This document shows positions 1 to 64,000 of a stretch of 64,000 nt of DNA, piece after piece. Made by a program: the position numbers and the translations under genes. Numbering within the stretch: position 1 is the first letter of the stretch; each line of letters starts with the position of its first letter. The DNA lies in assembly GCF_017349315.1 (NCBI RefSeq), contig NZ_JAFMPP010000004.1, positions 1-64,000 of the forward strand. The letters run 5' to 3'. The notes under the pieces were generated by a model, which saw nothing but the letters and a program-made list of their open reading frames with translations, was not told where the DNA came from and ran no database searches. The DNA is from Jiella flava. GTDB lineage: Bacteria; Pseudomonadota; Alphaproteobacteria; Rhizobiales; Rhizobiaceae.

Positions 1-66
1 GCCCCGATCCTTCACCAGCCTCACTGTCTCAAGCTTGAACTCGCGGCTGAACTTCCTTCTCTGCAT
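1..66 (-). CDS. IS3-family transposase OrfA, N-terminal fragment
   Basis: Only the first 22 codons are in the window. They read MQRRKFSREFKLETV and continue into a VRLVKDRG stretch, the classic opening of IS3-family OrfA proteins, which carry an N-terminal helix-turn-helix of the transposase_8 (HTH_Tnp_1) type that binds the terminal repeats. The ATG at 66 has a GGAGAG Shine-Dalgarno just upstream. In this family OrfA is normally fused to the catalytic OrfB by ribosomal frameshifting; OrfB would lie outside the window. Identification rests on a short but very characteristic stretch. Confidence 0.7.
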   Translation of the reverse strand, partial: MQRRKFSREFKLETVRLVKDRG

Positions 67-132
67 TCCAACTCTCCAGTTCCGTTAAACACCTTATCTC
101 GGTGTCCACGAAACCGGCAGCAGGCCAGTCCA
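1..132 (-). mobile_element. Start of an IS3-family insertion sequence, cut by the window edge
   Basis: The minus strand holds the beginning of an insertion sequence: a candidate terminal repeat beginning TGGACTGGCC at 132, about 65 untranslated bases, then the first codons of a transposase OrfA at 66. The layout (short leader, GGAGAG ribosome site, basic OrfA start) is that of IS3-family elements. The rest of the element and its other end lie to the left of the window, so subgroup and intactness cannot be judged. The outer boundary at 132 is an estimate from the start of the repeat-like sequence. Confidence 0.7.
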
Positions 133-189
133 TTGTCGAGTGCCGTCGCTTGGGATCGTGCCATGCGGCAGCGCGGTCCGGAGCGCTGT

Positions 190-1359
190 TTATTCCGCAT
201 TGTGGTTGAGATGTTCGCGTCCGCCGACCACCACCATCCACACGACGGCAAAGAGCATCAACGAGACCACGATGACCGAGACGATCATTCGAAGGCGTTT
301 CGGCCGGGTCGAGTCGTCGGCGAGGTTGGGCTTGACGATCGTCTCGATATAAATGCGTTGACGCTTTGCATCGAGGCGGGCTTGGTCGATGGCCTTCGAT
401 GCGATTTCGAGGGTCTGATCGGCAATCGTCTTTCTCAGCATCAGATCTTCATAGCCGGAAATTTGATTGGACAAGGCATCTTTGCCGCCGGTCAGCTTGC
501 TCTGCTCGATTTTCATCTGATCCTCGAGCACTTTGACTTTGGTCTTGAGCGATTCAATTCTGGGGCCGGACGGGGACAGGCGGGTTTGCTGGTCGATCTC
601 GGCGCGAGTCTTCGCAATTTCGCTTGCCAGAGCCGTCATAACGGTCGCTGCCGGTGTCGCCTGGCCTTTGACGTCGAGAAAATTTTGTTGGTTGCGAAAC
701 GCGGTCAAATTCTGGTTGGCTTCAACCACCCGTGCTTCGGCTTGTTGCAGAAAGGCCTTGGCGCTCGCGACGGCGTCGTTTTCGGCCCGCTTGTTCATTC
801 TGTTGGCCAATTGTTCGCCAAGTTCCAAAAGACGATCGGCCACCAATTTCGAGTCTTCGGGACGATAAAGCTGAACCGCGAGAACGCTGATGCCGGTTGT
901 TTCTTCCCGCGTTGCGTCGACCCGATCAAGATAGCACTGGTACAGTGTCTCAAAGTCATGGCTTGACCATGGCTTGTAGCATGTTGAAATCGGATCGACG
1001 CCCTCGCGATTGAGAAAGGTTTCCATCGGTAATGTTTTCATCAAATCATGGAGTGCATCACGGGAAAGAATATAGCTTTGCACTGCATAGCTGTCGTCGC
1101 TGGCGTTGCTGATGCCAAACGTCTGCAGAATTGACGAGAGACCGCTGACGTTCTGCGTTTTGGCGCTGCGAACGAGAAAACGACTTTCCGACAAATAGCG
1201 GTTTGAGGCGATCAGGCCATAATACAAAATTGACCAGGTGATGGGGATGACGGCGATGACCAGGAAAATCATCTGCCCGATCGTCACTCTCCGTCGCGTT
1301 TTTGTCCGATGGGCGGGCGTCTGGTGGCGCGTGTCTTGGAATGTCGTCAGTGAAGACAC
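190..1359 (-). CDS. Capsule polysaccharide export inner-membrane protein (KpsE/CtrB/RkpR-like)
   Basis: About 389 residues with the topology of polysaccharide co-polymerase/export adaptors. There is a basic N-terminus, one transmembrane helix at about residues 28-50, a long periplasmic region with predicted coiled coil (about 190-330), and a second transmembrane helix near the C-terminus (about 360-382). The first periplasmic stretch (SESRFLVRSAKT) is typical of the Wzz/KpsE group, which links the ABC exporter to the outer-membrane channel during capsule export. I chose the GTG at 1359 because GAGGA lies six bases upstream; a TTG two codons earlier is too close to that site. The IS element lies about 60 bp downstream, so partner capsule genes, if any, are to the left of the window. 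Confidence 0.8.
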   Translation of the reverse strand: MSSLTTFQDTRHQTPAHRTKTRRRVTIGQMIFLVIAVIPITWSILYYGLIASNRYLSESRFLVRSAKTQNVSGLSSILQTFGISNASDDSYAVQSYILSRDALHDLMKTLPMETFLNREGVDPISTCYKPWSSHDFETLYQCYLDRVDATREETTGISVLAVQLYRPEDSKLVADRLLELGEQLANRMNKRAENDAVASAKAFLQQAEARVVEANQNLTAFRNQQNFLDVKGQATPAATVMTALASEIAKTRAEIDQQTRLSPSGPRIESLKTKVKVLEDQMKIEQSKLTGGKDALSNQISGYEDLMLRKTIADQTLEIASKAIDQARLDAKRQRIYIETIVKPNLADDSTRPKRLRMIVSVIVVSLMLFAVVWMVVVGGREHLNHNAE

Positions 1360-1489
1360 GTTCAATCCTCATCATTTACGCATCAAATCGCAGAGGCCGG
1401 TCTGACCGGTGAAAAACGCGACGCCATCGATGCCGCAGCCATGCGAAATGCCTTGGGGGTGCGACCTCCCAAGCGGCTGCCAGAAGCCC

Positions 1490-1598
1490 TTAGAGCGCCC
1501 TGCGTCTTGTAGGACGCAGAAAGGTTGCTCTAACCCTTTGAATCGACGCATCGTGCTTTCCGAAAATCGATTCCGATTTTCGGAAAGCACGATGCTGT
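1490..1598 (+). repeat. Dispersed palindromic repeat, copy A
   Basis: A composite of two stem-loops. The first is formed by CTGCGTC/GACGCAG around 1500-1520. The second is a near-perfect palindrome, about 1548-1595, built on GCATCGTGCTTTCCGAAAATC and its complement. The whole unit recurs on the opposite strand near 62.2 kb and, more diverged, near 10.6 kb. Such intergenic mobile palindromes are common in Hyphomicrobiales genomes. Confidence 0.8.
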
Positions 1599-1628
1599 AG
1601 TGATACAAAACGGCGAATTGATGCCTAC

Positions 1629-1670
1629 AGCATCGGCCCGAAAATCGGAATCGATTTTCTGGCCGATGCT
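1629..1670 (-). repeat. Second palindromic repeat related to copy A, inverted
   Basis: A 42-bp palindrome with arms AGCATCGGCC / GGCCGATGCT around a core reading GAAAATCGGAATCGATTTTC. That core is the reverse complement of the core of copy A, so the two copies face each other about 30 bp apart. Confidence 0.75.
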
Positions 1671-1735
1671 GGAACCGCCGGCCGAGCCTCGACAGACGCG
1701 GCTGGCCGGTGTTTCGGAGGACGGCGACGGGACCG

Positions 1736-1783
1736 GCCCGTGTCATCCGGTGCCCGTGTTACCCGGTGCCCGTGTTATTCGTT
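1736..1783. repeat. 16-bp tandem repeat, three units
   Basis: Three consecutive 16-bp units beginning GCCCGTGT; the middle unit is GCCCGTGTTACCCGGT. The third unit overlaps the last codons and the TAA stop of the secreted-protein gene that ends at 1775, so the end of that protein has been shaped by the repeat. Confidence 0.7.
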
Positions 1784-2968
1784 GGTCGAGTCGTTCGCCG
1801 TCACGTCGAGCGAGAGCACCTGCGGCAGGGTCTGGGGCGCGCCCATCGCCGCGCCGACGATCTGCATGGCCGGCACTGGCGTCTTCGGGTCGACCGAGAC
1901 CGACAGCGACTGCGGCTGCTTCAGATAGGTCGAGACGGCATCGGCGACCTTCTTCTGAAAGTCCGGATTTTGCAGCTGGGCGAGGGCGGCCGGCACCGTC
2001 ATCTCGATCTGCGAGATCAGCTGCTCGCGGGTCTTGTTCTGCTTCTTGGCGAAATAGTCGAGCAGCTTGTCGGTCAGGGAATCGTCGGTGAAGGTGATGT
2101 CGGCCGAGCCGAGCGAGAGCTGCGACATCAGCCCCATCATCGCCATGCCGGCGTTCTGCTTGCCCTCCGGGTGCTCCCGCATCTGCTTGGAGATCTGCTG
2201 CATCGACTGAATGAAGGCCGGCGTGTAGCCGGTCATTTCATAGGTGAAGGAGAGGTTGCCGGCATTCTTGACATTGATGTCGAACGGATCGAGCGTCATC
2301 GTGCCGGACTTCGGATCCCAACTGGCGCTGCCTTCGATCGAGCCGGACATCTGAGTGTAGCCGAGGTCGTTCATCGCCGTGATGGTCTTCGGATCGGCCT
2401 TGGAGAAGTCGGCGTTGAAGGTGCCGAGATTGAAATCGGACGAAACGGTCTGGTCGTCGTTGAGGGTGTTCTCGATCGAAACGCCCGAGAGATCAAAGAC
2501 CTGATCGCCCTGCTTCTCGATTTTCAGATGATCAAGGCTGGCTTTCTGGAAGTAGAACTTCGACAGCTGCTTGACCGGCGACAGCTTGCTGGCGTCGTCG
2601 GGCAGAAGTTCGAACCCCTCGATCGACATGCCGGAGGCGACGGTGTGGTTCTCACCCTCGGTGACGTCGACGTCGGCGATCGGGATCTTCTCGACCATCC
2701 AGCCATCGGCGGTCGAGCCGGTGACGCCCTGGAAGGTGATGTCGCCGACCTTGGACGGCTTTTCGCCTTTTGGCGCAATCGTCAAGCCGGCGAGGACGAC
2801 GTCGTCGCCCGTCGCGGCGGCGCTGTCATAGGTGAGCGTCATGTTCTGCTCGGCGGCAACGGCCTTGAGGCGCTCGCCAAAGGCGTTCGCGTCGGCGGCG
2901 AAGGCCGCGGTCGAGCACAAAAGCACGACGACGGTCGTGGTCAAAGACACGGAAGTCTTGGCGAACAT
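1775..2968 (-). CDS. Secreted periplasmic protein of unknown function
   Basis: About 397 residues. The N-terminus is a clear signal peptide (MFAKTSVSL, a hydrophobic stretch, then a cut after STAAFA). The mature part is acidic and rich in beta-like segments with many D, T, S and G residues. It loosely resembles the DUF945/YdgA-like periplasmic proteins, but I cannot assign it firmly. I chose the ATG at 2968 because AAAGG precedes it at a good distance and the signal peptide begins there; an upstream in-frame start at 3001 would add 11 residues before the signal peptide. Nearest neighbours are repeats downstream and the divergent parC. Confidence 0.75.
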   Translation of the reverse strand: MFAKTSVSLTTTVVVLLCSTAAFAADANAFGERLKAVAAEQNMTLTYDSAAATGDDVVLAGLTIAPKGEKPSKVGDITFQGVTGSTADGWMVEKIPIADVDVTEGENHTVASGMSIEGFELLPDDASKLSPVKQLSKFYFQKASLDHLKIEKQGDQVFDLSGVSIENTLNDDQTVSSDFNLGTFNADFSKADPKTITAMNDLGYTQMSGSIEGSASWDPKSGTMTLDPFDINVKNAGNLSFTYEMTGYTPAFIQSMQQISKQMREHPEGKQNAGMAMMGLMSQLSLGSADITFTDDSLTDKLLDYFAKKQNKTREQLISQIEMTVPAALAQLQNPDFQKKVADAVSTYLKQPQSLSVSVDPKTPVPAMQIVGAAMGAPQTLPQVLSLDVTANDSTNE

Positions 2969-3221
2969 CAAAGAACCTTTTGTCAGCGTGGGGCCCGACA
3001 CTGTCCATAAACGTGCGGGCCATAAACGTGCGAATGAACTTCAGGCCAGAGTTAGGGCGACGAAGGACGGCAATCTACGGCCAAATCGGGCGTTAAGAAG
3101 ATAAAACCGCCGATCGGCATCACGCCGCCGCGGAAAGACGGGCGCCCGCCGCTCGACAAAAAGCTGAGGATCACAGCGTTCCGGTCTTGTTCCACCCCTT
3201 GACCTTCGCTACACACGCGCC

Positions 3222-5474
3222 ATGGGCAAGGCAGCGGAACCGCCTTCAGGCGGCGGCGATATCGAACCGATCGATTTGAAGACGGCGCTCGAGGAGCGCT
3301 ATCTCGCCTATGCGTTGTCGACCATCATGGGCCGCGCCCTGCCGGATGTGCGTGACGGGCTGAAGCCGGTCCACCGGCGCATCGTCCACGCTATGCGCAT
3401 CCTCAAGCTTGATCCGGGCGACGCCTACAAGAAATGCGCCCGCATCGTCGGCGATGTGATGGGTAAGTTTCATCCCCATGGCGATGCCGCGATCTATGAC
3501 GCGCTGGTCCGTCTCGCCCAGGATTTTTCGGTCCGCTATCCGTTGATCGACGGCCAGGGCAATTTCGGCAATGTCGACGGCGATAGCGCTGCGGCCATGC
3601 GCTATACCGAAGCGCGGATGACCGACGTCGCGACCCTGCTTCTGCGCGGCATCGACGAGGATGCGGTCGACTTTCGCCCGACCTATAACGAGGAAGACAA
3701 GGAACCGGTCGTTCTGCCGGGCGCCTTCCCGAACCTCCTCGCCAATGGATCATCCGGCATCGCCGTCGGCATGGCGACTTCGATTCCGCCGCACAACGCC
3801 GCCGAGCTTTGCGATGCGGCGCTGAAGCTGATCGAGGATCCCGGCGCCTCCACCGATGCGCTGTTGCGCTTCGTCCAGGGGCCGGACTTTCCGACCGGCG
3901 GCGTCGTTGTCGACAATCAGGCGCAGATCCGCGAAGCCTACGAGACCGGGCGGGGCGGTTTCCGGGTGCGGGCGCGCTGGGAGCGCGAGGATGTCGGGCG
4001 CGGCAATTACGTCGTCGTCGTCACCGAGATCCCCTACCAGGTGCAAAAGTCCCGGCTGATCGAAAAAATCGCCGAGCTGCTGCAGGCCCGCAAGCTGCCG
4101 CTGCTTGCCGATATTCGCGATGAATCGGCCGAGGACGTTCGGATCGTGCTCGAACCGAAGAGCCGGACGGTCGATCCCGAGCTGTTGATGGAGTCGCTGT
4201 TCCGGCTGACGGATTTCGAAAGCCGCATTTCGCTCAACATGAATGTCCTGTCCGGCGGCAAGGTGCCGAAGGTGCTGTCGCTGAAGGAGGCGTTGTCGGA
4301 ATGGCTCGCCCATCAGCGCGAGGTTCTGCAGCGGCAGACGCAGTATCGACTGGGTCAGATCGAGCGGCGGCTGGAAATCGTCTCCGGCTATCTCGTCGTC
4401 TTCCTCAATATCGACGAGGTGATCCGGATCATCCGCGAAGAGGACGAGCCGAAGAAGGAGCTGATGCGCACCTTCGAGCTGACCGACAATCAGGCCGAAG
4501 CGATCCTCAACATGCGGCTGCGCTCCCTGCGCAAGCTCGAGGAGTTCGAGCTGAAGCGCGAGTTCGACGCGTTGACCCTCGAAAAGGCCGAGAAGGAAGC
4601 GCTGCTTGGCTCGGACGAGAGACAGTGGGCGGCGATTGCCGACGAGGTTCGCGACGTGCGCGAGACCTTTTCGAAGAAGACCAAGCTCGGTCGCCGTCGC
4701 ACGCGCTTTGCCGACGCGCCGAGCCACAATCTCGACGACATCACCGTCGCGCTGATCGAGAAGGAGCCGGTGACGGTTGTCCTGTCGCAGAAAGGATTTT
4801 TGCGCGGGATGAAGGGCCATCTTGCCGATGCGGGGGTGCTCAGCTTCCGCGAGGGCGACGGTCTGAAATTCGCCTTCCATGCGATGACGACCGACAAGCT
4901 GATCTTCCTGTCCACCGGCGGGCGCGCCTTCACTCTGTCGGCCGACAAGCTGCCCGGCGGACGCGGCCAGGGCGAGCCGATCCGCCTGGCGGTAGAGATG
5001 GACGACGACCAGGATATCGCCATCGCCTTCGTCGCTGATCCCGAGAGCCAGCGGCTGCTGGTGTCGAGCGACGGCACCGGCTTTGTCGCCGGCGAGGCCG
5101 ACATGCTGTCCTCGACCCGCAAGGGCAAGCAGCTCGTCAATGTCTCGGCCAAGGCGAGGCTCGGCTTCGCTGTGCCGATCGCTGGCGGCGACACGGTCGC
5201 AATCGTCGGCCAGAATAGAAAACTTCTCGTTTTCCCGCTGTCCCAGGTGCCGCAGATGGCCCGCGGCAAGGGCGTGCGGCTGCAGCGCTACAAGGATGGC
5301 AGCGTCTCCGATGTGAAGGTGTTCAAGCTGGCCGAGGGCCTGTCCTGGTCTGATTCTGCCAAGCGTGCCTTCCTGCGCCAGGAGAGCGATCTGCTCGAAT
5401 GGCGCGGCGACCGCGCCCAGGCCGGTCGGCTGGTGCCAAAGGGCTTTCCCAAGAACAACACGTTCGCCGGCTGA
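3222..5474 (+). CDS. parC: DNA topoisomerase IV subunit A
   Basis: A 750-residue type IIA topoisomerase A subunit that, with ParE, decatenates daughter chromosomes. The N-terminal breakage-reunion domain shows the winged-helix region with [10 protein letters not shown] (residues 84-93) and the catalytic tyrosine at about residue 128 in AMRYTEARM. The C-terminal half holds the degenerate beta-propeller blades. The length and N-terminal opening ([20 protein letters not shown]) are those of alphaproteobacterial ParC rather than GyrA, which is longer and carries the GyrA-box. At the position matching E. coli ParC Ser80 this protein has alanine, and Asp takes the place of Glu84. The start is the ATG at 3222. 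Confidence 0.95.
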
Positions 5475-5639
5475 GGCCCGCTCAAGATCGCTCAGGCGAT
5501 GTGCGGCGCCAGGACTCTCCGGTGAACCGTCGATGACATGGTGCCGGTAGACGTTGAGCGCGGTCGTGTAAAATCAATCGCTTGCCGCGCTCTCGGCGTG
5601 TGCAACGATCACACTGCTGCGTCAGCGCAAATCATCGGC

Positions 5640-5668
5640 TTGGCAAACGAATCAAGCTGGGCTATGAG
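5640..5668 (+). promoter_or_regulatory. Candidate promoter
   Basis: TTGGCA and TATGAG hexamers separated by 17 bp, 43 bp upstream of the small leader frame. The match to the sigma-70 consensus is fair. No experimental support exists. Confidence 0.35.
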
Positions 5669-5710
5669 ACGGCATTCCTGACAGACGCCAACCGCACGAA
5701 GGAGGGCCAT

Positions 5711-5773
5711 ATGAACGCTTCTGGTTTCTACACCCTTCCGCGGTCATCCCGTGCCGGGATGATCCTCGCCTGA
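5711..5773 (+). CDS. Putative 20-residue leader peptide
   Basis: A short frame reading MNASGFYTLPRSSRAGMILA, directly preceded by AAGGAGGGCCAT, an almost perfect Shine-Dalgarno. A 10-bp stem-loop covers its last codons. The arrangement of strong ribosome site, short peptide and overlapping hairpin upstream of a transporter is what translation-attenuation leaders look like. There is no run of one amino acid that would name an inducer, so the role is inferred from layout only. Confidence 0.4.
   Translation: MNASGFYTLPRSSRAGMILA
5742..5764 (+). promoter_or_regulatory. Stem-loop at the end of the leader peptide
   Basis: Arms GGTCATCCCG and CGGGATGATC (one G-U pair) around a three-base loop. The hairpin overlaps codons 11-18 of the putative leader peptide, so ribosome position would decide whether it folds. 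No T-run follows, which speaks against a simple terminator. Confidence 0.45.
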
Positions 5774-5929
5774 GGCGAATGCGTCATTGATCGGGCTCGG
5801 CGACAGCCGGCCTTTTTCCATCATCACTCTTGCAGCCAGTTGGCCTGAACGTGCGAACCGATGGGCGTTCGCGGACCGCCGGTGCAAGGGCTTTGTCAGG
5901 GGACCGGTCTGCGGGCTGGTCGACATCTC

Positions 5930-7756
5930 ATGTCGCTGTGGTTTTCCAATTTCCGCCAATCGGCCTTTGCTGCCGTTTTGGTCTTCACCGGGCGCTACTG
6001 GTCGCGTCAGCCGGCCAAGATGATCGCGATCTCGGCGATCATCACGCTCGGCACACTCGCCGATGTCCTTACGCCACTCTTTGCCGGACGGTTGGTCGAT
6101 GCCGTCACGGGAACGGTTAATGCCGTCGGCGCCTTCGATGCGGCGATTGCGGCGCTGTTGTCGCTCGCCGTTTTGGCCGTCATCAGCGTTCTCGCCCGCT
6201 TCATCAGCTTCTCGCTGATCGTCGACTTTACGATCGTCATACTGCGCGAGGTGATGGCCGAGGCCTTTGCCCTGGTCCAACGTCTGTCGACCGACTGGCA
6301 TGCCAACAGCTTCGCCGGCTCGACGGTGCGCAAGATCACCCGCGGCATGTGGGCGCTCGACCTTCTGAACGACACGGTGCTGCTCTCGCTCCTGCCGTCC
6401 CTGGTCATGTTGGCCGGAACGACCGCCTTGCTCGGCTGGCACTGGCCGGTGATGGGCCTGGTGATCGGTCTTGGCGCGCTCGTCTATCTGACGATCACCG
6501 TCGCGATTTCGCTCGGCTTCGTCGCTCCGGCAGCGCGGCTGGCCAATGGCTGGGACACCAAGCTCGGTGGCGCGCTCGCCGACGCGATCTCCTGCAATGC
6601 TGTCGTCAAAGGTTTTGGCGGTGAGCTGCGGGAAGAAGCGATCCTCGCCCAGGTGGCGGAGAAATGGCAGCGGCGCGCGCGGCGGTCCTGGAAGCGAGGG
6701 GTGATCAACAGCACGGTGCAAAACACCATGCTCTTCGTCCTGCGGGTCGGGGTGATCGGTCTTGCGATCTGGCTCTGGATGCATGGAAACGCGGGGCCGG
6801 GCGATCTGGCCTATGTGCTGACCGCCTTCTTCGTGCTGCAGGGCTATCTGCGCGAGGTCGGCATGCATATCCGCAATCTCCAGCGGTCGGTGAACGACAT
6901 GGAGGAACTGGTCACGCTGTCGGACATTCCGCTCGGGGTCGTCGATCGGCCGAATGCCAAGGCGATCGCGATCCAGAAGGGCGAGATCGTCTTCGACCGT
7001 GTGTCGTTCCATTACGGCTCGCATCTGACGCCGCTCTATCAGGATCTGTCGCTCACCATCAGGGCGGGCGAGCGTGTGGGGCTGGTCGGGCATTCGGGCT
7101 CCGGCAAGTCGACGCTCGTCAAGCTGATCCAGCGGCTTTATGACGTCACCGACGGGGCAATCTTGATCGACGGGCAGGACATCGCCGCGGTTCGCCAAGC
7201 CGATCTGCGGGCGAAGATCGCCATCGTGCAGCAGGAGCCGATTTTGTTTCACCGCTCGCTGGCCGAGAACGTTGCCTATGGCCGGCCGGGCGCCTCGATG
7301 GCGGCGATCGTTGAGGCGGCGCGTCTGGCCGGGGCCGCCGAATTCATCGCGCGGCTGCCGAAAGGCTATCAGACGCTGGTCGGCGAGCGCGGGGTAAAAC
7401 TCTCCGGTGGCGAGCGCCAGCGAGTGGCGATTGCCCGGGCGTTTCTCGCCGATGCGCCGATCCTGATCCTCGACGAGGCGACCGCCAGCCTCGACTCCGA
7501 ATCGGAGATCGTCATCCAGCAGGCGATGGAGCGGCTGATGGCCGGGCGCACGACGCTGGTCGTCGCCCACCGGCTGTCGACGGTCAAAGCGCTCGATCGA
7601 CTGCTGGTCTTCGATCGTGGCCGGATCGTCGAAGAAGGCGACCACGCGGCGCTGATCGCCCGCCCGAACGGCATCTACCGCCGTCTGTTCGAGCGACAGG
7701 CGCTGGAACTCGTGCGCGGGCTGCCGCTGGAGAGCACCGCGCTCACATTCGCCTGA
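5930..7756 (+). CDS. ABC exporter, fused membrane and ATPase domains
   Basis: About 608 residues: six transmembrane helices (roughly residues 30-320), then a nucleotide-binding domain. The ATPase shows Walker A GHSGSGKST, the Q-loop QQEPILF, the signature LSGGERQR, Walker B ILILDEAT and the switch histidine in VVAHRLST. The half-transporter layout matches the MsbA/lipid- and drug-exporter class; the substrate cannot be told. The ATG at 5930 begins just before the first hydrophobic region; an in-frame start at 5861 would add 23 residues without hydrophobic character. The gene follows a possible attenuator leader and ends at a large stem-loop. Confidence 0.9.
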   Translation: MSLWFSNFRQSAFAAVLVFTGRYWSRQPAKMIAISAIITLGTLADVLTPLFAGRLVDAVTGTVNAVGAFDAAIAALLSLAVLAVISVLARFISFSLIVDFTIVILREVMAEAFALVQRLSTDWHANSFAGSTVRKITRGMWALDLLNDTVLLSLLPSLVMLAGTTALLGWHWPVMGLVIGLGALVYLTITVAISLGFVAPAARLANGWDTKLGGALADAISCNAVVKGFGGELREEAILAQVAEKWQRRARRSWKRGVINSTVQNTMLFVLRVGVIGLAIWLWMHGNAGPGDLAYVLTAFFVLQGYLREVGMHIRNLQRSVNDMEELVTLSDIPLGVVDRPNAKAIAIQKGEIVFDRVSFHYGSHLTPLYQDLSLTIRAGERVGLVGHSGSGKSTLVKLIQRLYDVTDGAILIDGQDIAAVRQADLRAKIAIVQQEPILFHRSLAENVAYGRPGASMAAIVEAARLAGAAEFIARLPKGYQTLVGERGVKLSGGERQRVAIARAFLADAPILILDEATASLDSESEIVIQQAMERLMAGRTTLVVAHRLSTVKALDRLLVFDRGRIVEEGDHAALIARPNGIYRRLFERQALELVRGLPLESTALTFA

Positions 7757-7768
7757 CGGCGAAAAACA

Positions 7769-7800
7769 GGCGGCGGCGTTTTTATCGAGACGCCGCCGCC
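7769..7800. terminator. Stem-loop between convergent genes
   Basis: Perfect 11-bp arms GGCGGCGGCGT / ACGCCGCCGCC with a T-rich loop. It lies between the ABC exporter and the convergent bpt. No T-run follows the stem, so termination efficiency is uncertain. Confidence 0.5.
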
Positions 7801-7854
7801 GATCGCTTGTGCGGCCGACCGGGCCGGTTGATCCGCAAGCCGGCGAGACGCGTG

Positions 7855-8604
7855 TCAGCCGTCGTAGCGTTCCCAGCCTCGCGGCGTCAAATGCTCCTGG
7901 GGCTTGAAGCGGATCTTGTATTGCATCTTTTTCGATCCCTCGACCCAATAGCCGAGATAAAGATAGGAGAGGCCGAGTTTGCGGGTGCGCTCGATATGAT
8001 CGAGAATCATATGGGTGCCGAGGCTGCGCTGGTCCTGCTCGGGATCGAAAAACGAATAGACCATCGACATCCCGTCGGCCATGACGTCGGAGAGGGCGAC
8101 CGCGACGAGATCACCGTCCGACTGAGCGGTGAAAGCGGAATCGGGGCCCTTTCGGCGATATTCGATCACCCGCGTGTCGACCTGACTGTCCTCGACCATC
8201 ATCGCATAGTCGAGCACGCTCATCTCGGCCATGCCGCCAAAGGCATGGCGATGGTCGATATAGCGGCGAAACAGCGAATATTGCTCGCTGGTGGGGCTCG
8301 GCGTCGCCATGCGGCCGACAAGATCCCGATTGCGTGCGAGAATCCGCCGCGTGGATTTGCCAGGGACGAATTCGTCGACCAGGATCCGCACCGAGATGCA
8401 GGCCCGGCAGCGCTCGCAGGCCGGGCGGTAGGCGATGTTCTGGCTGCGCCGAAAGCCGCCTTGGCTGAGCAGATCGAGCAGGGCCGGCGCGCGCTCGCCG
8501 ACCAAATGGGTGAAAACTTTTCGTTCGGCCTGTCCCGGCAGATAGGGGCAGGGCGACGGCGAGGTCAGAAAGAATTGAGGCGTCTGCGGATGGTGAACCG
8601 TCAC
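7855..8604 (-). CDS. bpt: Aspartate/glutamate leucyltransferase
   Basis: About 249 residues of the bacterial ATE1-like family. It transfers leucine from Leu-tRNA to N-terminal Asp or Glu, marking proteins for ClpS/ClpAP degradation (N-end rule). It opens with [17 protein letters not shown] and carries the conserved cysteine cluster [17 protein letters not shown] and IRFKP in the C-terminal GNAT-like half are also typical. I prefer the GTG at 8604, which sits just before the conserved TPQFF block and avoids overlap with the permease gene ending at 8621. An in-frame start at 8649 exists but would run into that gene. Confidence 0.92.
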
Positions 8605-8620
8605 GTGCCGTCTCGAGAAA

Positions 8621-10447
8621 TCAAAGCCCGTAATACCACGGTGCAACAAGGCTAAATGTTAACCACACGACGAGGACAAGGGGAACACCGGCTTTGACGA
8701 AGTCGACGAACCGATAGCGCCCTGGTCCCATCACCAGGAGATTGGTCTGATAACCAATCGGCGTTGCGAAGGATGCATTGGCGCCAAAAATGACGCAGGC
8801 GAGCCATGGTTCCGGTGATACGCCGAGCCGTCGCGCCATGTCGATGGCAATCGGCGTGAACAGCACGGCCGTCGCGTTATTGGATAAGAAATTGGTAAAG
8901 ATCGCGATGACAAGGAACAGCCCGGAGAGGATCATCGCGGGGGAGGCGCCGGCCAACAGGTCGAGCGCGCGCTCGGCGATCAGATGGGCACCGCCGGTGC
9001 GCTCCAGTGCCGTCGCCGCGGCGATCGAGGCGCCGACCAGAAGATAGATCGAGCGGTCAAAGGAGCGTGCTGCCTCGACGATCGTCAGACAGCCGGTCGC
9101 CACCATCGCGACCGCGCCGCAGACCGACAACACCTCGATCGGCAAGATGCCGGCGGCGGACAAGCTGACGATGCAGACGAAGATCGCCGTGGCCAGCAGC
9201 GCCTTGGCCGATTGCGGGATCGGCTGGGCGGAATATTCGAGCAGCAGAAGGTCGTGATTGCCGCGCAGCGCCGAGATGTTGGCCTCGCGGCCGCATAAGA
9301 GCAAGGTATCGCCCGGCTCCAGCCGGATCTCGGACAGGGCCGCGCGCGCCATGCGGCTCTTACGCTGCAGGCCGAACAGGGTGATCCCGAACTGGGTTCT
9401 GAGACCGGAGAACTGCATGGTTCGGCCGGCATAGCGCGAGCCGGGCGCGACCACCGCCTCGGCCATCATCATATCGGGCCCGATCCTGTTGCCCCGTTTG
9501 CCGCTCTCGTCGCCGGAGGGATCCAGCGTCTTGACCTTCAGATTGCCGCGCGCGAGCGCCCGCGAAAAGGCGCGGCGGGTGGCGGTGACGATCAGCCGGT
9601 CGCCAACGCTGAGCGCGATGTCGTCGAACGGCGGCAGGATCGTGGCGTCGTCACGGATGATCATCCGCGGTGTCAGCTCACCGAGGCCGGGAAACAGGCC
9701 GGCGCGGGCGGTCAGGCCGAGAAAGGCATGGCCCGCGGTAATGTCGATCTCGCCGAGAAATTGCTTGCCGCCGGGATCGACGAGGCGTTGCCCGGATCCC
9801 TGTCGCGGACTGAGAATGCTTGGCATGATCCGGATGACATAGAAGGCGCCGACGACGGCGATGGCGATGCCCGGCGCGGTGATGTCAAAAAAGCCCATGG
9901 AAACGCCCGAGCGAGCGGCAACGCCGGCGACGAGCAGGTTCGTCGATGAGCCGATCAGCGTCGTCATGCCGCCGAGAATCGACAGAAAGGACAGCGGCAT
10001 GAAGACGTGGTTGGGCGAGATTCCCCGCTGGGTGGCGAGCATCGTCAGGATCGGGATGAAGATCACCACCACGGGGGTGTTGTTGAGGAAGGCCGACAGC
10101 GTCGCCGCACTGACGAGGACGATGGCGACGGCGCCCGCCCCCACCGAACCGCCAAGCTTGCTCAGCCATGCGGCGGGCCGCGCCATCGCATCGGTCGCGA
10201 ACAGGCCCTGACCGACGATCAACAGCGCCATCACCGTGATCAGCGCCGGATTGGCGAAGCCGGCGAGGAGATCCGTCGTGGTGACGGTGTGGTGATTGGC
10301 GTCGCTATAGGGAAGCGCGGTAAAGAGCAGGAGAAAGGCGCTGAGCGAGGCAGCCGCGACCGCCTCGATGGGCCATCGCTCCAAGGCGTAGCCCACGATG
10401 CTCACCAGGATCAGGGCGTAGGTGAGCCAGATGTGCAAGGAGTCCAT
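8621..10447 (-). CDS. SLC13/DASS-family anion permease with TrkA-C domains
   Basis: A 608-residue membrane protein. Blocks of hydrophobic helices at both ends flank a central cytosolic part (about 205-395) holding two RCK_C/TrkA-C regulatory domains. This arrangement is found in the bacterial SLC13 permeases often annotated as sodium/sulfate or dicarboxylate symporters. Family signatures include the [11 protein letters not shown] and [11 protein letters not shown] repeats (N-N-T/A-P-like hairpins of the DASS fold) and SSTNLLVAG. The substrate is not determinable. It lies 16 bp upstream of bpt on the same strand, so the two may be co-transcribed. Confidence 0.88.
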
Positions 10448-10555
10448 GAAGCGCCGCGAGCTGTTCGTCTCGCAACGTTATCTCCGGCGGAACGCCGGCT
10501 GACAACCCGGTGCGGGAAAGATCGCTGATCATGTCGTGCTCTTGGCCGGCACGCC

Positions 10556-10655
10556 AGCATCGGCCGGACGATCGGAATCAATTTCGGCAAAGCCCGAGGC
10601 GTCGCGTCAATCAGAGCGCACGTCCGTTGTGCGTCCTGTGTCCTGTCGGACGCAC
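10556..10655 (-). repeat. Dispersed palindromic repeat, copy B (diverged)
   Basis: On the minus strand the region reads in the same order as copies A and C: a TGCGTCC/GGACGCA stem-loop, a CTCT stretch, then CTTTGCCGAAA with TGATTCCGAT. The match is patchy, so this is an old or partly deleted copy. It fills the intergenic gap between the RDD protein and the SLC13 permease. Confidence 0.5.
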
Positions 10656-10699
10656 GGCGTGCTCGACAGGCCGCGCGTGGTTTCGCGGCAAAAGGCGCG

Positions 10700-11170
10700 T
10701 CAAAATTCTCGGTCGCGGACGATGACCGTCCCCAGAAGCAGATCGTGCAGTAGCTGCTTGCGCGGGGTGAACAGGCCGACGAGCAGCACGAAAGGGGTCA
10801 AGACGGCGTTGGCCGCCCAGAATAAAACACCGTGGAGAACGGCGAGCGGCGGATCGACCCGGCCGCCATCGAGCCGTGCGACGCGCACGCCCGCGAGCCG
10901 CATGCCGGGGGTCGCCTGGTTCGATCCGCCCATGGTGAAGGCGAGATAGAGCACCGCGATGACGGGCAATAAGATTGCGTAAAGGCCCCAGGCGAGGCCG
11001 AAGGACAACATGCCGAGCAGGAAGACGACGATCGCCGCCGGCACCGACAAAAGCAATACGATCGTGTAGTCGACGACGAACGAGAACATGCGCCGCGTGC
11101 GCACGCCGCGATAGGCGCGCCAGGTGTCCAGGTCATCGATCGGCCGGTCCCGCAGGATGCTCTCGGTCAC
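10700..11170 (-). CDS. RDD-family membrane protein
   Basis: About 156 residues. After a cytosolic N-terminus with R-R-M-F-S-F-V-V-D-Y, two or three hydrophobic segments follow. The RDD domain residues Arg and Asp occur in the first helix region, and TPGMRLAGVRV is the typical loop motif. Function of RDD proteins is mostly unknown; some are linked to ion antiport. I chose the GTG at 11170, which has GAGG upstream and starts the conserved part. The longer in-frame start at 11374 would overlap the divergent small gene's promoter. Confidence 0.85.
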   Translation of the reverse strand: MTESILRDRPIDDLDTWRAYRGVRTRRMFSFVVDYTIVLLLSVPAAIVVFLLGMLSFGLAWGLYAILLPVIAVLYLAFTMGGSNQATPGMRLAGVRVARLDGGRVDPPLAVLHGVLFWAANAVLTPFVLLVGLFTPRKQLLHDLLLGTVIVRDREF

Positions 11171-11336
11171 GGTTTTTCGTCCTCGCAAAAGCCAAAGTGT
11201 GGGCGTCAGCTCGATATGTTGCTTCGACCACCAGATGGGGACTTTCTCCTGTCGCTGCAATGGAGCGGGCAGAAACGCTTCGGATCGGCGGTGCGGTGAA
11301 CGCGTGGCAGGTCGTGGATGGATGGAAGGAATGGAC

Positions 11337-11516
11337 ATGCTCTTGAAGGCTGCAAAGCGAACCGGCAGCGACAAGCCTGCCGAACCCTATGACGATCCGG
11401 AGGTCGAGGAGATCGACGCCTTCGTCGATCTCGAAAAAAAGCGCAATGCCGAGCGCGAGCATCGCGGTGATGTGCCCGATAAGCCGGCAAAAAATCGCGG
11501 CAGCGCGCGCCGATAG
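11337..11516 (+). CDS. Small charged protein of unknown function
   Basis: About 59 residues, highly charged, no cysteine, no membrane segment; the middle is acidic (DDPEVEEIDAFVDLEKKRN) and the end basic. GGAAGGA lies eight bases upstream of the ATG at 11337; an ATG at 11331 is too close to that site. It is divergent from the RDD gene and convergent with the flavoprotein gene, from which it is separated by 16 bp. No family is recognised. The clean ribosome site and codon use similar to neighbours support a real gene, but this is moderate evidence. Confidence 0.5.
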   Translation: MLLKAAKRTGSDKPAEPYDDPEVEEIDAFVDLEKKRNAEREHRGDVPDKPAKNRGSARR

Positions 11517-11532
11517 CCACTTCCACCGGCGG

Positions 11533-12783
11533 TCAGCCTCGGCTTTTCAAGGCGTTGAAGTGAGTCTTGAGGTCGAAGTCATGACGCGCGACCGCGTCGC
11601 GGGCGACGAGCAAGCCGTCTGCCAGGATGCGCCGGCCGAGCATGTGCTCACCCGGCCGGTTCACCGTTTCGATGCCGAGCAGCCGTTCGCCGGCAAAGCA
11701 ATAGGCCACGAGTTTGCCGGCCTCGTCGAGCTTCGCCATCTCGACATGATCGGCGCCTGCCGTCAGGCCGACGATCTGAAGCTTGAACGGGCCTTGATCG
11801 CTCCAGAACCAAGGCACGGCTCGATAAGGCTCGAGCGTCGCGGCGTCGTCATCTTGGGCCAAAATGCGGGCGGCGACCAATTTGGCCTGGTCGACAGCGT
11901 TTTGCACCGATTCCAGCCGCACGGCGGTGCCGGTGTGGACGGAGGGAAAGACGGCGCAATCGCCGATTGCAAAGATCGCCCGGTCGTCTGTGCGCATGTG
12001 TTGGTCGACGACGACGCCTCGGTCGGTGCGCAGCCCCGCCGCTTCGGCGAGCTGGTCGTTGGGCGTCACCCCGGCGGCGATCAGCACGAGGTCGGCATCG
12101 ATATCGCGCCCGTCTGAAAGCCGCACGCCGCGGGTGCGCTGATCGCCCAGGACACTATCGATCGCCGTACCGAGCAGGATCGTCGTGCCCATGCGGCGAT
12201 GCTCGTCGAGAAAGAAGGCCGAGACCGGCCTCGACACCGTGCGGCCCATCAGCCGGTCGGCGGCCTCGATCACCGTGACGCGCTTCTCCAGCGCCTGGAG
12301 CGCGGCGGCGACTTCGAGGCCGATGAACCCGCCGCCGACGATGGCGACGGTCGATGCGGCGGCGAGCTCGGCACGCAGCCGTTCCGCGTCCTCGGCCGTG
12401 CGCAACTGGTGCACACCTCGACGATCATGGCCGCGGACCGGCACAACCCGATTGGCGGCGCCGGTTGCGAGAACAAGGTGGTCGAAGGTAAGAGCGCTGC
12501 CGTCCGCCAGCGTGACGCTGCGGGCGGCGCGGTCGATCGCGGCGACGCTTTCGCCGAGCCGCAGCGCGATCGCGTGTTTTTCGAAAAAGCTTTCCGGCTT
12601 CAAAAGCAGGCTGTCGAAAGCGGCATCGGTCTTGATGTAGGTCTTCGACAGGGGCGGACGCTGATAGGGCAGGCGCGGCTCGTCACCGACCAGCGTCACA
12701 GCTCCCGCAAAGCCGCCTTGGCGAAGGCTCGCCGCGACCTGGAACCCGGCCTGGCCGGCCCCGACGATGACGACACCGCTCAT
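11533..12783 (-). CDS. FAD/NAD(P)-dependent ferredoxin (rubredoxin) reductase-like oxidoreductase
   Basis: About 416 residues. An FAD-binding Rossmann motif opens the protein (VVIVGAGQAG), a second nucleotide motif for NAD(P)H lies near residue 150 (VAIVGGGFIGLEVA), and the FAD-contacting IFAIGDCA occurs near 275. RLPYQRPPLSK near residue 40 is characteristic of ferredoxin/putidaredoxin reductases and of AIFM/BphA4-type enzymes, ending in a reductase C-terminal domain. It would pass electrons from NAD(P)H to a small iron-sulfur protein; no such partner is adjacent. The ATG at 12783 has a CAGGAGG ribosome site, so the longer frame starting at 12984 is rejected. Confidence 0.9.
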   Translation of the reverse strand: MSGVVIVGAGQAGFQVAASLRQGGFAGAVTLVGDEPRLPYQRPPLSKTYIKTDAAFDSLLLKPESFFEKHAIALRLGESVAAIDRAARSVTLADGSALTFDHLVLATGAANRVVPVRGHDRRGVHQLRTAEDAERLRAELAAASTVAIVGGGFIGLEVAAALQALEKRVTVIEAADRLMGRTVSRPVSAFFLDEHRRMGTTILLGTAIDSVLGDQRTRGVRLSDGRDIDADLVLIAAGVTPNDQLAEAAGLRTDRGVVVDQHMRTDDRAIFAIGDCAVFPSVHTGTAVRLESVQNAVDQAKLVAARILAQDDDAATLEPYRAVPWFWSDQGPFKLQIVGLTAGADHVEMAKLDEAGKLVAYCFAGERLLGIETVNRPGEHMLGRRILADGLLVARDAVARHDFDLKTHFNALKSRG

Positions 12784-13022
12784 GACGGCCTCCTGCGGTA
12801 TCGGGGCGCGGCTAAACGGGTGGCCCGGCGCGCGGGGCGCGATCCGGTCGAAGCGGCAGGGCTGATCATGCGGTCGATTCGCTTGAGTCTCATTCCGAAG
12901 TTTTGACAGCTTGCCCTCGACGGGTGAAGTCTTCGGGCCGGAGGATCGCGAGCCGCGATCGATGTTTTGCCGGCAGCGCGCCATCGCCGACGCGCCGCCG
13001 GCGCTTTGCGGAGTGATTTGTC

Positions 13023-13727
13023 ATGCCGACGCCCGAAGCTCTCAATGCCGCCTTCGTTTCGGGGGATCCGCATCGCGTGATCGTCGAGAGCCTGCGCTTT
13101 GCGGGCGCGGGATCTGTTCTCGATATCGGTTGCGGAACGGGCGGTCTCGTCGCTTCGCTGACCGCGGCCGGGTTTCAGGCGGTTGGCGTCGATCCCCATG
13201 CGCGTGCCCTCGGCGAGGCGCAACGATCGTCGCCTGAAGGTCGCTTCGCGGTCGGGCGGGCCGAAGCTTTGGCTTTTGACGATCAAAGTTTCGATGCGGT
13301 CGTCTTCCTCAATTCGCTGCATCACGTGCCGGTCGATGCGATGGCGACGGCCCTGTCGGAAGCCCGGCGGGTGAAGCGGCCGGAAGGGGCATTGCTGATC
13401 ATCGAGCCGCTTGCCGAAGGGAGCGTTTTCGAGGTGATGCGCCCGGTGGAGGACGAGACGGCGATTCGGCACGCGGCGGGTGCGGCGATTGCCGATGCCG
13501 TGCGGACCGGTCAGTTGCGCCTGCGCGGCAATGTCGTGTTCGACGAGGCCCGACGGTATCAATCCGTGGATGCTTTCGCCGATCGACTGATCGCCGTCGA
13601 TCCAACGCGCGCTGCAACCTTAGAGCGCGTTTTTGAGCGGCTTGAGCACTTGTTTCGTCTGCATGGCCGACCGGATGGCGATGGATGTCGTCTGGTTCAG
13701 CCGTTGCGGGCTTACTGGCTGAACTGA
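13023..13727 (+). CDS. Class I SAM-dependent methyltransferase
   Basis: A 234-residue methyltransferase_11-type protein. Motif I is VLDIGCGTGG at about residues 32-41, the acidic end of strand 2 is VGVDPHA, and FDAVVFLNSLHHV corresponds to motifs IV and post-IV. The substrate is unknown. GGAG lies about nine bases before the ATG. It stands alone on the plus strand, followed by an AT-rich spacer and the MarR-type regulator. Confidence 0.87.
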   Translation: MPTPEALNAAFVSGDPHRVIVESLRFAGAGSVLDIGCGTGGLVASLTAAGFQAVGVDPHARALGEAQRSSPEGRFAVGRAEALAFDDQSFDAVVFLNSLHHVPVDAMATALSEARRVKRPEGALLIIEPLAEGSVFEVMRPVEDETAIRHAAGAAIADAVRTGQLRLRGNVVFDEARRYQSVDAFADRLIAVDPTRAATLERVFERLEHLFRLHGRPDGDGCRLVQPLRAYWLN

Positions 13728-13831
13728 CGCGCATATGTCATCAAGAATTTAAAACCTTTGTACAATTTCAGTCATACATACATTTTGCAATCCTGCCGTG
13801 GTCGCAGTGGAGAACTTCCCGCTCTATAGTG

Positions 13832-13858
13832 CCTGCGACTGCTACACGTAGTCGCAGG
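13832..13858. promoter_or_regulatory. Candidate operator upstream of the MarR-type gene
   Basis: A perfect inverted repeat, CCTGCGACT / AGTCGCAGG, with a nine-base spacer, 26 bp before the start codon of the regulator. A further GTCGCAG half-site lies at 13801. Palindromes next to their own gene are usual for MarR autoregulation, but the exact site is inferred. Confidence 0.45.
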
Positions 13859-13883
13859 TGTGAACGGGATGACTTGACACGAC

Positions 13884-14315
13884 ATGACGGAGACTGATTC
13901 GACTGAAACGCTGACCGGCCTCTTTGAACAGGTCGCGCGCAGGCTTCACTCCAGTGGCTTTGCGGCGCAGCTCTTTCCTGCCCAATGGTCGGCGTTGCGA
14001 TATATTCATCAGGCTGCGGTCGAGCGCCGAACCTCGATCGATCTCGCCCGCTTTCAAGGCCTGGCTTCGGGCGCCGTGGCGCGCACCGTGCGCACCTTGA
14101 TCGAGAAGGGGCTGGTCGAGAAGAAGGGCACGATCGGGCGCGGCCGCGCCGAGCAGCTGCAATTGACGGAAAAGGGCCAGCAAATGCTCAAACGCGATCC
14201 GTTGCGCAGCCTGCGCCGGGCGATGGAAGATCTGTCGCTGCATGAGCGGGCGGTTCTCGCCAAGGGGCTGGAGACCGCCATCGACGCGACCCGGCCGCAG
14301 CGCGACCGGCTTTGA
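13884..14315 (+). CDS. MarR-family transcriptional regulator
   Basis: A 143-residue winged-helix protein. The recognition region is TSIDLARFQGLASGAVARTVRTLIEKG, cited here only by position (about residues 50-77). It is followed by the wing (VEKKGTIGRGRAEQLQLTEKG) and a dimerisation helix. No ligand can be assigned. An inverted repeat just upstream may be its operator. A stem-loop with T-run follows the gene. Confidence 0.85.
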   Translation: MTETDSTETLTGLFEQVARRLHSSGFAAQLFPAQWSALRYIHQAAVERRTSIDLARFQGLASGAVARTVRTLIEKGLVEKKGTIGRGRAEQLQLTEKGQQMLKRDPLRSLRRAMEDLSLHERAVLAKGLETAIDATRPQRDRL

Positions 14316-14364
14316 AACGGCGGGGCGCGCGTCGTCCCGGCAGTCGAACTCGGCAAGCATTTTG

Positions 14365-14397
14365 AACACCCCGACGCATCTGCGCCGGGGTGTTTTT
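14365..14397 (+). terminator. Rho-independent terminator of the MarR-type gene
   Basis: A GC-rich stem (AACACCCCGACGCA / TGCGCCGGGGTGTT, one mismatch) directly followed by TTTTT-type sequence on the plus strand, 50 bp after the stop codon. It also separates this gene from the convergent oxidoreductase. Confidence 0.85.
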
Positions 14398-14407
14398 ATG
14401 TGTTGCG

Positions 14408-15724
14408 TCAGTCGATAAAGACGCGATCGGCGGCGTCGAGCTCGGCCCGCAGCCGGGTGACGATGAGCGTCTCGTTTGGCGCGGCGTTGTCGTAGGTGAT
14501 GAGATCGCCGAGGGCGACCGGTCGGGTGATTCGCGCGTGTTCGGCCAGGCCGAGCGGCAAAGCGCGCTTTTGGCTCGCATCGCGCCATTCCATGGCAAAG
14601 CCGCGATAGTCGGTCGTGCCGATCCGGCCGAGGATTTCGCCGGGCGCGAGCGCGCGCTTGGCAACGGCTCCGCATTCGGCAACCGGGCGGTCGACGGGGA
14701 CCATGTCCGGCCGGCCGTTCATCACCGCGCGGGCCGCCGACAGCGGCGTCTCCAGGCTGGTCAGATGGAAGGGTCGGGTGAGTGCGAAGCAGGGGCCGGA
14801 GCCGACCTTGAGATCGGCCATCCGCTCGATCGCCCGTGGATGGCGCGGCTTGACGATACAGAAAACCCCGGGCGCCACACCTTTGCCGATCGTGTAGTCG
14901 ACGCGGCCAGGGCGCGACAGCACGCCGCCATCGGCTTCGGTGCTAAGAATTTGGGCGAGATTGTCGAGCGTTGCCGCCGGGCCGTGCATGCCAGGAATGT
15001 CCGGGACAAGGCCGGTCGAATTGGCAATCGCGGTCATTTCGACCATGGTCTTCGAGCCGTCGACGAACTCGACCAACATGCGCGCGTTCATGTTGCGCGC
15101 GCTCGCTTCCGCCTCATACTCGGCGGGCACGGCATCATGGCGCAGCGGATTGTTCTTGCCCTTGCCGGCGGCGACGACCTCCATGCCGAGCGCTTGCGCG
15201 AAGGCGATCAGCTCCAGCGTCGCGGCCGGCTCGTCGCCGGCTGAGCCGGTATAGACGACGCCGGCCTGCTTGGCGCGCCGGGCGAGAAGCCGGCCGACGG
15301 TGATGTCGGCCTCGACATTCAGCATGACGATATGCTTGCCGTTTTCGATCGCCAGCAGCGCCAGGCGCGCGCCGACCTCCGGGCTGCCGGTGGCGTCGAC
15401 GACGACATCGATCCGTCCGGACCGGCACAGCGCCGCGATGTCGCTGGTGACGGCGATTCGTCCGGCCTCGATTGCGGCATCGATCGCCCATGGCTCTTGC
15501 GCTTCGACACCGTGCTCGCGATTGTAGCCCGCCATGGCGATCGCCTCGAACGGGCGTCTCGGGCTGTTGGCTGCGATGGCGCCGACGCGCACGCCGCGCA
15601 TCAGCGCCGTCTGGACGACGATGTCGGTGCCCATTTGGCCGGCGCCGGCAAGTCCGATGGTCACCGCGCCATGGCGTTCGGTGTATTCGGCGAGTTCGGC
15701 GGCAAAGCCGATCCGATCGATCAT
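14408..15724 (-). CDS. SAF-domain NAD(P)-dependent dehydrogenase (homoserine-dehydrogenase-like, COG4091)
   Basis: About 438 residues. An N-terminal Rossmann domain begins IGLAGAGQMGTDIV (about residues 23-36). The middle domain resembles homoserine dehydrogenase/Gfo-Idh-MocA enzymes (DATGSPEVGARLAL, YTGSAGDEP), and the C-terminus is an SAF domain. Such COG4091 proteins are called predicted homoserine dehydrogenases, but several are thought to act on sugar-acid intermediates; the substrate here is open. The ATG at 15724 follows GGAGA and starts the conserved fold; the longer frame to 15916 overlaps the divergent small gene. Confidence 0.82.
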   Translation of the reverse strand: MIDRIGFAAELAEYTERHGAVTIGLAGAGQMGTDIVVQTALMRGVRVGAIAANSPRRPFEAIAMAGYNREHGVEAQEPWAIDAAIEAGRIAVTSDIAALCRSGRIDVVVDATGSPEVGARLALLAIENGKHIVMLNVEADITVGRLLARRAKQAGVVYTGSAGDEPAATLELIAFAQALGMEVVAAGKGKNNPLRHDAVPAEYEAEASARNMNARMLVEFVDGSKTMVEMTAIANSTGLVPDIPGMHGPAATLDNLAQILSTEADGGVLSRPGRVDYTIGKGVAPGVFCIVKPRHPRAIERMADLKVGSGPCFALTRPFHLTSLETPLSAARAVMNGRPDMVPVDRPVAECGAVAKRALAPGEILGRIGTTDYRGFAMEWRDASQKRALPLGLAEHARITRPVALGDLITYDNAAPNETLIVTRLRAELDAADRVFID

Positions 15725-15855
15725 GTCATGTGTCTCCGGCGCTTGGTTGTTCTGCGTCGCGGATGCGGGCCAGTTCGCGAGACTTTCTGCGGCTGTCGCG
15801 CGCCGGTGAACGGAGCGCTCTGGCCAATCCAATTTGGAACCGATACATCCGAGCG

Positions 15856-16050
15856 ATGACGAAATCTGCCCCCGACCATTCAAAATCGGCCCGAGAAGCC
15901 CGTTTGCAGAAGGCATTGCGCGCCAATTTGGCGCGTCGCAAGGAGCAGGCGCGGGCTCGTCGCGAGACCTTAGACGGCGAGAGTCCTAACGATGTCGTGA
16001 TCGCGCGTGGAAAATCCGGCGTTGAAACGCCCGAGCCTCGTGGGGATTGA
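15856..16050 (+). CDS. Small basic protein of unknown function
   Basis: A 64-residue lysine/arginine-rich protein. The central helix (EARLQKALRANLARRKEQARARR, residues about 13-35) strongly resembles short conserved proteins that I recall from many Hyphomicrobiales, often next to murA or similar housekeeping genes. No domain name or function is known to me. It starts at the ATG at 15856 and is divergent from the SAF dehydrogenase; hemA follows 256 bp downstream on the same strand. Confidence 0.65.
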   Translation: MTKSAPDHSKSAREARLQKALRANLARRKEQARARRETLDGESPNDVVIARGKSGVETPEPRGD

Positions 16051-16123
16051 GCCACTGGACGGGGGATCGCCCGCGCTGCTCCCGCCGCTGATGGCAGATT
16101 TGTCATCGCCTCTTCGCTTTGAT

Positions 16124-16137
16124 TTGTTCTAAATCAA
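16124..16137 (+). promoter_or_regulatory. FNR/FixK-like box upstream of hemA
   Basis: TTGTTCTAAATCAA matches the TTGAT-N4-ATCAA consensus of FNR/FixK/FnrL at nine of ten positions. It lies 170 bp before the hemA start codon. In Bradyrhizobium and Rhodobacter, hemA is activated under low oxygen by FixK2 or FnrL through such boxes. Here the regulator itself is not in the window. Confidence 0.5.
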
Positions 16138-16306
16138 TGACTCAGGGCTCTGTTCGGGCGATCATAGCGCTGTGTGTCAAATATTCTTGTCAAATCCATC
16201 GATATATGTGTCATATTATTTTGACATGTCTCGACCGGGTGGGCGCCCCGAGGCTGTGGACATTGCCAGTCCACGGACTTAGAAACATTCCGATGAGGAG
16301 TGCACG

Positions 16307-17587
16307 ATGATTGATTACCAGCGCCATTTCACCTCGGCGATCGAGGCTCTCCACGCTGAGCGCCGCTATCGCGTCTTTGCCGATCTGGAGCGCATCGCGG
16401 GGCGATTTCCGAAGGCGATCTGGCGGCACGAGGGCGAAGCGAGAGAAATCACCGTCTGGTGCTCCAACGACTATCTCGGCATGGGCCAGCACGCCTCGGT
16501 GATCGCCGCAATGACCGAAACGGCCGGAGCGATGGGGTCGGGCGCCGGCGGCACCCGCAACATCTCCGGCACCAATCATCCACTGGTCGAGCTTGAGCTG
16601 GAGCTCGCCGATCTGCACGGCAAGGAAGCGGCGCTGGTCTTTACCTCCGGCTTCGTCTCCAACGAGGCGTCGATCTCGACCATCGCCAAGCTCTTGCCGA
16701 ACTGCCTGATCCTCTCTGACGAGCTCAACCATGCCTCGATGATCGAGGGCGTGCGCAAGTCCGGTGCCAAGAAGCAGGTTTTCCGCCACAACGACCTGAC
16801 CCATCTCGAAGAGCTTCTTGCCGCGGCCGAGCCGAATCGGCCGAAGCTGATCGTGTTCGAGAGCGTCTATTCGATGGACGGCGACATCGGGCCGATCAAG
16901 GCGATCTGCGACCTTGCCGACAAATACAACGCCATGACCTATATCGATGAGGTCCATGCCGTCGGCATGTACGGTCCGCGCGGCGGTGGTATTTCCGAGC
17001 GTGAGGGCGTCGCCCATCGCATCGACGTCATCGAGGGGACGCTCGCCAAGGCGTTCGGCGTTCTCGGCGGCTATATTACCGGCACCAAGGCCCTGATCGA
17101 CGCGGTCCGTTCCTATGCGCCGGGCTTTATCTTCACCACCGCGCTGCCGCCGGCTCTCGCCGCTGCCGCGACCGCCTCGATCCGCCACCTGAAGCTCTCG
17201 CAGGCCGAGCGTGACGCTCAGCAGCGTCAGGCGGCAAAGGCCAAGGCGGTGTTTGCCGAGGCGGGTCTGCCGGTGATGCCCTCCGACACCCATATCGTGC
17301 CATTGCTCGTCGGTGAGCCCGATCTCTGCAAGAAGGCTTCGGATCATCTCTTGGAGCGTCACGGCATCTATATCCAGCCGATCAACTATCCGACGGTGCC
17401 ACGCGGCACCGAGCGGCTGCGCATCACCCCGACGCCGCTGCATGATGACGTGCTGATCGCCACGCTGACCGGGGCGCTGGTCGAAACGTGGCATGCGATC
17501 GGCATTCCGTTCGCGGCGGAACGGCCGACGAGCCTAGAGCGTTCGGATAAGGTCACGCCGCTGGTCGTTTCCCAGGCCGGCGGCTGA
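16307..17587 (+). CDS. hemA: 5-aminolevulinate synthase
   Basis: A 426-residue PLP enzyme that condenses glycine and succinyl-CoA into 5-aminolevulinate, the first haem and bacteriochlorophyll precursor (Shemin pathway of alphaproteobacteria). Evidence: the opening [49 protein letters not shown], and the PLP-binding lysine K248 in [14 protein letters not shown]. The length is usual, with a short extra tail. Start ATG follows GAGGAG. A possible FNR/FixK box and an AT-rich region with inverted TGTCA/TGACA (16209-16226) precede it, which suggests oxygen control. Confidence 0.97.
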
Positions 17588-17707
17588 GCCGGCCCCGATC
17601 CCCTTTTTTCGGCAAGACGGCATCCGGGTCCGAGCGTCGTCGGTTGAGCATGCTTTCGCGCGTATGGCACGATGTGCGCGCGCGAAGCCGGCTTGAGAGG
17701 ATCCGTC

Positions 17708-18085
17708 ATGCAGGTGTCGTTGCGCGACGTTCTACAGAAGCTGCCGGGGCCGCAAAGCGCGGCTTGGCCGGAGGGCCGATTTGCGGCGGAGGTTTTGGCC
17801 CACGGCACGATGACGCTCGAAGTCTTCGCGCCGCGCGGCCGAAGCGATCAGGCCCCGCGTCCTGAGGACCGGTTGGTCATCATCGCCGCGGGGCAGGCGG
17901 CAACGAAGAGCGGCGACGACGCGGGAACGGTTATGGCCGGCGATGCCCTTCTCGTGCCGGCGGGTGACACGTTTCAGATCATCCAGCCGAGCGACGATTT
18001 CATCGCCTGGATCGTTGCCTGGGGCCCCGAAGGCGGCGAAGCGGAGGCGCCGAGCCCCTCGGTTTTTGCCGCGATCGATGCCTGA
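17708..18085 (+). CDS. Small cupin-domain protein
   Basis: About 125 residues with a cupin-like beta-barrel pattern: an early strand with EVFAPRGRSDQAPRPEDRL-type spacing (residues about 37-58), then GDALLVPAGDTFQI near residues 78-91. The usual metal-binding histidines of cupin motif 1 are largely missing, so it may bind no metal. AGAGGAT precedes the ATG at 17708. It lies downstream of hemA on the same strand and has no obvious operon partner. Confidence 0.65.
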   Translation: MQVSLRDVLQKLPGPQSAAWPEGRFAAEVLAHGTMTLEVFAPRGRSDQAPRPEDRLVIIAAGQAATKSGDDAGTVMAGDALLVPAGDTFQIIQPSDDFIAWIVAWGPEGGEAEAPSPSVFAAIDA

Positions 18086-18120
18086 GGGAAATTTCGCGAT
18101 GCTGTCCCGATGGATCCGGA

Positions 18121-19221
18121 TCAGCCGTCTTGCGGGTTCATGGCCTCTTTGAGCGATGCGGCGCGCGCTTCCTTGAGGGCGATCCGCCTGGCGAGAAACG
18201 GCACGAGGGTGGCGATGGCGATGAAGCGGATCACGTGGTGGGCGGCGACATAGGCCGGATCGATCTTGAACTGGAAGGCGAGGACGGTCAGCGCTTCAAG
18301 CGCGCCCGGCGCGTAGGCGAGCGCGACGTTCGGCGCTGGCAGCCCGGCCAGTTTTACCGCGGCAAGGCCGGCCAGCCCCATGCCGACGAGGCTGAGGGCG
18401 AAGCAGCTGAGGGCCGGCAAAAGCAGCCGCAAGAACGCCTTGCCGTCGATGCCGTTCAGCCGCGAGCCGACGAGGATGCCGAGAAGGATCAGGCTCGGGA
18501 TCGCCAGTTCGGCCGGCAGCGACACGATGGCGATATTGGTGCCGTGGACAATGGCGCTGCCGATCAGGGCGCCGAGCATCATCCCGCCGGGCAGCTTCAG
18601 CTTCGAGGCGAGCATCGCCGGCACGGCGCACAGCGCGAAAAGCGATAGAAAATCGAACAGACTGCCGTCTGGACTGGCGCGGACCGCCGCGCCCATCGGC
18701 CCGGTTCCCTCAAGGGCCGCCAGCAGCGGCACCAGCGCGCCGATCAGCATCAACAGGCGGATGCTCTGGATGACGATGATCTGTCCGAGATCGCCCTTGG
18801 TTTCCGAGGCCGCCGCGACAACGAAGGAGAGCGCGCCCGGCAAGGAGGCAAACAGCGCGCTCGGATGATCGAAGTTCAGGATCCGCCGCAAAAAGCCGTA
18901 GCACAGGATGATCGTCAGACCGACGCCGCTGAGCTGGATGGCAAAGGACAGTGGCCAGAGGGCGATTTGCTGGGCGATGGCGGGCGAGACGCCTGATCCA
19001 GCCTGGATGCCGAGTACGAAGAAGACGGCGGTCTGCACCGGCGTCGGCAGTCGGGTGTCGATCCCGGCAAAGCTTGCGATGCTGACGGTGATCACGGGGC
19101 CGATCAGCCAGGCAACCGGCAGTGCGAGAGCGTTGGCGAGAACCCCGCCGAGGCTGGCGAGGACGATGGTGACCGTCAGATCCCGCAGCCGCCTGGCCGA
19201 AAATCCTGCCGCTGAGCTCAC
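18121..19221 (-). CDS. AbrB-family membrane protein
   Basis: About 366 residues, ten or so hydrophobic helices in two similar halves, as in the AbrB (ammonia monooxygenase-like) membrane family named after the E. coli gene; it is unrelated to the AbrB DNA-binding protein. PVAWLIGPVI in the first half and LPGGMMLGALIGSAIV in the second mark the duplicated unit. The transport role is unproven. The GTG at 19221 overlaps the upstream stop as GTGA and has GGATCGGG eight bases before it; an ATG at 19239 is possible but lacks a ribosome site. The gene is translationally coupled to the aminotransferase. Confidence 0.8.
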   Translation of the reverse strand: MSSAAGFSARRLRDLTVTIVLASLGGVLANALALPVAWLIGPVITVSIASFAGIDTRLPTPVQTAVFFVLGIQAGSGVSPAIAQQIALWPLSFAIQLSGVGLTIILCYGFLRRILNFDHPSALFASLPGALSFVVAAASETKGDLGQIIVIQSIRLLMLIGALVPLLAALEGTGPMGAAVRASPDGSLFDFLSLFALCAVPAMLASKLKLPGGMMLGALIGSAIVHGTNIAIVSLPAELAIPSLILLGILVGSRLNGIDGKAFLRLLLPALSCFALSLVGMGLAGLAAVKLAGLPAPNVALAYAPGALEALTVLAFQFKIDPAYVAAHHVIRFIAIATLVPFLARRIALKEARAASLKEAMNPQDG

Positions 19222-20387
19222 ACCTGGAACCCGATCCATTCGGCCAGGCGATGGGCCGCCTGCTCGACCTCGTCCAGCCGGCGATGGAAGCAGGCGCGAA
19301 AGAACGGCGCGCCCTGCGGCCCAAAGGCGGTGCCCGGTGCGATCGCGACCTTCGCCTCGTCGACGATCCGAAAGGCGGCGGTTCGCGTGTCGCTGATCCC
19401 GTCGACCTTGAAGAAGGCATAGAAGGCGCCGTCCGGCGGCGTCAGCTCGACCCGATTGGTCGCCGTCAGGATGTCGCAGAAGATGTCACGGGCCGTCTCG
19501 GCCCGGGCGATCTGGTTTTCGACGAACTCCTCGCCGCGCACCAGCGCGGCGATCGCGCCCCGTTGCATGAACGGGGCGACGCCGGAATTCGAATATTGGA
19601 TCAGGTTTTCGATCATCTGGCCGAGCGCCGGGCTGGTCTCGATCCAGCCGACGCGCCAGCCGGTCATGGCCCAGTTCTTGGAAAAGGAATTGACGAAGAT
19701 GATGGCGTCGTGGGAGGCTATAACGTCGTGGAAGGACGGCGCGCGCTCGCCTTCATAATAGAAGCGATTGTAGATCTCGTCGGCAATGATCACCACGCCG
19801 GCCTCACGGGCGATCGCAAGGATCGCAGCCAGCGTTGCTTTGCTGGCTGTCCAGCCGGTGGGGTTCGACGGCGTGTTGACGAAAAGGACGCGGGTCTTCG
19901 GGGTGATCGCGGCCTTCAGCTTGTCGAGATCGAGCTGCCAGCGGCCGGCTTCGAAATCGAGGGTCACCTCACGCCGCTTCGCGCCCATCAGGCCGGCGGC
20001 GGCCTCAAAATTCGGCCAGACCGGGCCGACATAGACCACCTCGTCGCCGGCGCCGGCGAGCGCCATCAGGCAGAGCTGGATCGCATGCATGCCGGATCCG
20101 GTGACGAAGAAGCGCGCCGGCTCGAGATTCTGGTCGTAGAGCCGGCTGGTATAGGCCGACAGCGCCTCGCGCAGCTCCGGCAGGCCGCGCTGCCAGGTGT
20201 AGAAGGTCTCGCCCGCCTTGAGGCTCTCTGCCGCCGCATTGGCGATGAATTGCGGCGTCGGCAGGTCACCCTCGCCGGCCCAGAGCGGGATGATCCCATC
20301 CTTGCCCCGGGCGTGATTGACGACGGCGACAATGCCGCTCTCGGGCGCCTCGACAGCTTCGCGGCGCAGGCGTGACAGATCGACCAT
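19218..20387 (-). CDS. Fold-type I aminotransferase (class I/II)
   Basis: About 389 residues. The PLP lysine lies in NSFSKNWAMTGWRVGW, preceded by ADEIYNRF and NTPSNPTGW, all classical for the aspartate-aminotransferase fold. A substrate cannot be named; WAGEGDLPTP replaces the more common GEPDF-type opening. I chose the ATG at 20387, where the conserved N-terminal helix begins; a longer frame starts at 20453. It overlaps the AbrB-family gene by four bases, so the pair forms an operon. Confidence 0.87.
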   Translation of the reverse strand: MVDLSRLRREAVEAPESGIVAVVNHARGKDGIIPLWAGEGDLPTPQFIANAAAESLKAGETFYTWQRGLPELREALSAYTSRLYDQNLEPARFFVTGSGMHAIQLCLMALAGAGDEVVYVGPVWPNFEAAAGLMGAKRREVTLDFEAGRWQLDLDKLKAAITPKTRVLFVNTPSNPTGWTASKATLAAILAIAREAGVVIIADEIYNRFYYEGERAPSFHDVIASHDAIIFVNSFSKNWAMTGWRVGWIETSPALGQMIENLIQYSNSGVAPFMQRGAIAALVRGEEFVENQIARAETARDIFCDILTATNRVELTPPDGAFYAFFKVDGISDTRTAAFRIVDEAKVAIAPGTAFGPQGAPFFRACFHRRLDEVEQAAHRLAEWIGFQV

Positions 20388-20577
20388 GGAACTCAGAAAG
20401 CCTTTGAAAATATGCGTAAAAGCATAGCGTGTCGCGGGAATGCGACCCTGCATGTAGCAGTTGCTGCCCTGCAGCGAAAGCGGGCGCGCAAGGCAGAAAT
20501 GGGGGGTGTGATTGCCCGCTCGGCGGCTTTCATGCCGCGGCGAACGACAGGAGGATTTGCAGCCCAGAGATCACAAA

Positions 20578-20605
20578 GGGCCCGGAGCGTTGCCGCCCCA
20601 GGCCC
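20578..20605 (-). terminator. Terminator downstream of pnp
   Basis: Read on the minus strand, a 12-bp stem (GGGCCTGGGGCG / CGCTCCGGGCCC with two wobble pairs) closes a GCAA tetraloop and is followed by TTTGTGAT, about 40 bp after the pnp stop. Confidence 0.65.
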
Positions 20606-20645
20606 AGAGTTCGTCGGTCGAGGATGAACCGCTAGAGAGCAGGTC

Positions 20646-22781
<2,136 letters not shown>

Positions 22782-23104
22782 GCGTTGCTTGCCTTTCTCG
22801 CTCCGCTTCCTCGCCTTCAAGGCGGTCCACACGGAACAACAGGTGTCGTTTTTAAAAACGCGCCATGGGCAAGACGGCGAGAGGCTTCGGGCGGCACCGC
22901 ACACGAGCGGGCGTCGGGCGTATCAGGCCCCATCGAGCCCTCGCGAAGCATCCGGCAATCCTGCCCCATGACCGTTTGCGGGTCCAAAGCCGCACGCGCT
23001 TCAGGCGCGGCTTCAGGGCTTAAGCGATCGCCGCATCAGGCGGGATCGCATTTTTTAAACTGGCGGGCCTTTGGATCTTCGTCCAAAGGCCCGCCAGACG
23101 TTGT
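22782..23104 (-). other. rpsO-pnp intergenic leader
   Basis: A 323-bp stretch without a gene. It holds a 15-bp perfect stem-loop just after rpsO and GC-rich sequence up to the pnp start. In E. coli the matching interval carries the rpsO terminator and an RNase III site for PNPase autoregulation; the same role here is inference. Confidence 0.5.
23061..23096 (-). terminator. Strong stem-loop after rpsO
   Basis: Arms TGGCGGGCCTTTGGA and TCCAAAGGCCCGCCA pair perfectly over 15 bp around a six-base loop, nine bases after the rpsO stop. On the minus strand it is followed by GTTTAAAAAA rather than a long T-run, so partial readthrough into pnp is likely. Confidence 0.7.
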
Positions 23105-23374
23105 TTAGCGGCGCAGGCTAAGACGCTCGATCAGCGTCTGGTAGCGGCTTTCCTCACGCGACTTCAGATAGTCGAGAAGGCGCCGGCGCTGCGAAACCAT
23201 TTTCAAAAGGCCGCGGCGGGAGTGATTGTCCTTTTTATGGGACTTGAAGTGTTCGGTCAGGTTGTTGATCCGTTCGGTCAGGACCGCGACCTGCACTTCC
23301 GGCGAACCCGTGTCGCCGTCCTTCGTCGCATATTCCTTCAGCAGCGCAGCCTTGCGCTCAGCGGTGATCGACAT
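23105..23374 (-). CDS. rpsO: 30S ribosomal protein S15
   Basis: An 89-residue protein, the exact family length. It binds 16S rRNA helices 20-22 early in 30S assembly. [36 protein letters not shown] and the C-terminal YQTLIERL are diagnostic. The ATG at 23374 has AAAGG in front; the longer frame to 23470 is leader sequence. It stands upstream of pnp on the same strand. Confidence 0.98.
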
Positions 23375-23596
23375 CGCGATACCCTTTCTGTTGTTATTTG
23401 GGGTCGAGACGCCCTTTGCCGGGATGTCGTCCAGCGCGGGCCGTGGTTCGCGTCCGGCCGTCGAGGCCACAGACGCTGGCCGGCATATAACGGATCATGG
23501 CGGGAAATGCTAGCCGTCGGCCTTGCATAGGGCTTCGCCGACGCCATGGGAGGTGCGCGCGCCGCGATCAGGCTTTAAAAGCGGCGCACCCGGCCG

Positions 23597-23947
23597 TTAT
23601 TTTCGCGACCAGCGCTGCGATTTGCAAAAGATCTTCAAGGCGCAGCCCGTCAGCTTCAGCGCGTTGCCGTTAACCGCCGCCGTGCCCTCATAGGTCTTGC
23701 CATTGTTCGGGTCGGTGACCTTGCCGGCATAATTCGCGCCCGACCCGCTCATCACGCCGATCCGCTGGCCCTTGTGCTGGCCGGTGACGAGGGTGACGCA
23801 ATAGACGCCTTTGCCGCAGGCCACGATCGCAGCCGTCTCGCCGCTGGCCGTGCGCCAGTTGCCGACGATCGGCGCGGAGGCGGCACCGGCGGTGCTGACG
23901 CTTGCCGCGAGCAAGGCGCCGGCGAAAAAGGCTGAAATTTTCGACAT
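23597..23947 (-). CDS. Secreted DUF2147-like protein
   Basis: About 116 residues: a signal peptide (MSKISAFFAGALLAASV, cut near AGAASA), then GNWRTASGETAAIVACGKGVYCV and a C-terminal GCALKIFCKSQRW. This pattern of paired cysteines and tryptophans is that of DUF2147, a small periplasmic domain of unknown role. GGGAGGA precedes the ATG at 23947 at a good distance, so the frame from 23995 is not used. It stands alone, upstream of a gene-free gap. Confidence 0.82.
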   Translation of the reverse strand: MSKISAFFAGALLAASVSTAGAASAPIVGNWRTASGETAAIVACGKGVYCVTLVTGQHKGQRIGVMSGSGANYAGKVTDPNNGKTYEGTAAVNGNALKLTGCALKIFCKSQRWSRK

Positions 23948-24344
23948 TTCGGTTCCTCCCAGATGACCTTCGGCGAGCATGACATGCGCTGTCATTTACG
24001 GAAAGGTAAAAGGCATCTCGATTCGTTTGCCCGCCTTTTTTGCTGGCGCTTGCGTCGATCGCGACAGGTGCCTGGAAAGGCGCGAGGGACTATGTCCAGG
24101 TCTGGCTGAGCCCCGTCGTGGGCGCGTCACGATCGCATGGGATCAGATGGCGCACCATGAAATCGGTTTGCGCGCGGGGCGGGGAGACGGGCGAGCGGCG
24201 CGATCGGTATTGGCGCCGCGGCCGCGTCATCGACAAAAATGGCTGGAAGGTGGCCGCATGCCGGGCTGCGATGGCAATGTCGGCTGATGAAACGGCCGGA
24301 CGGTGACGAGCGGTCCCGCCTTTCATCCGGCGGCCGCGCCGGTC
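23948..24344. other. Gene-free gap
   Basis: Nothing convincing is encoded here. Several short frames cross it in both directions, but none has a ribosome site together with a recognisable domain. It separates the DUF2147-like gene from the end of the glycerol operon. Confidence 0.5.
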
Positions 24345-25832
24345 TCATTGCGTCAGCGTGCGCTTGACCGCCTCGGCCCAGCCGGTGAGCTTGCGGCCGC
24401 GCGTGACGGCGTCCATTTGCGGGCTGAACTGGCGCTCCAGCCGCCAGCGGGCGGCAAAACCGGCCTGGTCCGGCCAGACCCCGGCCTTCTGCCCGGCGAG
24501 CCAGGCGGCGCCGAGCGCCGTCGTCTCCAACACCACCGGACGGTCGACCGGCGCATTCAACAGGTCGGCCAGGCACTGCATGGTGTAGTTCGAGGCGACC
24601 ATGCCGCCATCGACGCGCAGGACGGTATCGGCCGCACCCGGCCAGTCCTTCTTCATGGCGTTGAGGAGGTCGGCGGTCTGGTAGCAGACGGCTTCCAGCG
24701 CAGCCTTGGCGAATTCTTCGGGACCGGTCTTGCGGGTGAGGCCGAAGATCGCGCCGCGCGCCTCGGCGTCCCACCAGGGCGCGCCAAGACCGGTGAAGGC
24801 GGGCACCAGATAGACGTCCTGTTCCGGATCGGCCTTGGCCGCCATCGGCCCGGTGACCTCGGCCTTGTCGATGATCTTCAGGCCGTCGCGCAGCCATTGC
24901 ACCGCCGCGCCGGCAATGAAGATCGAGCCTTCGAGGGCAAAGGAGGTCTGTCCGGCGAGGCGATAGGCGATGGTGGTCAGCAGACGGTTGCGCGAGGCGA
25001 CGCGCTCCTGGCCGGTGTTCAGCACCGCAAAACAGCCGGTGCCATAGGTCGATTTCAGCATGCCGGGTTCGAAACAGGCCTGGCCGAGGGTCGCTGCGTG
25101 CTGATCACCGGCAACGCCGAGCAGCGGGATCGCCGCGCCGAACAGAGCCGCATCGGTGAGGCCGAAATCGCCGTCGCAATCCTTCACGTCCGGCATGATC
25201 GCACGGGGCACCTTCAACAGCCTCAACAGCTCTTCGTCCCAGTCGTTGGCCGAGATGTCGAACAGCATGGTGCGGCTGGCATTGGTGGCGTCGGTGGCAT
25301 GGATTTTGCCGCCGGTCAGCTTGAACAGCAGGAAGGAGTCGACGGTGCCGAAGGCGAGTGTGCCGGCCTCGGCTTTCGCCCGCGCGCCCTCGACATGGTC
25401 GAGCAGCCAGGCGATCTTGGTGCCGGAGAAATAGGGATCGACGATCAGTCCGGTCTTTTCGGTGATCATCGGCTCGGCGCCGTCGGAAACGAGCTTGCGG
25501 CAGAATTCGGCGGTGCGCCGGTCCTGCCAGACGATGGCGTTGTGGATCGACTTGCCGGTTTCACGGTCCCAGACGACGACGGTCTCGCGCTGATTGGTGA
25601 TGCCGATCGCGGCAATGTCCGCCGCCGTGATCGAGGCGTCGGCGATCGCCCCGCGCACCGTTTCGACCACCGAATTCCAGATGTCGTCCGGTGCGTGCTC
25701 GACCCAGCCGGAGCGGGGGAAATGCTGGGGGAATTCCTGCTGCGCGACGCCCTTGATGCGAAAGCCGTCATCGAAGACGATCGCCCGCGTCGATGTGGTT
25801 CCCTGGTCGATGGCGAGGACGTAGCCGGACAT
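24345..25832 (-). CDS. glpK: Glycerol kinase
   Basis: A 495-residue FGGY-family kinase that turns glycerol into sn-glycerol 3-phosphate with [16 protein letters not shown] is the N-terminal phosphate loop; [37 protein letters not shown] and [10 protein letters not shown] are family signatures. The start at 25832 matches the conserved [11 protein letters not shown]; a frame from 25904 has no extra similarity. It is the last gene of the glp operon, separated from glpV by a 14-bp perfect stem-loop. Confidence 0.96.
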
Positions 25833-25863
25833 TGGATGTCTTCCCGGGCTTGAAAGAAGGATG

Positions 25864-25895
25864 ATCGAAAGCCGGGGCGGACCCCGGCTTTCGAT
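25864..25895 (-). promoter_or_regulatory. Intercistronic stem-loop between glpV and glpK
   Basis: Arms ATCGAAAGCCGGGG and CCCCGGCTTTCGAT pair perfectly over 14 bp around a four-base loop, 14 bp after the glpV stop. No T-run follows, so it is more likely a 3' stabiliser or partial terminator that keeps the binding protein in excess over the kinase. Confidence 0.65.
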
Positions 25896-25909
25896 TTCTG
25901 GCAAGCGGT

Positions 25910-27721
25910 TTACTTGCTTTCGCTCTTGGCGTCGCTGCCGGACACCGCATCCGACTTCATCGCGCCCGAGGCATCGCCTCCACCCTTGTTGGCTTCGGCG
26001 TCGGCCCAGCTCTTCACCAACTCGTCATAGTTGACGGTGATCGGCTTCGGCTTCTCGTTTTCGAGCTTAGGCTGCGGCGCGAGGTTCCCCTCCTTCTTGG
26101 CGAGGTCGACCCAGTACTGCATGTCGTGCTTTTCGTTCAGCTTCGGACCCTTGTCGCCCTGGATGCCGGCCCGCTCGAGACGCGAGAGGACCTTTTCCTG
26201 GTCGGCGCAGAGCGAATCCATCGCCTCCTGCGGGGTCTTGGCGCCGGACGCGGCGTCACCGATATTTTGCCACCACAGCTGCGCCAGCTTCGGATAGTCC
26301 GGCACGTTGGTGCCGGTCGGGGTCCACTGGACACGGGCCGGCGAGCGGTAGAACTCGATCAGGCCGCCGAGCTTCGGCGCCCGCTCGGTGAAGCTCTTGT
26401 CGCGGATCGTCGAGTTGCGGATGAAGGTCAGGCCGGTCTGGCTCTTCTTCACGTCGACGGTCTTGGAGACGACGAACTGGGCGTAGAGCCAGGCGGCCTT
26501 GGCCCGCTTCTCCGGGGTCGACTTCATCAGCGTCCAGGATCCGACGTCCTGATAGCCGAGCTTCTGGCCCTCATGCCAGTACGCACCGTGCGGCGAGGGC
26601 GCGACGCGCCATTTCGGCGTGCCGTCCTCGTTGACGACCGGCAGGCCGGGCTTGGCCATGTCGGCGGTGAAGGCGGTGTACCAGAAGGCCTGCTGGGCGA
26701 TATTGCCCTGGGCCGGAACCGGGCCGGCCTCGGAGAAGGTCATGCCCTGAGCCTCCGGCGGAGCGTAGTTCTTCAACCAGTCGAGATATTTGGTGACCGC
26801 ATAGACGGCGGCCGGGCCGTTGGTGCCGCCGCCGCGATCGACGCAGGAGCCGGTCGGCTGGTCCTTGTCGTTGACGCGAATGCCCCACTCGTCGACCGGC
26901 TTGCCGTTCGGCAGACCCTTGTCGCCTTCGCCGGCCATCGACAGCCAGGCGTCGGTAAAGCGCCAGCCGAGCGAGGGATCCTTCTTGCCGTAGTCCATGT
27001 TGCCATAGACTTTTTTGCCGTCGATATCGCGGCCGGTGAAGAATTCGGCGATGTCCTGATAGGCTGACCAATTGACCGGAACACCGAGATCGTAGCCGTA
27101 TTTCTCTTTGAATTCGGCCTTGATCTTCGGGTCGTTGAACCAGTCGTAGCGGAACCAGTAGAGATTGGCGAACTGCTGATCGGGCAGCTGATAGAGCTTA
27201 CCGTCGGGGCCGGTGGTGAAGGACAGGCCAATGAAGTCGTCGAGATCCAGCATCGGATCGGTGACGTCCTTGCCTTCGTTCTTCATCCAGTCGGTCAGGC
27301 TGCGGACCTGGCCATAGCGCCAGTGGGTGCCGATGAAATCGGAGTCGTTGACGTAAGCATCGTAGAGATTTTGACCCGTCTGCATCTGGGTCTGGATCTT
27401 TTCGACGACGTCGCCTTCCTGAATGACGTCATGGACGACTTTGATGCCGGTGATCTTCGTGAACCAAGGGGCCAGTGTCTTCGACTCGTAGGCGTGGGTC
27501 GTCAGCGATTCCGACACGACGCGGATTTCCATGCCCTGAAAGGGTTTGGCGGCGTCGACGAACCACTGCATCTCCTTTTCCTGGTCGGCGCGCGACAGTG
27601 TCGACATGCCGTTGATTTCCTGATCCAGGAACTGCTTGGCCTCGTCCATTCCGGCGAAAGCCGGGCTGGTGGCGATCGCGATCGCGATCGTCGCGCTCGT
27701 GACCCAGAGACTGCGCTTCAT
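25910..27721 (-). CDS. glpV: Glycerol ABC transporter substrate-binding protein
   Basis: About 603 residues, secreted to the periplasm: signal peptide [17 protein letters not shown] with a cut near SPAFA. The long binding-protein fold starts at [13 protein letters not shown] and is typical of the GlpV proteins found with GlpSTPQ in rhizobia, which deliver glycerol to the permeases. The C-terminal tail of about 30 residues is charged and repetitive ([15 protein letters not shown]). The ATG at 27721 has ACGGGAGGAT upstream. Its place between glpU and glpK supports the role. Confidence 0.9.
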
Positions 27722-27744
27722 GAGGTATCCTCCCGTTACAAAAT

Positions 27745-27780
27745 GCCGGTCGATCCTTTTGGAGATCCGAGCCGACCGGC
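27745..27780 (-). promoter_or_regulatory. Stem-loop between glpU and glpV
   Basis: GCCGGTCG and CGACCGGC form an 8-bp stem around a 20-base loop, between the glpU stop (27811) and the ribosome site of glpV. It may alter relative expression of the two genes. Confidence 0.4.
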
Positions 27781-27810
27781 GGCGGCCCGGATCGCATGGC
27801 GGCTTGCCGC

Positions 27811-28095
27811 TCAGACGAAGCGGAAGACGAGAAGGAAGAAGACGGCGCAAACGATCAACGCGTACCAGAGCGTGAGATCGGTCGACCACAGCCAGCCGAG
27901 GCAGATGAAGGCCGAGCCGAGCAGCGAGACGAACAGCCGGTCGCCGCGGGTCGTCTCAAAGCGCAGGATGCCGACCCGCGGATGACCGCCGGGCGCGACG
28001 TATTCCCAAGCGCCCATCAGCGCGAGCAGGGCAAAAATGGCGATGAAGAAGATGGCGGTCGGCCAGGTCCAGGCCATCCAGGAAAGATCGATCAT
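27811..28095 (-). CDS. glpU: Small membrane protein of the glycerol transporter locus (DUF2160)
   Basis: A 94-residue protein with hydrophobic segments at about 8-28, 50-70 and 72-92. It belongs to the DUF2160 family of small membrane proteins regularly placed between the permeases and the binding protein of glycerol ABC operons, called GlpU in Rhizobium leguminosarum. Its biochemical role is unknown. GAGGTGG precedes the ATG at 28095. Here it is split from glpQ by a 589-bp insert carrying a toxin gene on the other strand. Confidence 0.8.
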   Translation of the reverse strand: MIDLSWMAWTWPTAIFFIAIFALLALMGAWEYVAPGGHPRVGILRFETTRGDRLFVSLLGSAFICLGWLWSTDLTLWYALIVCAVFFLLVFRFV

Positions 28096-28163
28096 GCGGC
28101 CACCTCAGTTGTCGTGTCATCCGTTCCAGCGTATTTTTTCTGGGATCGGAGACGGAAAAGCGT

Positions 28164-28400
28164 ATGAAAATCCGATTTGCGCCCGCAGCCCGTCATGGTC
28201 TGAAAGCGATGCCGCAGGCGGATCAGACAAAGATCGTCGAGAAGCGCGTGCGTTACGCCCGGACGGGACACGGTGACGTCGTAAAACTGAGCGGTCGGCA
28301 GGGTTTTCAGCTTCGTCACGGCGACTGGCGCGCGATCTTTGATTTGGTCGACGGCACTTGTGTCGTCCGCATCGCGCATCGGCGCGAAATCCATCGATGA
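28164..28400 (+). CDS. RelE/ParE-family toxin
   Basis: A 78-residue protein with the RelE/ParE fold pattern: a basic N-terminal strand (IRFAPAARHGLKAMP), a central DVVKLSGRQGFQLRHGDWRAIFD block and the C-terminal VVRIAHRREIHR. Members cleave mRNA on the ribosome (RelE) or poison gyrase (ParE). It lies on the plus strand inside the minus-strand glp operon. The following frame that should encode the antitoxin has no start codon, so the module may be decayed or the toxin tamed elsewhere. Confidence 0.82.
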   Translation: MKIRFAPAARHGLKAMPQADQTKIVEKRVRYARTGHGDVVKLSGRQGFQLRHGDWRAIFDLVDGTCVVRIAHRREIHR

Positions 28401-28409
28401 GGAACGCCC

Positions 28410-28553
28410 ACGAATGAGGCGGTCAATCTGAAGGGCGAAAAGCTGATCAAGGGGTGGGGTCGTCGCAAGAAAGCGGCGCTGATTGCGATGACCTATACGC
28501 GACTGCCGCAGCTCTCGCGCCGCGCCCATTTGATCGCGCCGCCGCAGAGGTAA
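28410..28553 (+). pseudogene. Remnant frame after the toxin, possible decayed antitoxin
   Basis: Ten bases after the toxin stop, a 47-codon open frame begins with ACG where an ATG would be expected (ACG AAT GAG GCG; GAGGAAC lies in front as a ribosome site). Its first residues, NEAVNLKGEKL, are antitoxin-like, but the later part (KGWGRRKKAALIAMTY) matches no antitoxin family I know. The other frames are closed early. Start loss plus scrambling is the simplest reading; initiation at ACG cannot be excluded. Confidence 0.4.
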
Positions 28554-28576
28554 GCTTGAGCTTTGCCGCGGTGCGG

Positions 28577-28631
28577 CCATTCCCTCGCCCTTCGAGGCTC
28601 GCGTCGCTCGCACCTCACGATGAGGGAATGG
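28577..28631. repeat. Dispersed inverted repeat typical of Hyphomicrobiales
   Basis: CCATTCCCTC and GAGGGAATGG bracket a GC-rich core, TTCGAGGCTCGCGTCGCTCG. This layout (CCCTC … TTCGAGGCTCGC … GAGGG) recurs across Hyphomicrobiales genomes as an intergenic repeat. Its presence marks the toxin island as inserted material. Confidence 0.6.
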
Positions 28632-28684
28632 GAAGACCGCTTGCGGCTTATCGGCGGCGGCAACCTGAAACGCCACTTCCCCCA

Positions 28685-29578
28685 TCACACCCGTCCCAGG
28701 GCGAAGCCCTTGGCGATGTAGTTGCGCACGAACCAGATGACGATGGCGCCGGGGATGATGGTCAACACGCCGGCGGCGGCGAGCAGGCCCCAGTCGATGC
28801 CGGCGGCCGAGACCGTGCGCGTCATGATCGCGGCGATCGGCTTGGCGTCGGTCACCGTCAGGGTGCGGGCGAGCAAGAGCTCGACCCAGGAGAACATGAA
28901 GCAGAAGAAGGCGGCGACGCCGATGCCCGACGCGATCAGCGGCATGAAGATCTTGAAGAAGAATTTCGGGAAGGAATAGCCGTCGATATAGGCGGTTTCG
29001 TCGATTTCCTTCGGCACGCCCGACATGAAGCCCTCGAGAATCCACACCGCCAGCGGTACGTTGAACAGGCAGTGGGCGAGCGCCACCGCGATATGGGTGT
29101 CGATCAGGCCGAAGGCGGAATAGAGCTGGAAAAACGGCAGGGCGAACACCGCCGGCGGCGCCATGCGGTTGGTGAGCAGCCAGAAGAACAGGTGCTTGTC
29201 GCCGAGGAACCGATAGCGCGAGAAGGCATAGGCCGCCGGTAGCGCCGCCGCCACCGAGATCACCATGTTCATCACGACATAGATCATCGAATTCACGTAA
29301 CCCATGTACCAGGACGGGTCGGTGAAGATGGTGGCGTAGTTTTTCAGCGTCGGATTGTGCGGGAACAGCGTCATCGTCGAGACGATCTCGCCATTCGTCT
29401 TGAAGCTCATATTGACCAGCCAGTAGATCGGCACCAGCAGGAACAGGATGTAAAGGATCGGGATCAGCGCTTTTGCGCGGAAATGTCCGGATTTTACTCG
29501 TTCGCGCGCCCGGAACGCTGTTTCGGAGCGGCTCTCGCCCGGCAGGCCGCCTGCCGCCATGCTCACGTGGTCGCTCAT
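28685..29578 (-). CDS. glpQ: Glycerol ABC transporter permease 2
   Basis: A 297-residue permease of the binding-protein-dependent type with six transmembrane helices. The EAA loop that contacts the ATPases is DETAYIDGYSFPKFFFKIFMPL, cited by position (about residues 185-206). It forms the inner-membrane pore with GlpP. The ATG at 29578 overlaps the glpP stop as ATGA, so the two are translationally coupled. A frame reaching 30310 is a shadow of glpP. Confidence 0.9.
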   Translation of the reverse strand: MSDHVSMAAGGLPGESRSETAFRARERVKSGHFRAKALIPILYILFLLVPIYWLVNMSFKTNGEIVSTMTLFPHNPTLKNYATIFTDPSWYMGYVNSMIYVVMNMVISVAAALPAAYAFSRYRFLGDKHLFFWLLTNRMAPPAVFALPFFQLYSAFGLIDTHIAVALAHCLFNVPLAVWILEGFMSGVPKEIDETAYIDGYSFPKFFFKIFMPLIASGIGVAAFFCFMFSWVELLLARTLTVTDAKPIAAIMTRTVSAAGIDWGLLAAAGVLTIIPGAIVIWFVRNYIAKGFALGRV

Positions 29579-30462
29579 TCGGAGATCTCCTTGACGGGCT
29601 TGTCGGTCCCGGCATTGGTCATCACGGTGTAGAAGACCCAGGAGAGCGCCAGGATGATCAGGAAGTAGACGAGGCTCATCGCGGCTGCTTCGCCGAGATT
29701 GAACTGGCCGATGGCGAGCTTGACGAGATCGATCGACAGGAAGGTCGTCGAATTGCCCGGGCCGCCGCCGGTGACGACGAAGGGCTCGGTGTAGATCATG
29801 AACGAGTCCATGAAGCGCAACAGCACGGCGATCAGAAGCACGCGGCCCATTTTCGGCAGCTGGATGTAGCGGAACACCGCCCAGCGCGAGGCGCCATCGA
29901 TCTTGGCGGCCTGGTAATAGGCGTCCGGGATCGAGACGAGGCCGGCATAGCACAACAGCACGACGAGGCTCGTCCAGTGCCAGACGTCCATGACAATCAC
30001 GGTCACCCAGGCCGCGAAGGGATCGGCGACATAGTTGTAGTCGATGCCGAGAGCGTCGACGGTGTAGCCAAGGAGGCCGATGTCGGTGCGGCCGAAGACC
30101 TGCCAGATGGTGCCGACGACGTTCCAGGGAATGAGCAGCGGCAGCGCCATCAGGACCAGGCAGACCGAGACCCAGAAGCCTTTCTTCGGCATCGCCAGCG
30201 CGACGATGATGCCGAGCGGAATCTCGATCGCCAGGATCAGGCCGGAGAAGATCAGGTTGCGGATCAGCGAGTCGTGGAAGCGCTCGGAGGTCAGGATTTC
30301 CTTGAACCACTCGGTGCCGTTCCAGAAGAACTGGTTGTTTCCGAAGGTGTCCTGAACCGAATAGTTGACGACGGTCATCAGCGGGATGACGGCCGAGAAG
30401 GCGACCAGCAGAAGCACCGGCAGCACGAAGAACCAGGCCTTGTTGTTCCAGGTCTTTTCCAT
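29575..30462 (-). CDS. glpP: Glycerol ABC transporter permease 1
   Basis: A 295-residue permease with six predicted helices, starting with a hydrophobic segment at residues 8-30. The EAA-type loop is YYQAAKIDGASRWAVFRYIQLP (about residues 197-218). It belongs to the sugar-type MalF/UgpA class and pairs with GlpQ. It overlaps glpQ by four bases and lies 14 bp downstream of glpT. Confidence 0.9.
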   Translation of the reverse strand: MEKTWNNKAWFFVLPVLLLVAFSAVIPLMTVVNYSVQDTFGNNQFFWNGTEWFKEILTSERFHDSLIRNLIFSGLILAIEIPLGIIVALAMPKKGFWVSVCLVLMALPLLIPWNVVGTIWQVFGRTDIGLLGYTVDALGIDYNYVADPFAAWVTVIVMDVWHWTSLVVLLCYAGLVSIPDAYYQAAKIDGASRWAVFRYIQLPKMGRVLLIAVLLRFMDSFMIYTEPFVVTGGGPGNSTTFLSIDLVKLAIGQFNLGEAAAMSLVYFLIILALSWVFYTVMTNAGTDKPVKEISE

Positions 30463-30476
30463 GGTGTCGGTCCCCC

Positions 30477-31553
30477 TCAGCGCCGTGCCACGAGCCAGGA
30501 ATCGGCGTAGAGATTGAGCTGCTCTTGGGTGAAGGCGACGTCGGCCTCGGCCGGGATCTCGCGGTCTTCGTCGAGGACGGCGCTCAGACGAGTGTCGCCG
30601 AGCCGAGCCCGCACGATGCGCTCGGAGCCGATGTCCTCGACCTTGTCGATCTGCACCGGAATGCCTTGGCCACGCGGCACCAGCGAGACGAATTCCGGCC
30701 GGATGCCGAGTTCCGTCGTTTTGCCGGCTGCGACGGGTCCGATGCTCGCGGGAAGCGCGATGCGCTGGCCCGAGACGACGGCGGCACCGCCTTCGAGCGC
30801 GCAGGGCAACAGGTTCATGCCGGGCGAGCCGATGAAATAGCCGACGAAGGTGTGTTGCGGCCGCTCGAACAGCTCTTCCGGCGTGCCGATCTGCACCACC
30901 TCTCCGGCATACATGACCACCACCTTATCGGCGAAGGTCAGCGCCTCGGTCTGGTCGTGGGTGACGTAGACCATGGTCATCTGGAATTCGCGGTGGAGCT
31001 GCTTCAGCTCCGAGCGCAGCTGCCATTTCATATGCGGGTCGATGACCGTCAGCGGCTCGTCGAAGAGGATGGCGTTGACGTCGGAGCGCACCAGGCCGCG
31101 GCCGAGCGAGATCTTCTGCTTTTCGTCGGCGGTCAGCCCCCGCGCCTTGCGATCGGCCTTCTTTTCGAGGCCGATCCGGCGCAGCATGTCGGCGACGCGG
31201 CGCTGGATCTCGTCGGCCGGCACCTTGCGGTTCTTCAGCGGGAAGGCGAGGTTCTCGCGCACCGTCATGGTGTCGTAGATCACCGGAAACTGGAACACCT
31301 GGGCGATGTTGCGCGCTTCCGGCGTCAGCATGGTCACGTCGGTGTCGTCGAAGCGGACATGCCCGTTCGAGGGGGTGAGCAGCCCGGAGATGATGTTGAG
31401 CAGGGTGGTCTTGCCACAGCCAGAAGGCCCAAGAAGCGCGTAGGCGCCGCCATCGGCGAAGGTCGTGTCGACCTCGCGAAGGGCATAATTGTCGGCTTTG
31501 GCCAACTCAGGCGTGTAGGCGTGGCGAATATGGTCGAGGCGGATGCGAGCCAT
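30477..31553 (-). CDS. glpT: Glycerol ABC transporter ATPase with degenerate signature motif
   Basis: A 358-residue MalK-type ATPase. Walker A GPSGCGKTT (42-50), the Q-loop near 85-88, Walker B AILFDEP (161-167) and the switch histidine in YVTHD (H199) are intact. The ABC signature LSGGQ is replaced by LTADEKQ (140-146). The C-terminal third is a TOBE-type regulatory domain. It is expected to form a heterodimer with GlpS, whose signature is intact but whose switch histidine is missing. It lies 14 bp after glpS. Confidence 0.9.
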   Translation of the reverse strand: MARIRLDHIRHAYTPELAKADNYALREVDTTFADGGAYALLGPSGCGKTTLLNIISGLLTPSNGHVRFDDTDVTMLTPEARNIAQVFQFPVIYDTMTVRENLAFPLKNRKVPADEIQRRVADMLRRIGLEKKADRKARGLTADEKQKISLGRGLVRSDVNAILFDEPLTVIDPHMKWQLRSELKQLHREFQMTMVYVTHDQTEALTFADKVVVMYAGEVVQIGTPEELFERPQHTFVGYFIGSPGMNLLPCALEGGAAVVSGQRIALPASIGPVAAGKTTELGIRPEFVSLVPRGQGIPVQIDKVEDIGSERIVRARLGDTRLSAVLDEDREIPAEADVAFTQEQLNLYADSWLVARR

Positions 31554-31567
31554 GAAGCGTCGTCTCC

Positions 31568-32644
31568 TCAGGCCGCGATCGCGGCGGATGCGCTGACCGC
31601 CCGGCCATCCTCGCCAAAGACGAGAATGTCGGCGGGATCGAAGGACAGATGGACGGTGTCGCCGGTCTCCACCCGTTTGATGCCGTGAATGAGCGCCACC
31701 AGCGGTCGGCCGGCGAGTTCGGCGTGGATAAAGGTCTCTGAGCCCGTCACCTCGGTCAGGGCGACGCTGACGTCGAAGCCGGCCGCATGGGGACCGCCAA
31801 AGGCGAGGCGATGGGCGCGCACCCCGATCCGGTAGGGGCCGTCGGCGAGATCGGCATGACGGGAGCTCACGGCGAAATCGACATTACCGGGGCCGGAAAA
31901 GCGTCCGCCGCGCTTGGTCACGGTCAGAACGTTGAGCGGCGGATCGGAGAAGGTGGTGGCGGTGATCAGGTCGTCGGGTCGGCGATAGACCGCGGTGGTC
32001 TCGCCGAACTGGGTGACGCGGCCCTTCGACAGGGTCGCGGTCGAGCCGCCGAGAAGCAGCGCCTCATGCGGCTCGGTGGTCGCGTAGACGAAGATCGCGC
32101 CGGTCGCAGCGAAGATCTTCGGCAGCTCCTCGCGCAGTTCCTCGCGCAGTTTGTAGTCCAGATTGGCGAGCGGTTCGTCGAGCAGGACCAGCTCGGCATT
32201 CTTGACGAGGGCGCGGGCAAGCGCCGTGCGCTGCTGCTGGCCGCCGGACAGGTTCAGCGGTGTGCGGTCAAGATAGGGCGTCATCTGCAACAGATCGGCC
32301 GCCTTGCGTACCTCGCGATCGATCTCGTCCTTCGGGCGGCCGGCGATGCGCATCGGCGAGGCGATGTTCTCATAGACCGTCAGGGTCGGATAGTTGATGA
32401 ACTGCTGGTAGACCATGGCGACGTTGCGCTTGCGCACCGGCACGCCGGTCACGTCCTTGCCGTCCATCACGACTTTGCCGGCGGTTGGCGCGTCGAGCCC
32501 GGCCATCAGCCGCATCAGGCTCGTCTTGCCGGCGAGCGTCGGGCCGAGCAAAACGTTCAGCGAGCCGCGATCGAGGGCCAGCGAGACGTCGATGATGTGG
32601 TCTTCGCCGCCGACCTTGCGGCTCACATTGATCAATTCGAGCAC
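31568..32644 (-). CDS. glpS: Glycerol ABC transporter ATPase lacking the switch histidine
   Basis: A 358-residue MalK-type ATPase. Walker A is GPTLAGKTS (34-42), the signature NLSGGQQQR (131-139) and Walker B LVLLDEP (152-158) are present. Where GlpT has YVTHD, GlpS reads YATTE (187-191), so the catalytic histidine is lost. A C-terminal TOBE domain follows. I chose the GTG at 32644 because GGGAGGAAC sits directly upstream; the frame to 32830 runs back into glpD. Confidence 0.9.
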   Translation of the reverse strand: MLELINVSRKVGGEDHIIDVSLALDRGSLNVLLGPTLAGKTSLMRLMAGLDAPTAGKVVMDGKDVTGVPVRKRNVAMVYQQFINYPTLTVYENIASPMRIAGRPKDEIDREVRKAADLLQMTPYLDRTPLNLSGGQQQRTALARALVKNAELVLLDEPLANLDYKLREELREELPKIFAATGAIFVYATTEPHEALLLGGSTATLSKGRVTQFGETTAVYRRPDDLITATTFSDPPLNVLTVTKRGGRFSGPGNVDFAVSSRHADLADGPYRIGVRAHRLAFGGPHAAGFDVSVALTEVTGSETFIHAELAGRPLVALIHGIKRVETGDTVHLSFDPADILVFGEDGRAVSASAAIAA

Positions 32645-32700
32645 AAGTTCCTCCCAGAACGACTCGCCAGAACACCTTGGATACCTTCGCCGCGCCTGTT

Positions 32701-34200
32701 TCAGGCGGCGGCTTTCTTTCCGGCGGTCGCCATATCCATGTATTTCGCCAGTCCTGCGGTCTCTTCCGGCGAAAAGCGCAAGCCGAGCTTGGAGCGACGC
32801 CACAAAACGTCCTCGGCGCTCACCGCCCACTCCTTCTCGATCAAAAAGTCGACCTCGGCGGCGTAAAGACCGTGGCCGAGATGCTTGCCCATCGTGTCGG
32901 CGCCGACGAAGCTTGCAGCATCGGTGCCATAGGCCCGTACTAGCCGGCGGATGGTCGCGGCCTCAAGCTGCGGCGCGTTGCGGGCGAGGCCGGCTTCGAG
33001 GTCGGCGACGCCGTCGACCGGGAAGTCGCCGCCGGGCAGCGCCGCCGTGCTGCTCCAGGGCTGGCCTTTCTTGCCGATCACCTCTTCGATCTGCTTCATC
33101 GCGTCTTCGGCGAGCACCCGGTAGGTGGTGATCTTGCCGCCGAAGCAGTTCAAGAGTCCTGGCTCGCCGTTGCCGCCCTCGACGCGCAAGACGTAGTCGC
33201 GGGTGGCTTCCTGCGCCTTGGAGGCGCCGTCGTCGAATAGCGGCCGCACGCCGGAGAAGGTCCAGACGATGTCGTCCCGCGTCACCGGTGACTTGAAATA
33301 TTCGCTGGCCGAGGCCAGCAGATAGTCGATCTCGCCGTCGGTGATCGCCACCGCGCCGGGATCGCCCTGATAGTCCTGATCGGTGGTGCCGACGAGGGTG
33401 AATTCGCCTTCGTAGGGGATGGTGAAGATGATCCGGCCGTCGGAATTCTGGAAGATATAAGCGCGATCGTGGGCGTAAAGCTGCTTGGTGACGATATGTG
33501 AGCCCTGGACGAGGCGGATGTGCCGGGCCTCGTTGCGGCCGATCGCCCCGCGCAGGATGAGATCAACCCACGGTCCGCCGGTGTTGACCAGGAAGCGCGC
33601 CGTCGCCGCGGTTTCCTCGCCGCTCACCGTGTCGCGCAGGGTCAGATGCCACAGCCCGTTCTCCCGCCGAGCGGCGGCGAGTTTGGTGCGCACCATGATG
33701 TCGGCGCCCTTATCCTTGGCCGAGCGGGCGTTGAGAACCACCAGACGGGCATCGTCGACGCGGGCGTCGGAATATTCGAAGCCGATCTTGAATTCGTTTT
33801 TCAAGGGCTCGCCGAGAGGGCCGGACAGATCGACCTTGTCGGTCGCCTTCAGCTGCTTGCGTCCCCCGATATGATCGTAAAGAAACAGGCCGAGCCGCAG
33901 CAGCCATTTCGGCCGCAGCCCGGAATGATGTGGCAGGATGAAGCGCAAGGGGCGGATGATGTGCGGGGCGATCCGCCAGAGCACCTCACGCTCCATCAGC
34001 GCGTGGCGCACCAGCTTGAACTCGTAATGTTCAAGATAACGCAAACCGCCATGGATCAGCTTCGTCGACCAGGACGAGGTGCCGGAGGCCAGATCGTTCA
34101 TTTCGGCAAGACCGACGGTATAGCCACGCCCGGCTGCATCGCGCGCGATACCACAGCCGTTGATGCCCCCGCCGATGACGAAAATGTCGTAATTCTTCAT
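32701..34200 (-). CDS. glpD: Glycerol-3-phosphate dehydrogenase, FAD-dependent aerobic type
   Basis: A 499-residue membrane-associated flavoenzyme that oxidises sn-glycerol 3-phosphate to dihydroxyacetone phosphate and feeds quinones. The FAD motif FVIGGGINGCGIARDAAGRG opens it; ASGTSSWSTKLIHGGLRYLEHYEF (cited by position, about 38-61) and TTYRVLAEDAM are family marks. It is the first gene of the operon after glpR; its promoter region carries repeated CGAACGT-type elements that may be GlpR sites. Confidence 0.96.
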   Translation of the reverse strand: MKNYDIFVIGGGINGCGIARDAAGRGYTVGLAEMNDLASGTSSWSTKLIHGGLRYLEHYEFKLVRHALMEREVLWRIAPHIIRPLRFILPHHSGLRPKWLLRLGLFLYDHIGGRKQLKATDKVDLSGPLGEPLKNEFKIGFEYSDARVDDARLVVLNARSAKDKGADIMVRTKLAAARRENGLWHLTLRDTVSGEETAATARFLVNTGGPWVDLILRGAIGRNEARHIRLVQGSHIVTKQLYAHDRAYIFQNSDGRIIFTIPYEGEFTLVGTTDQDYQGDPGAVAITDGEIDYLLASASEYFKSPVTRDDIVWTFSGVRPLFDDGASKAQEATRDYVLRVEGGNGEPGLLNCFGGKITTYRVLAEDAMKQIEEVIGKKGQPWSSTAALPGGDFPVDGVADLEAGLARNAPQLEAATIRRLVRAYGTDAASFVGADTMGKHLGHGLYAAEVDFLIEKEWAVSAEDVLWRRSKLGLRFSPEETAGLAKYMDMATAGKKAAA

Positions 34201-34230
34201 GGCCTCCCACTTCGCACTTGCAGCATAAAA

Positions 34231-34311
34231 GTTGCGATTGCGAACGTTTGGGAGTCTAATCCGAAAGCGAATCGAACGTCAAACGAAATCGTCCGAAACG
34301 TTACGATTTCG
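34231..34311 (-). promoter_or_regulatory. Candidate GlpR operator region upstream of glpD
   Basis: The 111-bp glpR-glpD gap contains three near-identical elements, CGAACGT at 34241, CGAACGT at 34273 and CGAAACGT at 34294, plus CGAAA/TTTCG inverted pairs around 34283-34311. DeoR-type repressors bind such repeated short elements. The assignment is inference from position and repetition. Confidence 0.4.
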
Positions 34312-35127
34312 TCATCTGCTGTCGTCGCGAGAGGCTGATGCGGATGCCTCGCGATGGCCGTTTGCGGGTTCGGGATGGGCCTCGATCAGGCGCACCTCGG
34401 CAGCTTTGCAGATTTCGCGGATGGTCGGCGGCGCGCAATCGGTCACGAAGGTCTGAACCTGTTCGAGATGGCCGATCCGCACCGGTGCGCTGCGGTCGAA
34501 TTTCGACGAATCGGCGGCCAGGATGACATGGCGAGCGTTGCCCATGATTGCTTGCGCGACCCGCACCTCGCGATAGTCGAAGTCGAGCAGCGAGCCGTCG
34601 GGATCGATGGCGGAGACACCGATCACGGCGAAATCGACCTTGAACTGGCGGATGAAGTCGACGGCTGCTTCGCCGACGATGCCGCCATCGGAGCGGCGCA
34701 CGACGCCGCCGGCGATCACGACCTCGACTTCCGGGTAAGGGCGCATGGCGGTGGCGACGTTGATGTTGTTGGTGATCACCATCAGGTCCGAATGGCGCAG
34801 CAGCTGGTGCGCCACCGCCTCCGTGGTGGTGCCGATATTGATGAACAGCGACGCCTGATTGGGGACGATGTCGGCGACGGCGCGGCCGATGGCGGTCTTT
34901 TCGTCCGCCGCGATCACCCGCCGGGCGTCGTAGCCGACATTCTCGACGCCGGAGGACAAGATCGCGCCGCCATGGATGCGGGTCAGCAAGCGCGCGTCGC
35001 AAAGCTCGTTCAGGTCCTTGCGAATGGTTTGCACCGAGACCTCGAAGCGGGCGGCAAGTTCGTCGACGAGCACCCGTCCCGAGCGTTTGGCGCTCTCCAG
35101 GATCTGGAGCTGGCGCTCTGAGAGCAT
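34312..35127 (-). CDS. glpR: DeoR-family repressor of glycerol metabolism
   Basis: About 271 residues. The N-terminal winged helix (MLSERQLQILESAKRSGRVLVDELAARF, cited by position) carries VSVQTIRKDLNEL as recognition helix. The sugar-phosphate sensing domain shows INIGTTTEAVAH and the C-terminal ILAADSSKFDR. It would release DNA when glycerol 3-phosphate is bound. GGGAAGGA precedes the ATG at 35127. Codons beyond the DeoR domain form a charged tail. Repeats resembling its operators lie both upstream of itself and upstream of glpD. Confidence 0.88.
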   Translation of the reverse strand: MLSERQLQILESAKRSGRVLVDELAARFEVSVQTIRKDLNELCDARLLTRIHGGAILSSGVENVGYDARRVIAADEKTAIGRAVADIVPNQASLFINIGTTTEAVAHQLLRHSDLMVITNNINVATAMRPYPEVEVVIAGGVVRRSDGGIVGEAAVDFIRQFKVDFAVIGVSAIDPDGSLLDFDYREVRVAQAIMGNARHVILAADSSKFDRSAPVRIGHLEQVQTFVTDCAPPTIREICKAAEVRLIEAHPEPANGHREASASASRDDSR

Positions 35128-35285
35128 GGCGGTTCCTTCCCGGCTTTTTGCCGGATCATGCGGAAAGCGAAAGAAAAGCGCAACAAACGAAACTTTGGGT
35201 CTGCGCGACTTCGCAGCTTCCAAGCGAAGCCTTGGGGCGGACGGTGGGGCATGCCTTGCGATTCGCAAAAGCTGTGAGCGACGGT

Positions 35286-36635
35286 TCAGGTGCTTCCGGT
35301 GAAGGCGCGGTCGCGTTGCCGTGGCAGCATGGCGGCAAGAGCACCGCCCCGCAGGGCCAGAAAAATCTCGAAGGCGAGCCAGAGGCCCTGATTACCGGCA
35401 AGCGGCGTCAGCCCGTAGCCGGCCAGGATGAAGACTGCGAGGGAAAGGATCATCATATCGCGCATCGCGCCCGACCAGGTGGCGCCGATGAATAGCCCGT
35501 CCATGACGAAGGCGAGGGCGCCGACCAGCGGTGTCGCCGCAGCAAAGGGCAGGAAGCGTCTCGCCTCCATGCGCACTTGGAGATCGGTGGTGAGAAGGTC
35601 GATCAGAATGGTGCCGCCGAAAAGCGTGGTGAGACCGACAAGGAGCCCGACCACCAAGCCCCAGCCGCTGGTCAGCCTGACCGTTTGATCGAAAGCTGAC
35701 CGCCGACGGGCGCCGAGAGCCTGCCCTGCAAGCTGCTCGGCGGCGGTCGCCAGGCCGTCGAGGAAGTAAGAGCCGGTCATGAAGATGGTCATCAGCAGGC
35801 CGTTGGCGGCCAGCGTCACCGGACCGAAGCCGGCCCCGAGCCGGGTGAACAGCGCGAAGCCGGCGAGCAGGCAGAACGAGCGGATCATGATGTCGCGATT
35901 GACGCCGAGCATCTGAAGAAAGCCGGTCCTGTCGAGAATTTCGGTGAGTGTCGGGCACCGGGCGCCGGACAACCCGCGGGCGAGCACCATCAGCCCGGCG
36001 AGGCAGCCTGCCGCCTCACCGCAAACCGTGCCGAGCGCGACACCGGCGATTCCGCCTTGCAGCATGAGACCGAAGACGATCGACAGGACGATATTGGTGC
36101 CGTTGACGATGATCTGCAGGCCAAGGGCGAGGCGGCTGCGCCCACGCCCGAGAACCGAGCCGAGGATTGCGTAATTCGCCAGCGCGAAGGGGGCGGAGAA
36201 CATCCGCACGAAGACATAGGTCGCCGCGGCCTCGCCGACCGTGGGTCCGGGCGCGATCGCCGCCAGGCCGAGCATCATGACCAATGGCTCGGCAAGAATC
36301 AGCAGCCCGCCGATCACCAAGGCGAGCAGCGCCGCGCGCAAAAAAACCGCTTCGATCTTGCGGGTATCACCTGCGCCGAGCGCCTGGGCGGTGAGCCCGG
36401 TCGTCCCGGCGCGCAGGAAATTGCAGACGGCAAAGACGAAATCGAAGATCAGCGCGCCGACCACCAGGCCACCGAGCGTTTCGGCGTCGCCAATCCGGCC
36501 GACGACGGCGATGTCGGTCATCCCGAGCAGCGGCGTCGTCAGATAAGCCAGCGTCATCGGTAGGGTGATCGCAAAGACACGGCGATGCGTGACCGTCATG
36601 GCCGGCGCCGGATGCAGGGCTCCGTCTGGCCGCAC
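35286..36635 (-). CDS. MATE-family efflux transporter (DinF-like)
   Basis: A 449-residue membrane protein with twelve predicted helices in two halves; the first helix region carries LPMTLAYLTTPLLGMTDIAVVG, cited by position (about 25-46), a DinF/MATE hallmark. It exchanges cations for drugs or metabolites; the substrate is unknown. The start is the GTG at 36635, seven bases after GGGAGG; an ATG at 36599 has a poorer ribosome site. It is divergent from the deacetylase-fold gene. Confidence 0.87.
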   Translation of the reverse strand: MRPDGALHPAPAMTVTHRRVFAITLPMTLAYLTTPLLGMTDIAVVGRIGDAETLGGLVVGALIFDFVFAVCNFLRAGTTGLTAQALGAGDTRKIEAVFLRAALLALVIGGLLILAEPLVMMLGLAAIAPGPTVGEAAATYVFVRMFSAPFALANYAILGSVLGRGRSRLALGLQIIVNGTNIVLSIVFGLMLQGGIAGVALGTVCGEAAGCLAGLMVLARGLSGARCPTLTEILDRTGFLQMLGVNRDIMIRSFCLLAGFALFTRLGAGFGPVTLAANGLLMTIFMTGSYFLDGLATAAEQLAGQALGARRRSAFDQTVRLTSGWGLVVGLLVGLTTLFGGTILIDLLTTDLQVRMEARRFLPFAAATPLVGALAFVMDGLFIGATWSGAMRDMMILSLAVFILAGYGLTPLAGNQGLWLAFEIFLALRGGALAAMLPRQRDRAFTGST

Positions 36636-36727
36636 GTCATCACCTCCCGAGCGAGTGCCAGTTCGGCTGGCGGTTCACCTCTTTGGGGGATCGAATCGAT
36701 CTAAACGTCCCCTAGCTACGACGCATA

Positions 36728-37630
36728 ATGGCTGTGCCGATCATTCACCATCCTGCCTTCGACGCGAATTTCGATGCCCATCATCGCTTTCCCATGTCGA
36801 AATTCACCCGTCTCGCCGAAATCCTGATCGAGGACGGCGTCGTCGGGGCGGTGGGCTTTCACGTTCCGGCGCCGGCTCTGCCGGGCTGGCTGCGGCTTGC
36901 CCATGATCCGCGCTATGTCGATCAGGTGCTGTTTGCGGCAGTGCTCGCCGAGGTCGAGAAGGCGATCGGCTTTGCGGTCGACGAGCGGGTGGCGATGCGG
37001 TCCCGCTGCGCGACCGGCGGGACGGTACTCGCCGCGCGCCTTGCGCTTGCCGAAGGGCTCGCCTGCAACACCGCCGGCGGCAGCCATCACGCTCACCGCG
37101 CGGCCGGCGCAGGCTTTTCGGTCTTCAACGATGTCGCGGTGGCGGCTTCGGTGGTCATCGCCGACGGGGATGTCGACCGGATCCTCGTCGTCGACTGCGA
37201 TGTCCATCAAGGGGACGGGACGGCGAGAATCTTCGCCGACGAACCGCGCGTCTTCACCCTTTCGATCCATGCCGAGCGCAACTATCCGAGTGAAAAAGCC
37301 CGCTCCGACATGGATGTCGGGCTCGCCGACGGCACCGGCGACGACGGCTATCTCGACGCCTTGCGGACTGCGCTCCCGGCCGCTTTCGACGCCGCGCGGC
37401 CGGACCTCGTCTTCTACAATGCCGGCGTCGATCCGCATCGCGACGATCGGCTCGGCCGGCTGGCGCTGACGGATGCCGGCCTTTGCGAGCGTGACCGGCA
37501 GGTCTTCGGCTTTTTCCGCGAGCGCGGCATTCCGGTCGCGGCGGTGATCGGCGGGGGCTATTTGCGCGACATCGACGCGCTGGCGCGCCGGCACAGCATT
37601 CTCCACCGTATCGCGAACGAGTTCGTGTGA
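36728..37630 (+). CDS. Histone-deacetylase-fold hydrolase (AcuC-like)
   Basis: A 300-residue zinc-dependent amidohydrolase of the class II HDAC/AcuC/acetylpolyamine superfamily. The active site is complete: GGSHHAHRAAGAGFSVFND (paired histidines), DCDVHQGDGT (zinc-binding Asp-His) and NAGVDPHRDDRLG (second zinc Asp). Bacterial members deacetylate acetyl-CoA synthetase, polyamines or small amides; which applies here is unknown. It is divergent from the MATE gene and followed by the helix-hairpin-helix protein. Confidence 0.88.
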   Translation: MAVPIIHHPAFDANFDAHHRFPMSKFTRLAEILIEDGVVGAVGFHVPAPALPGWLRLAHDPRYVDQVLFAAVLAEVEKAIGFAVDERVAMRSRCATGGTVLAARLALAEGLACNTAGGSHHAHRAAGAGFSVFNDVAVAASVVIADGDVDRILVVDCDVHQGDGTARIFADEPRVFTLSIHAERNYPSEKARSDMDVGLADGTGDDGYLDALRTALPAAFDAARPDLVFYNAGVDPHRDDRLGRLALTDAGLCERDRQVFGFFRERGIPVAAVIGGGYLRDIDALARRHSILHRIANEFV

Positions 37631-37737
37631 ATCGCGCGATCATGTGATCAAGGAGCTTTTCGTCCACGCGGCGGTTGTCGTAGGGGCAATCCGCGCCTAG
37701 CTTTCTGGATGTGCGGTCCGACCCGGCGGAGGAAGTG

Positions 37738-39060
37738 GTGTGGTCGAAACCAGAACGGATCTTGATCCTCGTCGCGGGCGCGGCGGCGCTTGCCGCGCTT
37801 TTGCGCCGATCGCGCCTGTCCGGCGGCCCGTTCCGCTCGGCAAAGTCGTCATCGCCGCAACCCGCGTCGTCCGACGCAGCAGAACCCGCGGCCCTTGTCG
37901 ATCATCCCAGCACGGCCACCCAGGCGCCTTTCGGCCGCGCTGCATCGGACAAAACATCAGGGGCGCAGCACGCAACCAGCGGGGCACCGATTATGGAAAA
38001 AGACAAGGCGAGTTCCGATGCGGCGGACGACTATGACGCCGACCATCCTGTCGCTGCATCGCGGGAATGCCATGAGCGTCTGAAGGGCGGTCTGCAGGCG
38101 GAGCCCATCCGCCCGCAGACCGATCCACTGGAGGAAAAGCACAAGGCGGGCGCGTTCGATCGGGATTTCCGCACCCTTGACTATTCGCAGCTCTCAAAGG
38201 ATGAGGCCGCCCGCGAGCGCAGCCGGCAGCGGCGCAAGCGCGATCACGCGAGCTGGGTGCCGCCGACGCAGGACAAGCGATTGCCGCCCGCGGTGCCGGT
38301 TCAGCCGGCGCAGTTTGCGACCTTTGGCGGCAGCATGGTCTCGGTTGAGGTGGTGCGCGGCAAGAGTGACGCGCGGGCGGTGGATATGACGCCGACGCTC
38401 GCTCCCCCGTGCGATCAGCCGGCGCCGCGCCAGACCGAGCGGCCGAAGACGGTGCATGCCGAGCGGCGCGCCAAGCTCGCTTTTTCCAATCCCGACGGCC
38501 CGACGCCGGCGAAAAAAGAGCGCAAGCTGCCGCCGGACCCCTTGGCCGAAAAGCACAAGGCGGCAAAGTTCGACAATGATTTCCGCACGCTCGACTATCG
38601 GCATCTGACGCCCAAGCCGCAAACGGCGAAGGCGAATTCGCGAATCGAGCCGGACGGTATTCTCGACAAGGCCGATTGGGTCGATTCCGATGCGGCGGCC
38701 AATAAAACGGTGGCGCCGGGCGTCGGCGCATTTCAAACAGCGGGTGCGCGGGCGACCGTCGAGACCATCGCGCTGAATGGTGGCGCCAACCCATCCGGCG
38801 ACGATGCGCCACCGATTGGCGTCAGCGCGCCCGAGGGTTTTGCCGGCCCTCGCCATGGCAATCCGGACGACCTCACCCGGATCCAGGGGATCGGTCCGGC
38901 GATCGAGACGCTGCTGTTTGATCGCGGCATCTACCATTTCGATCAGATCGCCGCGCTCGCGCCCCATGAAGTGATCTGGGTCGAGCAGGAACTTGGCTTT
39001 CCGGGCCGGATCACCAACGAGCGCTGGATCGAGCAGGCCCGCAGGCTGGTCGAAGGATAA
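37738..39060 (+). CDS. Membrane-anchored protein with duplicated motif and C-terminal helix-hairpin-helix domain
   Basis: About 440 residues. A hydrophobic N-terminal segment (ILILVAGAAALAALL) anchors it. A long low-complexity linker follows, then a 24-residue motif that occurs twice: DPLEEKHKAGAFDRDFRTLD at about residues 129-148 and DPLAEKHKAAKFDNDFRTLD at about 267-286, 18 of 24 positions identical. The C-terminus (LTRIQGIGPAIETLLFDRGI) is a COG3743-like helix-hairpin-helix module that can bind DNA or protein. The GTG at 37738 has GGAGGA upstream; a GTG at 37711 has none. The overall function is unknown. Confidence 0.7.
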   Translation: MWSKPERILILVAGAAALAALLRRSRLSGGPFRSAKSSSPQPASSDAAEPAALVDHPSTATQAPFGRAASDKTSGAQHATSGAPIMEKDKASSDAADDYDADHPVAASRECHERLKGGLQAEPIRPQTDPLEEKHKAGAFDRDFRTLDYSQLSKDEAARERSRQRRKRDHASWVPPTQDKRLPPAVPVQPAQFATFGGSMVSVEVVRGKSDARAVDMTPTLAPPCDQPAPRQTERPKTVHAERRAKLAFSNPDGPTPAKKERKLPPDPLAEKHKAAKFDNDFRTLDYRHLTPKPQTAKANSRIEPDGILDKADWVDSDAAANKTVAPGVGAFQTAGARATVETIALNGGANPSGDDAPPIGVSAPEGFAGPRHGNPDDLTRIQGIGPAIETLLFDRGIYHFDQIAALAPHEVIWVEQELGFPGRITNERWIEQARRLVEG

Positions 39061-39063
39061 GCG

Positions 39064-39759
39064 TCAGCTGTCGGGGCAATGCGCTCCGGTGGCGGCCCAG
39101 GCCTTATAGAGTTCGCCGAACTGTTTCTGAGTGCCGGGAACCGGCTTGCGTCCGGCGCCCGGATGCCAGGCCCAGCCGACCAAATCGTCATGGGCCATGT
39201 GGTCGACGAGGTCGGCGAGCGTCTTGCCGCCGTTACGGTCCTTGTCCTTGATCTGCCGGCAGATCTCGCCAAGCGTGCGGCCCTGCCAGGCCATCTCGAT
39301 CGGCGCCAGATGCCAGTTCGGATTGCCGGGGATCGACTTGATGTCGTCGCTCTGGGCAATCACCTTGACGTTGTTCGGCCCATGGCAGGTGTTGCACATC
39401 ATGCCCGGCACGCCGAAATTGGCCTGTCCACGTTCGACCGGTGGCTGGTGCGGATGCATGTCGAGGCCCTGCAAGGGGCGGTCGCCGGCCGGGTGACAGT
39501 TCACGCAGCGCGGATTGAGGAGCACCTTGCCGGTCTCCTCGAAGATCGCGATCGAGCGCTCTTTTTCGTCCTTGATGTTGTCGAAGTCCGAGGCGCTCTT
39601 CAGCTTGATGTCCTCGCTGGCCTTCTTCGGCGCGACCGCCGGCCGCGAGGGGGCGGGTGCCTCGGGTGCACGGTTCTGTGCGACGGCGGTGGCGGCGAGC
39701 GAAAGCGCGACGCCAAGGGCGATGACGAGTGCCTTGGACGGCCGGTGGAGGTGCAGCAT
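39064..39759 (-). CDS. c-type cytochrome subunit of a periplasmic molybdenum hydroxylase
   Basis: About 231 residues: a signal peptide (LVIALGVALSLAATAVA), then two haem-c motifs, CVNCH and CNTCH. Proteins of this type are encoded with IorAB-like hydroxylases and are annotated as isoquinoline 1-oxidoreductase subunits; they pass electrons from the hydroxylase to the respiratory chain. I chose the ATG at 39759 because it begins the signal peptide; a GTG at 39816 overlaps the iorB stop and would add a long n-region. It is the third gene of the operon. Confidence 0.8.
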   Translation of the reverse strand: MLHLHRPSKALVIALGVALSLAATAVAQNRAPEAPAPSRPAVAPKKASEDIKLKSASDFDNIKDEKERSIAIFEETGKVLLNPRCVNCHPAGDRPLQGLDMHPHQPPVERGQANFGVPGMMCNTCHGPNNVKVIAQSDDIKSIPGNPNWHLAPIEMAWQGRTLGEICRQIKDKDRNGGKTLADLVDHMAHDDLVGWAWHPGAGRKPVPGTQKQFGELYKAWAATGAHCPDS

Positions 39760-39812
39760 CCGTGTCCCTGATCTTGTCTTTGCGAAGCCGAATGGCCGGA
39801 TCAAATGCGACA

Positions 39813-41972
39813 TCACGCGACGAGGTCGCGTGATAGCGGCAAGCGCTGGACCGGGCGCCCGGTCAGTCGGCGCCAGGCATTGGCGACCGCGGGGCCGATC
39901 GGGGGTACGCCCGGCTCGCCGACGCCGGTCGGCGCCTCGCTCGACGGGATGATCGCGACCTCGACATGGGGCATTTCGGTGATGCGCAGAGACCGGTAGT
40001 CATTGAAGTTCGACTGCACCACCGCGCCGCCGTCGGTCAGGTCGATCGCGTCGAAGAGAATGGCGCCGAGGCCGTAGCCGATGCCGCCTTCCATCTGCGC
40101 CTTGATGATGTTCGGGTTGACCGCGACGCCGCAATCCACCGCGCACCAGACCTTCTGCACCTTGGGCAGACCGGTGTCGTCGAGCGAGGCCTCGACGATT
40201 TCTGCGACATAGGTGTTGAAGCTCTTGTGCACGGCAACGCCGCGCTGGTGGCCGTCGGGCAGGGCGGCATGGCCCCAGTCGGCCATTTCCGCGACTTTCT
40301 TCAAGACGCCGAGATGGCGCGGCGAATCCTTGAGCAGTGCCAGCCGGCCCTCGACCGGATCCTTGCCGGCCCGCTCGAGCAGCCGGTCGAGGAAGGTTTC
40401 GACCGCGAAGGCGGTGTGGGTGTGGCCGACCGAGCGCCACCAGAGTACCGGCACGCCGAGCTTGGTCTGGTAGGCGACGACCCGCAGATTGTCGATCGCA
40501 TAGGGCATGTCCGAGGCGCCCTCGACGGTGGTCTCGTCGAGCTCGTCCTTGCCCATGATCGATTGGCCGGCGATCTTCTGGTCCCAGCCGACGATGGCGC
40601 CGGTCTTGTCGACCGCCCCCTTGATCGAGTGGACGTAGATTGGCCGGTAGAAGCCGCCGCGAATGTCGTCCTCGCGGGTCCACATATGTTTGACCGGGCG
40701 GGTCATGCCCGAGGCTTTGAAGGCTGCGGCCGCCTCGCGCATATAGGGCGAGCCGAACTGCGCCCTGCGGCCGAAGGAGCCGCCGGCCAGCTGCATGTTG
40801 ATGCGCACCTTCGATGGATCGACGCCGCAAATGTCGGCGATCGCTTTCTGGTCCTGGCCGGGAAACTGTGAGCCATTATAGCAGTCGATCGAGCCGTCGG
40901 CGGCGCGGATCAGCACCGCGTCGAGAGGCTCCATCGGTGCGTGGGCGAGGAAGGGGAAGACAATCTCGGTGTCGAGCGAGGTGATGCCCTCCGATGCCAG
41001 AGCACCATCGACATCGCCCTTGTTGGCGGCTTTGAGGCCCTTCCCCTTCATCTCGGCGCGATAATCATCGACGATCTGCTGGCTGGAGCGGGTCTCGGCC
41101 TTGGAGAGGTCCCAGTCGATCTTCAGCGCGGCGCGGGCCTTGAGGGCGGTGAACGTGTCTTCGGCGAAGACCGCGACGCCCTGCGGGATCGGCTTGACGT
41201 CGACGACGCCCTTGATCGCCCGTGCGGCGCTGTCGTCGACGGCTTTGACCGTCGCGCCGAAGTGGTCGGCATGGGCGACCATCGCGATCAGCATGTCGTC
41301 GGCGAGAACGTCGAGGGTGAAGACCGCCTTGCCGTCGGTCTTGTCGTCGGTGTCGAGCTTGTGGCGATCCTGGCCGATCAGGGTGAAATTCTTCGGGTCC
41401 TTCAGGGCGACGTCCTTCGGCGGCTCGGTCTTGGCAGCCTTGTCGGCAAAGGCGCCGAAGCCCGATTCCTTGCCGGATTTTTCGTGCCGGATGCGACCCT
41501 TGACGACGGTGATCTCGTCGGCCGAAACGTTCCAATCCTTGGCGGCGGCCGCGACGAGCATCGCCTTGGCGGTGGCGCCAGCCTTGCGCATCTGCCCGTA
41601 GGAATTGGCGATCGAGGTCGAGCCACCAGTGCCCTGCAGGCCGAAGGCGAGGTTTTTGTAGAGCTCCTGATTGGCTGGCGCGGCGGCAACCCGCATCTGC
41701 GACCAGTCGGCGTCAAGCTCCTCGGCGACAAGCGTGGTGAGGCCGGTATAAGGACCCTGACCGAATTCGATATGCTTGGAGAGCACCGTCACCGTGTTGT
41801 CGGGGGCGACCCGGACAAAGGCGTTGAGATCGGCCTGCTGGCCTTCGGCGCCCTCTTTGGCGCCCTGGATGAGGGCGGCACGGGCATTAGGCGCCAACAG
41901 GGTGACGCCGATGACGAGGCCGGTGCCGGCTAGAAAGGCGCGGCGGCTCGGGCGGATGGTGGCGATGTCCAT
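39813..41972 (-). CDS. iorB: Molybdenum hydroxylase large subunit (IorB-like)
   Basis: A 719-residue xanthine-oxidase-family subunit that binds molybdopterin cytosine dinucleotide. A twin-arginine signal (RPSRRAFLAGTGLVIGV) sends the folded complex to the periplasm. GQGPYTGLTTLVAEELD, GGSFGRRAQFGSP, HTHTAFAVETFLD and the C-terminal GVGEPGVPPIGPAVANA (active-site Glu) are typical of the aldehyde/isoquinoline oxidoreductase group. The substrate is unknown. It follows iorA by 5 bp. A frame to 42311 is a shadow of iorA. Confidence 0.88.
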   Translation of the reverse strand: MDIATIRPSRRAFLAGTGLVIGVTLLAPNARAALIQGAKEGAEGQQADLNAFVRVAPDNTVTVLSKHIEFGQGPYTGLTTLVAEELDADWSQMRVAAAPANQELYKNLAFGLQGTGGSTSIANSYGQMRKAGATAKAMLVAAAAKDWNVSADEITVVKGRIRHEKSGKESGFGAFADKAAKTEPPKDVALKDPKNFTLIGQDRHKLDTDDKTDGKAVFTLDVLADDMLIAMVAHADHFGATVKAVDDSAARAIKGVVDVKPIPQGVAVFAEDTFTALKARAALKIDWDLSKAETRSSQQIVDDYRAEMKGKGLKAANKGDVDGALASEGITSLDTEIVFPFLAHAPMEPLDAVLIRAADGSIDCYNGSQFPGQDQKAIADICGVDPSKVRINMQLAGGSFGRRAQFGSPYMREAAAAFKASGMTRPVKHMWTREDDIRGGFYRPIYVHSIKGAVDKTGAIVGWDQKIAGQSIMGKDELDETTVEGASDMPYAIDNLRVVAYQTKLGVPVLWWRSVGHTHTAFAVETFLDRLLERAGKDPVEGRLALLKDSPRHLGVLKKVAEMADWGHAALPDGHQRGVAVHKSFNTYVAEIVEASLDDTGLPKVQKVWCAVDCGVAVNPNIIKAQMEGGIGYGLGAILFDAIDLTDGGAVVQSNFNDYRSLRITEMPHVEVAIIPSSEAPTGVGEPGVPPIGPAVANAWRRLTGRPVQRLPLSRDLVA

Positions 41973-41977
41973 AGGGG

Positions 41978-42436
41978 TCAGCCCTCCAGCGTCTTGGCGG
42001 CGTCGTGGATCGCCTGGCGGATGCGTTGGTAGGTCGCGCAGCGGCAGATGTTGCCGGCCATCGCGCCGTCGATGTCGTCGTCGCTCGGCTTCGGTGTGTA
42101 TTGCAGGAGCGAGATCGCCGACATGATCTGGCCGGACTGGCAATAGCCGCATTGCGGCACGTCGATTGCCCGCCAGGCTGTCTGCACGGCCTGGGCCTCG
42201 GGGCCATCGACGCCCTCGATGGTGGTGACGCTGGAGCCGTCGAGGGTGGAGATCGGGGTGATGCAGGAGCGGCGGGTCGTGCCGTCGACATGGACGGTGC
42301 AGGCCCCGCACTGAGCGATGCCGCAGCCATATTTGGTGCCGGTCAGCTTCGCCGTGTCGCGAATGACCCAGAGCAGCGGCGTGTCAGGATCGCCATCGAA
42401 GGTGGCTTTTTGGCCGTTCAGCGTGAAGGTGATCAT
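41978..42436 (-). CDS. iorA: Molybdenum hydroxylase small [2Fe-2S] subunit (IorA-like)
   Basis: A 152-residue protein with two iron-sulfur clusters. The plant-ferredoxin type motif is [15 protein letters not shown], and the second cluster uses [10 protein letters not shown] and [11 protein letters not shown]. It shuttles electrons from the molybdenum site of IorB to the attached cytochrome. The ATG at 42436 begins the conserved ITFTLNGQ; the frame to 42601 adds only leader sequence. First gene of a three-gene operon. Confidence 0.9.
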
Positions 42437-42767
42437 GGTCGCCTGCTCAATTTTCGGGTCATGTGCCGGGCAATCCGTCGAAACGTCAAAATGGCGCCTG
42501 TGCATATGACGGAATGTTTGGAATTGGATTGGATCTAAACTAAGCACTTGAAGCCACGGAGCAACCCAGCCATCCGTCGGATGCGTGAAATCGCCGCCCA
42601 TGCCGCGCTATTGTGACAGATTGGGACAAAGCCAGGATCGGCGTCACTCAGCCGAACGCAGGATAACCTGCCGATGCTGCCGAGCGCGCCGAAGACCGTA
42701 CGGCCTTTGGGTTCGACCCACCCTCAACACCTATTTGTCGCGCAAAGCCTGGGCTCCTGGACACGCG
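42437..42767. other. Gene-free gap with the iorAB promoter region
   Basis: A 331-bp stretch without credible genes. On the minus strand, TTGACG near 42490 lies about 55 bp before the iorA start, in an otherwise AT-richer part. No terminator for the upstream secreted protein was recognised. Confidence 0.4.
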
Positions 42768-44036
42768 CTACTGGAGCGGAATGATCTTGGCGACGTTGAA
42801 GGTCGTGATCGTCTTCACGCCGCTCACCATCCCGCTTCGCAAACGCGGCGTACCAACCGTGCCCTTCAGCCAGCATTCGTGTTTCGGTTTGACGAAGGTG
42901 AAGGCCACACAGCGATCTTGGGTGACGCAGTCGAGTCGGCACTGACCGCGGCTTTGGGCTTGCCGGTCTGGGGCGCGCGCGAGGTCGCCACCTGGCAGAT
43001 CGATATCCTCCAAAACGCCGGCGACAGGGTCGATCACCCCCGTGTTGAAGGGGGCGGGATCGGGGTCGGCGGCGGTCAGCAATTCGCCCGAGATCGCGAC
43101 CATGTTGCCGTCACTGATACCCCTTTTCGACTTCAGGAAGCAGTTGGGTCCGCGGGTGATTCGCTGATCGGTATTGTAGGTGAAGGCGCGGCAGCTGCCG
43201 GCCATCGCGAGGCATTGGCCGGCGCAGGCCGCCGCATCGCTGGCCCGGCTGGCGGCGATGTCGGCGCCGAAAAAGTCGAGGCCGATAAACAGCGCAAGAC
43301 GGGTCGGTCGGCTGATATAGGATTGCAGGGCGGAGCGCGGCGCTTCGGCGGCAACGGAGGGCTTAACGGCGCTCGTTTCGGCTGCGGCGACGCGGTCGGC
43401 GGGGGCGGGCTCGGCGGATGGCGCAAGCGGGGTTGACGGTGCCGATGAGGCGCTTGTCGGGCTGTTGCCTGGATGCCGATTGATGCCGTAGCGGGCAATT
43501 TCGTCGGGAGTGAAGATATGCATCTCATCCGGCGGCGTCTTGAACATCGTTGTCAGCACACCGGTTGGCGTCTTGAACCGCCCGAGAAGATCAAGAATGT
43601 CGGAGATCGAAATCTGCGCACTGACGAGATCGTTGCTGTCGGAGAAGATCTGGTGAACGCCAAGCTCGCCATCCACCTGCCGCTCGTTGCCCGCAAAAAA
43701 GATGAAAGCGCAGGCCGAATAACAGCCGGCGCCGGTAGGGACGAATGTCGAGAGCTTGTGCTCATAGACGTCGTCGGCAATCAAAAGGCCGATCGCGACG
43801 AGGCCGCCGGGACTGTCGAGCACCAGCAGCCTCGGCTCTGCTGTGGCTTCGAGGGCGCGGCGAAAATTCAGCGCCGTGCCGGTGCCGATCGGACCTTTCA
43901 TCGTGATCACGCCGGGGGCGGCGTCGTCGACCGAGAACACCCCGAATTGCTGGGTTGCCGCCCGCGCGGCGACGGGCAACAGCCAGACCGCGAGAATCGC
44001 TAGCCAAGCGACGAGAACAGTCTGGCGCTCGCCCAT
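42768..44036 (-). CDS. Secreted ClpP-fold protease-like protein with two PAN domains
   Basis: About 422 residues. Signal peptide MGERQTVLVAWLAILAVW with a cut near ARA. The next 150 residues match periplasmic ClpP/crotonase-like proteins (COG3904): VLDSPGG near residue 75, GCYSACAFIFFAG with the candidate catalytic Ser, and GVHQIF with the candidate His. After a Pro/Ala-rich linker come two cysteine-rich modules, DAAACAGQCLAMAGSCRAF and GQCRLDCVTQDRCVAF, both of PAN/Apple type. GAAAGGA precedes the ATG at 44036. The combination suggests a protease tethered by adhesive domains. Confidence 0.75.
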   Translation of the reverse strand: MGERQTVLVAWLAILAVWLLPVAARAATQQFGVFSVDDAAPGVITMKGPIGTGTALNFRRALEATAEPRLLVLDSPGGLVAIGLLIADDVYEHKLSTFVPTGAGCYSACAFIFFAGNERQVDGELGVHQIFSDSNDLVSAQISISDILDLLGRFKTPTGVLTTMFKTPPDEMHIFTPDEIARYGINRHPGNSPTSASSAPSTPLAPSAEPAPADRVAAAETSAVKPSVAAEAPRSALQSYISRPTRLALFIGLDFFGADIAASRASDAAACAGQCLAMAGSCRAFTYNTDQRITRGPNCFLKSKRGISDGNMVAISGELLTAADPDPAPFNTGVIDPVAGVLEDIDLPGGDLARAPDRQAQSRGQCRLDCVTQDRCVAFTFVKPKHECWLKGTVGTPRLRSGMVSGVKTITTFNVAKIIPLQ

Positions 44037-44244
44037 CGCATTTTTCCTTTCGTCACTTCGCTGCATGCAGACTCTCGGTTTGAGAAGTCTCAATCAGAAG
44101 CATCGTCCGCAATGAACGCAAGATCTGAGTGTTTCGTGTCGCTTATTTTTCCGGATTATGTTTGGAGATGTCTCGCCCATGGCATGCGGGGCCCAACACC
44201 GTCTGGGGGCGGTGACCGATCAGGTCTGTGCGCGCAGAAAACGA

Positions 44245-44282
44245 CGAACGCCCGCCTGGCCACAATGCCAGGCGGGCGTTCG
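44245..44282 (-). terminator. Terminator of ftsK
   Basis: A perfect 16-bp stem (CGAACGCCCGCCTGGC and its complement) with a six-base loop. On the minus strand it is followed by TCGTTTTCTG. It lies 54 bp after the ftsK stop. Confidence 0.8.
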
Positions 44283-44335
44283 CGATTTGTCGGGTGAGGG
44301 GAAACGCGGGCGGCACTTCGGACTCGCGTCAGGCC

Positions 44336-47191
44336 TCACATTTCCTGTTCGGTCGGCACCAGGATCTCGCGCTTGCCGGCATGGTTTGCGGGCCCGACGA
44401 TGCCTTCGTCTTCCATCCGCTCGATGATCGAGGCGGCCCGGTTGTAGCCGATGCCGAGCCGGCGCTGGATATAGGAGGTCGAGGCCTTTCCATCTCTCAG
44501 CACCACCGCCACCGCCTGATCGTAAGGGTCGGCGGAATCGTCGCCGCCGCCGCTGGCGTTGCCCGCGCCACCGCCTCCGGCCGCTTCGCCGCCGTCTTCA
44601 TCCTCGTCTTCGAGGATCGCGTCGAGATAGTCCGGCACGCCCTGGGACTTCAGGTGATTGACGATCTTTTCGACTTCCGGATCGTCGACGAAGGGGCCGT
44701 GGACACGCTGGATGCGGCCGCCGCCGGCCATGAACAGCATGTCGCCCATGCCGAGCAACTGCTCGGCGCCCTGTTCGCCGAGGATGGTGCGCGAATCGAT
44801 CTTCGACGTCACCTGGAAGGAGATGCGGGTCGGGAAGTTCGCCTTGATCGTGCCGGTGATGACGTCGACCGAGGGGCGCTGGGTCGCCATGATGACGTGG
44901 ATGCCGGCGGCGCGGGCCATCTGGGCGAGGCGCTGGACGGCCCCTTCGATGTCTTTGCCGGCGACCATCATCAGGTCGGCCATCTCGTCGATGATGACGA
45001 CGATGTAGGGCAACGGCTCGAGGTCGAACTCTTCGGTCTCGAAGATCGGCTCGCCGGTCTCCCGATCGAAGCCGGTCTGAACCGTGCGCGACATCGTCTC
45101 GCCGCGCTCCATCGCCTGGCGGACCCGCGAGTTGAAGCCGTCGATGTTGCGCACGCCGACTTTCGACATCTTGCGATAGCGATCCTCCATCTCGCGCACC
45201 GTCCATTTCAGCGCGACGACGGCCTTTTTCGGATCGGTGACGACGGGCGAGAGGAGATGCGGGATGCCGTCATAGATCGACAGTTCGAGCATCTTCGGAT
45301 CGATCATGATCAGCCGGCACTCGGCCGGGGTGAAGCGGTAGAGCAGCGACAGGATCATGGTGTTGATCGACACCGACTTGCCCGAACCGGTGGTGCCGGC
45401 GACGAGCAGATGCGGCATCTTGGCGAGATCGGCAATCACCGCCTCGCCGCCGATGGTCTTGCCGAGACAGAGCGGCAGCTTGCCCTTGTTCTGGGCAAAC
45501 GCCTCCGAGGCGATCATCTCGCGATAATAGACCGTCTCGCGCCGCTGGTTCGGCAGTTCGATGCCGATGGCGTTCTTGCCGGGAATGACCGCGACGCGGG
45601 CGGCGATCGCCGACATCGAGCGGGCGATGTCGTCGGCGAGGCCGATGACGCGGGAGGATTTGATGCCGGGGGCCGGCTCCAACTCGTAGAGCGTGACGAC
45701 CGGGCCGGGGCGCACCTCGATGATCTCGCCCTTGACCCCGAAGTCTTCGAGCACGCCTTCGAGGATGCGGGCGTTCTCCTGCAGCGCTTCGGCCGACATG
45801 GTCGAATCGCGGCCCGTGGCCTTCGGCGGCGAGAGAAACTCGATCGACGGCAGCTCGAAGGTGGCGGAGTCGGCAACCGTCATCGGCTGGGGCTTCATCG
45901 CCACCGCGCGGCCGGAGCCGCTGCGCAGCCGTTGCTGGTCGGCGGTGACAGTGCGCTGGGGCACGACGCGCGTGTCTTCGCCAGCGCCCGCAGCGTTGGC
46001 GGTCGGCGCCTGCGGGGCCGCCGGCTGCGGGCGGTTCGGCTCCATCGCCGGCTCGGCCCGGCGGGCCTCCTTGCGCTGGTTCGCGCGTCGTCCGGGAAAG
46101 GCGACGATGTTGCCGGAGAGGAAATTGCGCCAGCCGCCTTCTCCATCCTGGGGTTGGCCGCGGCCGGTTACCCGGTCGTCCGGGCTCAGCGACATTGCGT
46201 CGTCGTCGATCGGCGGCGTCGGGTCGAAATCGCTGTCATGCGCCGCGTAGGCGCCGGCCTCTGGCTGATCATAGGGCACGAATTCGCGTTCCCAATCGGC
46301 CGGCATGTCGCCTGTGCCGTCGTCCTCTTCCTCTGGCCAGTCGGTCGCATCGACATAGCCGTGCCCGTCATTGGCCGGCATCGCGACCCGGATCGCGCGG
46401 CCGTCGCGGGGCACCATCGTGGGCTGCGGCGGCGCGAAGTCGTCCGCGTCCTCGTCGCGCCAATCGTTGAAGCGATCGGCGAAGTCGGGGTCGCGCTGCT
46501 GGCGCCGCTCCTGCGCGTGGCGCTGCCAGGCTGCCTTGGCTGAATACAGCATATGAGCGGCCGCACCGACGAGAAGGGCAAGCTTGCCCTCGGCGCCGTC
46601 CTCATCGAGATCGACGGCGGTCTTGGCCGGTTTTTCCGGGTAGCGGCCGATCAAGGCCGCGCCGTTGAGATAGAGCCAAGCGGCCGGCAGGCCGAGCGCG
46701 AGAGCAAGCGGGATCGCCCAGACGCCGCTCGGATAGCCGCCGAAGATGCCAGCCGGCAGCTTGAGCAGAAGATCGCCTGCAACGCCGCCGATTCCGATCG
46801 GCAGCGGCCAGCTTGCCGGCGCGGTGAAACAGCTGAGCGCGGCACAGGCAAGCACGACCCCGCCGACGGCATACCAGCCGCGCTTCCAGATGAAGTCGAC
46901 CTTCCGGCCGCTGAGAAGCCGCAGCGACCAGATCAGCGGCAGCGCGATCACCAGCGTCGCACCGATGCCGAAGATCTGCATCATCAGATCGGCGATGATC
47001 GCTCCATTCGCCCCGGCGGCGTTTTCGATCATGTTCTGATTGGATTGGCTGAGCGAAGGATCCGTCACCGTCCACGTCGCGCAGGCCAGGCCGAGATAAC
47101 CGGCCACGAGCAAAAGCGCCAAGGCTCCGCCGACCTCGATGCCGCGCCGAAAAAGGGACGTTTGTTCTTCGTTGACCGCTATGTACGCCAT
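44336..47191 (-). CDS. ftsK: DNA translocase FtsK
   Basis: About 951 residues. Four N-terminal transmembrane helices (about 25-180) place it at the septum. A long acidic, Pro/Asp-rich linker (about 200-440) follows. The motor domain shows Walker [12 protein letters not shown] and Walker [14 protein letters not shown], with [19 protein letters not shown]. The C-terminal winged-helix gamma domain recognises KOPS sites. It moves chromosome ends and activates XerCD at dif. I chose the ATG at 47191, which is preceded by GGCAGG; a GTG at 47206 would add five residues. A stem-loop terminator follows the gene. Confidence 0.95.
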
Positions 47192-47448
47192 CGCCCGACC
47201 TGCCACGTCTTGTTGAAAACGCCTCCCGCCAAAGCGCGGGCAGGCTCTCCCAAACCTGCAGAATCGATAACCAATCGGGGTTAAGACGGCCTTAAGATTA
47301 AGGCCGCGTTAGGGAAATGCATGCAATTCGGCCGATGGGCGACCGTAGCGCAAGGTGTTGACGTCGTTGCACTTTATCCGATCGGACGCAGTGCGGTAAC
47401 AATCTGCCGCATCGCTCGCTCTCGGCATTTTGAACAGCCGGCCAATCG

Positions 47449-48726
47449 TCAGCGATGCAGCTTCAACTGCGCCCCTTTGGCCGGCGAAATGAAGTCGGCG
47501 AAGATCGCGACGCCGCCGCGCAAGCGGCCGAGCAGTGTCCATTGATGGCGCCGCTGCAGGCTCTTATAGGCAGCGTTGGCGAATTTGCCTTTCACCAGAA
47601 AATCGTTCTTTCGGCCAAATCCGATCTGACCGACCGATCCGGCCCTTGCGAGGGACACCAGTCGGCCGCGGTCGTCAAAGACGAAGGGCGGCGGCTCTTT
47701 GCCGGCGAGCATCTTCGGAATCGCCGAGGCCAGATAGATCGCCTGCTGGCTGGCGCATTGGGCCGTCGGCAGCAAGGCTGCCTTCGCGCCATCCGGGGTG
47801 AAGCAGGCGGCGTCGCCAATGGCCAAAATTTGCGGGGAAAGGCTGGTGCGAAGCCGGCTGTCGACGATAATGCGGCCCCTGTTGTCGAAGTTGAATTCGG
47901 CGAGATTTTTGAGGCACGGGTTGCCGACCAGCCCTGCAGCCCAGACGCTGATATCGGCCGGGTAGCGGGTGCCGTCGGCGGCGATGACGCCGTCCGGGCC
48001 GATCTCAGCGATCTTCGTGTTCGTCAACGTTTCGACATCGAGCGCATCGAGCCGGGATTTGATGCTCTGGCGCAAGCGGTCGTCGGCTCCCGGCATCAAG
48101 TCCGGGGCTGCTTCGACCAGCAGGATGCGCAAGATGTCGGTCGGTCGTTCGCCGGGGTTGCGGAAAAAGCCGCTCTCGACCTGGCGCAGATGGGCGGCAA
48201 GTTCCGTTCCCGTCGCGCCGGAGCCGACGATCACCACCGCGGCCGGCCGGCCGCGCTGGCGAGCGGTGATCATCTCGGCGACGAATCGAGCGCGAAAGCG
48301 ATCGGCATCGGCGCGTTCGTCGAGACGCACAGCATAGGCGTCAACGCCTTTGGTACCGAAATCCGGGGTCTGGCCGCCGAGCGCCACGACCAGACGATCG
48401 TAGGTGAGTTCACGCGGAGCGGCACTGTGACCGCCCGGCGCATGGGGGCCGGAGAGGCGGACGCTTTGGGTGGCGACGTCGATCGTTTCCACCTTGCCTT
48501 GTTCGAAGTGAAAGCCGCGCATCCGGGCGAGCATGTAGTAACTCAGTTCGGACAGGGTCGAATCGATTGTACCGGCGGCAAATTCGTGTAGGCGAGGCTT
48601 CCAAAGATGCGCCGGTTGGCGATCGACGAGCGTTACGGCGCAGTCCTTGCGGCCGCCGAGTCGGGCCGCGAGTTCCGCTCCTCCCGCTCCACCACCGAGG
48701 ATGAGGATATGGGGTTTCGATTTCAT
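47449..48726 (-). CDS. ndh: Type II NADH dehydrogenase
   Basis: A 425-residue non-proton-pumping NADH:quinone oxidoreductase. FAD binding motif ILGGGAGGAELAARLG at the N-terminus, NADH motif VVIVGSGATGTELAAHL near residue 165, and AIGDAACF near 300 are typical. LWKPRLHEFAAGTID is the family signature around residue 42. A C-terminal amphipathic stretch could attach it to the membrane. It is followed by a tiny membrane protein three bases upstream of its start, on the same strand. Confidence 0.88.
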   Translation of the reverse strand: MKSKPHILILGGGAGGAELAARLGGRKDCAVTLVDRQPAHLWKPRLHEFAAGTIDSTLSELSYYMLARMRGFHFEQGKVETIDVATQSVRLSGPHAPGGHSAAPRELTYDRLVVALGGQTPDFGTKGVDAYAVRLDERADADRFRARFVAEMITARQRGRPAAVVIVGSGATGTELAAHLRQVESGFFRNPGERPTDILRILLVEAAPDLMPGADDRLRQSIKSRLDALDVETLTNTKIAEIGPDGVIAADGTRYPADISVWAAGLVGNPCLKNLAEFNFDNRGRIIVDSRLRTSLSPQILAIGDAACFTPDGAKAALLPTAQCASQQAIYLASAIPKMLAGKEPPPFVFDDRGRLVSLARAGSVGQIGFGRKNDFLVKGKFANAAYKSLQRRHQWTLLGRLRGGVAIFADFISPAKGAQLKLHR

Positions 48727-48728
48727 GG

Positions 48729-48887
48729 TCAGGCTCCCGCCAAACGGTTGAAGAAGTGCGGGAACAGGCCGGCGAGCCCGATGAAGATCAGGTAGATCGC
48801 GACGATGATGTTGAGCAGGCGCGGGGCGACCAGGATCATTATTCCAGCGAGAAGTGCCGCGAGCGGGAGAATGCCGATGATGTGCAA
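48729..48887 (-). CDS. Small hydrophobic protein (DUF3096)
   Basis: A 52-residue membrane protein made of one or two helices; APRLLNIIVAIYLIFIGL is the DUF3096 signature. Function unknown. The start is a TTG at 48887, which has GGAGG seven bases upstream; no ATG or GTG lies in the conserved part. It ends two bases before the ndh start codon, so both may be read as one transcript. Confidence 0.7.
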   Translation of the reverse strand: MHIIGILPLAALLAGIMILVAPRLLNIIVAIYLIFIGLAGLFPHFFNRLAGA

Positions 48888-49462
48888 GATGGGCCTCCAG
48901 CGGCCTTGAGAGATTGATCGCACGAATAATTCGGACGATGTGGAGGGACGAGATGGAACGGCGCCGCGCCGATAGAGGGCCAAATGGTAAGGGCCCTGAT
49001 TGAGCTTGACGCGTCGTGTAAACGCTAGACGCGAACGCCTATTTGCGCCGCAGGTTGTTCTGTCGGAAGACGGCCCAGCGCCGCGTGGCGGGCGCGCCCG
49101 TCGAGTGGCGCGAGCTGCAGTGGGGCAAGCCACAGTGCAGCGCTCGCCGCGGCAAGAGCCGACGCTTCGGATTGTTCTCGAACGATTCGACAAGGAATTT
49201 TAAGTCGCATTGATGATGCAGGTTCGGGCCTTTGCCAGACGCTCCGATCTGCGTCAACCTGTCGCTGGTTGTGTCATCATCCGCCTGCGGGTGTTGCTTG
49301 TCTCTGGGGGGGGGCAAATTATCGCGATCATTAAGGTCCGCGCGCGCGGCGACGACAGTGGAATGGGATGCAGGTAACGGCTGGCGCTGATCCGTCCACG
49401 GGATACGTCAAACCGACAGGGCGCCGCATCGCGCCCTGTCGCAGCTAAGGGTCGCCATGCCA
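48888..49462. other. Gene-free gap
   Basis: 575 bp without a gene that I can support. It contains a run of nine G at 49306-49314 and an imperfect inverted pair, GCGTC/GACGC, near 49010-49035. The only clear element is the stem-loop after the Gly-rich gene, listed separately. Confidence 0.5.
49416..49443 (-). terminator. Stem-loop downstream of the Gly-rich protein gene
   Basis: Perfect 11-bp arms, CGACAGGGCGC / GCGCCCTGTCG, around a six-base loop, about 20 bp after the stop codon. The T-run on the minus strand is short (GGTTTG), so termination may be incomplete. Confidence 0.6.
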
Positions 49463-49921
49463 TTATCGGCTGGCGACTTTCGCGACCACTTGGCAGAGTG
49501 CCACCAGATCATCGCCGTAGGATCCGGGGTTCGCCATGATGGCGCGGCAGCGCTTGACGGTAGCGATACGCTCGGACGACGACATGTTTTGGACGGCGTT
49601 GTAATATTGCTGCTGCTGGGCGTTGAGGCCGGGGGCGCCCGCGCTCGTCGTCGTCGTGCCGGTGGTGGTTTGGCCAGTACCGCCGATGGAGGCGCCAACG
49701 CCCGTGTCGGCGCCGCTGCCGCCACCTATTGACGCGCCGACGCCGGCATTGACGCCGCTGTCGCCACCGATTGACGCGCCGCCGCCGGCATTGACGCCGC
49801 TGCCGCCGCCGACAGATGCGCCGACGCCGGCGCTGACCTGCGAGAGCGTCGGCGTGGCGAGGCTGAGAACTAAGCCGATGGCGATGAGAGGTGCACTGCT
49901 GAAACCAACTTTCGCTTGCAT
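49463..49921 (-). CDS. Secreted Gly/Ser-rich repeat protein
   Basis: A 152-residue protein. Signal peptide MQAKVGFSSAPLIAIGLVLS with a cut near SQ. Then a 14-residue unit of the form GASxGGxSGVNAGx is repeated three and a half times (residues 34-81). The rest (about 100-152) is a compact domain with two cysteines, VKRCRAIMANPGSYGDDLVALC. The repeat part should form an extended, flexible surface. GGAGGA precedes the ATG. Role unknown; the C-terminal domain occurs in small alphaproteobacterial secreted proteins as far as I recall. Confidence 0.7.
   Translation of the reverse strand: MQAKVGFSSAPLIAIGLVLSLATPTLSQVSAGVGASVGGGSGVNAGGGASIGGDSGVNAGVGASIGGGSGADTGVGASIGGTGQTTTGTTTTSAGAPGLNAQQQQYYNAVQNMSSSERIATVKRCRAIMANPGSYGDDLVALCQVVAKVASR
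49679..49822 (-). repeat. 42-bp coding tandem repeat, 3.5 units
   Basis: The DNA behind the 14-residue protein repeat: units of 42 bp at 49822-49781, 49780-49739 and 49738-49697, then a partial one to 49679. The units are similar but not identical, so copy number is probably stable within a strain and variable between strains. Confidence 0.7.
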
Positions 49922-50385
49922 GTCGAGTCCTCCAACTTAAAAACGGGCGAATGCACCGAGTGCGTGAGATGCAGAGACGGTGCGGGAAGTCTTCGCCATG
50001 GCCGTCGCGTCGGTTCGGGACCTCGTGCGAACAACTTTGTGGCGAGGCCTTAACAGCCCGGACGGGAAGACAAGCGTCGTTAAACGTTTGAGGTTGCGGG
50101 TAAAGCTCTCTACAAGTTAACGAAGAGTTCTTGTAAGCAATTGATTTTTAACTATCTTGACGACCCTCGCGGTGGAACGCCCGCGGTCAACGGGGACGAC
50201 TCTTGTCGGCCAAAGGGCGGGCTGGAAAAGCGGGAAGGAGCGGCCGCGCGTGCTTCCTGATCAATGCATGAACATGGAAAACGGGCCGTGTGGCGTGCCA
50301 CACGACTCGTCGGTGAAAAGTCCCGAATCATAAGCTGCAATCGGCCGCCGACGCGCGGCCTTCAAGCGATTTCTCTGAGCGTCCC
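49922..50385. other. Gene-free gap
   Basis: 464 bp without a credible gene. It contains an inverted repeat TACAAG/CTTGTA (50111-50135) in an AT-rich island, which may belong to the promoter of the Gly-rich gene, and a small CGTGTGGC/GCCACACG hairpin at 50287-50304 near the end of lolA. Confidence 0.45.
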
Positions 50386-51039
50386 TCAGCGGTTGCCGGT
50401 CTGACCTTGCGAAATCGCCGTGTAGGGGATCTTGAAGGCCGAATCCTGAATGTTTCCGCCGGTCTTGACGTTATAGATCATCACCGAGGTGTCTTTGCCC
50501 TGCTTGTCGCGGATGATCCACTGCTTCAGGTCGTCGGTCTTGGCATCGAACATCATGGTGATCCGCGAATTGCCGAAGATCGAGCGGTCGCCCATGACGA
50601 TGGTGACGAGGTCGGGATCGACCTTGACGCTTTGAATGTTCGCCTGCGACAGGTCGATGCGTCGCGACAAAAGCAGCTTCATAGGTGTCTGGGAGAGCGG
50701 ATAGGTCTCCCAGGTGTTCAGCTTCTTGTTGTTGATCGCGACGTTGGAGCCGTCGGCAATCACCCGCAGCGGCGAGTTGGCATAGTCGAAGCGCACCTTG
50801 CCCGGCCGCTCGATGTAGAACTTGCCTTCCTGCTGGCGGCCATTCGGGTCGAACTGTACGAAGTCGCCATACATCGCCTGGATGCTGGCGAAATGATCGG
50901 CGATCCGCTGGGCGACCGCGCCGGAGCTTTCCTGCGCCTTGGCGGCGGAAAGGCCGACCGGCACAAGCATGGCGGCGCAAGCGGCGGCGATCAGCGCGCG
51001 GCGGCTTAAAGCGCGGATTGAACGGATGATGCTGGCCAT
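50386..51039 (-). CDS. lolA: Outer-membrane lipoprotein carrier LolA-like protein
   Basis: A 217-residue periplasmic chaperone that carries lipoproteins from the inner membrane (LolCDE) towards the outer membrane. Signal peptide to about residue 35 (SAAKA). MYGDFVQFDPNGRQQEGKFYIERPGK and the following FDYANSPLRVIADG are the LolA core. It ends in a short polar tail. In many related genomes lolA lies directly after ftsK; here about 3 kb and other genes intervene, on the opposite side of ftsK. Confidence 0.85.
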   Translation of the reverse strand: MASIIRSIRALSRRALIAAACAAMLVPVGLSAAKAQESSGAVAQRIADHFASIQAMYGDFVQFDPNGRQQEGKFYIERPGKVRFDYANSPLRVIADGSNVAINNKKLNTWETYPLSQTPMKLLLSRRIDLSQANIQSVKVDPDLVTIVMGDRSIFGNSRITMMFDAKTDDLKQWIIRDKQGKDTSVMIYNVKTGGNIQDSAFKIPYTAISQGQTGNR

Positions 51040-51365
51040 CGTGATGTGGCTTCCTCTCTTGGAACGTACGCCCTTCGACGTCTCGCCGGTTGACCGGTGT
51101 TTTTAGGTTTACGCCGGTCGTTTGCCGGTGGTTCTAACGGCATATGTTGGGAAGGGTTCCTGGGGCTGCAATAGGGCCTAACCAAGGCGTGAGCGGCCGG
51201 CCCGCGGGCTCTGCGCATGATCGGCGATCGCTCTTGGGACCCGCTGACAGCGGACTGTGATGATCCGGGATTGCCCTTGCGCTCGAAGTCGTTGTCTTGC
51301 CGCATGAAGGGGCCGAAACGTCCTGCAACGTTTCGGCATCATGCTCCAGCCGCCGCGTTTGGGGC
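51040..51365. other. Gene-free gap with a stem-loop
   Basis: 326 bp between lolA and metC. The only element seen is a 10-bp stem, GCCGAAACGT / ACGTTTCGGC, at 51312-51337, 28 bp after the metC stop. It lacks a T-run but may end metC transcription. Confidence 0.45.
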
Positions 51366-52529
51366 TCAGCCGGCGGTGCCGGCCGTCGCGGCCAGGGCGG
51401 CAAAGCCGGCTTCGAGATCGGCTTTCAGATCGGCGACGTCTTCAAGCCCAACCTGCAGTCGGATGAAGGTGCCGTCCTTCGGTCCCTTGGCGACAGTGCG
51501 GTCGGAAAGGTCGACGGCGACGGCAAGGCTCTCATGGCCGCCCCAGGAGTAGCCGAGACCGATCAACTCCAGCGCGTCGAGGAAGGTCGCCGCTTGCTTG
51601 AAGCCGCCCGGCAGCAGGAAGGAAAACAGCCCCGAGCAGCCGGAGAACTGGCGGGCGTAGAGGGCGTGATCGAAGAAGGAGGGCAGCGCCGGGTGGCGGA
51701 CCTCGGCGACATCCTCGCGCCTCTCCAGCCACCGCGCCAATTCCAGCGCCGAAGCCTGGTGCCGCTCCAGCCGCACGCCCATCGTCTTCAAGCCGCGCAG
51801 CACCAGATAGACGTCGTCCGGCGCCGCATTGAGGCCGATCTGCATTTGCGTCTCGCGCAGCTGGGCGGCCGTCGCGGCGGTCGCTGAGACGCTGCCCATC
51901 ATCAGATCGGAATGGCCGCCCGGATATTTCGTCAGCGCATGGATCGACAGGTCGACGCCATGTGCGATCGGCCGGAAATAGAGCGGCGTCGCCCAGGTGT
52001 TGTCGAGCATGGTCACAGCGCCGCCGGCACGGGCGGCGGCGCAGACAGCGGCGACATCCATCATCTCGAAAGTGTTAGAGCCGGGCGCCTCAAGGAACAC
52101 CACCTTGGTGTTCGGCTTCATCAGATCGGCAATGCCGGCGCCGATATGAGGATCGAAATACGCGATCTCGACGCCCATCCGCCGCAAGGTGCCGTTACAA
52201 AATTGGCGGGTCGGCGTGTAGACGGAATCGACCACCAGGCAATGATCGCCGGCGCCGAGGAAGGCGAGTAGCGGAACCGTGATCGCGGCGAGACCGGATG
52301 GGACGAGAATAGTCTCATCCGCTCCTTCGAGTTCACTTAACGCGTCTTCCAGCGCCTTCGTCGTGGGGGTGCCGCGTAGTCCATAAGTATAAGGCAGGGA
52401 CTTTCGATGACGCATGGCATCGGTGCTCTCGAACAACACCGTTGAGGCATGAATCACGGGCGGATTGACGAACCCGTGCAGGCTGTGAGGGTCGTAGGGC
52501 CCATGAGCCAAAAGGGTATTGGGGCCCAT
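51366..52529 (-). CDS. metC: Cystathionine beta-lyase
   Basis: About 387 residues, a PLP enzyme of the Cys/Met metabolism family that splits cystathionine into homocysteine, pyruvate and ammonia. NPPVIHASTVLFE, YGLRGTPTTKALEDAL, VPSGLAAIT and the PLP-lysine motif HALTKYPGGHSD are diagnostic. Its place divergent to aapJ is the arrangement known from Rhizobium. The ATG at 52529 begins the conserved GPNTLLAHGPYDP; the ribosome site is weak and a TTG upstream (52556) is an alternative start. Confidence 0.9.
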   Translation of the reverse strand: MGPNTLLAHGPYDPHSLHGFVNPPVIHASTVLFESTDAMRHRKSLPYTYGLRGTPTTKALEDALSELEGADETILVPSGLAAITVPLLAFLGAGDHCLVVDSVYTPTRQFCNGTLRRMGVEIAYFDPHIGAGIADLMKPNTKVVFLEAPGSNTFEMMDVAAVCAAARAGGAVTMLDNTWATPLYFRPIAHGVDLSIHALTKYPGGHSDLMMGSVSATAATAAQLRETQMQIGLNAAPDDVYLVLRGLKTMGVRLERHQASALELARWLERREDVAEVRHPALPSFFDHALYARQFSGCSGLFSFLLPGGFKQAATFLDALELIGLGYSWGGHESLAVAVDLSDRTVAKGPKDGTFIRLQVGLEDVADLKADLEAGFAALAATAGTAG

Positions 52530-52637
52530 CTGCCGGTTTTTTGATCGCGCGTTGGTCAACTCTTCGGCTTTCTGTTCGGTTCGTCTGCAACGGTGGTGAA
52601 CTACGGGCATTTCGACTTGGAGGAAATGGACTCCAGC

Positions 52638-52666
52638 TTGACCCGGCTAAAATTTTGTCATGGAAT
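52638..52666 (+). promoter_or_regulatory. Candidate promoter of aapJQMP
   Basis: TTGACC and TGGAAT are separated by 17 bp, 110 bp before the aapJ start. A GC-rich imperfect hairpin (CGGTGCC … GGCACCG, about 52680-52706) lies between promoter and gene. No NtrC-type enhancer was recognised. Confidence 0.35.
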
Positions 52667-52776
52667 TGCCTTGGTTGCGACGGTGCCCGGCCGTTCAAAC
52701 GGCACCGCGCCGCTGCGCTGGAAGAACACGGCGTCAGCAAACCTAAAACGATAACCCAGATGGGGAAGGCTTCCTG

Positions 52777-53799
52777 ATGAAATCCAAGCTTCTGACCGCC
52801 TTGCTCGGCCTCGCGATCGTGGGGCTCGCCAGCGGCGCGGCCTCGGCAGACACGACGCTTCAGACCGTGAAGGCTCGCGGCCAACTCAAGTGCGGCGTCA
52901 ACACCGGGCTTCCGGGATTTGCTTCCCAGAACGACAAAGGCGAGTGGCAGGGACTCGACGTCGACTACTGTAAAGCCGTCGCCGCCGCGATCTTCGGCGA
53001 TCCGTCCAAGGTGCAGTATACGCCGCTGTCGGCTGTCCAGCGCTTCCCGGCGCTGCAGAACAACGAAATCGACATGTTGGCGCGCAACACCACCTGGACG
53101 ATGGACCGCGACACCACGCTCGGCCTGAACTTTGCCGGCGTGAACTACTATGACGGTCAGGGCTTCATGGTGAAGAAGGAGCTGGGTGTGAACTCGGCTC
53201 TGGAGCTGTCCGGCGCGTCGGTCTGCGTGCAGTCCGGCACCACCACCGAACTGAACCTGGCGGACTACTTCCGCACCAACAAGATGGACTACAAGCCGGT
53301 CGTCATCGAAGCCCAGTCGGACGTGAACTCGGCCTACGACTCCGGCCGCTGCGACGTGCTGACCACCGACGCCTCCGGTCTGGCAGCCTCGCGCCTCGAA
53401 ATGAAGAACCCGGACGACAACGTCATCCTCCCGGAGATCATCTCCAAGGAGCCGCTCGGCCCGGTCGTGCGCCAAGGCGACGATCAGTGGTTCAACATCG
53501 TCAAATGGACGCATTTCGCCCTTCTTGACGCAGAGGAGCTCGGCGTCACCAAGGAAAATGTCGACGAGATGATGAAGTCGAACAATCCGGAAATCCGGCG
53601 TCTTCTCGGCGAGGATAAGAACTTTGGTGAGTCGATCGGCCTGTCAAAGGACTGGGCGGTGAACGTCATCAAGGCCGTCGGCAACTATGGCGAGATCTTC
53701 GAGCGCAATATCGGCGTCAACACGCCGCTGAAGATCCAGCGCGGCCAGAACGCCCTGTGGACCGACGGTGGTCTGCAGTACGGCATGCCGATCCGCTAA
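52777..53799 (+). CDS. aapJ: General L-amino acid-binding periplasmic protein
   Basis: A 340-residue binding protein of the AapJ family that feeds a broad range of L-amino acids to the AapQMP transporter. Signal peptide cut near SGAASA. KARGQLKCGVNTGLPGFA, GLDVDYCKAVAAAIFGD and FPALQNNEIDMLARNTTWT are hallmark blocks of the general L-amino acid family. GGGAAGG precedes the ATG. A G-U containing 11-bp stem-loop follows the gene and may limit transcription into aapQ. Confidence 0.95.
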   Translation: MKSKLLTALLGLAIVGLASGAASADTTLQTVKARGQLKCGVNTGLPGFASQNDKGEWQGLDVDYCKAVAAAIFGDPSKVQYTPLSAVQRFPALQNNEIDMLARNTTWTMDRDTTLGLNFAGVNYYDGQGFMVKKELGVNSALELSGASVCVQSGTTTELNLADYFRTNKMDYKPVVIEAQSDVNSAYDSGRCDVLTTDASGLAASRLEMKNPDDNVILPEIISKEPLGPVVRQGDDQWFNIVKWTHFALLDAEELGVTKENVDEMMKSNNPEIRRLLGEDKNFGESIGLSKDWAVNVIKAVGNYGEIFERNIGVNTPLKIQRGQNALWTDGGLQYGMPIR

Positions 53800-53822
53800 G
53801 CGCCGGCTGGTGCGACGAGCTG

Positions 53823-53849
53823 CGGGCGTCCTTGTCTGAAGGGCGCCCG
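53823..53849 (+). promoter_or_regulatory. Stem-loop between aapJ and aapQ
   Basis: CGGGCGTCCTT and AAGGGCGCCCG pair over 11 bp with one G-U, loop of five bases, 24 bp after the aapJ stop. No T-run. Such hairpins keep the binding-protein mRNA more stable than the downstream permease mRNA. Confidence 0.6.
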
Positions 53850-54016
53850 TCATCCCAAGACCTTACGCGGCAGGCGTTTCGTCGAAAGGCGGGCGGATCT
53901 GACGTCCCCTTGCTCGTCCGTCGCCTCGTCGGCGGTGCCGATTGATCGCAGCACTGTGGATGGGGTCTGACATGGTCGGCCCGTCATCCGTTCACTCGTC
54001 ATAGGAGTTCGTCGCC

Positions 54017-55204
54017 ATGAGCGCCGACACACAAGCGGCCCCCTCGCGCTCGGCCGGGTCGCTTCTGACGAATCCGACGGTGCGTAGCATCGTCATTCAG
54101 GTCGCTTTGATTGTCTTTTTGGTCGGATTCGGCTGGTGGATCGTCGACAACACCGCGCGCAACCTCGCCGCGGCCAATATCGCCTCCGGCTTCGGCTTTT
54201 TGTGGTCCCGCGCCGGCTTCGACATCGCGATCACCCCGATTCCTTACGATTCGAACGCCACCTATGGCCACGCGATGGTCGTCGGTGCGGTCAACACGCT
54301 GATCATCTCGGCCGCCGGCATCGTTTTCGCCACCATCCTCGGCTTTCTGGTCGGCATCGCCCGGCTGTCGGGCAACTTCCTCGTCCGCACGCTGGCGACG
54401 GTCTATGTCGAGACCTTCCGCAATATTCCGCCACTTCTGGTCATCTTGTTCTGGTATTTCGGCGTGATCTCGGTGCTCGGCAGCCCACGCGGCCTGCAGC
54501 CGAACATCTTCGGGCTGTATCTCACCAACCGCGGTCTGCAGACGCCGGGCCTGATCTTCGGCGCGCTCGCTTATGCCTCGCTGGTCGCTTTTGCGGTCGG
54601 TGTCGTCGCCTTGATCGTGATCGCCCGGCGCAATAAGCGGCATCAGCTCGCCACCGGCGAGCGCAAGCCGCTGCTGTGGACCGCCATCGCCCTGCTTGTC
54701 GGCCTGCCGCTTCTCACCTTCATCGTCACCGGCTTGCCGGCGACCTTCGATTTCCCCGAACCGGGGCGCTTCAATCTGCGCGGCGGCTTCAACGTCCATC
54801 CGGAATTCATCGCCCTGTGGCTGGCGTTGTCGATTTATACCGGCGCCTTTATCGCCGAGATCGTGCGCGCCGGCATTTTGTCGGTGTCGAAAGGTCAGAA
54901 CGAAGCCGCCTCGGCCCTCGGGCTCAGCCGTAGCCAGTCGCTGCGTCTCGTCGTGGTGCCCCAGGCCTTGCGGGTGATCATTCCGCCGCTGACCAGCCAG
55001 TATCTGAACCTGACCAAGAACTCCTCCCTCGGCCTCGCCGTCGGCTATCCGGAGCTCGTCGCGGTGGGCTCGACGGTGCTCAATCAGTCCGGCCAGTCGA
55101 TCGAGGTCGTCTGTATCTGGATGATCGTCTATCTGACGATCAGCCTGAGCGTCTCGGTCTTCATGAACTGGTTCAATGCCAAGATGGCGCTGGTCGAGCG
55201 CTGA
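54017..55204 (+). CDS. aapQ: General L-amino acid permease subunit AapQ
   Basis: A 395-residue permease. An N-terminal helix (about 25-45) precedes a large periplasmic loop. The HisMQ-type core helices lie at about 90-395 with the EAA loop QNEAASALGLSRSQSLRLVVVP, cited by position (about 294-315). It forms the membrane channel with AapM. AGGAG precedes the ATG. It lies between aapJ and aapM. Confidence 0.94.
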   Translation: MSADTQAAPSRSAGSLLTNPTVRSIVIQVALIVFLVGFGWWIVDNTARNLAAANIASGFGFLWSRAGFDIAITPIPYDSNATYGHAMVVGAVNTLIISAAGIVFATILGFLVGIARLSGNFLVRTLATVYVETFRNIPPLLVILFWYFGVISVLGSPRGLQPNIFGLYLTNRGLQTPGLIFGALAYASLVAFAVGVVALIVIARRNKRHQLATGERKPLLWTAIALLVGLPLLTFIVTGLPATFDFPEPGRFNLRGGFNVHPEFIALWLALSIYTGAFIAEIVRAGILSVSKGQNEAASALGLSRSQSLRLVVVPQALRVIIPPLTSQYLNLTKNSSLGLAVGYPELVAVGSTVLNQSGQSIEVVCIWMIVYLTISLSVSVFMNWFNAKMALVER

Positions 55205-55216
55205 GGAGCCTGAGAC

Positions 55217-56716
55217 ATGGAAGAACAGGTTTTCCAATATGTCGCCACGGAGCAGAAGGCAGCGCTGCCGCCGCCGCCGAGCGAAGTGGGCGCCTTCGGC
55301 ACCGTCCGGCGCAATCTCTTTGCCACGCCCGTCGATTCCGCCCTCTCCATCGCCGCGGGCGTCTTCATCGTCTGGACCGTGTGGCACATCGTCGAGTGGG
55401 CGCTGATCGACGCGGTGTTCTCCGGTTCCAACCGCGACGCCTGTCTGGTCGCAGGCGGCGGCCATGGCGGCGCCTGCTGGGCGTTCATCCGGGCAAAATT
55501 CGGTCAGTTCGTCTACGGCATCTATCCGTTCGGCGAGCGCTGGCGGGTCGACGTCCTCCTGGTGGCTCTGGTGATTCTGACCGCGGGCATCGCGATTCCG
55601 AAGCTGCCGTACAAGCGGGCGACCGCCATCCTGCTCTTCGGCGTCTTCCCGGTGGTGACGCTGGTGCTGTTGACCGGCGGCCGCTTCGACTTTGCCGGGG
55701 GTGAACTGGCGTTGTTGTTCCTGATCGCCGCCGGCATCACCATCAGCGATGTCTCGGCCGAGCCCGAGGTCGGTTTCCATAGCCTGCCGGTGAAAGGGGC
55801 CGTGGTCGCGGCGTTGGTCTCACTGCTGGCGATCCTCGCCGCCGATCTGGTCGACGCGCGCACCGTCGAGTTTCTCGACTTCCGCTTCTCGATCCTGTCC
55901 TTCATCTCCTTCGTGGCGGCGCTTGTTGCGCTGGGCCTCGTCATCTTCGCCGGCTTTGCCGCGCGGCGCGGCGGCGGCAATGTCGCGCGGATGTTCTTCC
56001 CCGCCGTCGCGGTGGTTCTGTTCGTCTTTTTGATGTCGACGGATTTCGGCCTCAGCCCGGTCCCGACCAATCTATGGGGCGGTCTGATGCTGACCCTGGT
56101 CGTCGCGCTGTCGGGCATCGCCGCCTCGCTGCCACTCGGTATCTTGCTGGCGCTTGGGCGCCGGTCGCAAATGCCGGCGGTCAAGCTGCTTTCGGTGATC
56201 TTCATCGAGTTCTGGCGCGGGGTGCCGCTGATCACCGTCCTGTTCATGGCCAACTTCATGCTGCCGCTGTTCATGCCGGAGGGCGTCACCTTCAATCAGC
56301 TGCTGCGAGCCTGCGTCGGTGTCGCGCTGTTCTCCGCGGCCTATATGGCGGAGGTCATCCGCGGCGGCCTGCAGGCAATTCCGAAGGGCCAATACGAGGG
56401 CGCCGACGCGATGGCGCTGACCTATTGGCAAAAGATGCGGCTGATCATCCTGCCGCAGGCGTTGAAGCTGGTGATCCCGGGGATCGTCAACACCTTCATC
56501 GGGCTCTTCAAGGACACCAGCCTCGTCTACATCATCGGCCTGGCCGACCTGCTCGGCACGGTGCGGCGCGGCTTCAACGATCCGAACTGGATCACCCCCT
56601 CGACGCCGGCGACGGGCCTGATCTTTGCCGCTTTCATCTATTGGCTCTTCTGCTTCTCGATGTCGCGCTATTCGATCTACACCGAACGCCGGCTCGACAC
56701 CGGGCACAAACGATAA
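55217..56716 (+). CDS. aapM: General L-amino acid permease subunit AapM
   Basis: A 499-residue permease, longer than HisM because of extra N-terminal helices (about 45-250) as in all AapM proteins. The ABC permease core occupies about 285-495 and carries the EAA loop [22 protein letters not shown] (about 394-415). GAGGAG precedes the ATG. It is 12 bp downstream of aapQ. Confidence 0.94.
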
Positions 56717-56736
56717 CAAAGCTGAGGATTCCTGAC

Positions 56737-57531
56737 ATGAGCCTCCAACACGAAGCCGCAGCCGAGACCAAGCCGGCCACGACCATGACGATCTCCGACG
56801 AGATCGCCGTCGAGATGCTCGGCGTGAACAAATGGTATGGCGAGTTTCACGTTCTCAGGGACATCAATCTCACCGTGCGCCGGGGCGAGCGGATCGTCAT
56901 CTGCGGCCCCTCCGGTTCGGGCAAGTCGACCACCATCCGCTGCATCAACCGGCTGGAGGATCACCAGAAGGGCAAGATCGTCGTCGACGGCATTGAGCTC
57001 ACCAACGATCTGAAGAAGATCGATGAGGTGCGGCGCGAGGTCGGGATGGTGTTCCAGCACTTCAATCTGTTCCCGCATCTCACCATTTTGGAGAACTGCA
57101 CCCTCGCGCCGATTTGGGTCCGCAAGATGCCCAAAAAGAAGGCCGAGGAGATTGCGATGCACTATCTCTCGCGGGTGAAGATCCCCGAGCAGGCGAACAA
57201 ATATCCCGGTCAGCTTTCGGGCGGTCAGCAGCAGCGCGTGGCGATTGCCCGTTCGCTCTGCATGAACCCGAAGGTGATGCTGTTCGATGAGCCGACCTCG
57301 GCCCTTGACCCGGAGATGATCAAGGAAGTGCTCGACGTTATGGTGGGGCTGGCCGAAGAGGGGATGACGATGCTGTGCGTCACCCACGAGATGGGGTTTG
57401 CCCGTCAGGTGGCAAACCGGGTGATCTTCATGGATGCCGGCCAGATCGTCGAGCAGAACGAGCCGCATGCCTTCTTCACCGACCCGCAGCACGAGCGCAC
57501 GAAGCTCTTCCTGTCGCAGATCCTGCACTGA
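56737..57531 (+). CDS. aapP: General L-amino acid transport ATPase AapP
   Basis: A 264-residue HisP/GlnQ-type ATPase that powers AapQM. Walker [11 protein letters not shown]-loop [10 protein letters not shown], signature [15 protein letters not shown], Walker [15 protein letters not shown] and switch His in VTHEMGF are all intact. The ATG at 56737 lies 20 bp after the aapM stop with GAGGA upstream; the longer open frame reaching 56074 is a shadow of aapM. Last gene of the operon, followed by a strong terminator. Confidence 0.96.
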
Positions 57532-57588
57532 GCGCGATCCGCCGCGCCGCCCGGCAGGCGAAAGGTCTGCGACCACCGGCAGTCCACG

Positions 57589-57627
57589 ACGCCCCGGCCA
57601 TCAACGGATATGGCCGGGGCGTTTTTC
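57589..57627 (+). terminator. Rho-independent terminator of the aap operon
   Basis: A 13-bp perfect stem (ACGCCCCGGCCAT / ATGGCCGGGGCGT), eight-base loop and a TTTTT run, about 58 bp after the aapP stop. The clearest terminator in the window. Confidence 0.92.
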
Positions 57628-57806
57628 ATTGCGCGCCCGTCGAGCTCGGTGGCGTCTCTGCCGCGATGTCGACGCTTTGATTTTTGCGCGCGGTCTTAAC
57701 GCTCGATTAGGGCTCCCGGTAGCTCGATCGGCGTATACAACTTTAAATTATAAAAATTCGATGTATGCTTGCCGTTGCGGAAATTTGAACGGGGAGGGCA
57801 GGCGCC

Positions 57807-60803
57807 GTGGCCAGGACTCTGCTGATTTGGTTGAGCGCGTTTCTCCTCGCCGTCACTGCAGTTTCGACCGTGCGAGCCAACTGCGCGGCGTTGCAGGATA
57901 CCCCGCAGGTGCCGACCGATCCGGCCTTGTGCAAACGACTCGACCCGGTCGTGCGCAAACCCGCGGATCTGCCGCTCAACGAATATGAGAAGGCGATCAA
58001 CCAATATTTCGGACACTTCTGCCACCGTAACACCAAGGCTGGCTGGGTTCGGGACAAATATGTCAGGGATACGGGTCCCTATGTCGCGAGCTTGATCAAT
58101 GGCGCCTGGGTCGGTGCCGACCGTGGTACCCATGCCCCGGTGCTGATTTGGTATTCGCCGGAGTTCTATCAATGGCTGAAGAAGGCCCGCCTGGAGGACG
58201 AAAGCAAGCGTCCGGCCGTCGAGCCCTCACCGCCGGACGGGTCGATGATCGTCAAGGAGATGTATCCGGCGCCGGCCGCGCTCTGCGCCAAGAATGACCC
58301 GCTGATGTTGAAGCCGACCAACGGCGCCGCCTTCATGGTCCGCTCGGCGAAGTCTTCCCATGATGGCTGGTATTGGGGTTGGTACGGCTGGAGCGACGAT
58401 CCGACCGCCAATATCGATTGGCCGCCGCGCAAAACCAACGGCCTGCCCTATCAAGGCTTCGGACAATATTGTCTCAACTGCCACGCCTCGGCCAAGCACC
58501 ATTCGACCTTTTCCAGCCTGACCAATATCGAGGGCGAACCCGGCCGCCCGATCGCCTTCCTGTCGCAGGATTTCGCGCTCAATCTGGACAGCGATCCGCA
58601 TCATAAGGCGATGACCGACATCGCGCCGGCCGTCGACGAACCGAAGCCGGCACCAGCCATGCTCAATCCGGATGTTGCGGCGCTCTTCAACTATGTCATC
58701 TCGGCCAGCAAGGCGGATCGCGCGGCGGACGCGCTGAAGATGCCCTCGGCGAGCTACGACGTCGTCTGGGTCAAGGAACACGTCAAGACGACGTCGAAAA
58801 GCCAGTTTCTGACCTCGGACCAATGCGTCGGATGCCACGACGCCGGCGGTACGGGGCTGCAATACGACATGACCAAGCCGGCGCCGCTCGATCCGGATCT
58901 AAATCCCGACGGTACGAAGATGATCAACATGTCGCCCTATGGCACCTGGCGCAATTCGCCGATGGGGCTGGCCGGGCGCGACCCGATCTTCTTCTCGCAG
59001 CTCGCCAGCGAGACGCAGACGTTTCATCCGGAAAAAGCCGCCGAGGTCCAGTCGGTTTGCCTCGGCTGTCACGGCATCCAGGGTCAGCGCCAGTTTCAGC
59101 TCGACGCGTTGGCCAAGGGCGAGAAGAGCTGCCCGGATTTCGAACGCTCCACGGTCGATGCCGTGCCCTATCCGCCGGACAACCCATCAGCGCCGCACGC
59201 CGATTTCGGCGCGCTCGCCCGCGACGGCATTTCCTGCAGCGCCTGCCATCATGCCGTCTTCAAGGATGCCGACGTGATCAAGGCCAAGCTGGACCCGAGC
59301 AGCCGATGCGTCGTTGCGCGGCAGGATCTGCTCAATCCGAAAAAGCTTGCCGAGGGCTTTGCCCGCACCTTTACCGGCAGCTACTTCGTCGGCCCGGCCG
59401 ATAAGCTGAAAGGACCCTTCGTCAAACCGCAGACAACGCCGATGCACAACGCCCTCGGCATTCAGCCCGAACATGACGACACATTCCTGAAATCGGATGT
59501 CTGCGGCAGCTGTCACACGGTGCATCTGCCGATCTTCGATGAGGGAACGCCGCTCGGCTATACATTCGAGCAGACGACCTATCCGGAATGGGCGTTCTCC
59601 GACTATCGCACGGGTGTGACGGCGAACAAGACACTGCCGGGCGGCCCCGGGCCCAAGGCCGAAAGCTGTCAGGGCTGCCACATGCAAAGCCACGACGCGG
59701 CCGGCAACCCGCTGGTCTCCAAGATCGCCAGCATCCAGGAGCACAGCAATTTTCCCGAGGTGGACAATGGCCTCGGGGCGGCGGCGATCGATGTCGAGCG
59801 CCGCAAGAACTTCGCCCTCCATACGCTTGTCGGCCTCAATGTCTTCCTGATCGAGATGGCCAAGCAGTTTCCTGATTTTCTCGGTATCGCGGTCGAAGAT
59901 CCAATGCTGGTCAAGAAAGGGATCGCCGATATCGAGACCACCTATGCCAAGATGCTGGACAACGCCCAGAACCTCTCGGCCTCGATCGCGGTGATCGGCG
60001 TCTCGCGCGAGGGCGACCGGTTGCGCGCCAAAGTGCGGATCGATTCCAAAGTCGGCCACAAATTTCCCTCCGGCGTCGGCTTTCGCCGGGCTTTCATCGA
60101 GTTTCGGGCACTGGATGCCGACCAGCAGCCCTTGTGGACCTCAGGGGGGACGAACAAGGCGGGCGTGATCGTCGATGGCGACGGTCAGCCGCTGCCGGGT
60201 GAGTTATGGTGGAAGCCGGACTGCTCCGCCCGCATCGCCCCGCTGGAGCGCCGGCATGAACCGCATTTCCAGATCATCACCGCGCAAAGCGAAGCGCAGA
60301 TCTATCAGGAATTGGTTTCGGCGCCGGCACCCTCGGGGCCGAAAAACTGCGGCCACGGGGCCGAGCCCGCGGGCGCGCTCACGACGAGCTTCCTGTCGAT
60401 CTGCGGTCACGTGAAGGACAATCGCATCCTGCCGTCGGGCTACCTGCCCTTCGCCGAGCGGCTGAAGATCGCCAATGCGCTTGGTTCAAAAGGTGAGGCG
60501 CTCGCCCACGACACATCGCCCGTGGGGGTCGGCGATGATCCCGACTACAAGACCGGCGGCGGTGACACCGTGACCTATGAGATCGACCTCAAAAGCCTGC
60601 CGCGCGCAGTCGCTGACGTCGAGGCGACGCTTTATTACCAGTCGATCCCGCCCTTCTATCTGCAGGACCGCTTCTGCACGGCGAAGGGCACTGACCGCGA
60701 CCGTCTGGTCCATCTGACCAGCGAGTTGAAACTCGACGATACCCAAGCGGCCCACTGGAAGCTGAAGATGGTTTCGTCAGGGCTCGTCCCGGTGCCGCGA
60801 TAG
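57807..60803 (+). CDS. Secreted multihaem cytochrome with P460-like N-terminal domain
   Basis: A 998-residue periplasmic or extracellular protein. Signal peptide to about residue 24. Residues about 105-245 look like a cytochrome P460 domain: WYSPEFYQWLKKARL, DGSMIVKEMYP (K150 as candidate haem-linking lysine), GWYWGWYGWS and a first haem motif CLNCH (222-226). Five more CxxCH motifs follow: CVGCH (340-344), CLGCH (418-422), CSACH (477-481), CGSCH (566-570) and CQGCH (621-625). The last 300 residues form a beta-rich domain (KFPSGVGFRRAFIEF). The GTG at 57807 has GGAGG upstream. No partner gene is adjacent; the substrate is unknown. Confidence 0.78.
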   Translation: MARTLLIWLSAFLLAVTAVSTVRANCAALQDTPQVPTDPALCKRLDPVVRKPADLPLNEYEKAINQYFGHFCHRNTKAGWVRDKYVRDTGPYVASLINGAWVGADRGTHAPVLIWYSPEFYQWLKKARLEDESKRPAVEPSPPDGSMIVKEMYPAPAALCAKNDPLMLKPTNGAAFMVRSAKSSHDGWYWGWYGWSDDPTANIDWPPRKTNGLPYQGFGQYCLNCHASAKHHSTFSSLTNIEGEPGRPIAFLSQDFALNLDSDPHHKAMTDIAPAVDEPKPAPAMLNPDVAALFNYVISASKADRAADALKMPSASYDVVWVKEHVKTTSKSQFLTSDQCVGCHDAGGTGLQYDMTKPAPLDPDLNPDGTKMINMSPYGTWRNSPMGLAGRDPIFFSQLASETQTFHPEKAAEVQSVCLGCHGIQGQRQFQLDALAKGEKSCPDFERSTVDAVPYPPDNPSAPHADFGALARDGISCSACHHAVFKDADVIKAKLDPSSRCVVARQDLLNPKKLAEGFARTFTGSYFVGPADKLKGPFVKPQTTPMHNALGIQPEHDDTFLKSDVCGSCHTVHLPIFDEGTPLGYTFEQTTYPEWAFSDYRTGVTANKTLPGGPGPKAESCQGCHMQSHDAAGNPLVSKIASIQEHSNFPEVDNGLGAAAIDVERRKNFALHTLVGLNVFLIEMAKQFPDFLGIAVEDPMLVKKGIADIETTYAKMLDNAQNLSASIAVIGVSREGDRLRAKVRIDSKVGHKFPSGVGFRRAFIEFRALDADQQPLWTSGGTNKAGVIVDGDGQPLPGELWWKPDCSARIAPLERRHEPHFQIITAQSEAQIYQELVSAPAPSGPKNCGHGAEPAGALTTSFLSICGHVKDNRILPSGYLPFAERLKIANALGSKGEALAHDTSPVGVGDDPDYKTGGGDTVTYEIDLKSLPRAVADVEATLYYQSIPPFYLQDRFCTAKGTDRDRLVHLTSELKLDDTQAAHWKLKMVSSGLVPVPR

Positions 60804-60951
60804 CGTCAGCAGCCGCGCAGTGTTTCAGCGCTTTGAACGTGAACTGCAATTCTTCCTTGCATCTGGTTGCGGCTACAAACCGCCGAGGGGCCGCAAGGGA
60901 ACCCGGGTGTCACGGCGCCGTTATCTCCGGATAACCTAATTGGGGGGTCCC

Positions 60952-62130
60952 TTGTCGTCGGAAAAGGAAGCCGCGAGGCGGAGCGAGCCACGCTCCACCA
61001 CCATCTCCCCGACCATCGGCCTCGTCAACACACAGCATTTTCAAAACGGCCCGCGCTGGGCGGTGATCGGGATTTTCCTGATCCTGTTCTTCGGCGCGCT
61101 CTACCTTGTGGCGAGTTTCATCTTGCCGGTGATCCTGGCGGTGCTCTTTGCCCTCGTGATGAGTCCGATTGTCCGCTTCATGCGGCGGCGGCTGAGAATT
61201 TGGGAGCCGATCTCGGCGGGTATGCTCGTCGTCGGCTCGCTCATGGCGCTGGTGCTTGGGTTCTACATGCTGAGCGATCCGATCACGAACCTTGTCAACA
61301 ACGCGCCGCGCTATGCGTCCGCTGTCGATAGTGAACTGCGGGCCATGCGCGATCGGCTGAACCGCTTTCAGACCGCGCAGCAGGAAGTGCAAAAGGCAGC
61401 GTCGGCCGATAAGACGAAGGTGCCGCAGCCGGACAAGCCGCAGGAAGTCATTGTCAAAAACCCCGGCCTGCTCGACAACGCCACCCAGGCGCTGCCGCAA
61501 ATCCTGGCGTCGATCGCCTTCTCGCTGATCTTTCTGTTCTTTCTTCTCTCTTCCGGCGACCTCTTCTACAGCAAGCTGGTGCGGGCGATGCCGACGCTGT
61601 CGGACAAGAAACGCGCCCTCCACATCGCTCATGATATCGAGCGCGAGCTGTCGCGTTATCTCTTCACCATCACGCTGATCAATGTCTGTCTCGGCATCGC
61701 CGTCGGCACCTGCCTGTGGTGGGTCGGCATGCCGACGCCGATCGTCTTCGGCGCGCTGGCGACGCTGCTCAACTTCATCCCCTATCTCGGTTCGTTGATG
61801 GGCATGGCTCTGGTTGGCGTGATCGCGCTGGCAGATTTCGGAAGTGTCAGCGAAGCGCTGGTGCCGGTGTTGCTCTATCTTGCCTGCACGACGATGGAGG
61901 GCCAGTTCCTGACGCCGATGATCGTCGGCCGTCGGCTGGAGATGAACGCGGCGGCAGTGTTTCTGTCGGTGGCGTTCTGGGGCTGGATCTGGGGTGTCGT
62001 CGGGATGTTCCTCGCCGTGCCGCTGATGGTCTGTATCAAGGTATTTGCGAGTTATATCGAGCCACTGGCGGCGTTCGGCGATTTTCTCTCGGCCGAACAG
62101 CCCCGCCATCCCGACGAAGACGACGATTGA
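60952..62130 (+). CDS. AI-2E family transporter (PerM-like)
   Basis: About 392 residues: seven or eight helices and a cytosolic coiled stretch of about 110-165. TLLNFIPYLGSLMG and the C-terminal GMFLAVPLMVCIKVFA are marks of the AI-2E/PerM permease family, which exports autoinducer 2 or acts in ion homeostasis in different members. I chose the TTG at 60952, which has a GGGGGG ribosome site; a TTG at 60940 lies within that G-run. It is followed by a dispersed repeat. Confidence 0.82.
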   Translation: MSSEKEAARRSEPRSTTISPTIGLVNTQHFQNGPRWAVIGIFLILFFGALYLVASFILPVILAVLFALVMSPIVRFMRRRLRIWEPISAGMLVVGSLMALVLGFYMLSDPITNLVNNAPRYASAVDSELRAMRDRLNRFQTAQQEVQKAASADKTKVPQPDKPQEVIVKNPGLLDNATQALPQILASIAFSLIFLFFLLSSGDLFYSKLVRAMPTLSDKKRALHIAHDIERELSRYLFTITLINVCLGIAVGTCLWWVGMPTPIVFGALATLLNFIPYLGSLMGMALVGVIALADFGSVSEALVPVLLYLACTTMEGQFLTPMIVGRRLEMNAAAVFLSVAFWGWIWGVVGMFLAVPLMVCIKVFASYIEPLAAFGDFLSAEQPRHPDEDDD

Positions 62131-62213
62131 GGGAATCTCGCAGAGGTTTGAAAGTGGAGACGGTCAGCGCCCGTTTTTGCATGGACGCCGCCCGCGGCCT
62201 TGAAATATCGGTG

Positions 62214-62305
62214 TGAAAATCGGGGTCGATTTTCGGCAAAGTGAGGCATCGATTCCAAGGGTGAGAGTGACCTTTCTGCGTCCCATAGGACGCAGTCAGC
62301 TCTAG
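62214..62305 (-). repeat. Dispersed palindromic repeat, copy C
   Basis: On the minus strand this reads CTAGAGCTGACTGCGTCC and so on through GACGCAGAAAGGT to CCGAAAATCGACCCCGATTTTC, in the same order as copy A near 1.5 kb. Its first bases supply the TAG stop of the short-chain dehydrogenase gene. Confidence 0.75.
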
Positions 62306-63039
62306 TGTTCGTAGATCATCTTGCGGGTCATGCCGCCATCGACGATCAGCGTCTGGCCGGTGATGAAGCCGGCCTTCTCGCCATCAAGGAGAAAGCTCGC
62401 GGCTTCGGCGATGTCGCGTGGCTCGCCCACCCGCCCGACGAGATGCTGCGCATGATCGACCGGCCGCAGCTCTTCGCCGGAGACGTTGATCCAGCCGGGC
62501 GCGACGGCATTGACGCGGACGTCGGGCGCCAAGCTGACGGCCAGCGAATGGGTGAGGGCAAAGAGGCCGCCTTTGGTCGCCGAATAGGACTCGGTCTCCG
62601 CCTCTGACATGAAGGCTCGGGTCGAGGTGACGATCAGCATGGCACCGTTGTTGCCGCGCAGCTCGGCGCCCGCATGTTTGGCGAAGAGGAAGCTCTGCGA
62701 GAGATTGACGTCGAGGACACGGTGCCAATCCTCGTAGGGGAGATCTTCGACCGCGACGCGCTCCATGATCCCCGCATTGCAGACGACATTGTCGATCCGC
62801 CCGAAGCGCTCGACGCTTTTGCGCACGGCTCCGGCCACATCGGTCTCATTCGCGACGTCGCCGGTGATGGTCAGGATACGCCCAGCGTCGCCGCTGCCCT
62901 CGGCAAGCGCCGCCAAGCCGGCCTCGTCAGTATCCATCGCGACGACCCGGCCGCCATCGGCGACAAGCTTGAGCGCGATCGCTCGGCCGATCCCGGCGGC
63001 GGCGCCAGTTACGAGGGTGATCTTATCGGCGAGGCTCAT
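62302..63039 (-). CDS. Short-chain dehydrogenase/reductase
   Basis: A 245-residue classical SDR with NAD(P) binding motif VTGAAAGIGRAIAL (residues 10-23), the NAG motif CNAGIMER, and the catalytic YSATKGG with its upstream Ser in VTSTRA. DTDEAGL after strand 2 (Asp) suggests NAD preference. Substrate unknown. The last codons read into a dispersed repeat that supplies the stop. Confidence 0.88.
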   Translation of the reverse strand: MSLADKITLVTGAAAGIGRAIALKLVADGGRVVAMDTDEAGLAALAEGSGDAGRILTITGDVANETDVAGAVRKSVERFGRIDNVVCNAGIMERVAVEDLPYEDWHRVLDVNLSQSFLFAKHAGAELRGNNGAMLIVTSTRAFMSEAETESYSATKGGLFALTHSLAVSLAPDVRVNAVAPGWINVSGEELRPVDHAQHLVGRVGEPRDIAEAASFLLDGEKAGFITGQTLIVDGGMTRKMIYEH

Positions 63040-63173
63040 GACTGTTTCCGCTCCGCTCTCGCATCGCCCCTGGCCGTTGGGATCGATGTCCGGCCGGTGG
63101 GCCTGAGAGCTTCAAATGACATGGACGGAGGTTGCGGCAATCGTGATCGCGATATGCGGCACACCAGAATGAT

Positions 63174-63207
63174 CGGGCCGGCGCTTCGGCAACGAAGCAC
63201 CGGCCCG
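63174..63207. terminator. Stem-loop between the SDR and OmpA genes
   Basis: CGGGCCGGCGCTTCG and CGAAGCACCGGCCCG form a 15-bp stem with one mismatch around a GCAA loop, about 25 bp after the stop of the OmpA-domain gene. A TTT follows on the plus strand only; on the minus strand termination is plausible but weak. Confidence 0.5.
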
Positions 63208-63231
63208 TTTCACAAAGGACGTTGGAGCCCC

Positions 63232-64000
63232 TTAGTTCCGCGAGGTCTCGATCGGCCTCACCAGTGGGGTGATGCGGCGCAGCGTGACCCGGCGGTTTTC
63301 GCGGTTCGGCGCCTGGGTGTTCACCTTCAGCCCTTCTTCGCCATAGCCCTGGGTGACGAGATTTTCCGGCGGAACGTCGAAATATTTCGTCAGGGCCGCA
63401 GCGACCGCTTCGGCTCGCTTGTCAGACAGGTCGAGATTGGCGAGCTGGCTGCCGACCGCGTCGGTATGGCCTTCGACGAGGAAGGTCTCCGATGGGTTCT
63501 TGTCGACGATCTTGTTGATCGCCTCGGCGAGTGCCTGCAGCTTGCCGACCTGACTCTCGGTGATCTGCGCCGAGCCGAAGTCGAAATTGATCGTGCTGAG
63601 GTCGATCCGGCGCGTCTTGGCGCGCAGGCGCTGCGACCGCAACACTTCATCGACCGAATAGATCCGGTTCACCGTTTCGACCGGCGGCGCAATCAGCGTG
63701 CGATAGTAGAGCTCTTCGTCGGGGCGTGACGTGTCGACGATATACTCGTCCTCCGGGATGTCGACACGCAGCGGCGGCAGATCGCGACCCGGATCGACCT
63801 CGTAGGTCGGCTGGCGATCATCACGGGCGTAAGGATCGTAGAACAGCACGACCTCGCGGCCATCGGGCTCGATCCGCGAGCGGCGGATAATCTCGCCATA
63901 GCGATTGGTGACGGTGACGACCTTGACACCGTTGTCACGGATCACCGTCTGGCGCACCCGACCTTGCGGCAGGCGATCATAATAACTCTCGCGCGAGTCG
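63232..64000 (-). CDS. OmpA-family protein, C-terminal part (cut by the window edge)
   Basis: The frame runs off the right end, so only the C-terminal 255 or so residues are seen; the GTG at 63957 is internal. The last 120 residues form an OmpA-like peptidoglycan-binding domain (NFDFGSAQI, VEGHTDAVGSQLANLDLSDKRAE, GYGEEGLKV). The preceding part, rich in R, D and Y, has no recognised domain. Such proteins anchor the outer membrane to peptidoglycan. Confidence 0.85.
   Translation of the reverse strand, partial: DSRESYYDRLPQGRVRQTVIRDNGVKVVTVTNRYGEIIRRSRIEPDGREVVLFYDPYARDDRQPTYEVDPGRDLPPLRVDIPEDEYIVDTSRPDEELYYRTLIAPPVETVNRIYSVDEVLRSQRLRAKTRRIDLSTINFDFGSAQITESQVGKLQALAEAINKIVDKNPSETFLVEGHTDAVGSQLANLDLSDKRAEAVAAALTKYFDVPPENLVTQGYGEEGLKVNTQAPNRENRRVTLRRITPLVRPIETSRN

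Follow-up and report, generated by a model that had tools for sequence, protein, structure and literature searches.

A cytochrome P460-type domain joined to a five-haem cytochrome module in one putatively exported protein of Jiella flava

In cytochromes P460 (PF16694), the haem is cross-linked to a lysine, which is K78 in McP460 and K106 in NsP460 of Nitrosomonas sp. AL212 according to Table 2 of PMC11928373. Active P460s moreover have a distal carboxylate that relays protons, namely Glu96 in NeP460 and Asp102 in McP460, and NsP460, which combines the lysine with an Ala, is inactive on hydroxylamine, an activity conferred by the Ala to Glu swap A131E (PMC11928373). P460s with the lysine and a non-polar pocket are described there as a 'halfway house' whose function has yet to be settled (PMC11928373). 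Hydroxylamine oxidoreductase (HAO), whose cross-link is to a tyrosine, bears no structural relationship to the P460 proteins (PMC11928373). Among multihaem proteins, the pentahaem cytochrome c552 of Thermochromatium tepidum (5ze8) is grouped with Geobacter ExtKL and GSU2801 and with the sPHC/lPHC of cable bacteria (PMC11976967). Large pentahaem cytochromes of cable bacteria that are fused to a truncated haemoglobin (lPHCtX) have been proposed as alternative terminal oxidases (PMC11976967).

A fusion protein of Jiella flava, encoded in the analysed 64,000-nucleotide stretch of DNA (the window), resembles several of these systems in part. With NsP460 and McP460 it shares a homologous core, a CxxCH motif and a lysine at the cross-link position, and with NsP460 also a distal Ala, here Ala175; unlike cytochromes P460, the fusion proteins also carry a five-haem module, an extension at the N-terminus and the residues His109 and Asp186. 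It has in common with T. tepidum c552 the pentahaem module and a GHxxPxG-like motif, but differs from c552, ExtKL, GSU2801 and sPHC/lPHC in bearing an N-terminal P460 domain. As in lPHCtX as described in PMC11976967, a ligand-binding haem domain is predicted to be fused to a pentahaem cytochrome, although the domain is a P460 instead of a globin and the bacteria differ. HAO would be similar only in the way it works, with one catalytic P460-type haem and relay haems; the fusion is built from other parts, and no member of the HAO family was found among the matches listed in family and structure searches with it. The parts are known and their combination on one chain appears to be new, no description of a P460-multihaem fusion having been found in the titles and abstract openings of the papers that the literature searches listed.

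The fusion gene occupies positions 57807..60803 of the forward strand, on which all features below lie, as an uninterrupted open frame from a GTG start at 57807 to the stop ending at 60803, encoding 998 residues, and is one of 26 aligned members. Residues 1-25 (57807..57881) form a hydrophobic stretch followed by Cys26 and, judged by eye, are signal-peptide-like, as the earlier note on this DNA had read them. Among the 22 cysteines of the protein, 12 lie within haem motifs and 10 outside, and all 10 of the latter are invariant in a 13-row alignment (A3), as expected for an exported, disulphide-bonded protein; the 998-residue protein is apparently exported. Residues 26-104 (57882..58118), partly helical in the structural model, make up an extension peculiar to the fusions, since they can be aligned among fusion proteins but only poorly with small P460-like proteins.

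Six CxxCH motifs were located, at residues 222, 340, 418, 477, 566 and 621, in agreement with the number claimed before, whereas shuffling the fusion sequence 2,000 times yielded 0.018 motifs on average and never more than 1. The first (58470..58484) closes the P460 domain, again as claimed, and is its predicted haem site; the second (58824..58838) would hold the first haem of the pentahaem module, followed by motifs 3 (59058..59072), 4 (59235..59249), 5 (59502..59516) and 6 (59667..59681). Only two Pfam families scored above their cut-offs, P460 and, around haem motif 2, Cytochrom_C (24.5 against 21.3).

The P460 domain was assigned to residues about 105-245 (58119..58541) from the PF16694 match and from hhalign comparison with small P460-like proteins. 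These outlines, taken from the earlier note, are fair, but the significant profile match spans only about residues 126-241. PF16694 matched residues 143-231 with a score of 27.5 bits; as the cut-off is 27, the protein taken alone is marginal for this family. It was found at E <= 0.01, which is an E threshold and not the curated cut-off, in 21 of 22 family members, and together with the profile matches this settles the P460 homology by the family instead of by the single protein. When 16 fusion domains were compared with 13 small P460-like proteins, hhalign gave 97.6% (E 4.1e-12), a value to be set beside 20 column-shuffled decoys of which none exceeded 0.81%; after three haem-motif columns were masked on each side, it gave 95.6% (E 1.3e-8, run without decoys). 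The small proteins came from 30 loci that reduced to 15 sequences, 14 of which passed a motif score, and they are not a random sample because this score favours P460-like rows; the hhalign comparison omitted one of them (L083). In addition, the 22-row family profile matched solved cytochromes P460 (9hrk, E 1.1e-5; 6hiu, E 1.5e-5), and a weaker ten-row profile of the P460 domain reached P460 chains at E 0.003-0.004; in that search a TraM chain, which is unrelated, ranked between P460 matches (E 0.044). The domain model had a pLDDT of 77.5, and the first seven Foldseek matches to it were all P460 structures, but at values short of the usual significance (E 0.044-0.2, target TM-score 0.38-0.42). 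Of the two results that the earlier note had named as contradicting it, a lack of significant P460 matches and a different predicted fold, neither was obtained. The first half of the domain is weakly conserved and is preceded by the extension specific to the fusions. On these profile comparisons, the N-terminal domain is homologous to the cytochrome P460 family.

Within this domain, Lys150 (58254..58256), previously put forward as the haem-linking lysine, aligns with residue 78 of McP460 (6hiu; E 0.0044 with the ten-row profile) and, weakly, with residue 106 of NsP460 (6amg; E 0.44), which are the cross-linked lysines of these proteins. It is present in 26/26 fusions, and the same column holds Lys in 9 of the 14 small P460-like proteins. 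It stands as a candidate, and the P460 haem of the fusion is probably lysine-linked via K150. The distal acid of active P460s is missing: by alignment only, none of the 26 fusions has an acid at its position, which is occupied by Ala in 21 of them and by Thr in the other 5. In McP460 the acid sits two residues before a Met common to the alignments, and the fusion equivalent is Ala175 (58329..58331). The absence of the acid is not peculiar to the fusions, as the same column in the 14 small proteins holds Gln in 8, an acid in only 2 and other residues in 4. His109 (58131..58133) is invariant in the 26 fusions and falls in a gap in 14/14 small proteins; it lies three residues ahead of Val112, whose column corresponds, by count, to the P460 capping position. 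Asp186 is found in 25/26 fusions, at a column that is Gly in 12/14 small proteins, and Glu151 is likewise kept in 25/26 fusions.

The remainder of the chain, residues about 315-998 (58749..60800), comprises the pentahaem module and a beta-rich C-terminal domain. By hhalign, the module matched a stand-alone Sulfurovum protein at 100% (E 9.4e-50, 493 columns); the latter has 555 residues and five CxxCH motifs and is without a P460 part. As judged from this match, the pentahaem module is a known and separable unit that occurs alone in Sulfurovum. Its best solved relative is the T. tepidum c552 5ze8, matched by the family profile at E 2.6e-7, most strongly in the beta domain, and by fold at E 3.5e-4; no other structure matched the whole model at E <= 0.001. 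His751, a candidate distal haem ligand that is invariant in 26/26 members, lies in a GHKFPSG motif (60054..60074) aligned with PHAMPTG of 5ze8. Outside the CxxCH motifs, the module histidines 672, 751 and 820 are invariant in the 26 rows and matched in the Sulfurovum protein, so that at most three of the five module haems would be bis-His via invariant residues; the remaining haems may be Met-ligated or open. The full-length model, built from 13 rows, has a mean pLDDT of 47, with residues 243-555 poor, and is usable only N-terminally and in places along the tail; it predicts a beta-rich structure from about residue 720, as read before. Taken together, the alignments and profile matches show a predicted P460-type domain at the N-terminus, in which the lysine at the cross-link position is invariant, followed on the same chain by a c552-like five-haem module and its beta domain.

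The fusion gene stands alone in the window: ABC transporter genes lie upstream, beyond a terminator-like hairpin (57588..57623; 14-pair stem with 10 G-C pairs and a T tail), and the gene after it encodes an AI-2E-type transporter; the hairpin search returned six such sites in the region against 3.8 expected. The neighbours at three further loci of the genus (L002, L003 and L007) resemble, by eye, those in the window. When the neighbours at 27 loci were clustered (blastp, E <= 1e-8), no electron-transfer partner recurred in more than one lineage, and a common operon partner was accordingly rejected; the biggest cluster consisted of generic ABC ATPases. The claim that partner genes are lacking thus holds for the window and the three genus loci but not for genome G373, where a dihaem and then a monohaem cytochrome c gene follow directly downstream, with a 4-base overlap and a 1-base gap, which fits electron exchange with soluble carriers. 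Further downstream in G373 are genes for a universal-stress/PCP_red protein, a radical SAM protein and an amine-oxidase-family flavoprotein. Other settings were also seen: an EamA-like transporter gene (by eye) immediately upstream in three lineages (L011, L045 and L049), Na+-NQR genes together with a cytochrome c3-family gene no more than about 8 kb from the fusion in Paracoccus seriniphilus, and neighbours resembling ccmE, ccmF, ccmG and ccmH (by eye) in G408. NirK (TIGR02376) had no match in the source genome itself and scored over the cut-off in 3 of 21 carrier genomes, 8 of which, this one among them, belong to its genus, against 3 of 25 hand-picked genomes without a listed fusion; being no commoner in carriers and missing from the source genome, it gave no reason to retain a link to denitrification.

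The fusion family is patchily distributed. At E <= 1e-10, it was found in 8 of the 61 relatives' genomes, exclusively within its own genus (8 of 10 there), in 14 of 385 Alphaproteobacteria, among which G307 and G094 are fragments and G398 has an internal stop, and in 6 of 299 Pseudomonadota, four of them counted before. A scan of genome contigs, which detects close relatives only, turned up 12 loci, whose sources include one bin each of the Acidobacteriota and the Thiobacillaceae. Pfam P460 had 57 matches in 398 Pseudomonadota genomes; the 3 in frames longer than 1,000 residues all belong to this fusion family, and the other 54 lie in open frames of 544 residues or less. Plasmid records yielded 2 matches in 72,556. 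A viral or phage origin was rejected, as the 16 pattern matches in viral contigs included no relative of the fusion and phages gave no match. In a tree of 23 rows (without L004-L006), the clade of the window pairs with Acidisphaera of the Acetobacteraceae (support 99/99), and the Aurantimonas endophytica copy pairs with one from another family (100/100); both pairings suggest horizontal transfer of the gene, in a tree with 9 of 20 inner branches poorly supported, some long branches and a midpoint root only. Residue conservation was counted on 26 rows, one per locus, after L014-L020 had been dropped (six share motif positions with L002-L006 and L008, and L020 has the contig position of L007) and L022 (without P460), L055 (interrupted) and the fragments G307 and G094 omitted; alignment A5 had 22 rows, without L004, L005, L006 and L008.

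On balance, though by little, we favour a single-chain exported oxidoreductase whose P460 haem, probably linked to K150, would bind a small molecule and trade electrons via the pentahaem wire. The haem would be bonded to K150, of low potential and open on its distal side, and the molecule that it binds would be small and reactive, with a nitrogen oxide or a hydroxylamine-like compound as the likeliest choice; electrons would move between the haem and the wire, which would in turn exchange them with cytochrome c or another general carrier of the periplasm. The earlier note had likewise placed a haem domain and its wiring on one chain, and this part of its proposal agrees with a P460-type domain with a linking lysine fused to a multihaem wire. 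Its suggestion of hydroxylamine oxidation fared worse. An oxidase proper, in which the P460 domain would make NO or N2O from hydroxylamine while the wire drains the electrons, could draw on the invariant Lys150, as the lysine is present in both hydroxylamine-oxidising P460s of PMC11928373 Table 2, and on His109 and Asp186, which could stand in for the absent acid. With Ala or Thr at the carboxylate position throughout the family, as in the inactive NsP460, and no ammonia-oxidation gene seen by eye among the frames of positions 50000-64000, canonical hydroxylamine oxidation is nevertheless disfavoured; we consider such an enzyme rather improbable and rejected the known mechanism as the main reading. 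Without the acid of active P460s, the enzyme would act on something other than hydroxylamine, or else His109, Asp186 or Glu151 would relay protons. A tentative further possibility, to which we would give well under an even chance, is a separate enzyme class, a wired P460 without the carboxylate whose conserved His109/Asp186 pair handles a different small molecule, its electrons being passed along a five-haem module akin to extracellular cytochrome wires.

The protein could instead be a reductive end-point, which we hold to be unlikely: a carrier would feed electrons into the five haems and so to the P460 haem, where NO, nitrite, O2 or peroxide would be reduced. A distant profile match around haem motifs 5-6 to the cytochrome c-552 chains 2rf7 and 4wjy (E 0.004-0.005), which we take to be NrfA, would suit it. 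NrfA carries a CxxCK catalytic-haem motif, but this is absent from the fusion, in which six of six motifs are CxxCH, and the profile match, at E 0.004, is only a distant one. Also in favour of a reductive end-point are the same design in lPHCtX, where a large pentahaem cytochrome bears a haem domain that binds ligands (PMC11976967), and the low potentials of P460 haems, about -300 to -424 mV (PMC11928373); however, the oxidase role of lPHCtX is itself a proposal, and the lysine, invariant in the fusions, accompanies oxidation in the characterised relatives. For the favoured oxidoreductase, the conservation of the lysine thus leans towards the oxidative direction and the parallel with lPHCtX, by analogy, towards the reductive one. 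We regard as very unlikely a buffer or sensor that binds NO or CO like cytochrome c'-beta, with the wire merely keeping the haem ferrous. Ala or Thr at the distal-acid position, Val112 at the capping column and the existence of 'halfway house' P460s with non-polar pockets (PMC11928373) would be compatible with it, but the cytochromes c'-beta in Table 2 of that paper are without the lysine that is invariant in the fusions, a five-haem wire would be costly for a buffer, and nothing on the chain was recognised as a signalling domain.

If the separate enzyme class were true, a wired P460 with His109 and Asp186 would in effect mean that the HAO layout had been invented twice, independently. The predicted fusion family, which is spread over Alphaproteobacteria and further Pseudomonadota and also occurs in a genome bin of the Acidobacteriota, ties a lysine-bearing haem domain with a non-polar pocket to an electron wire, and because the two are physically tied, it would provide a testable handle on the role of such haems and on the direction in which their electrons flow.

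A partly conserved box was found about 42-69 bases 5' of the fusion start (window 57738-57765) in eight members of the genus, with an invariant AACTT and a T.TA about 20 bases further on. This box is a possible promoter; a sigma-70 scan gave no match to it at this position.

In three lineages (loci L011, L045 and L049), a gene judged by eye to encode an EamA-like transporter lies immediately 5' of the fusion gene on the same strand, overlapping it by 66 bases in one locus and separated from it by 49 and 38 bases in the others. In genome G373, the fusion gene and its two cytochrome c genes are followed on the 3' side by genes for a universal-stress/PCP_red protein and a radical SAM/SPASM/PCP_red protein, together with one for an amine-oxidase-family flavoprotein (locus L052, 8019-12700), a set that possibly represents a haem or tetrapyrrole pathway. 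Two fusion copies are interrupted or decayed, that of genome G398 (L055) by a single in-frame TAG and that of the alphaproteobacterial genome G094 (contig C14) into fragments containing stops.

Elsewhere in the window, a 250-residue frame on the reverse strand (39064-39816) contains two CxxCH motifs and is hydrophobic over a stretch at its N-terminus; it has no Pfam match at E <= 1e-5.

The J. flava genome also contains photosynthetic reaction-centre genes (contig C23:296000-312000). Their products include a Photo_RC protein (E 4e-103) as well as the tetrahaem cytochrome of the reaction centre (CytoC_RC, E 5e-101), which makes J. flava, a relative of Aurantimonas, a probable anoxygenic phototroph.
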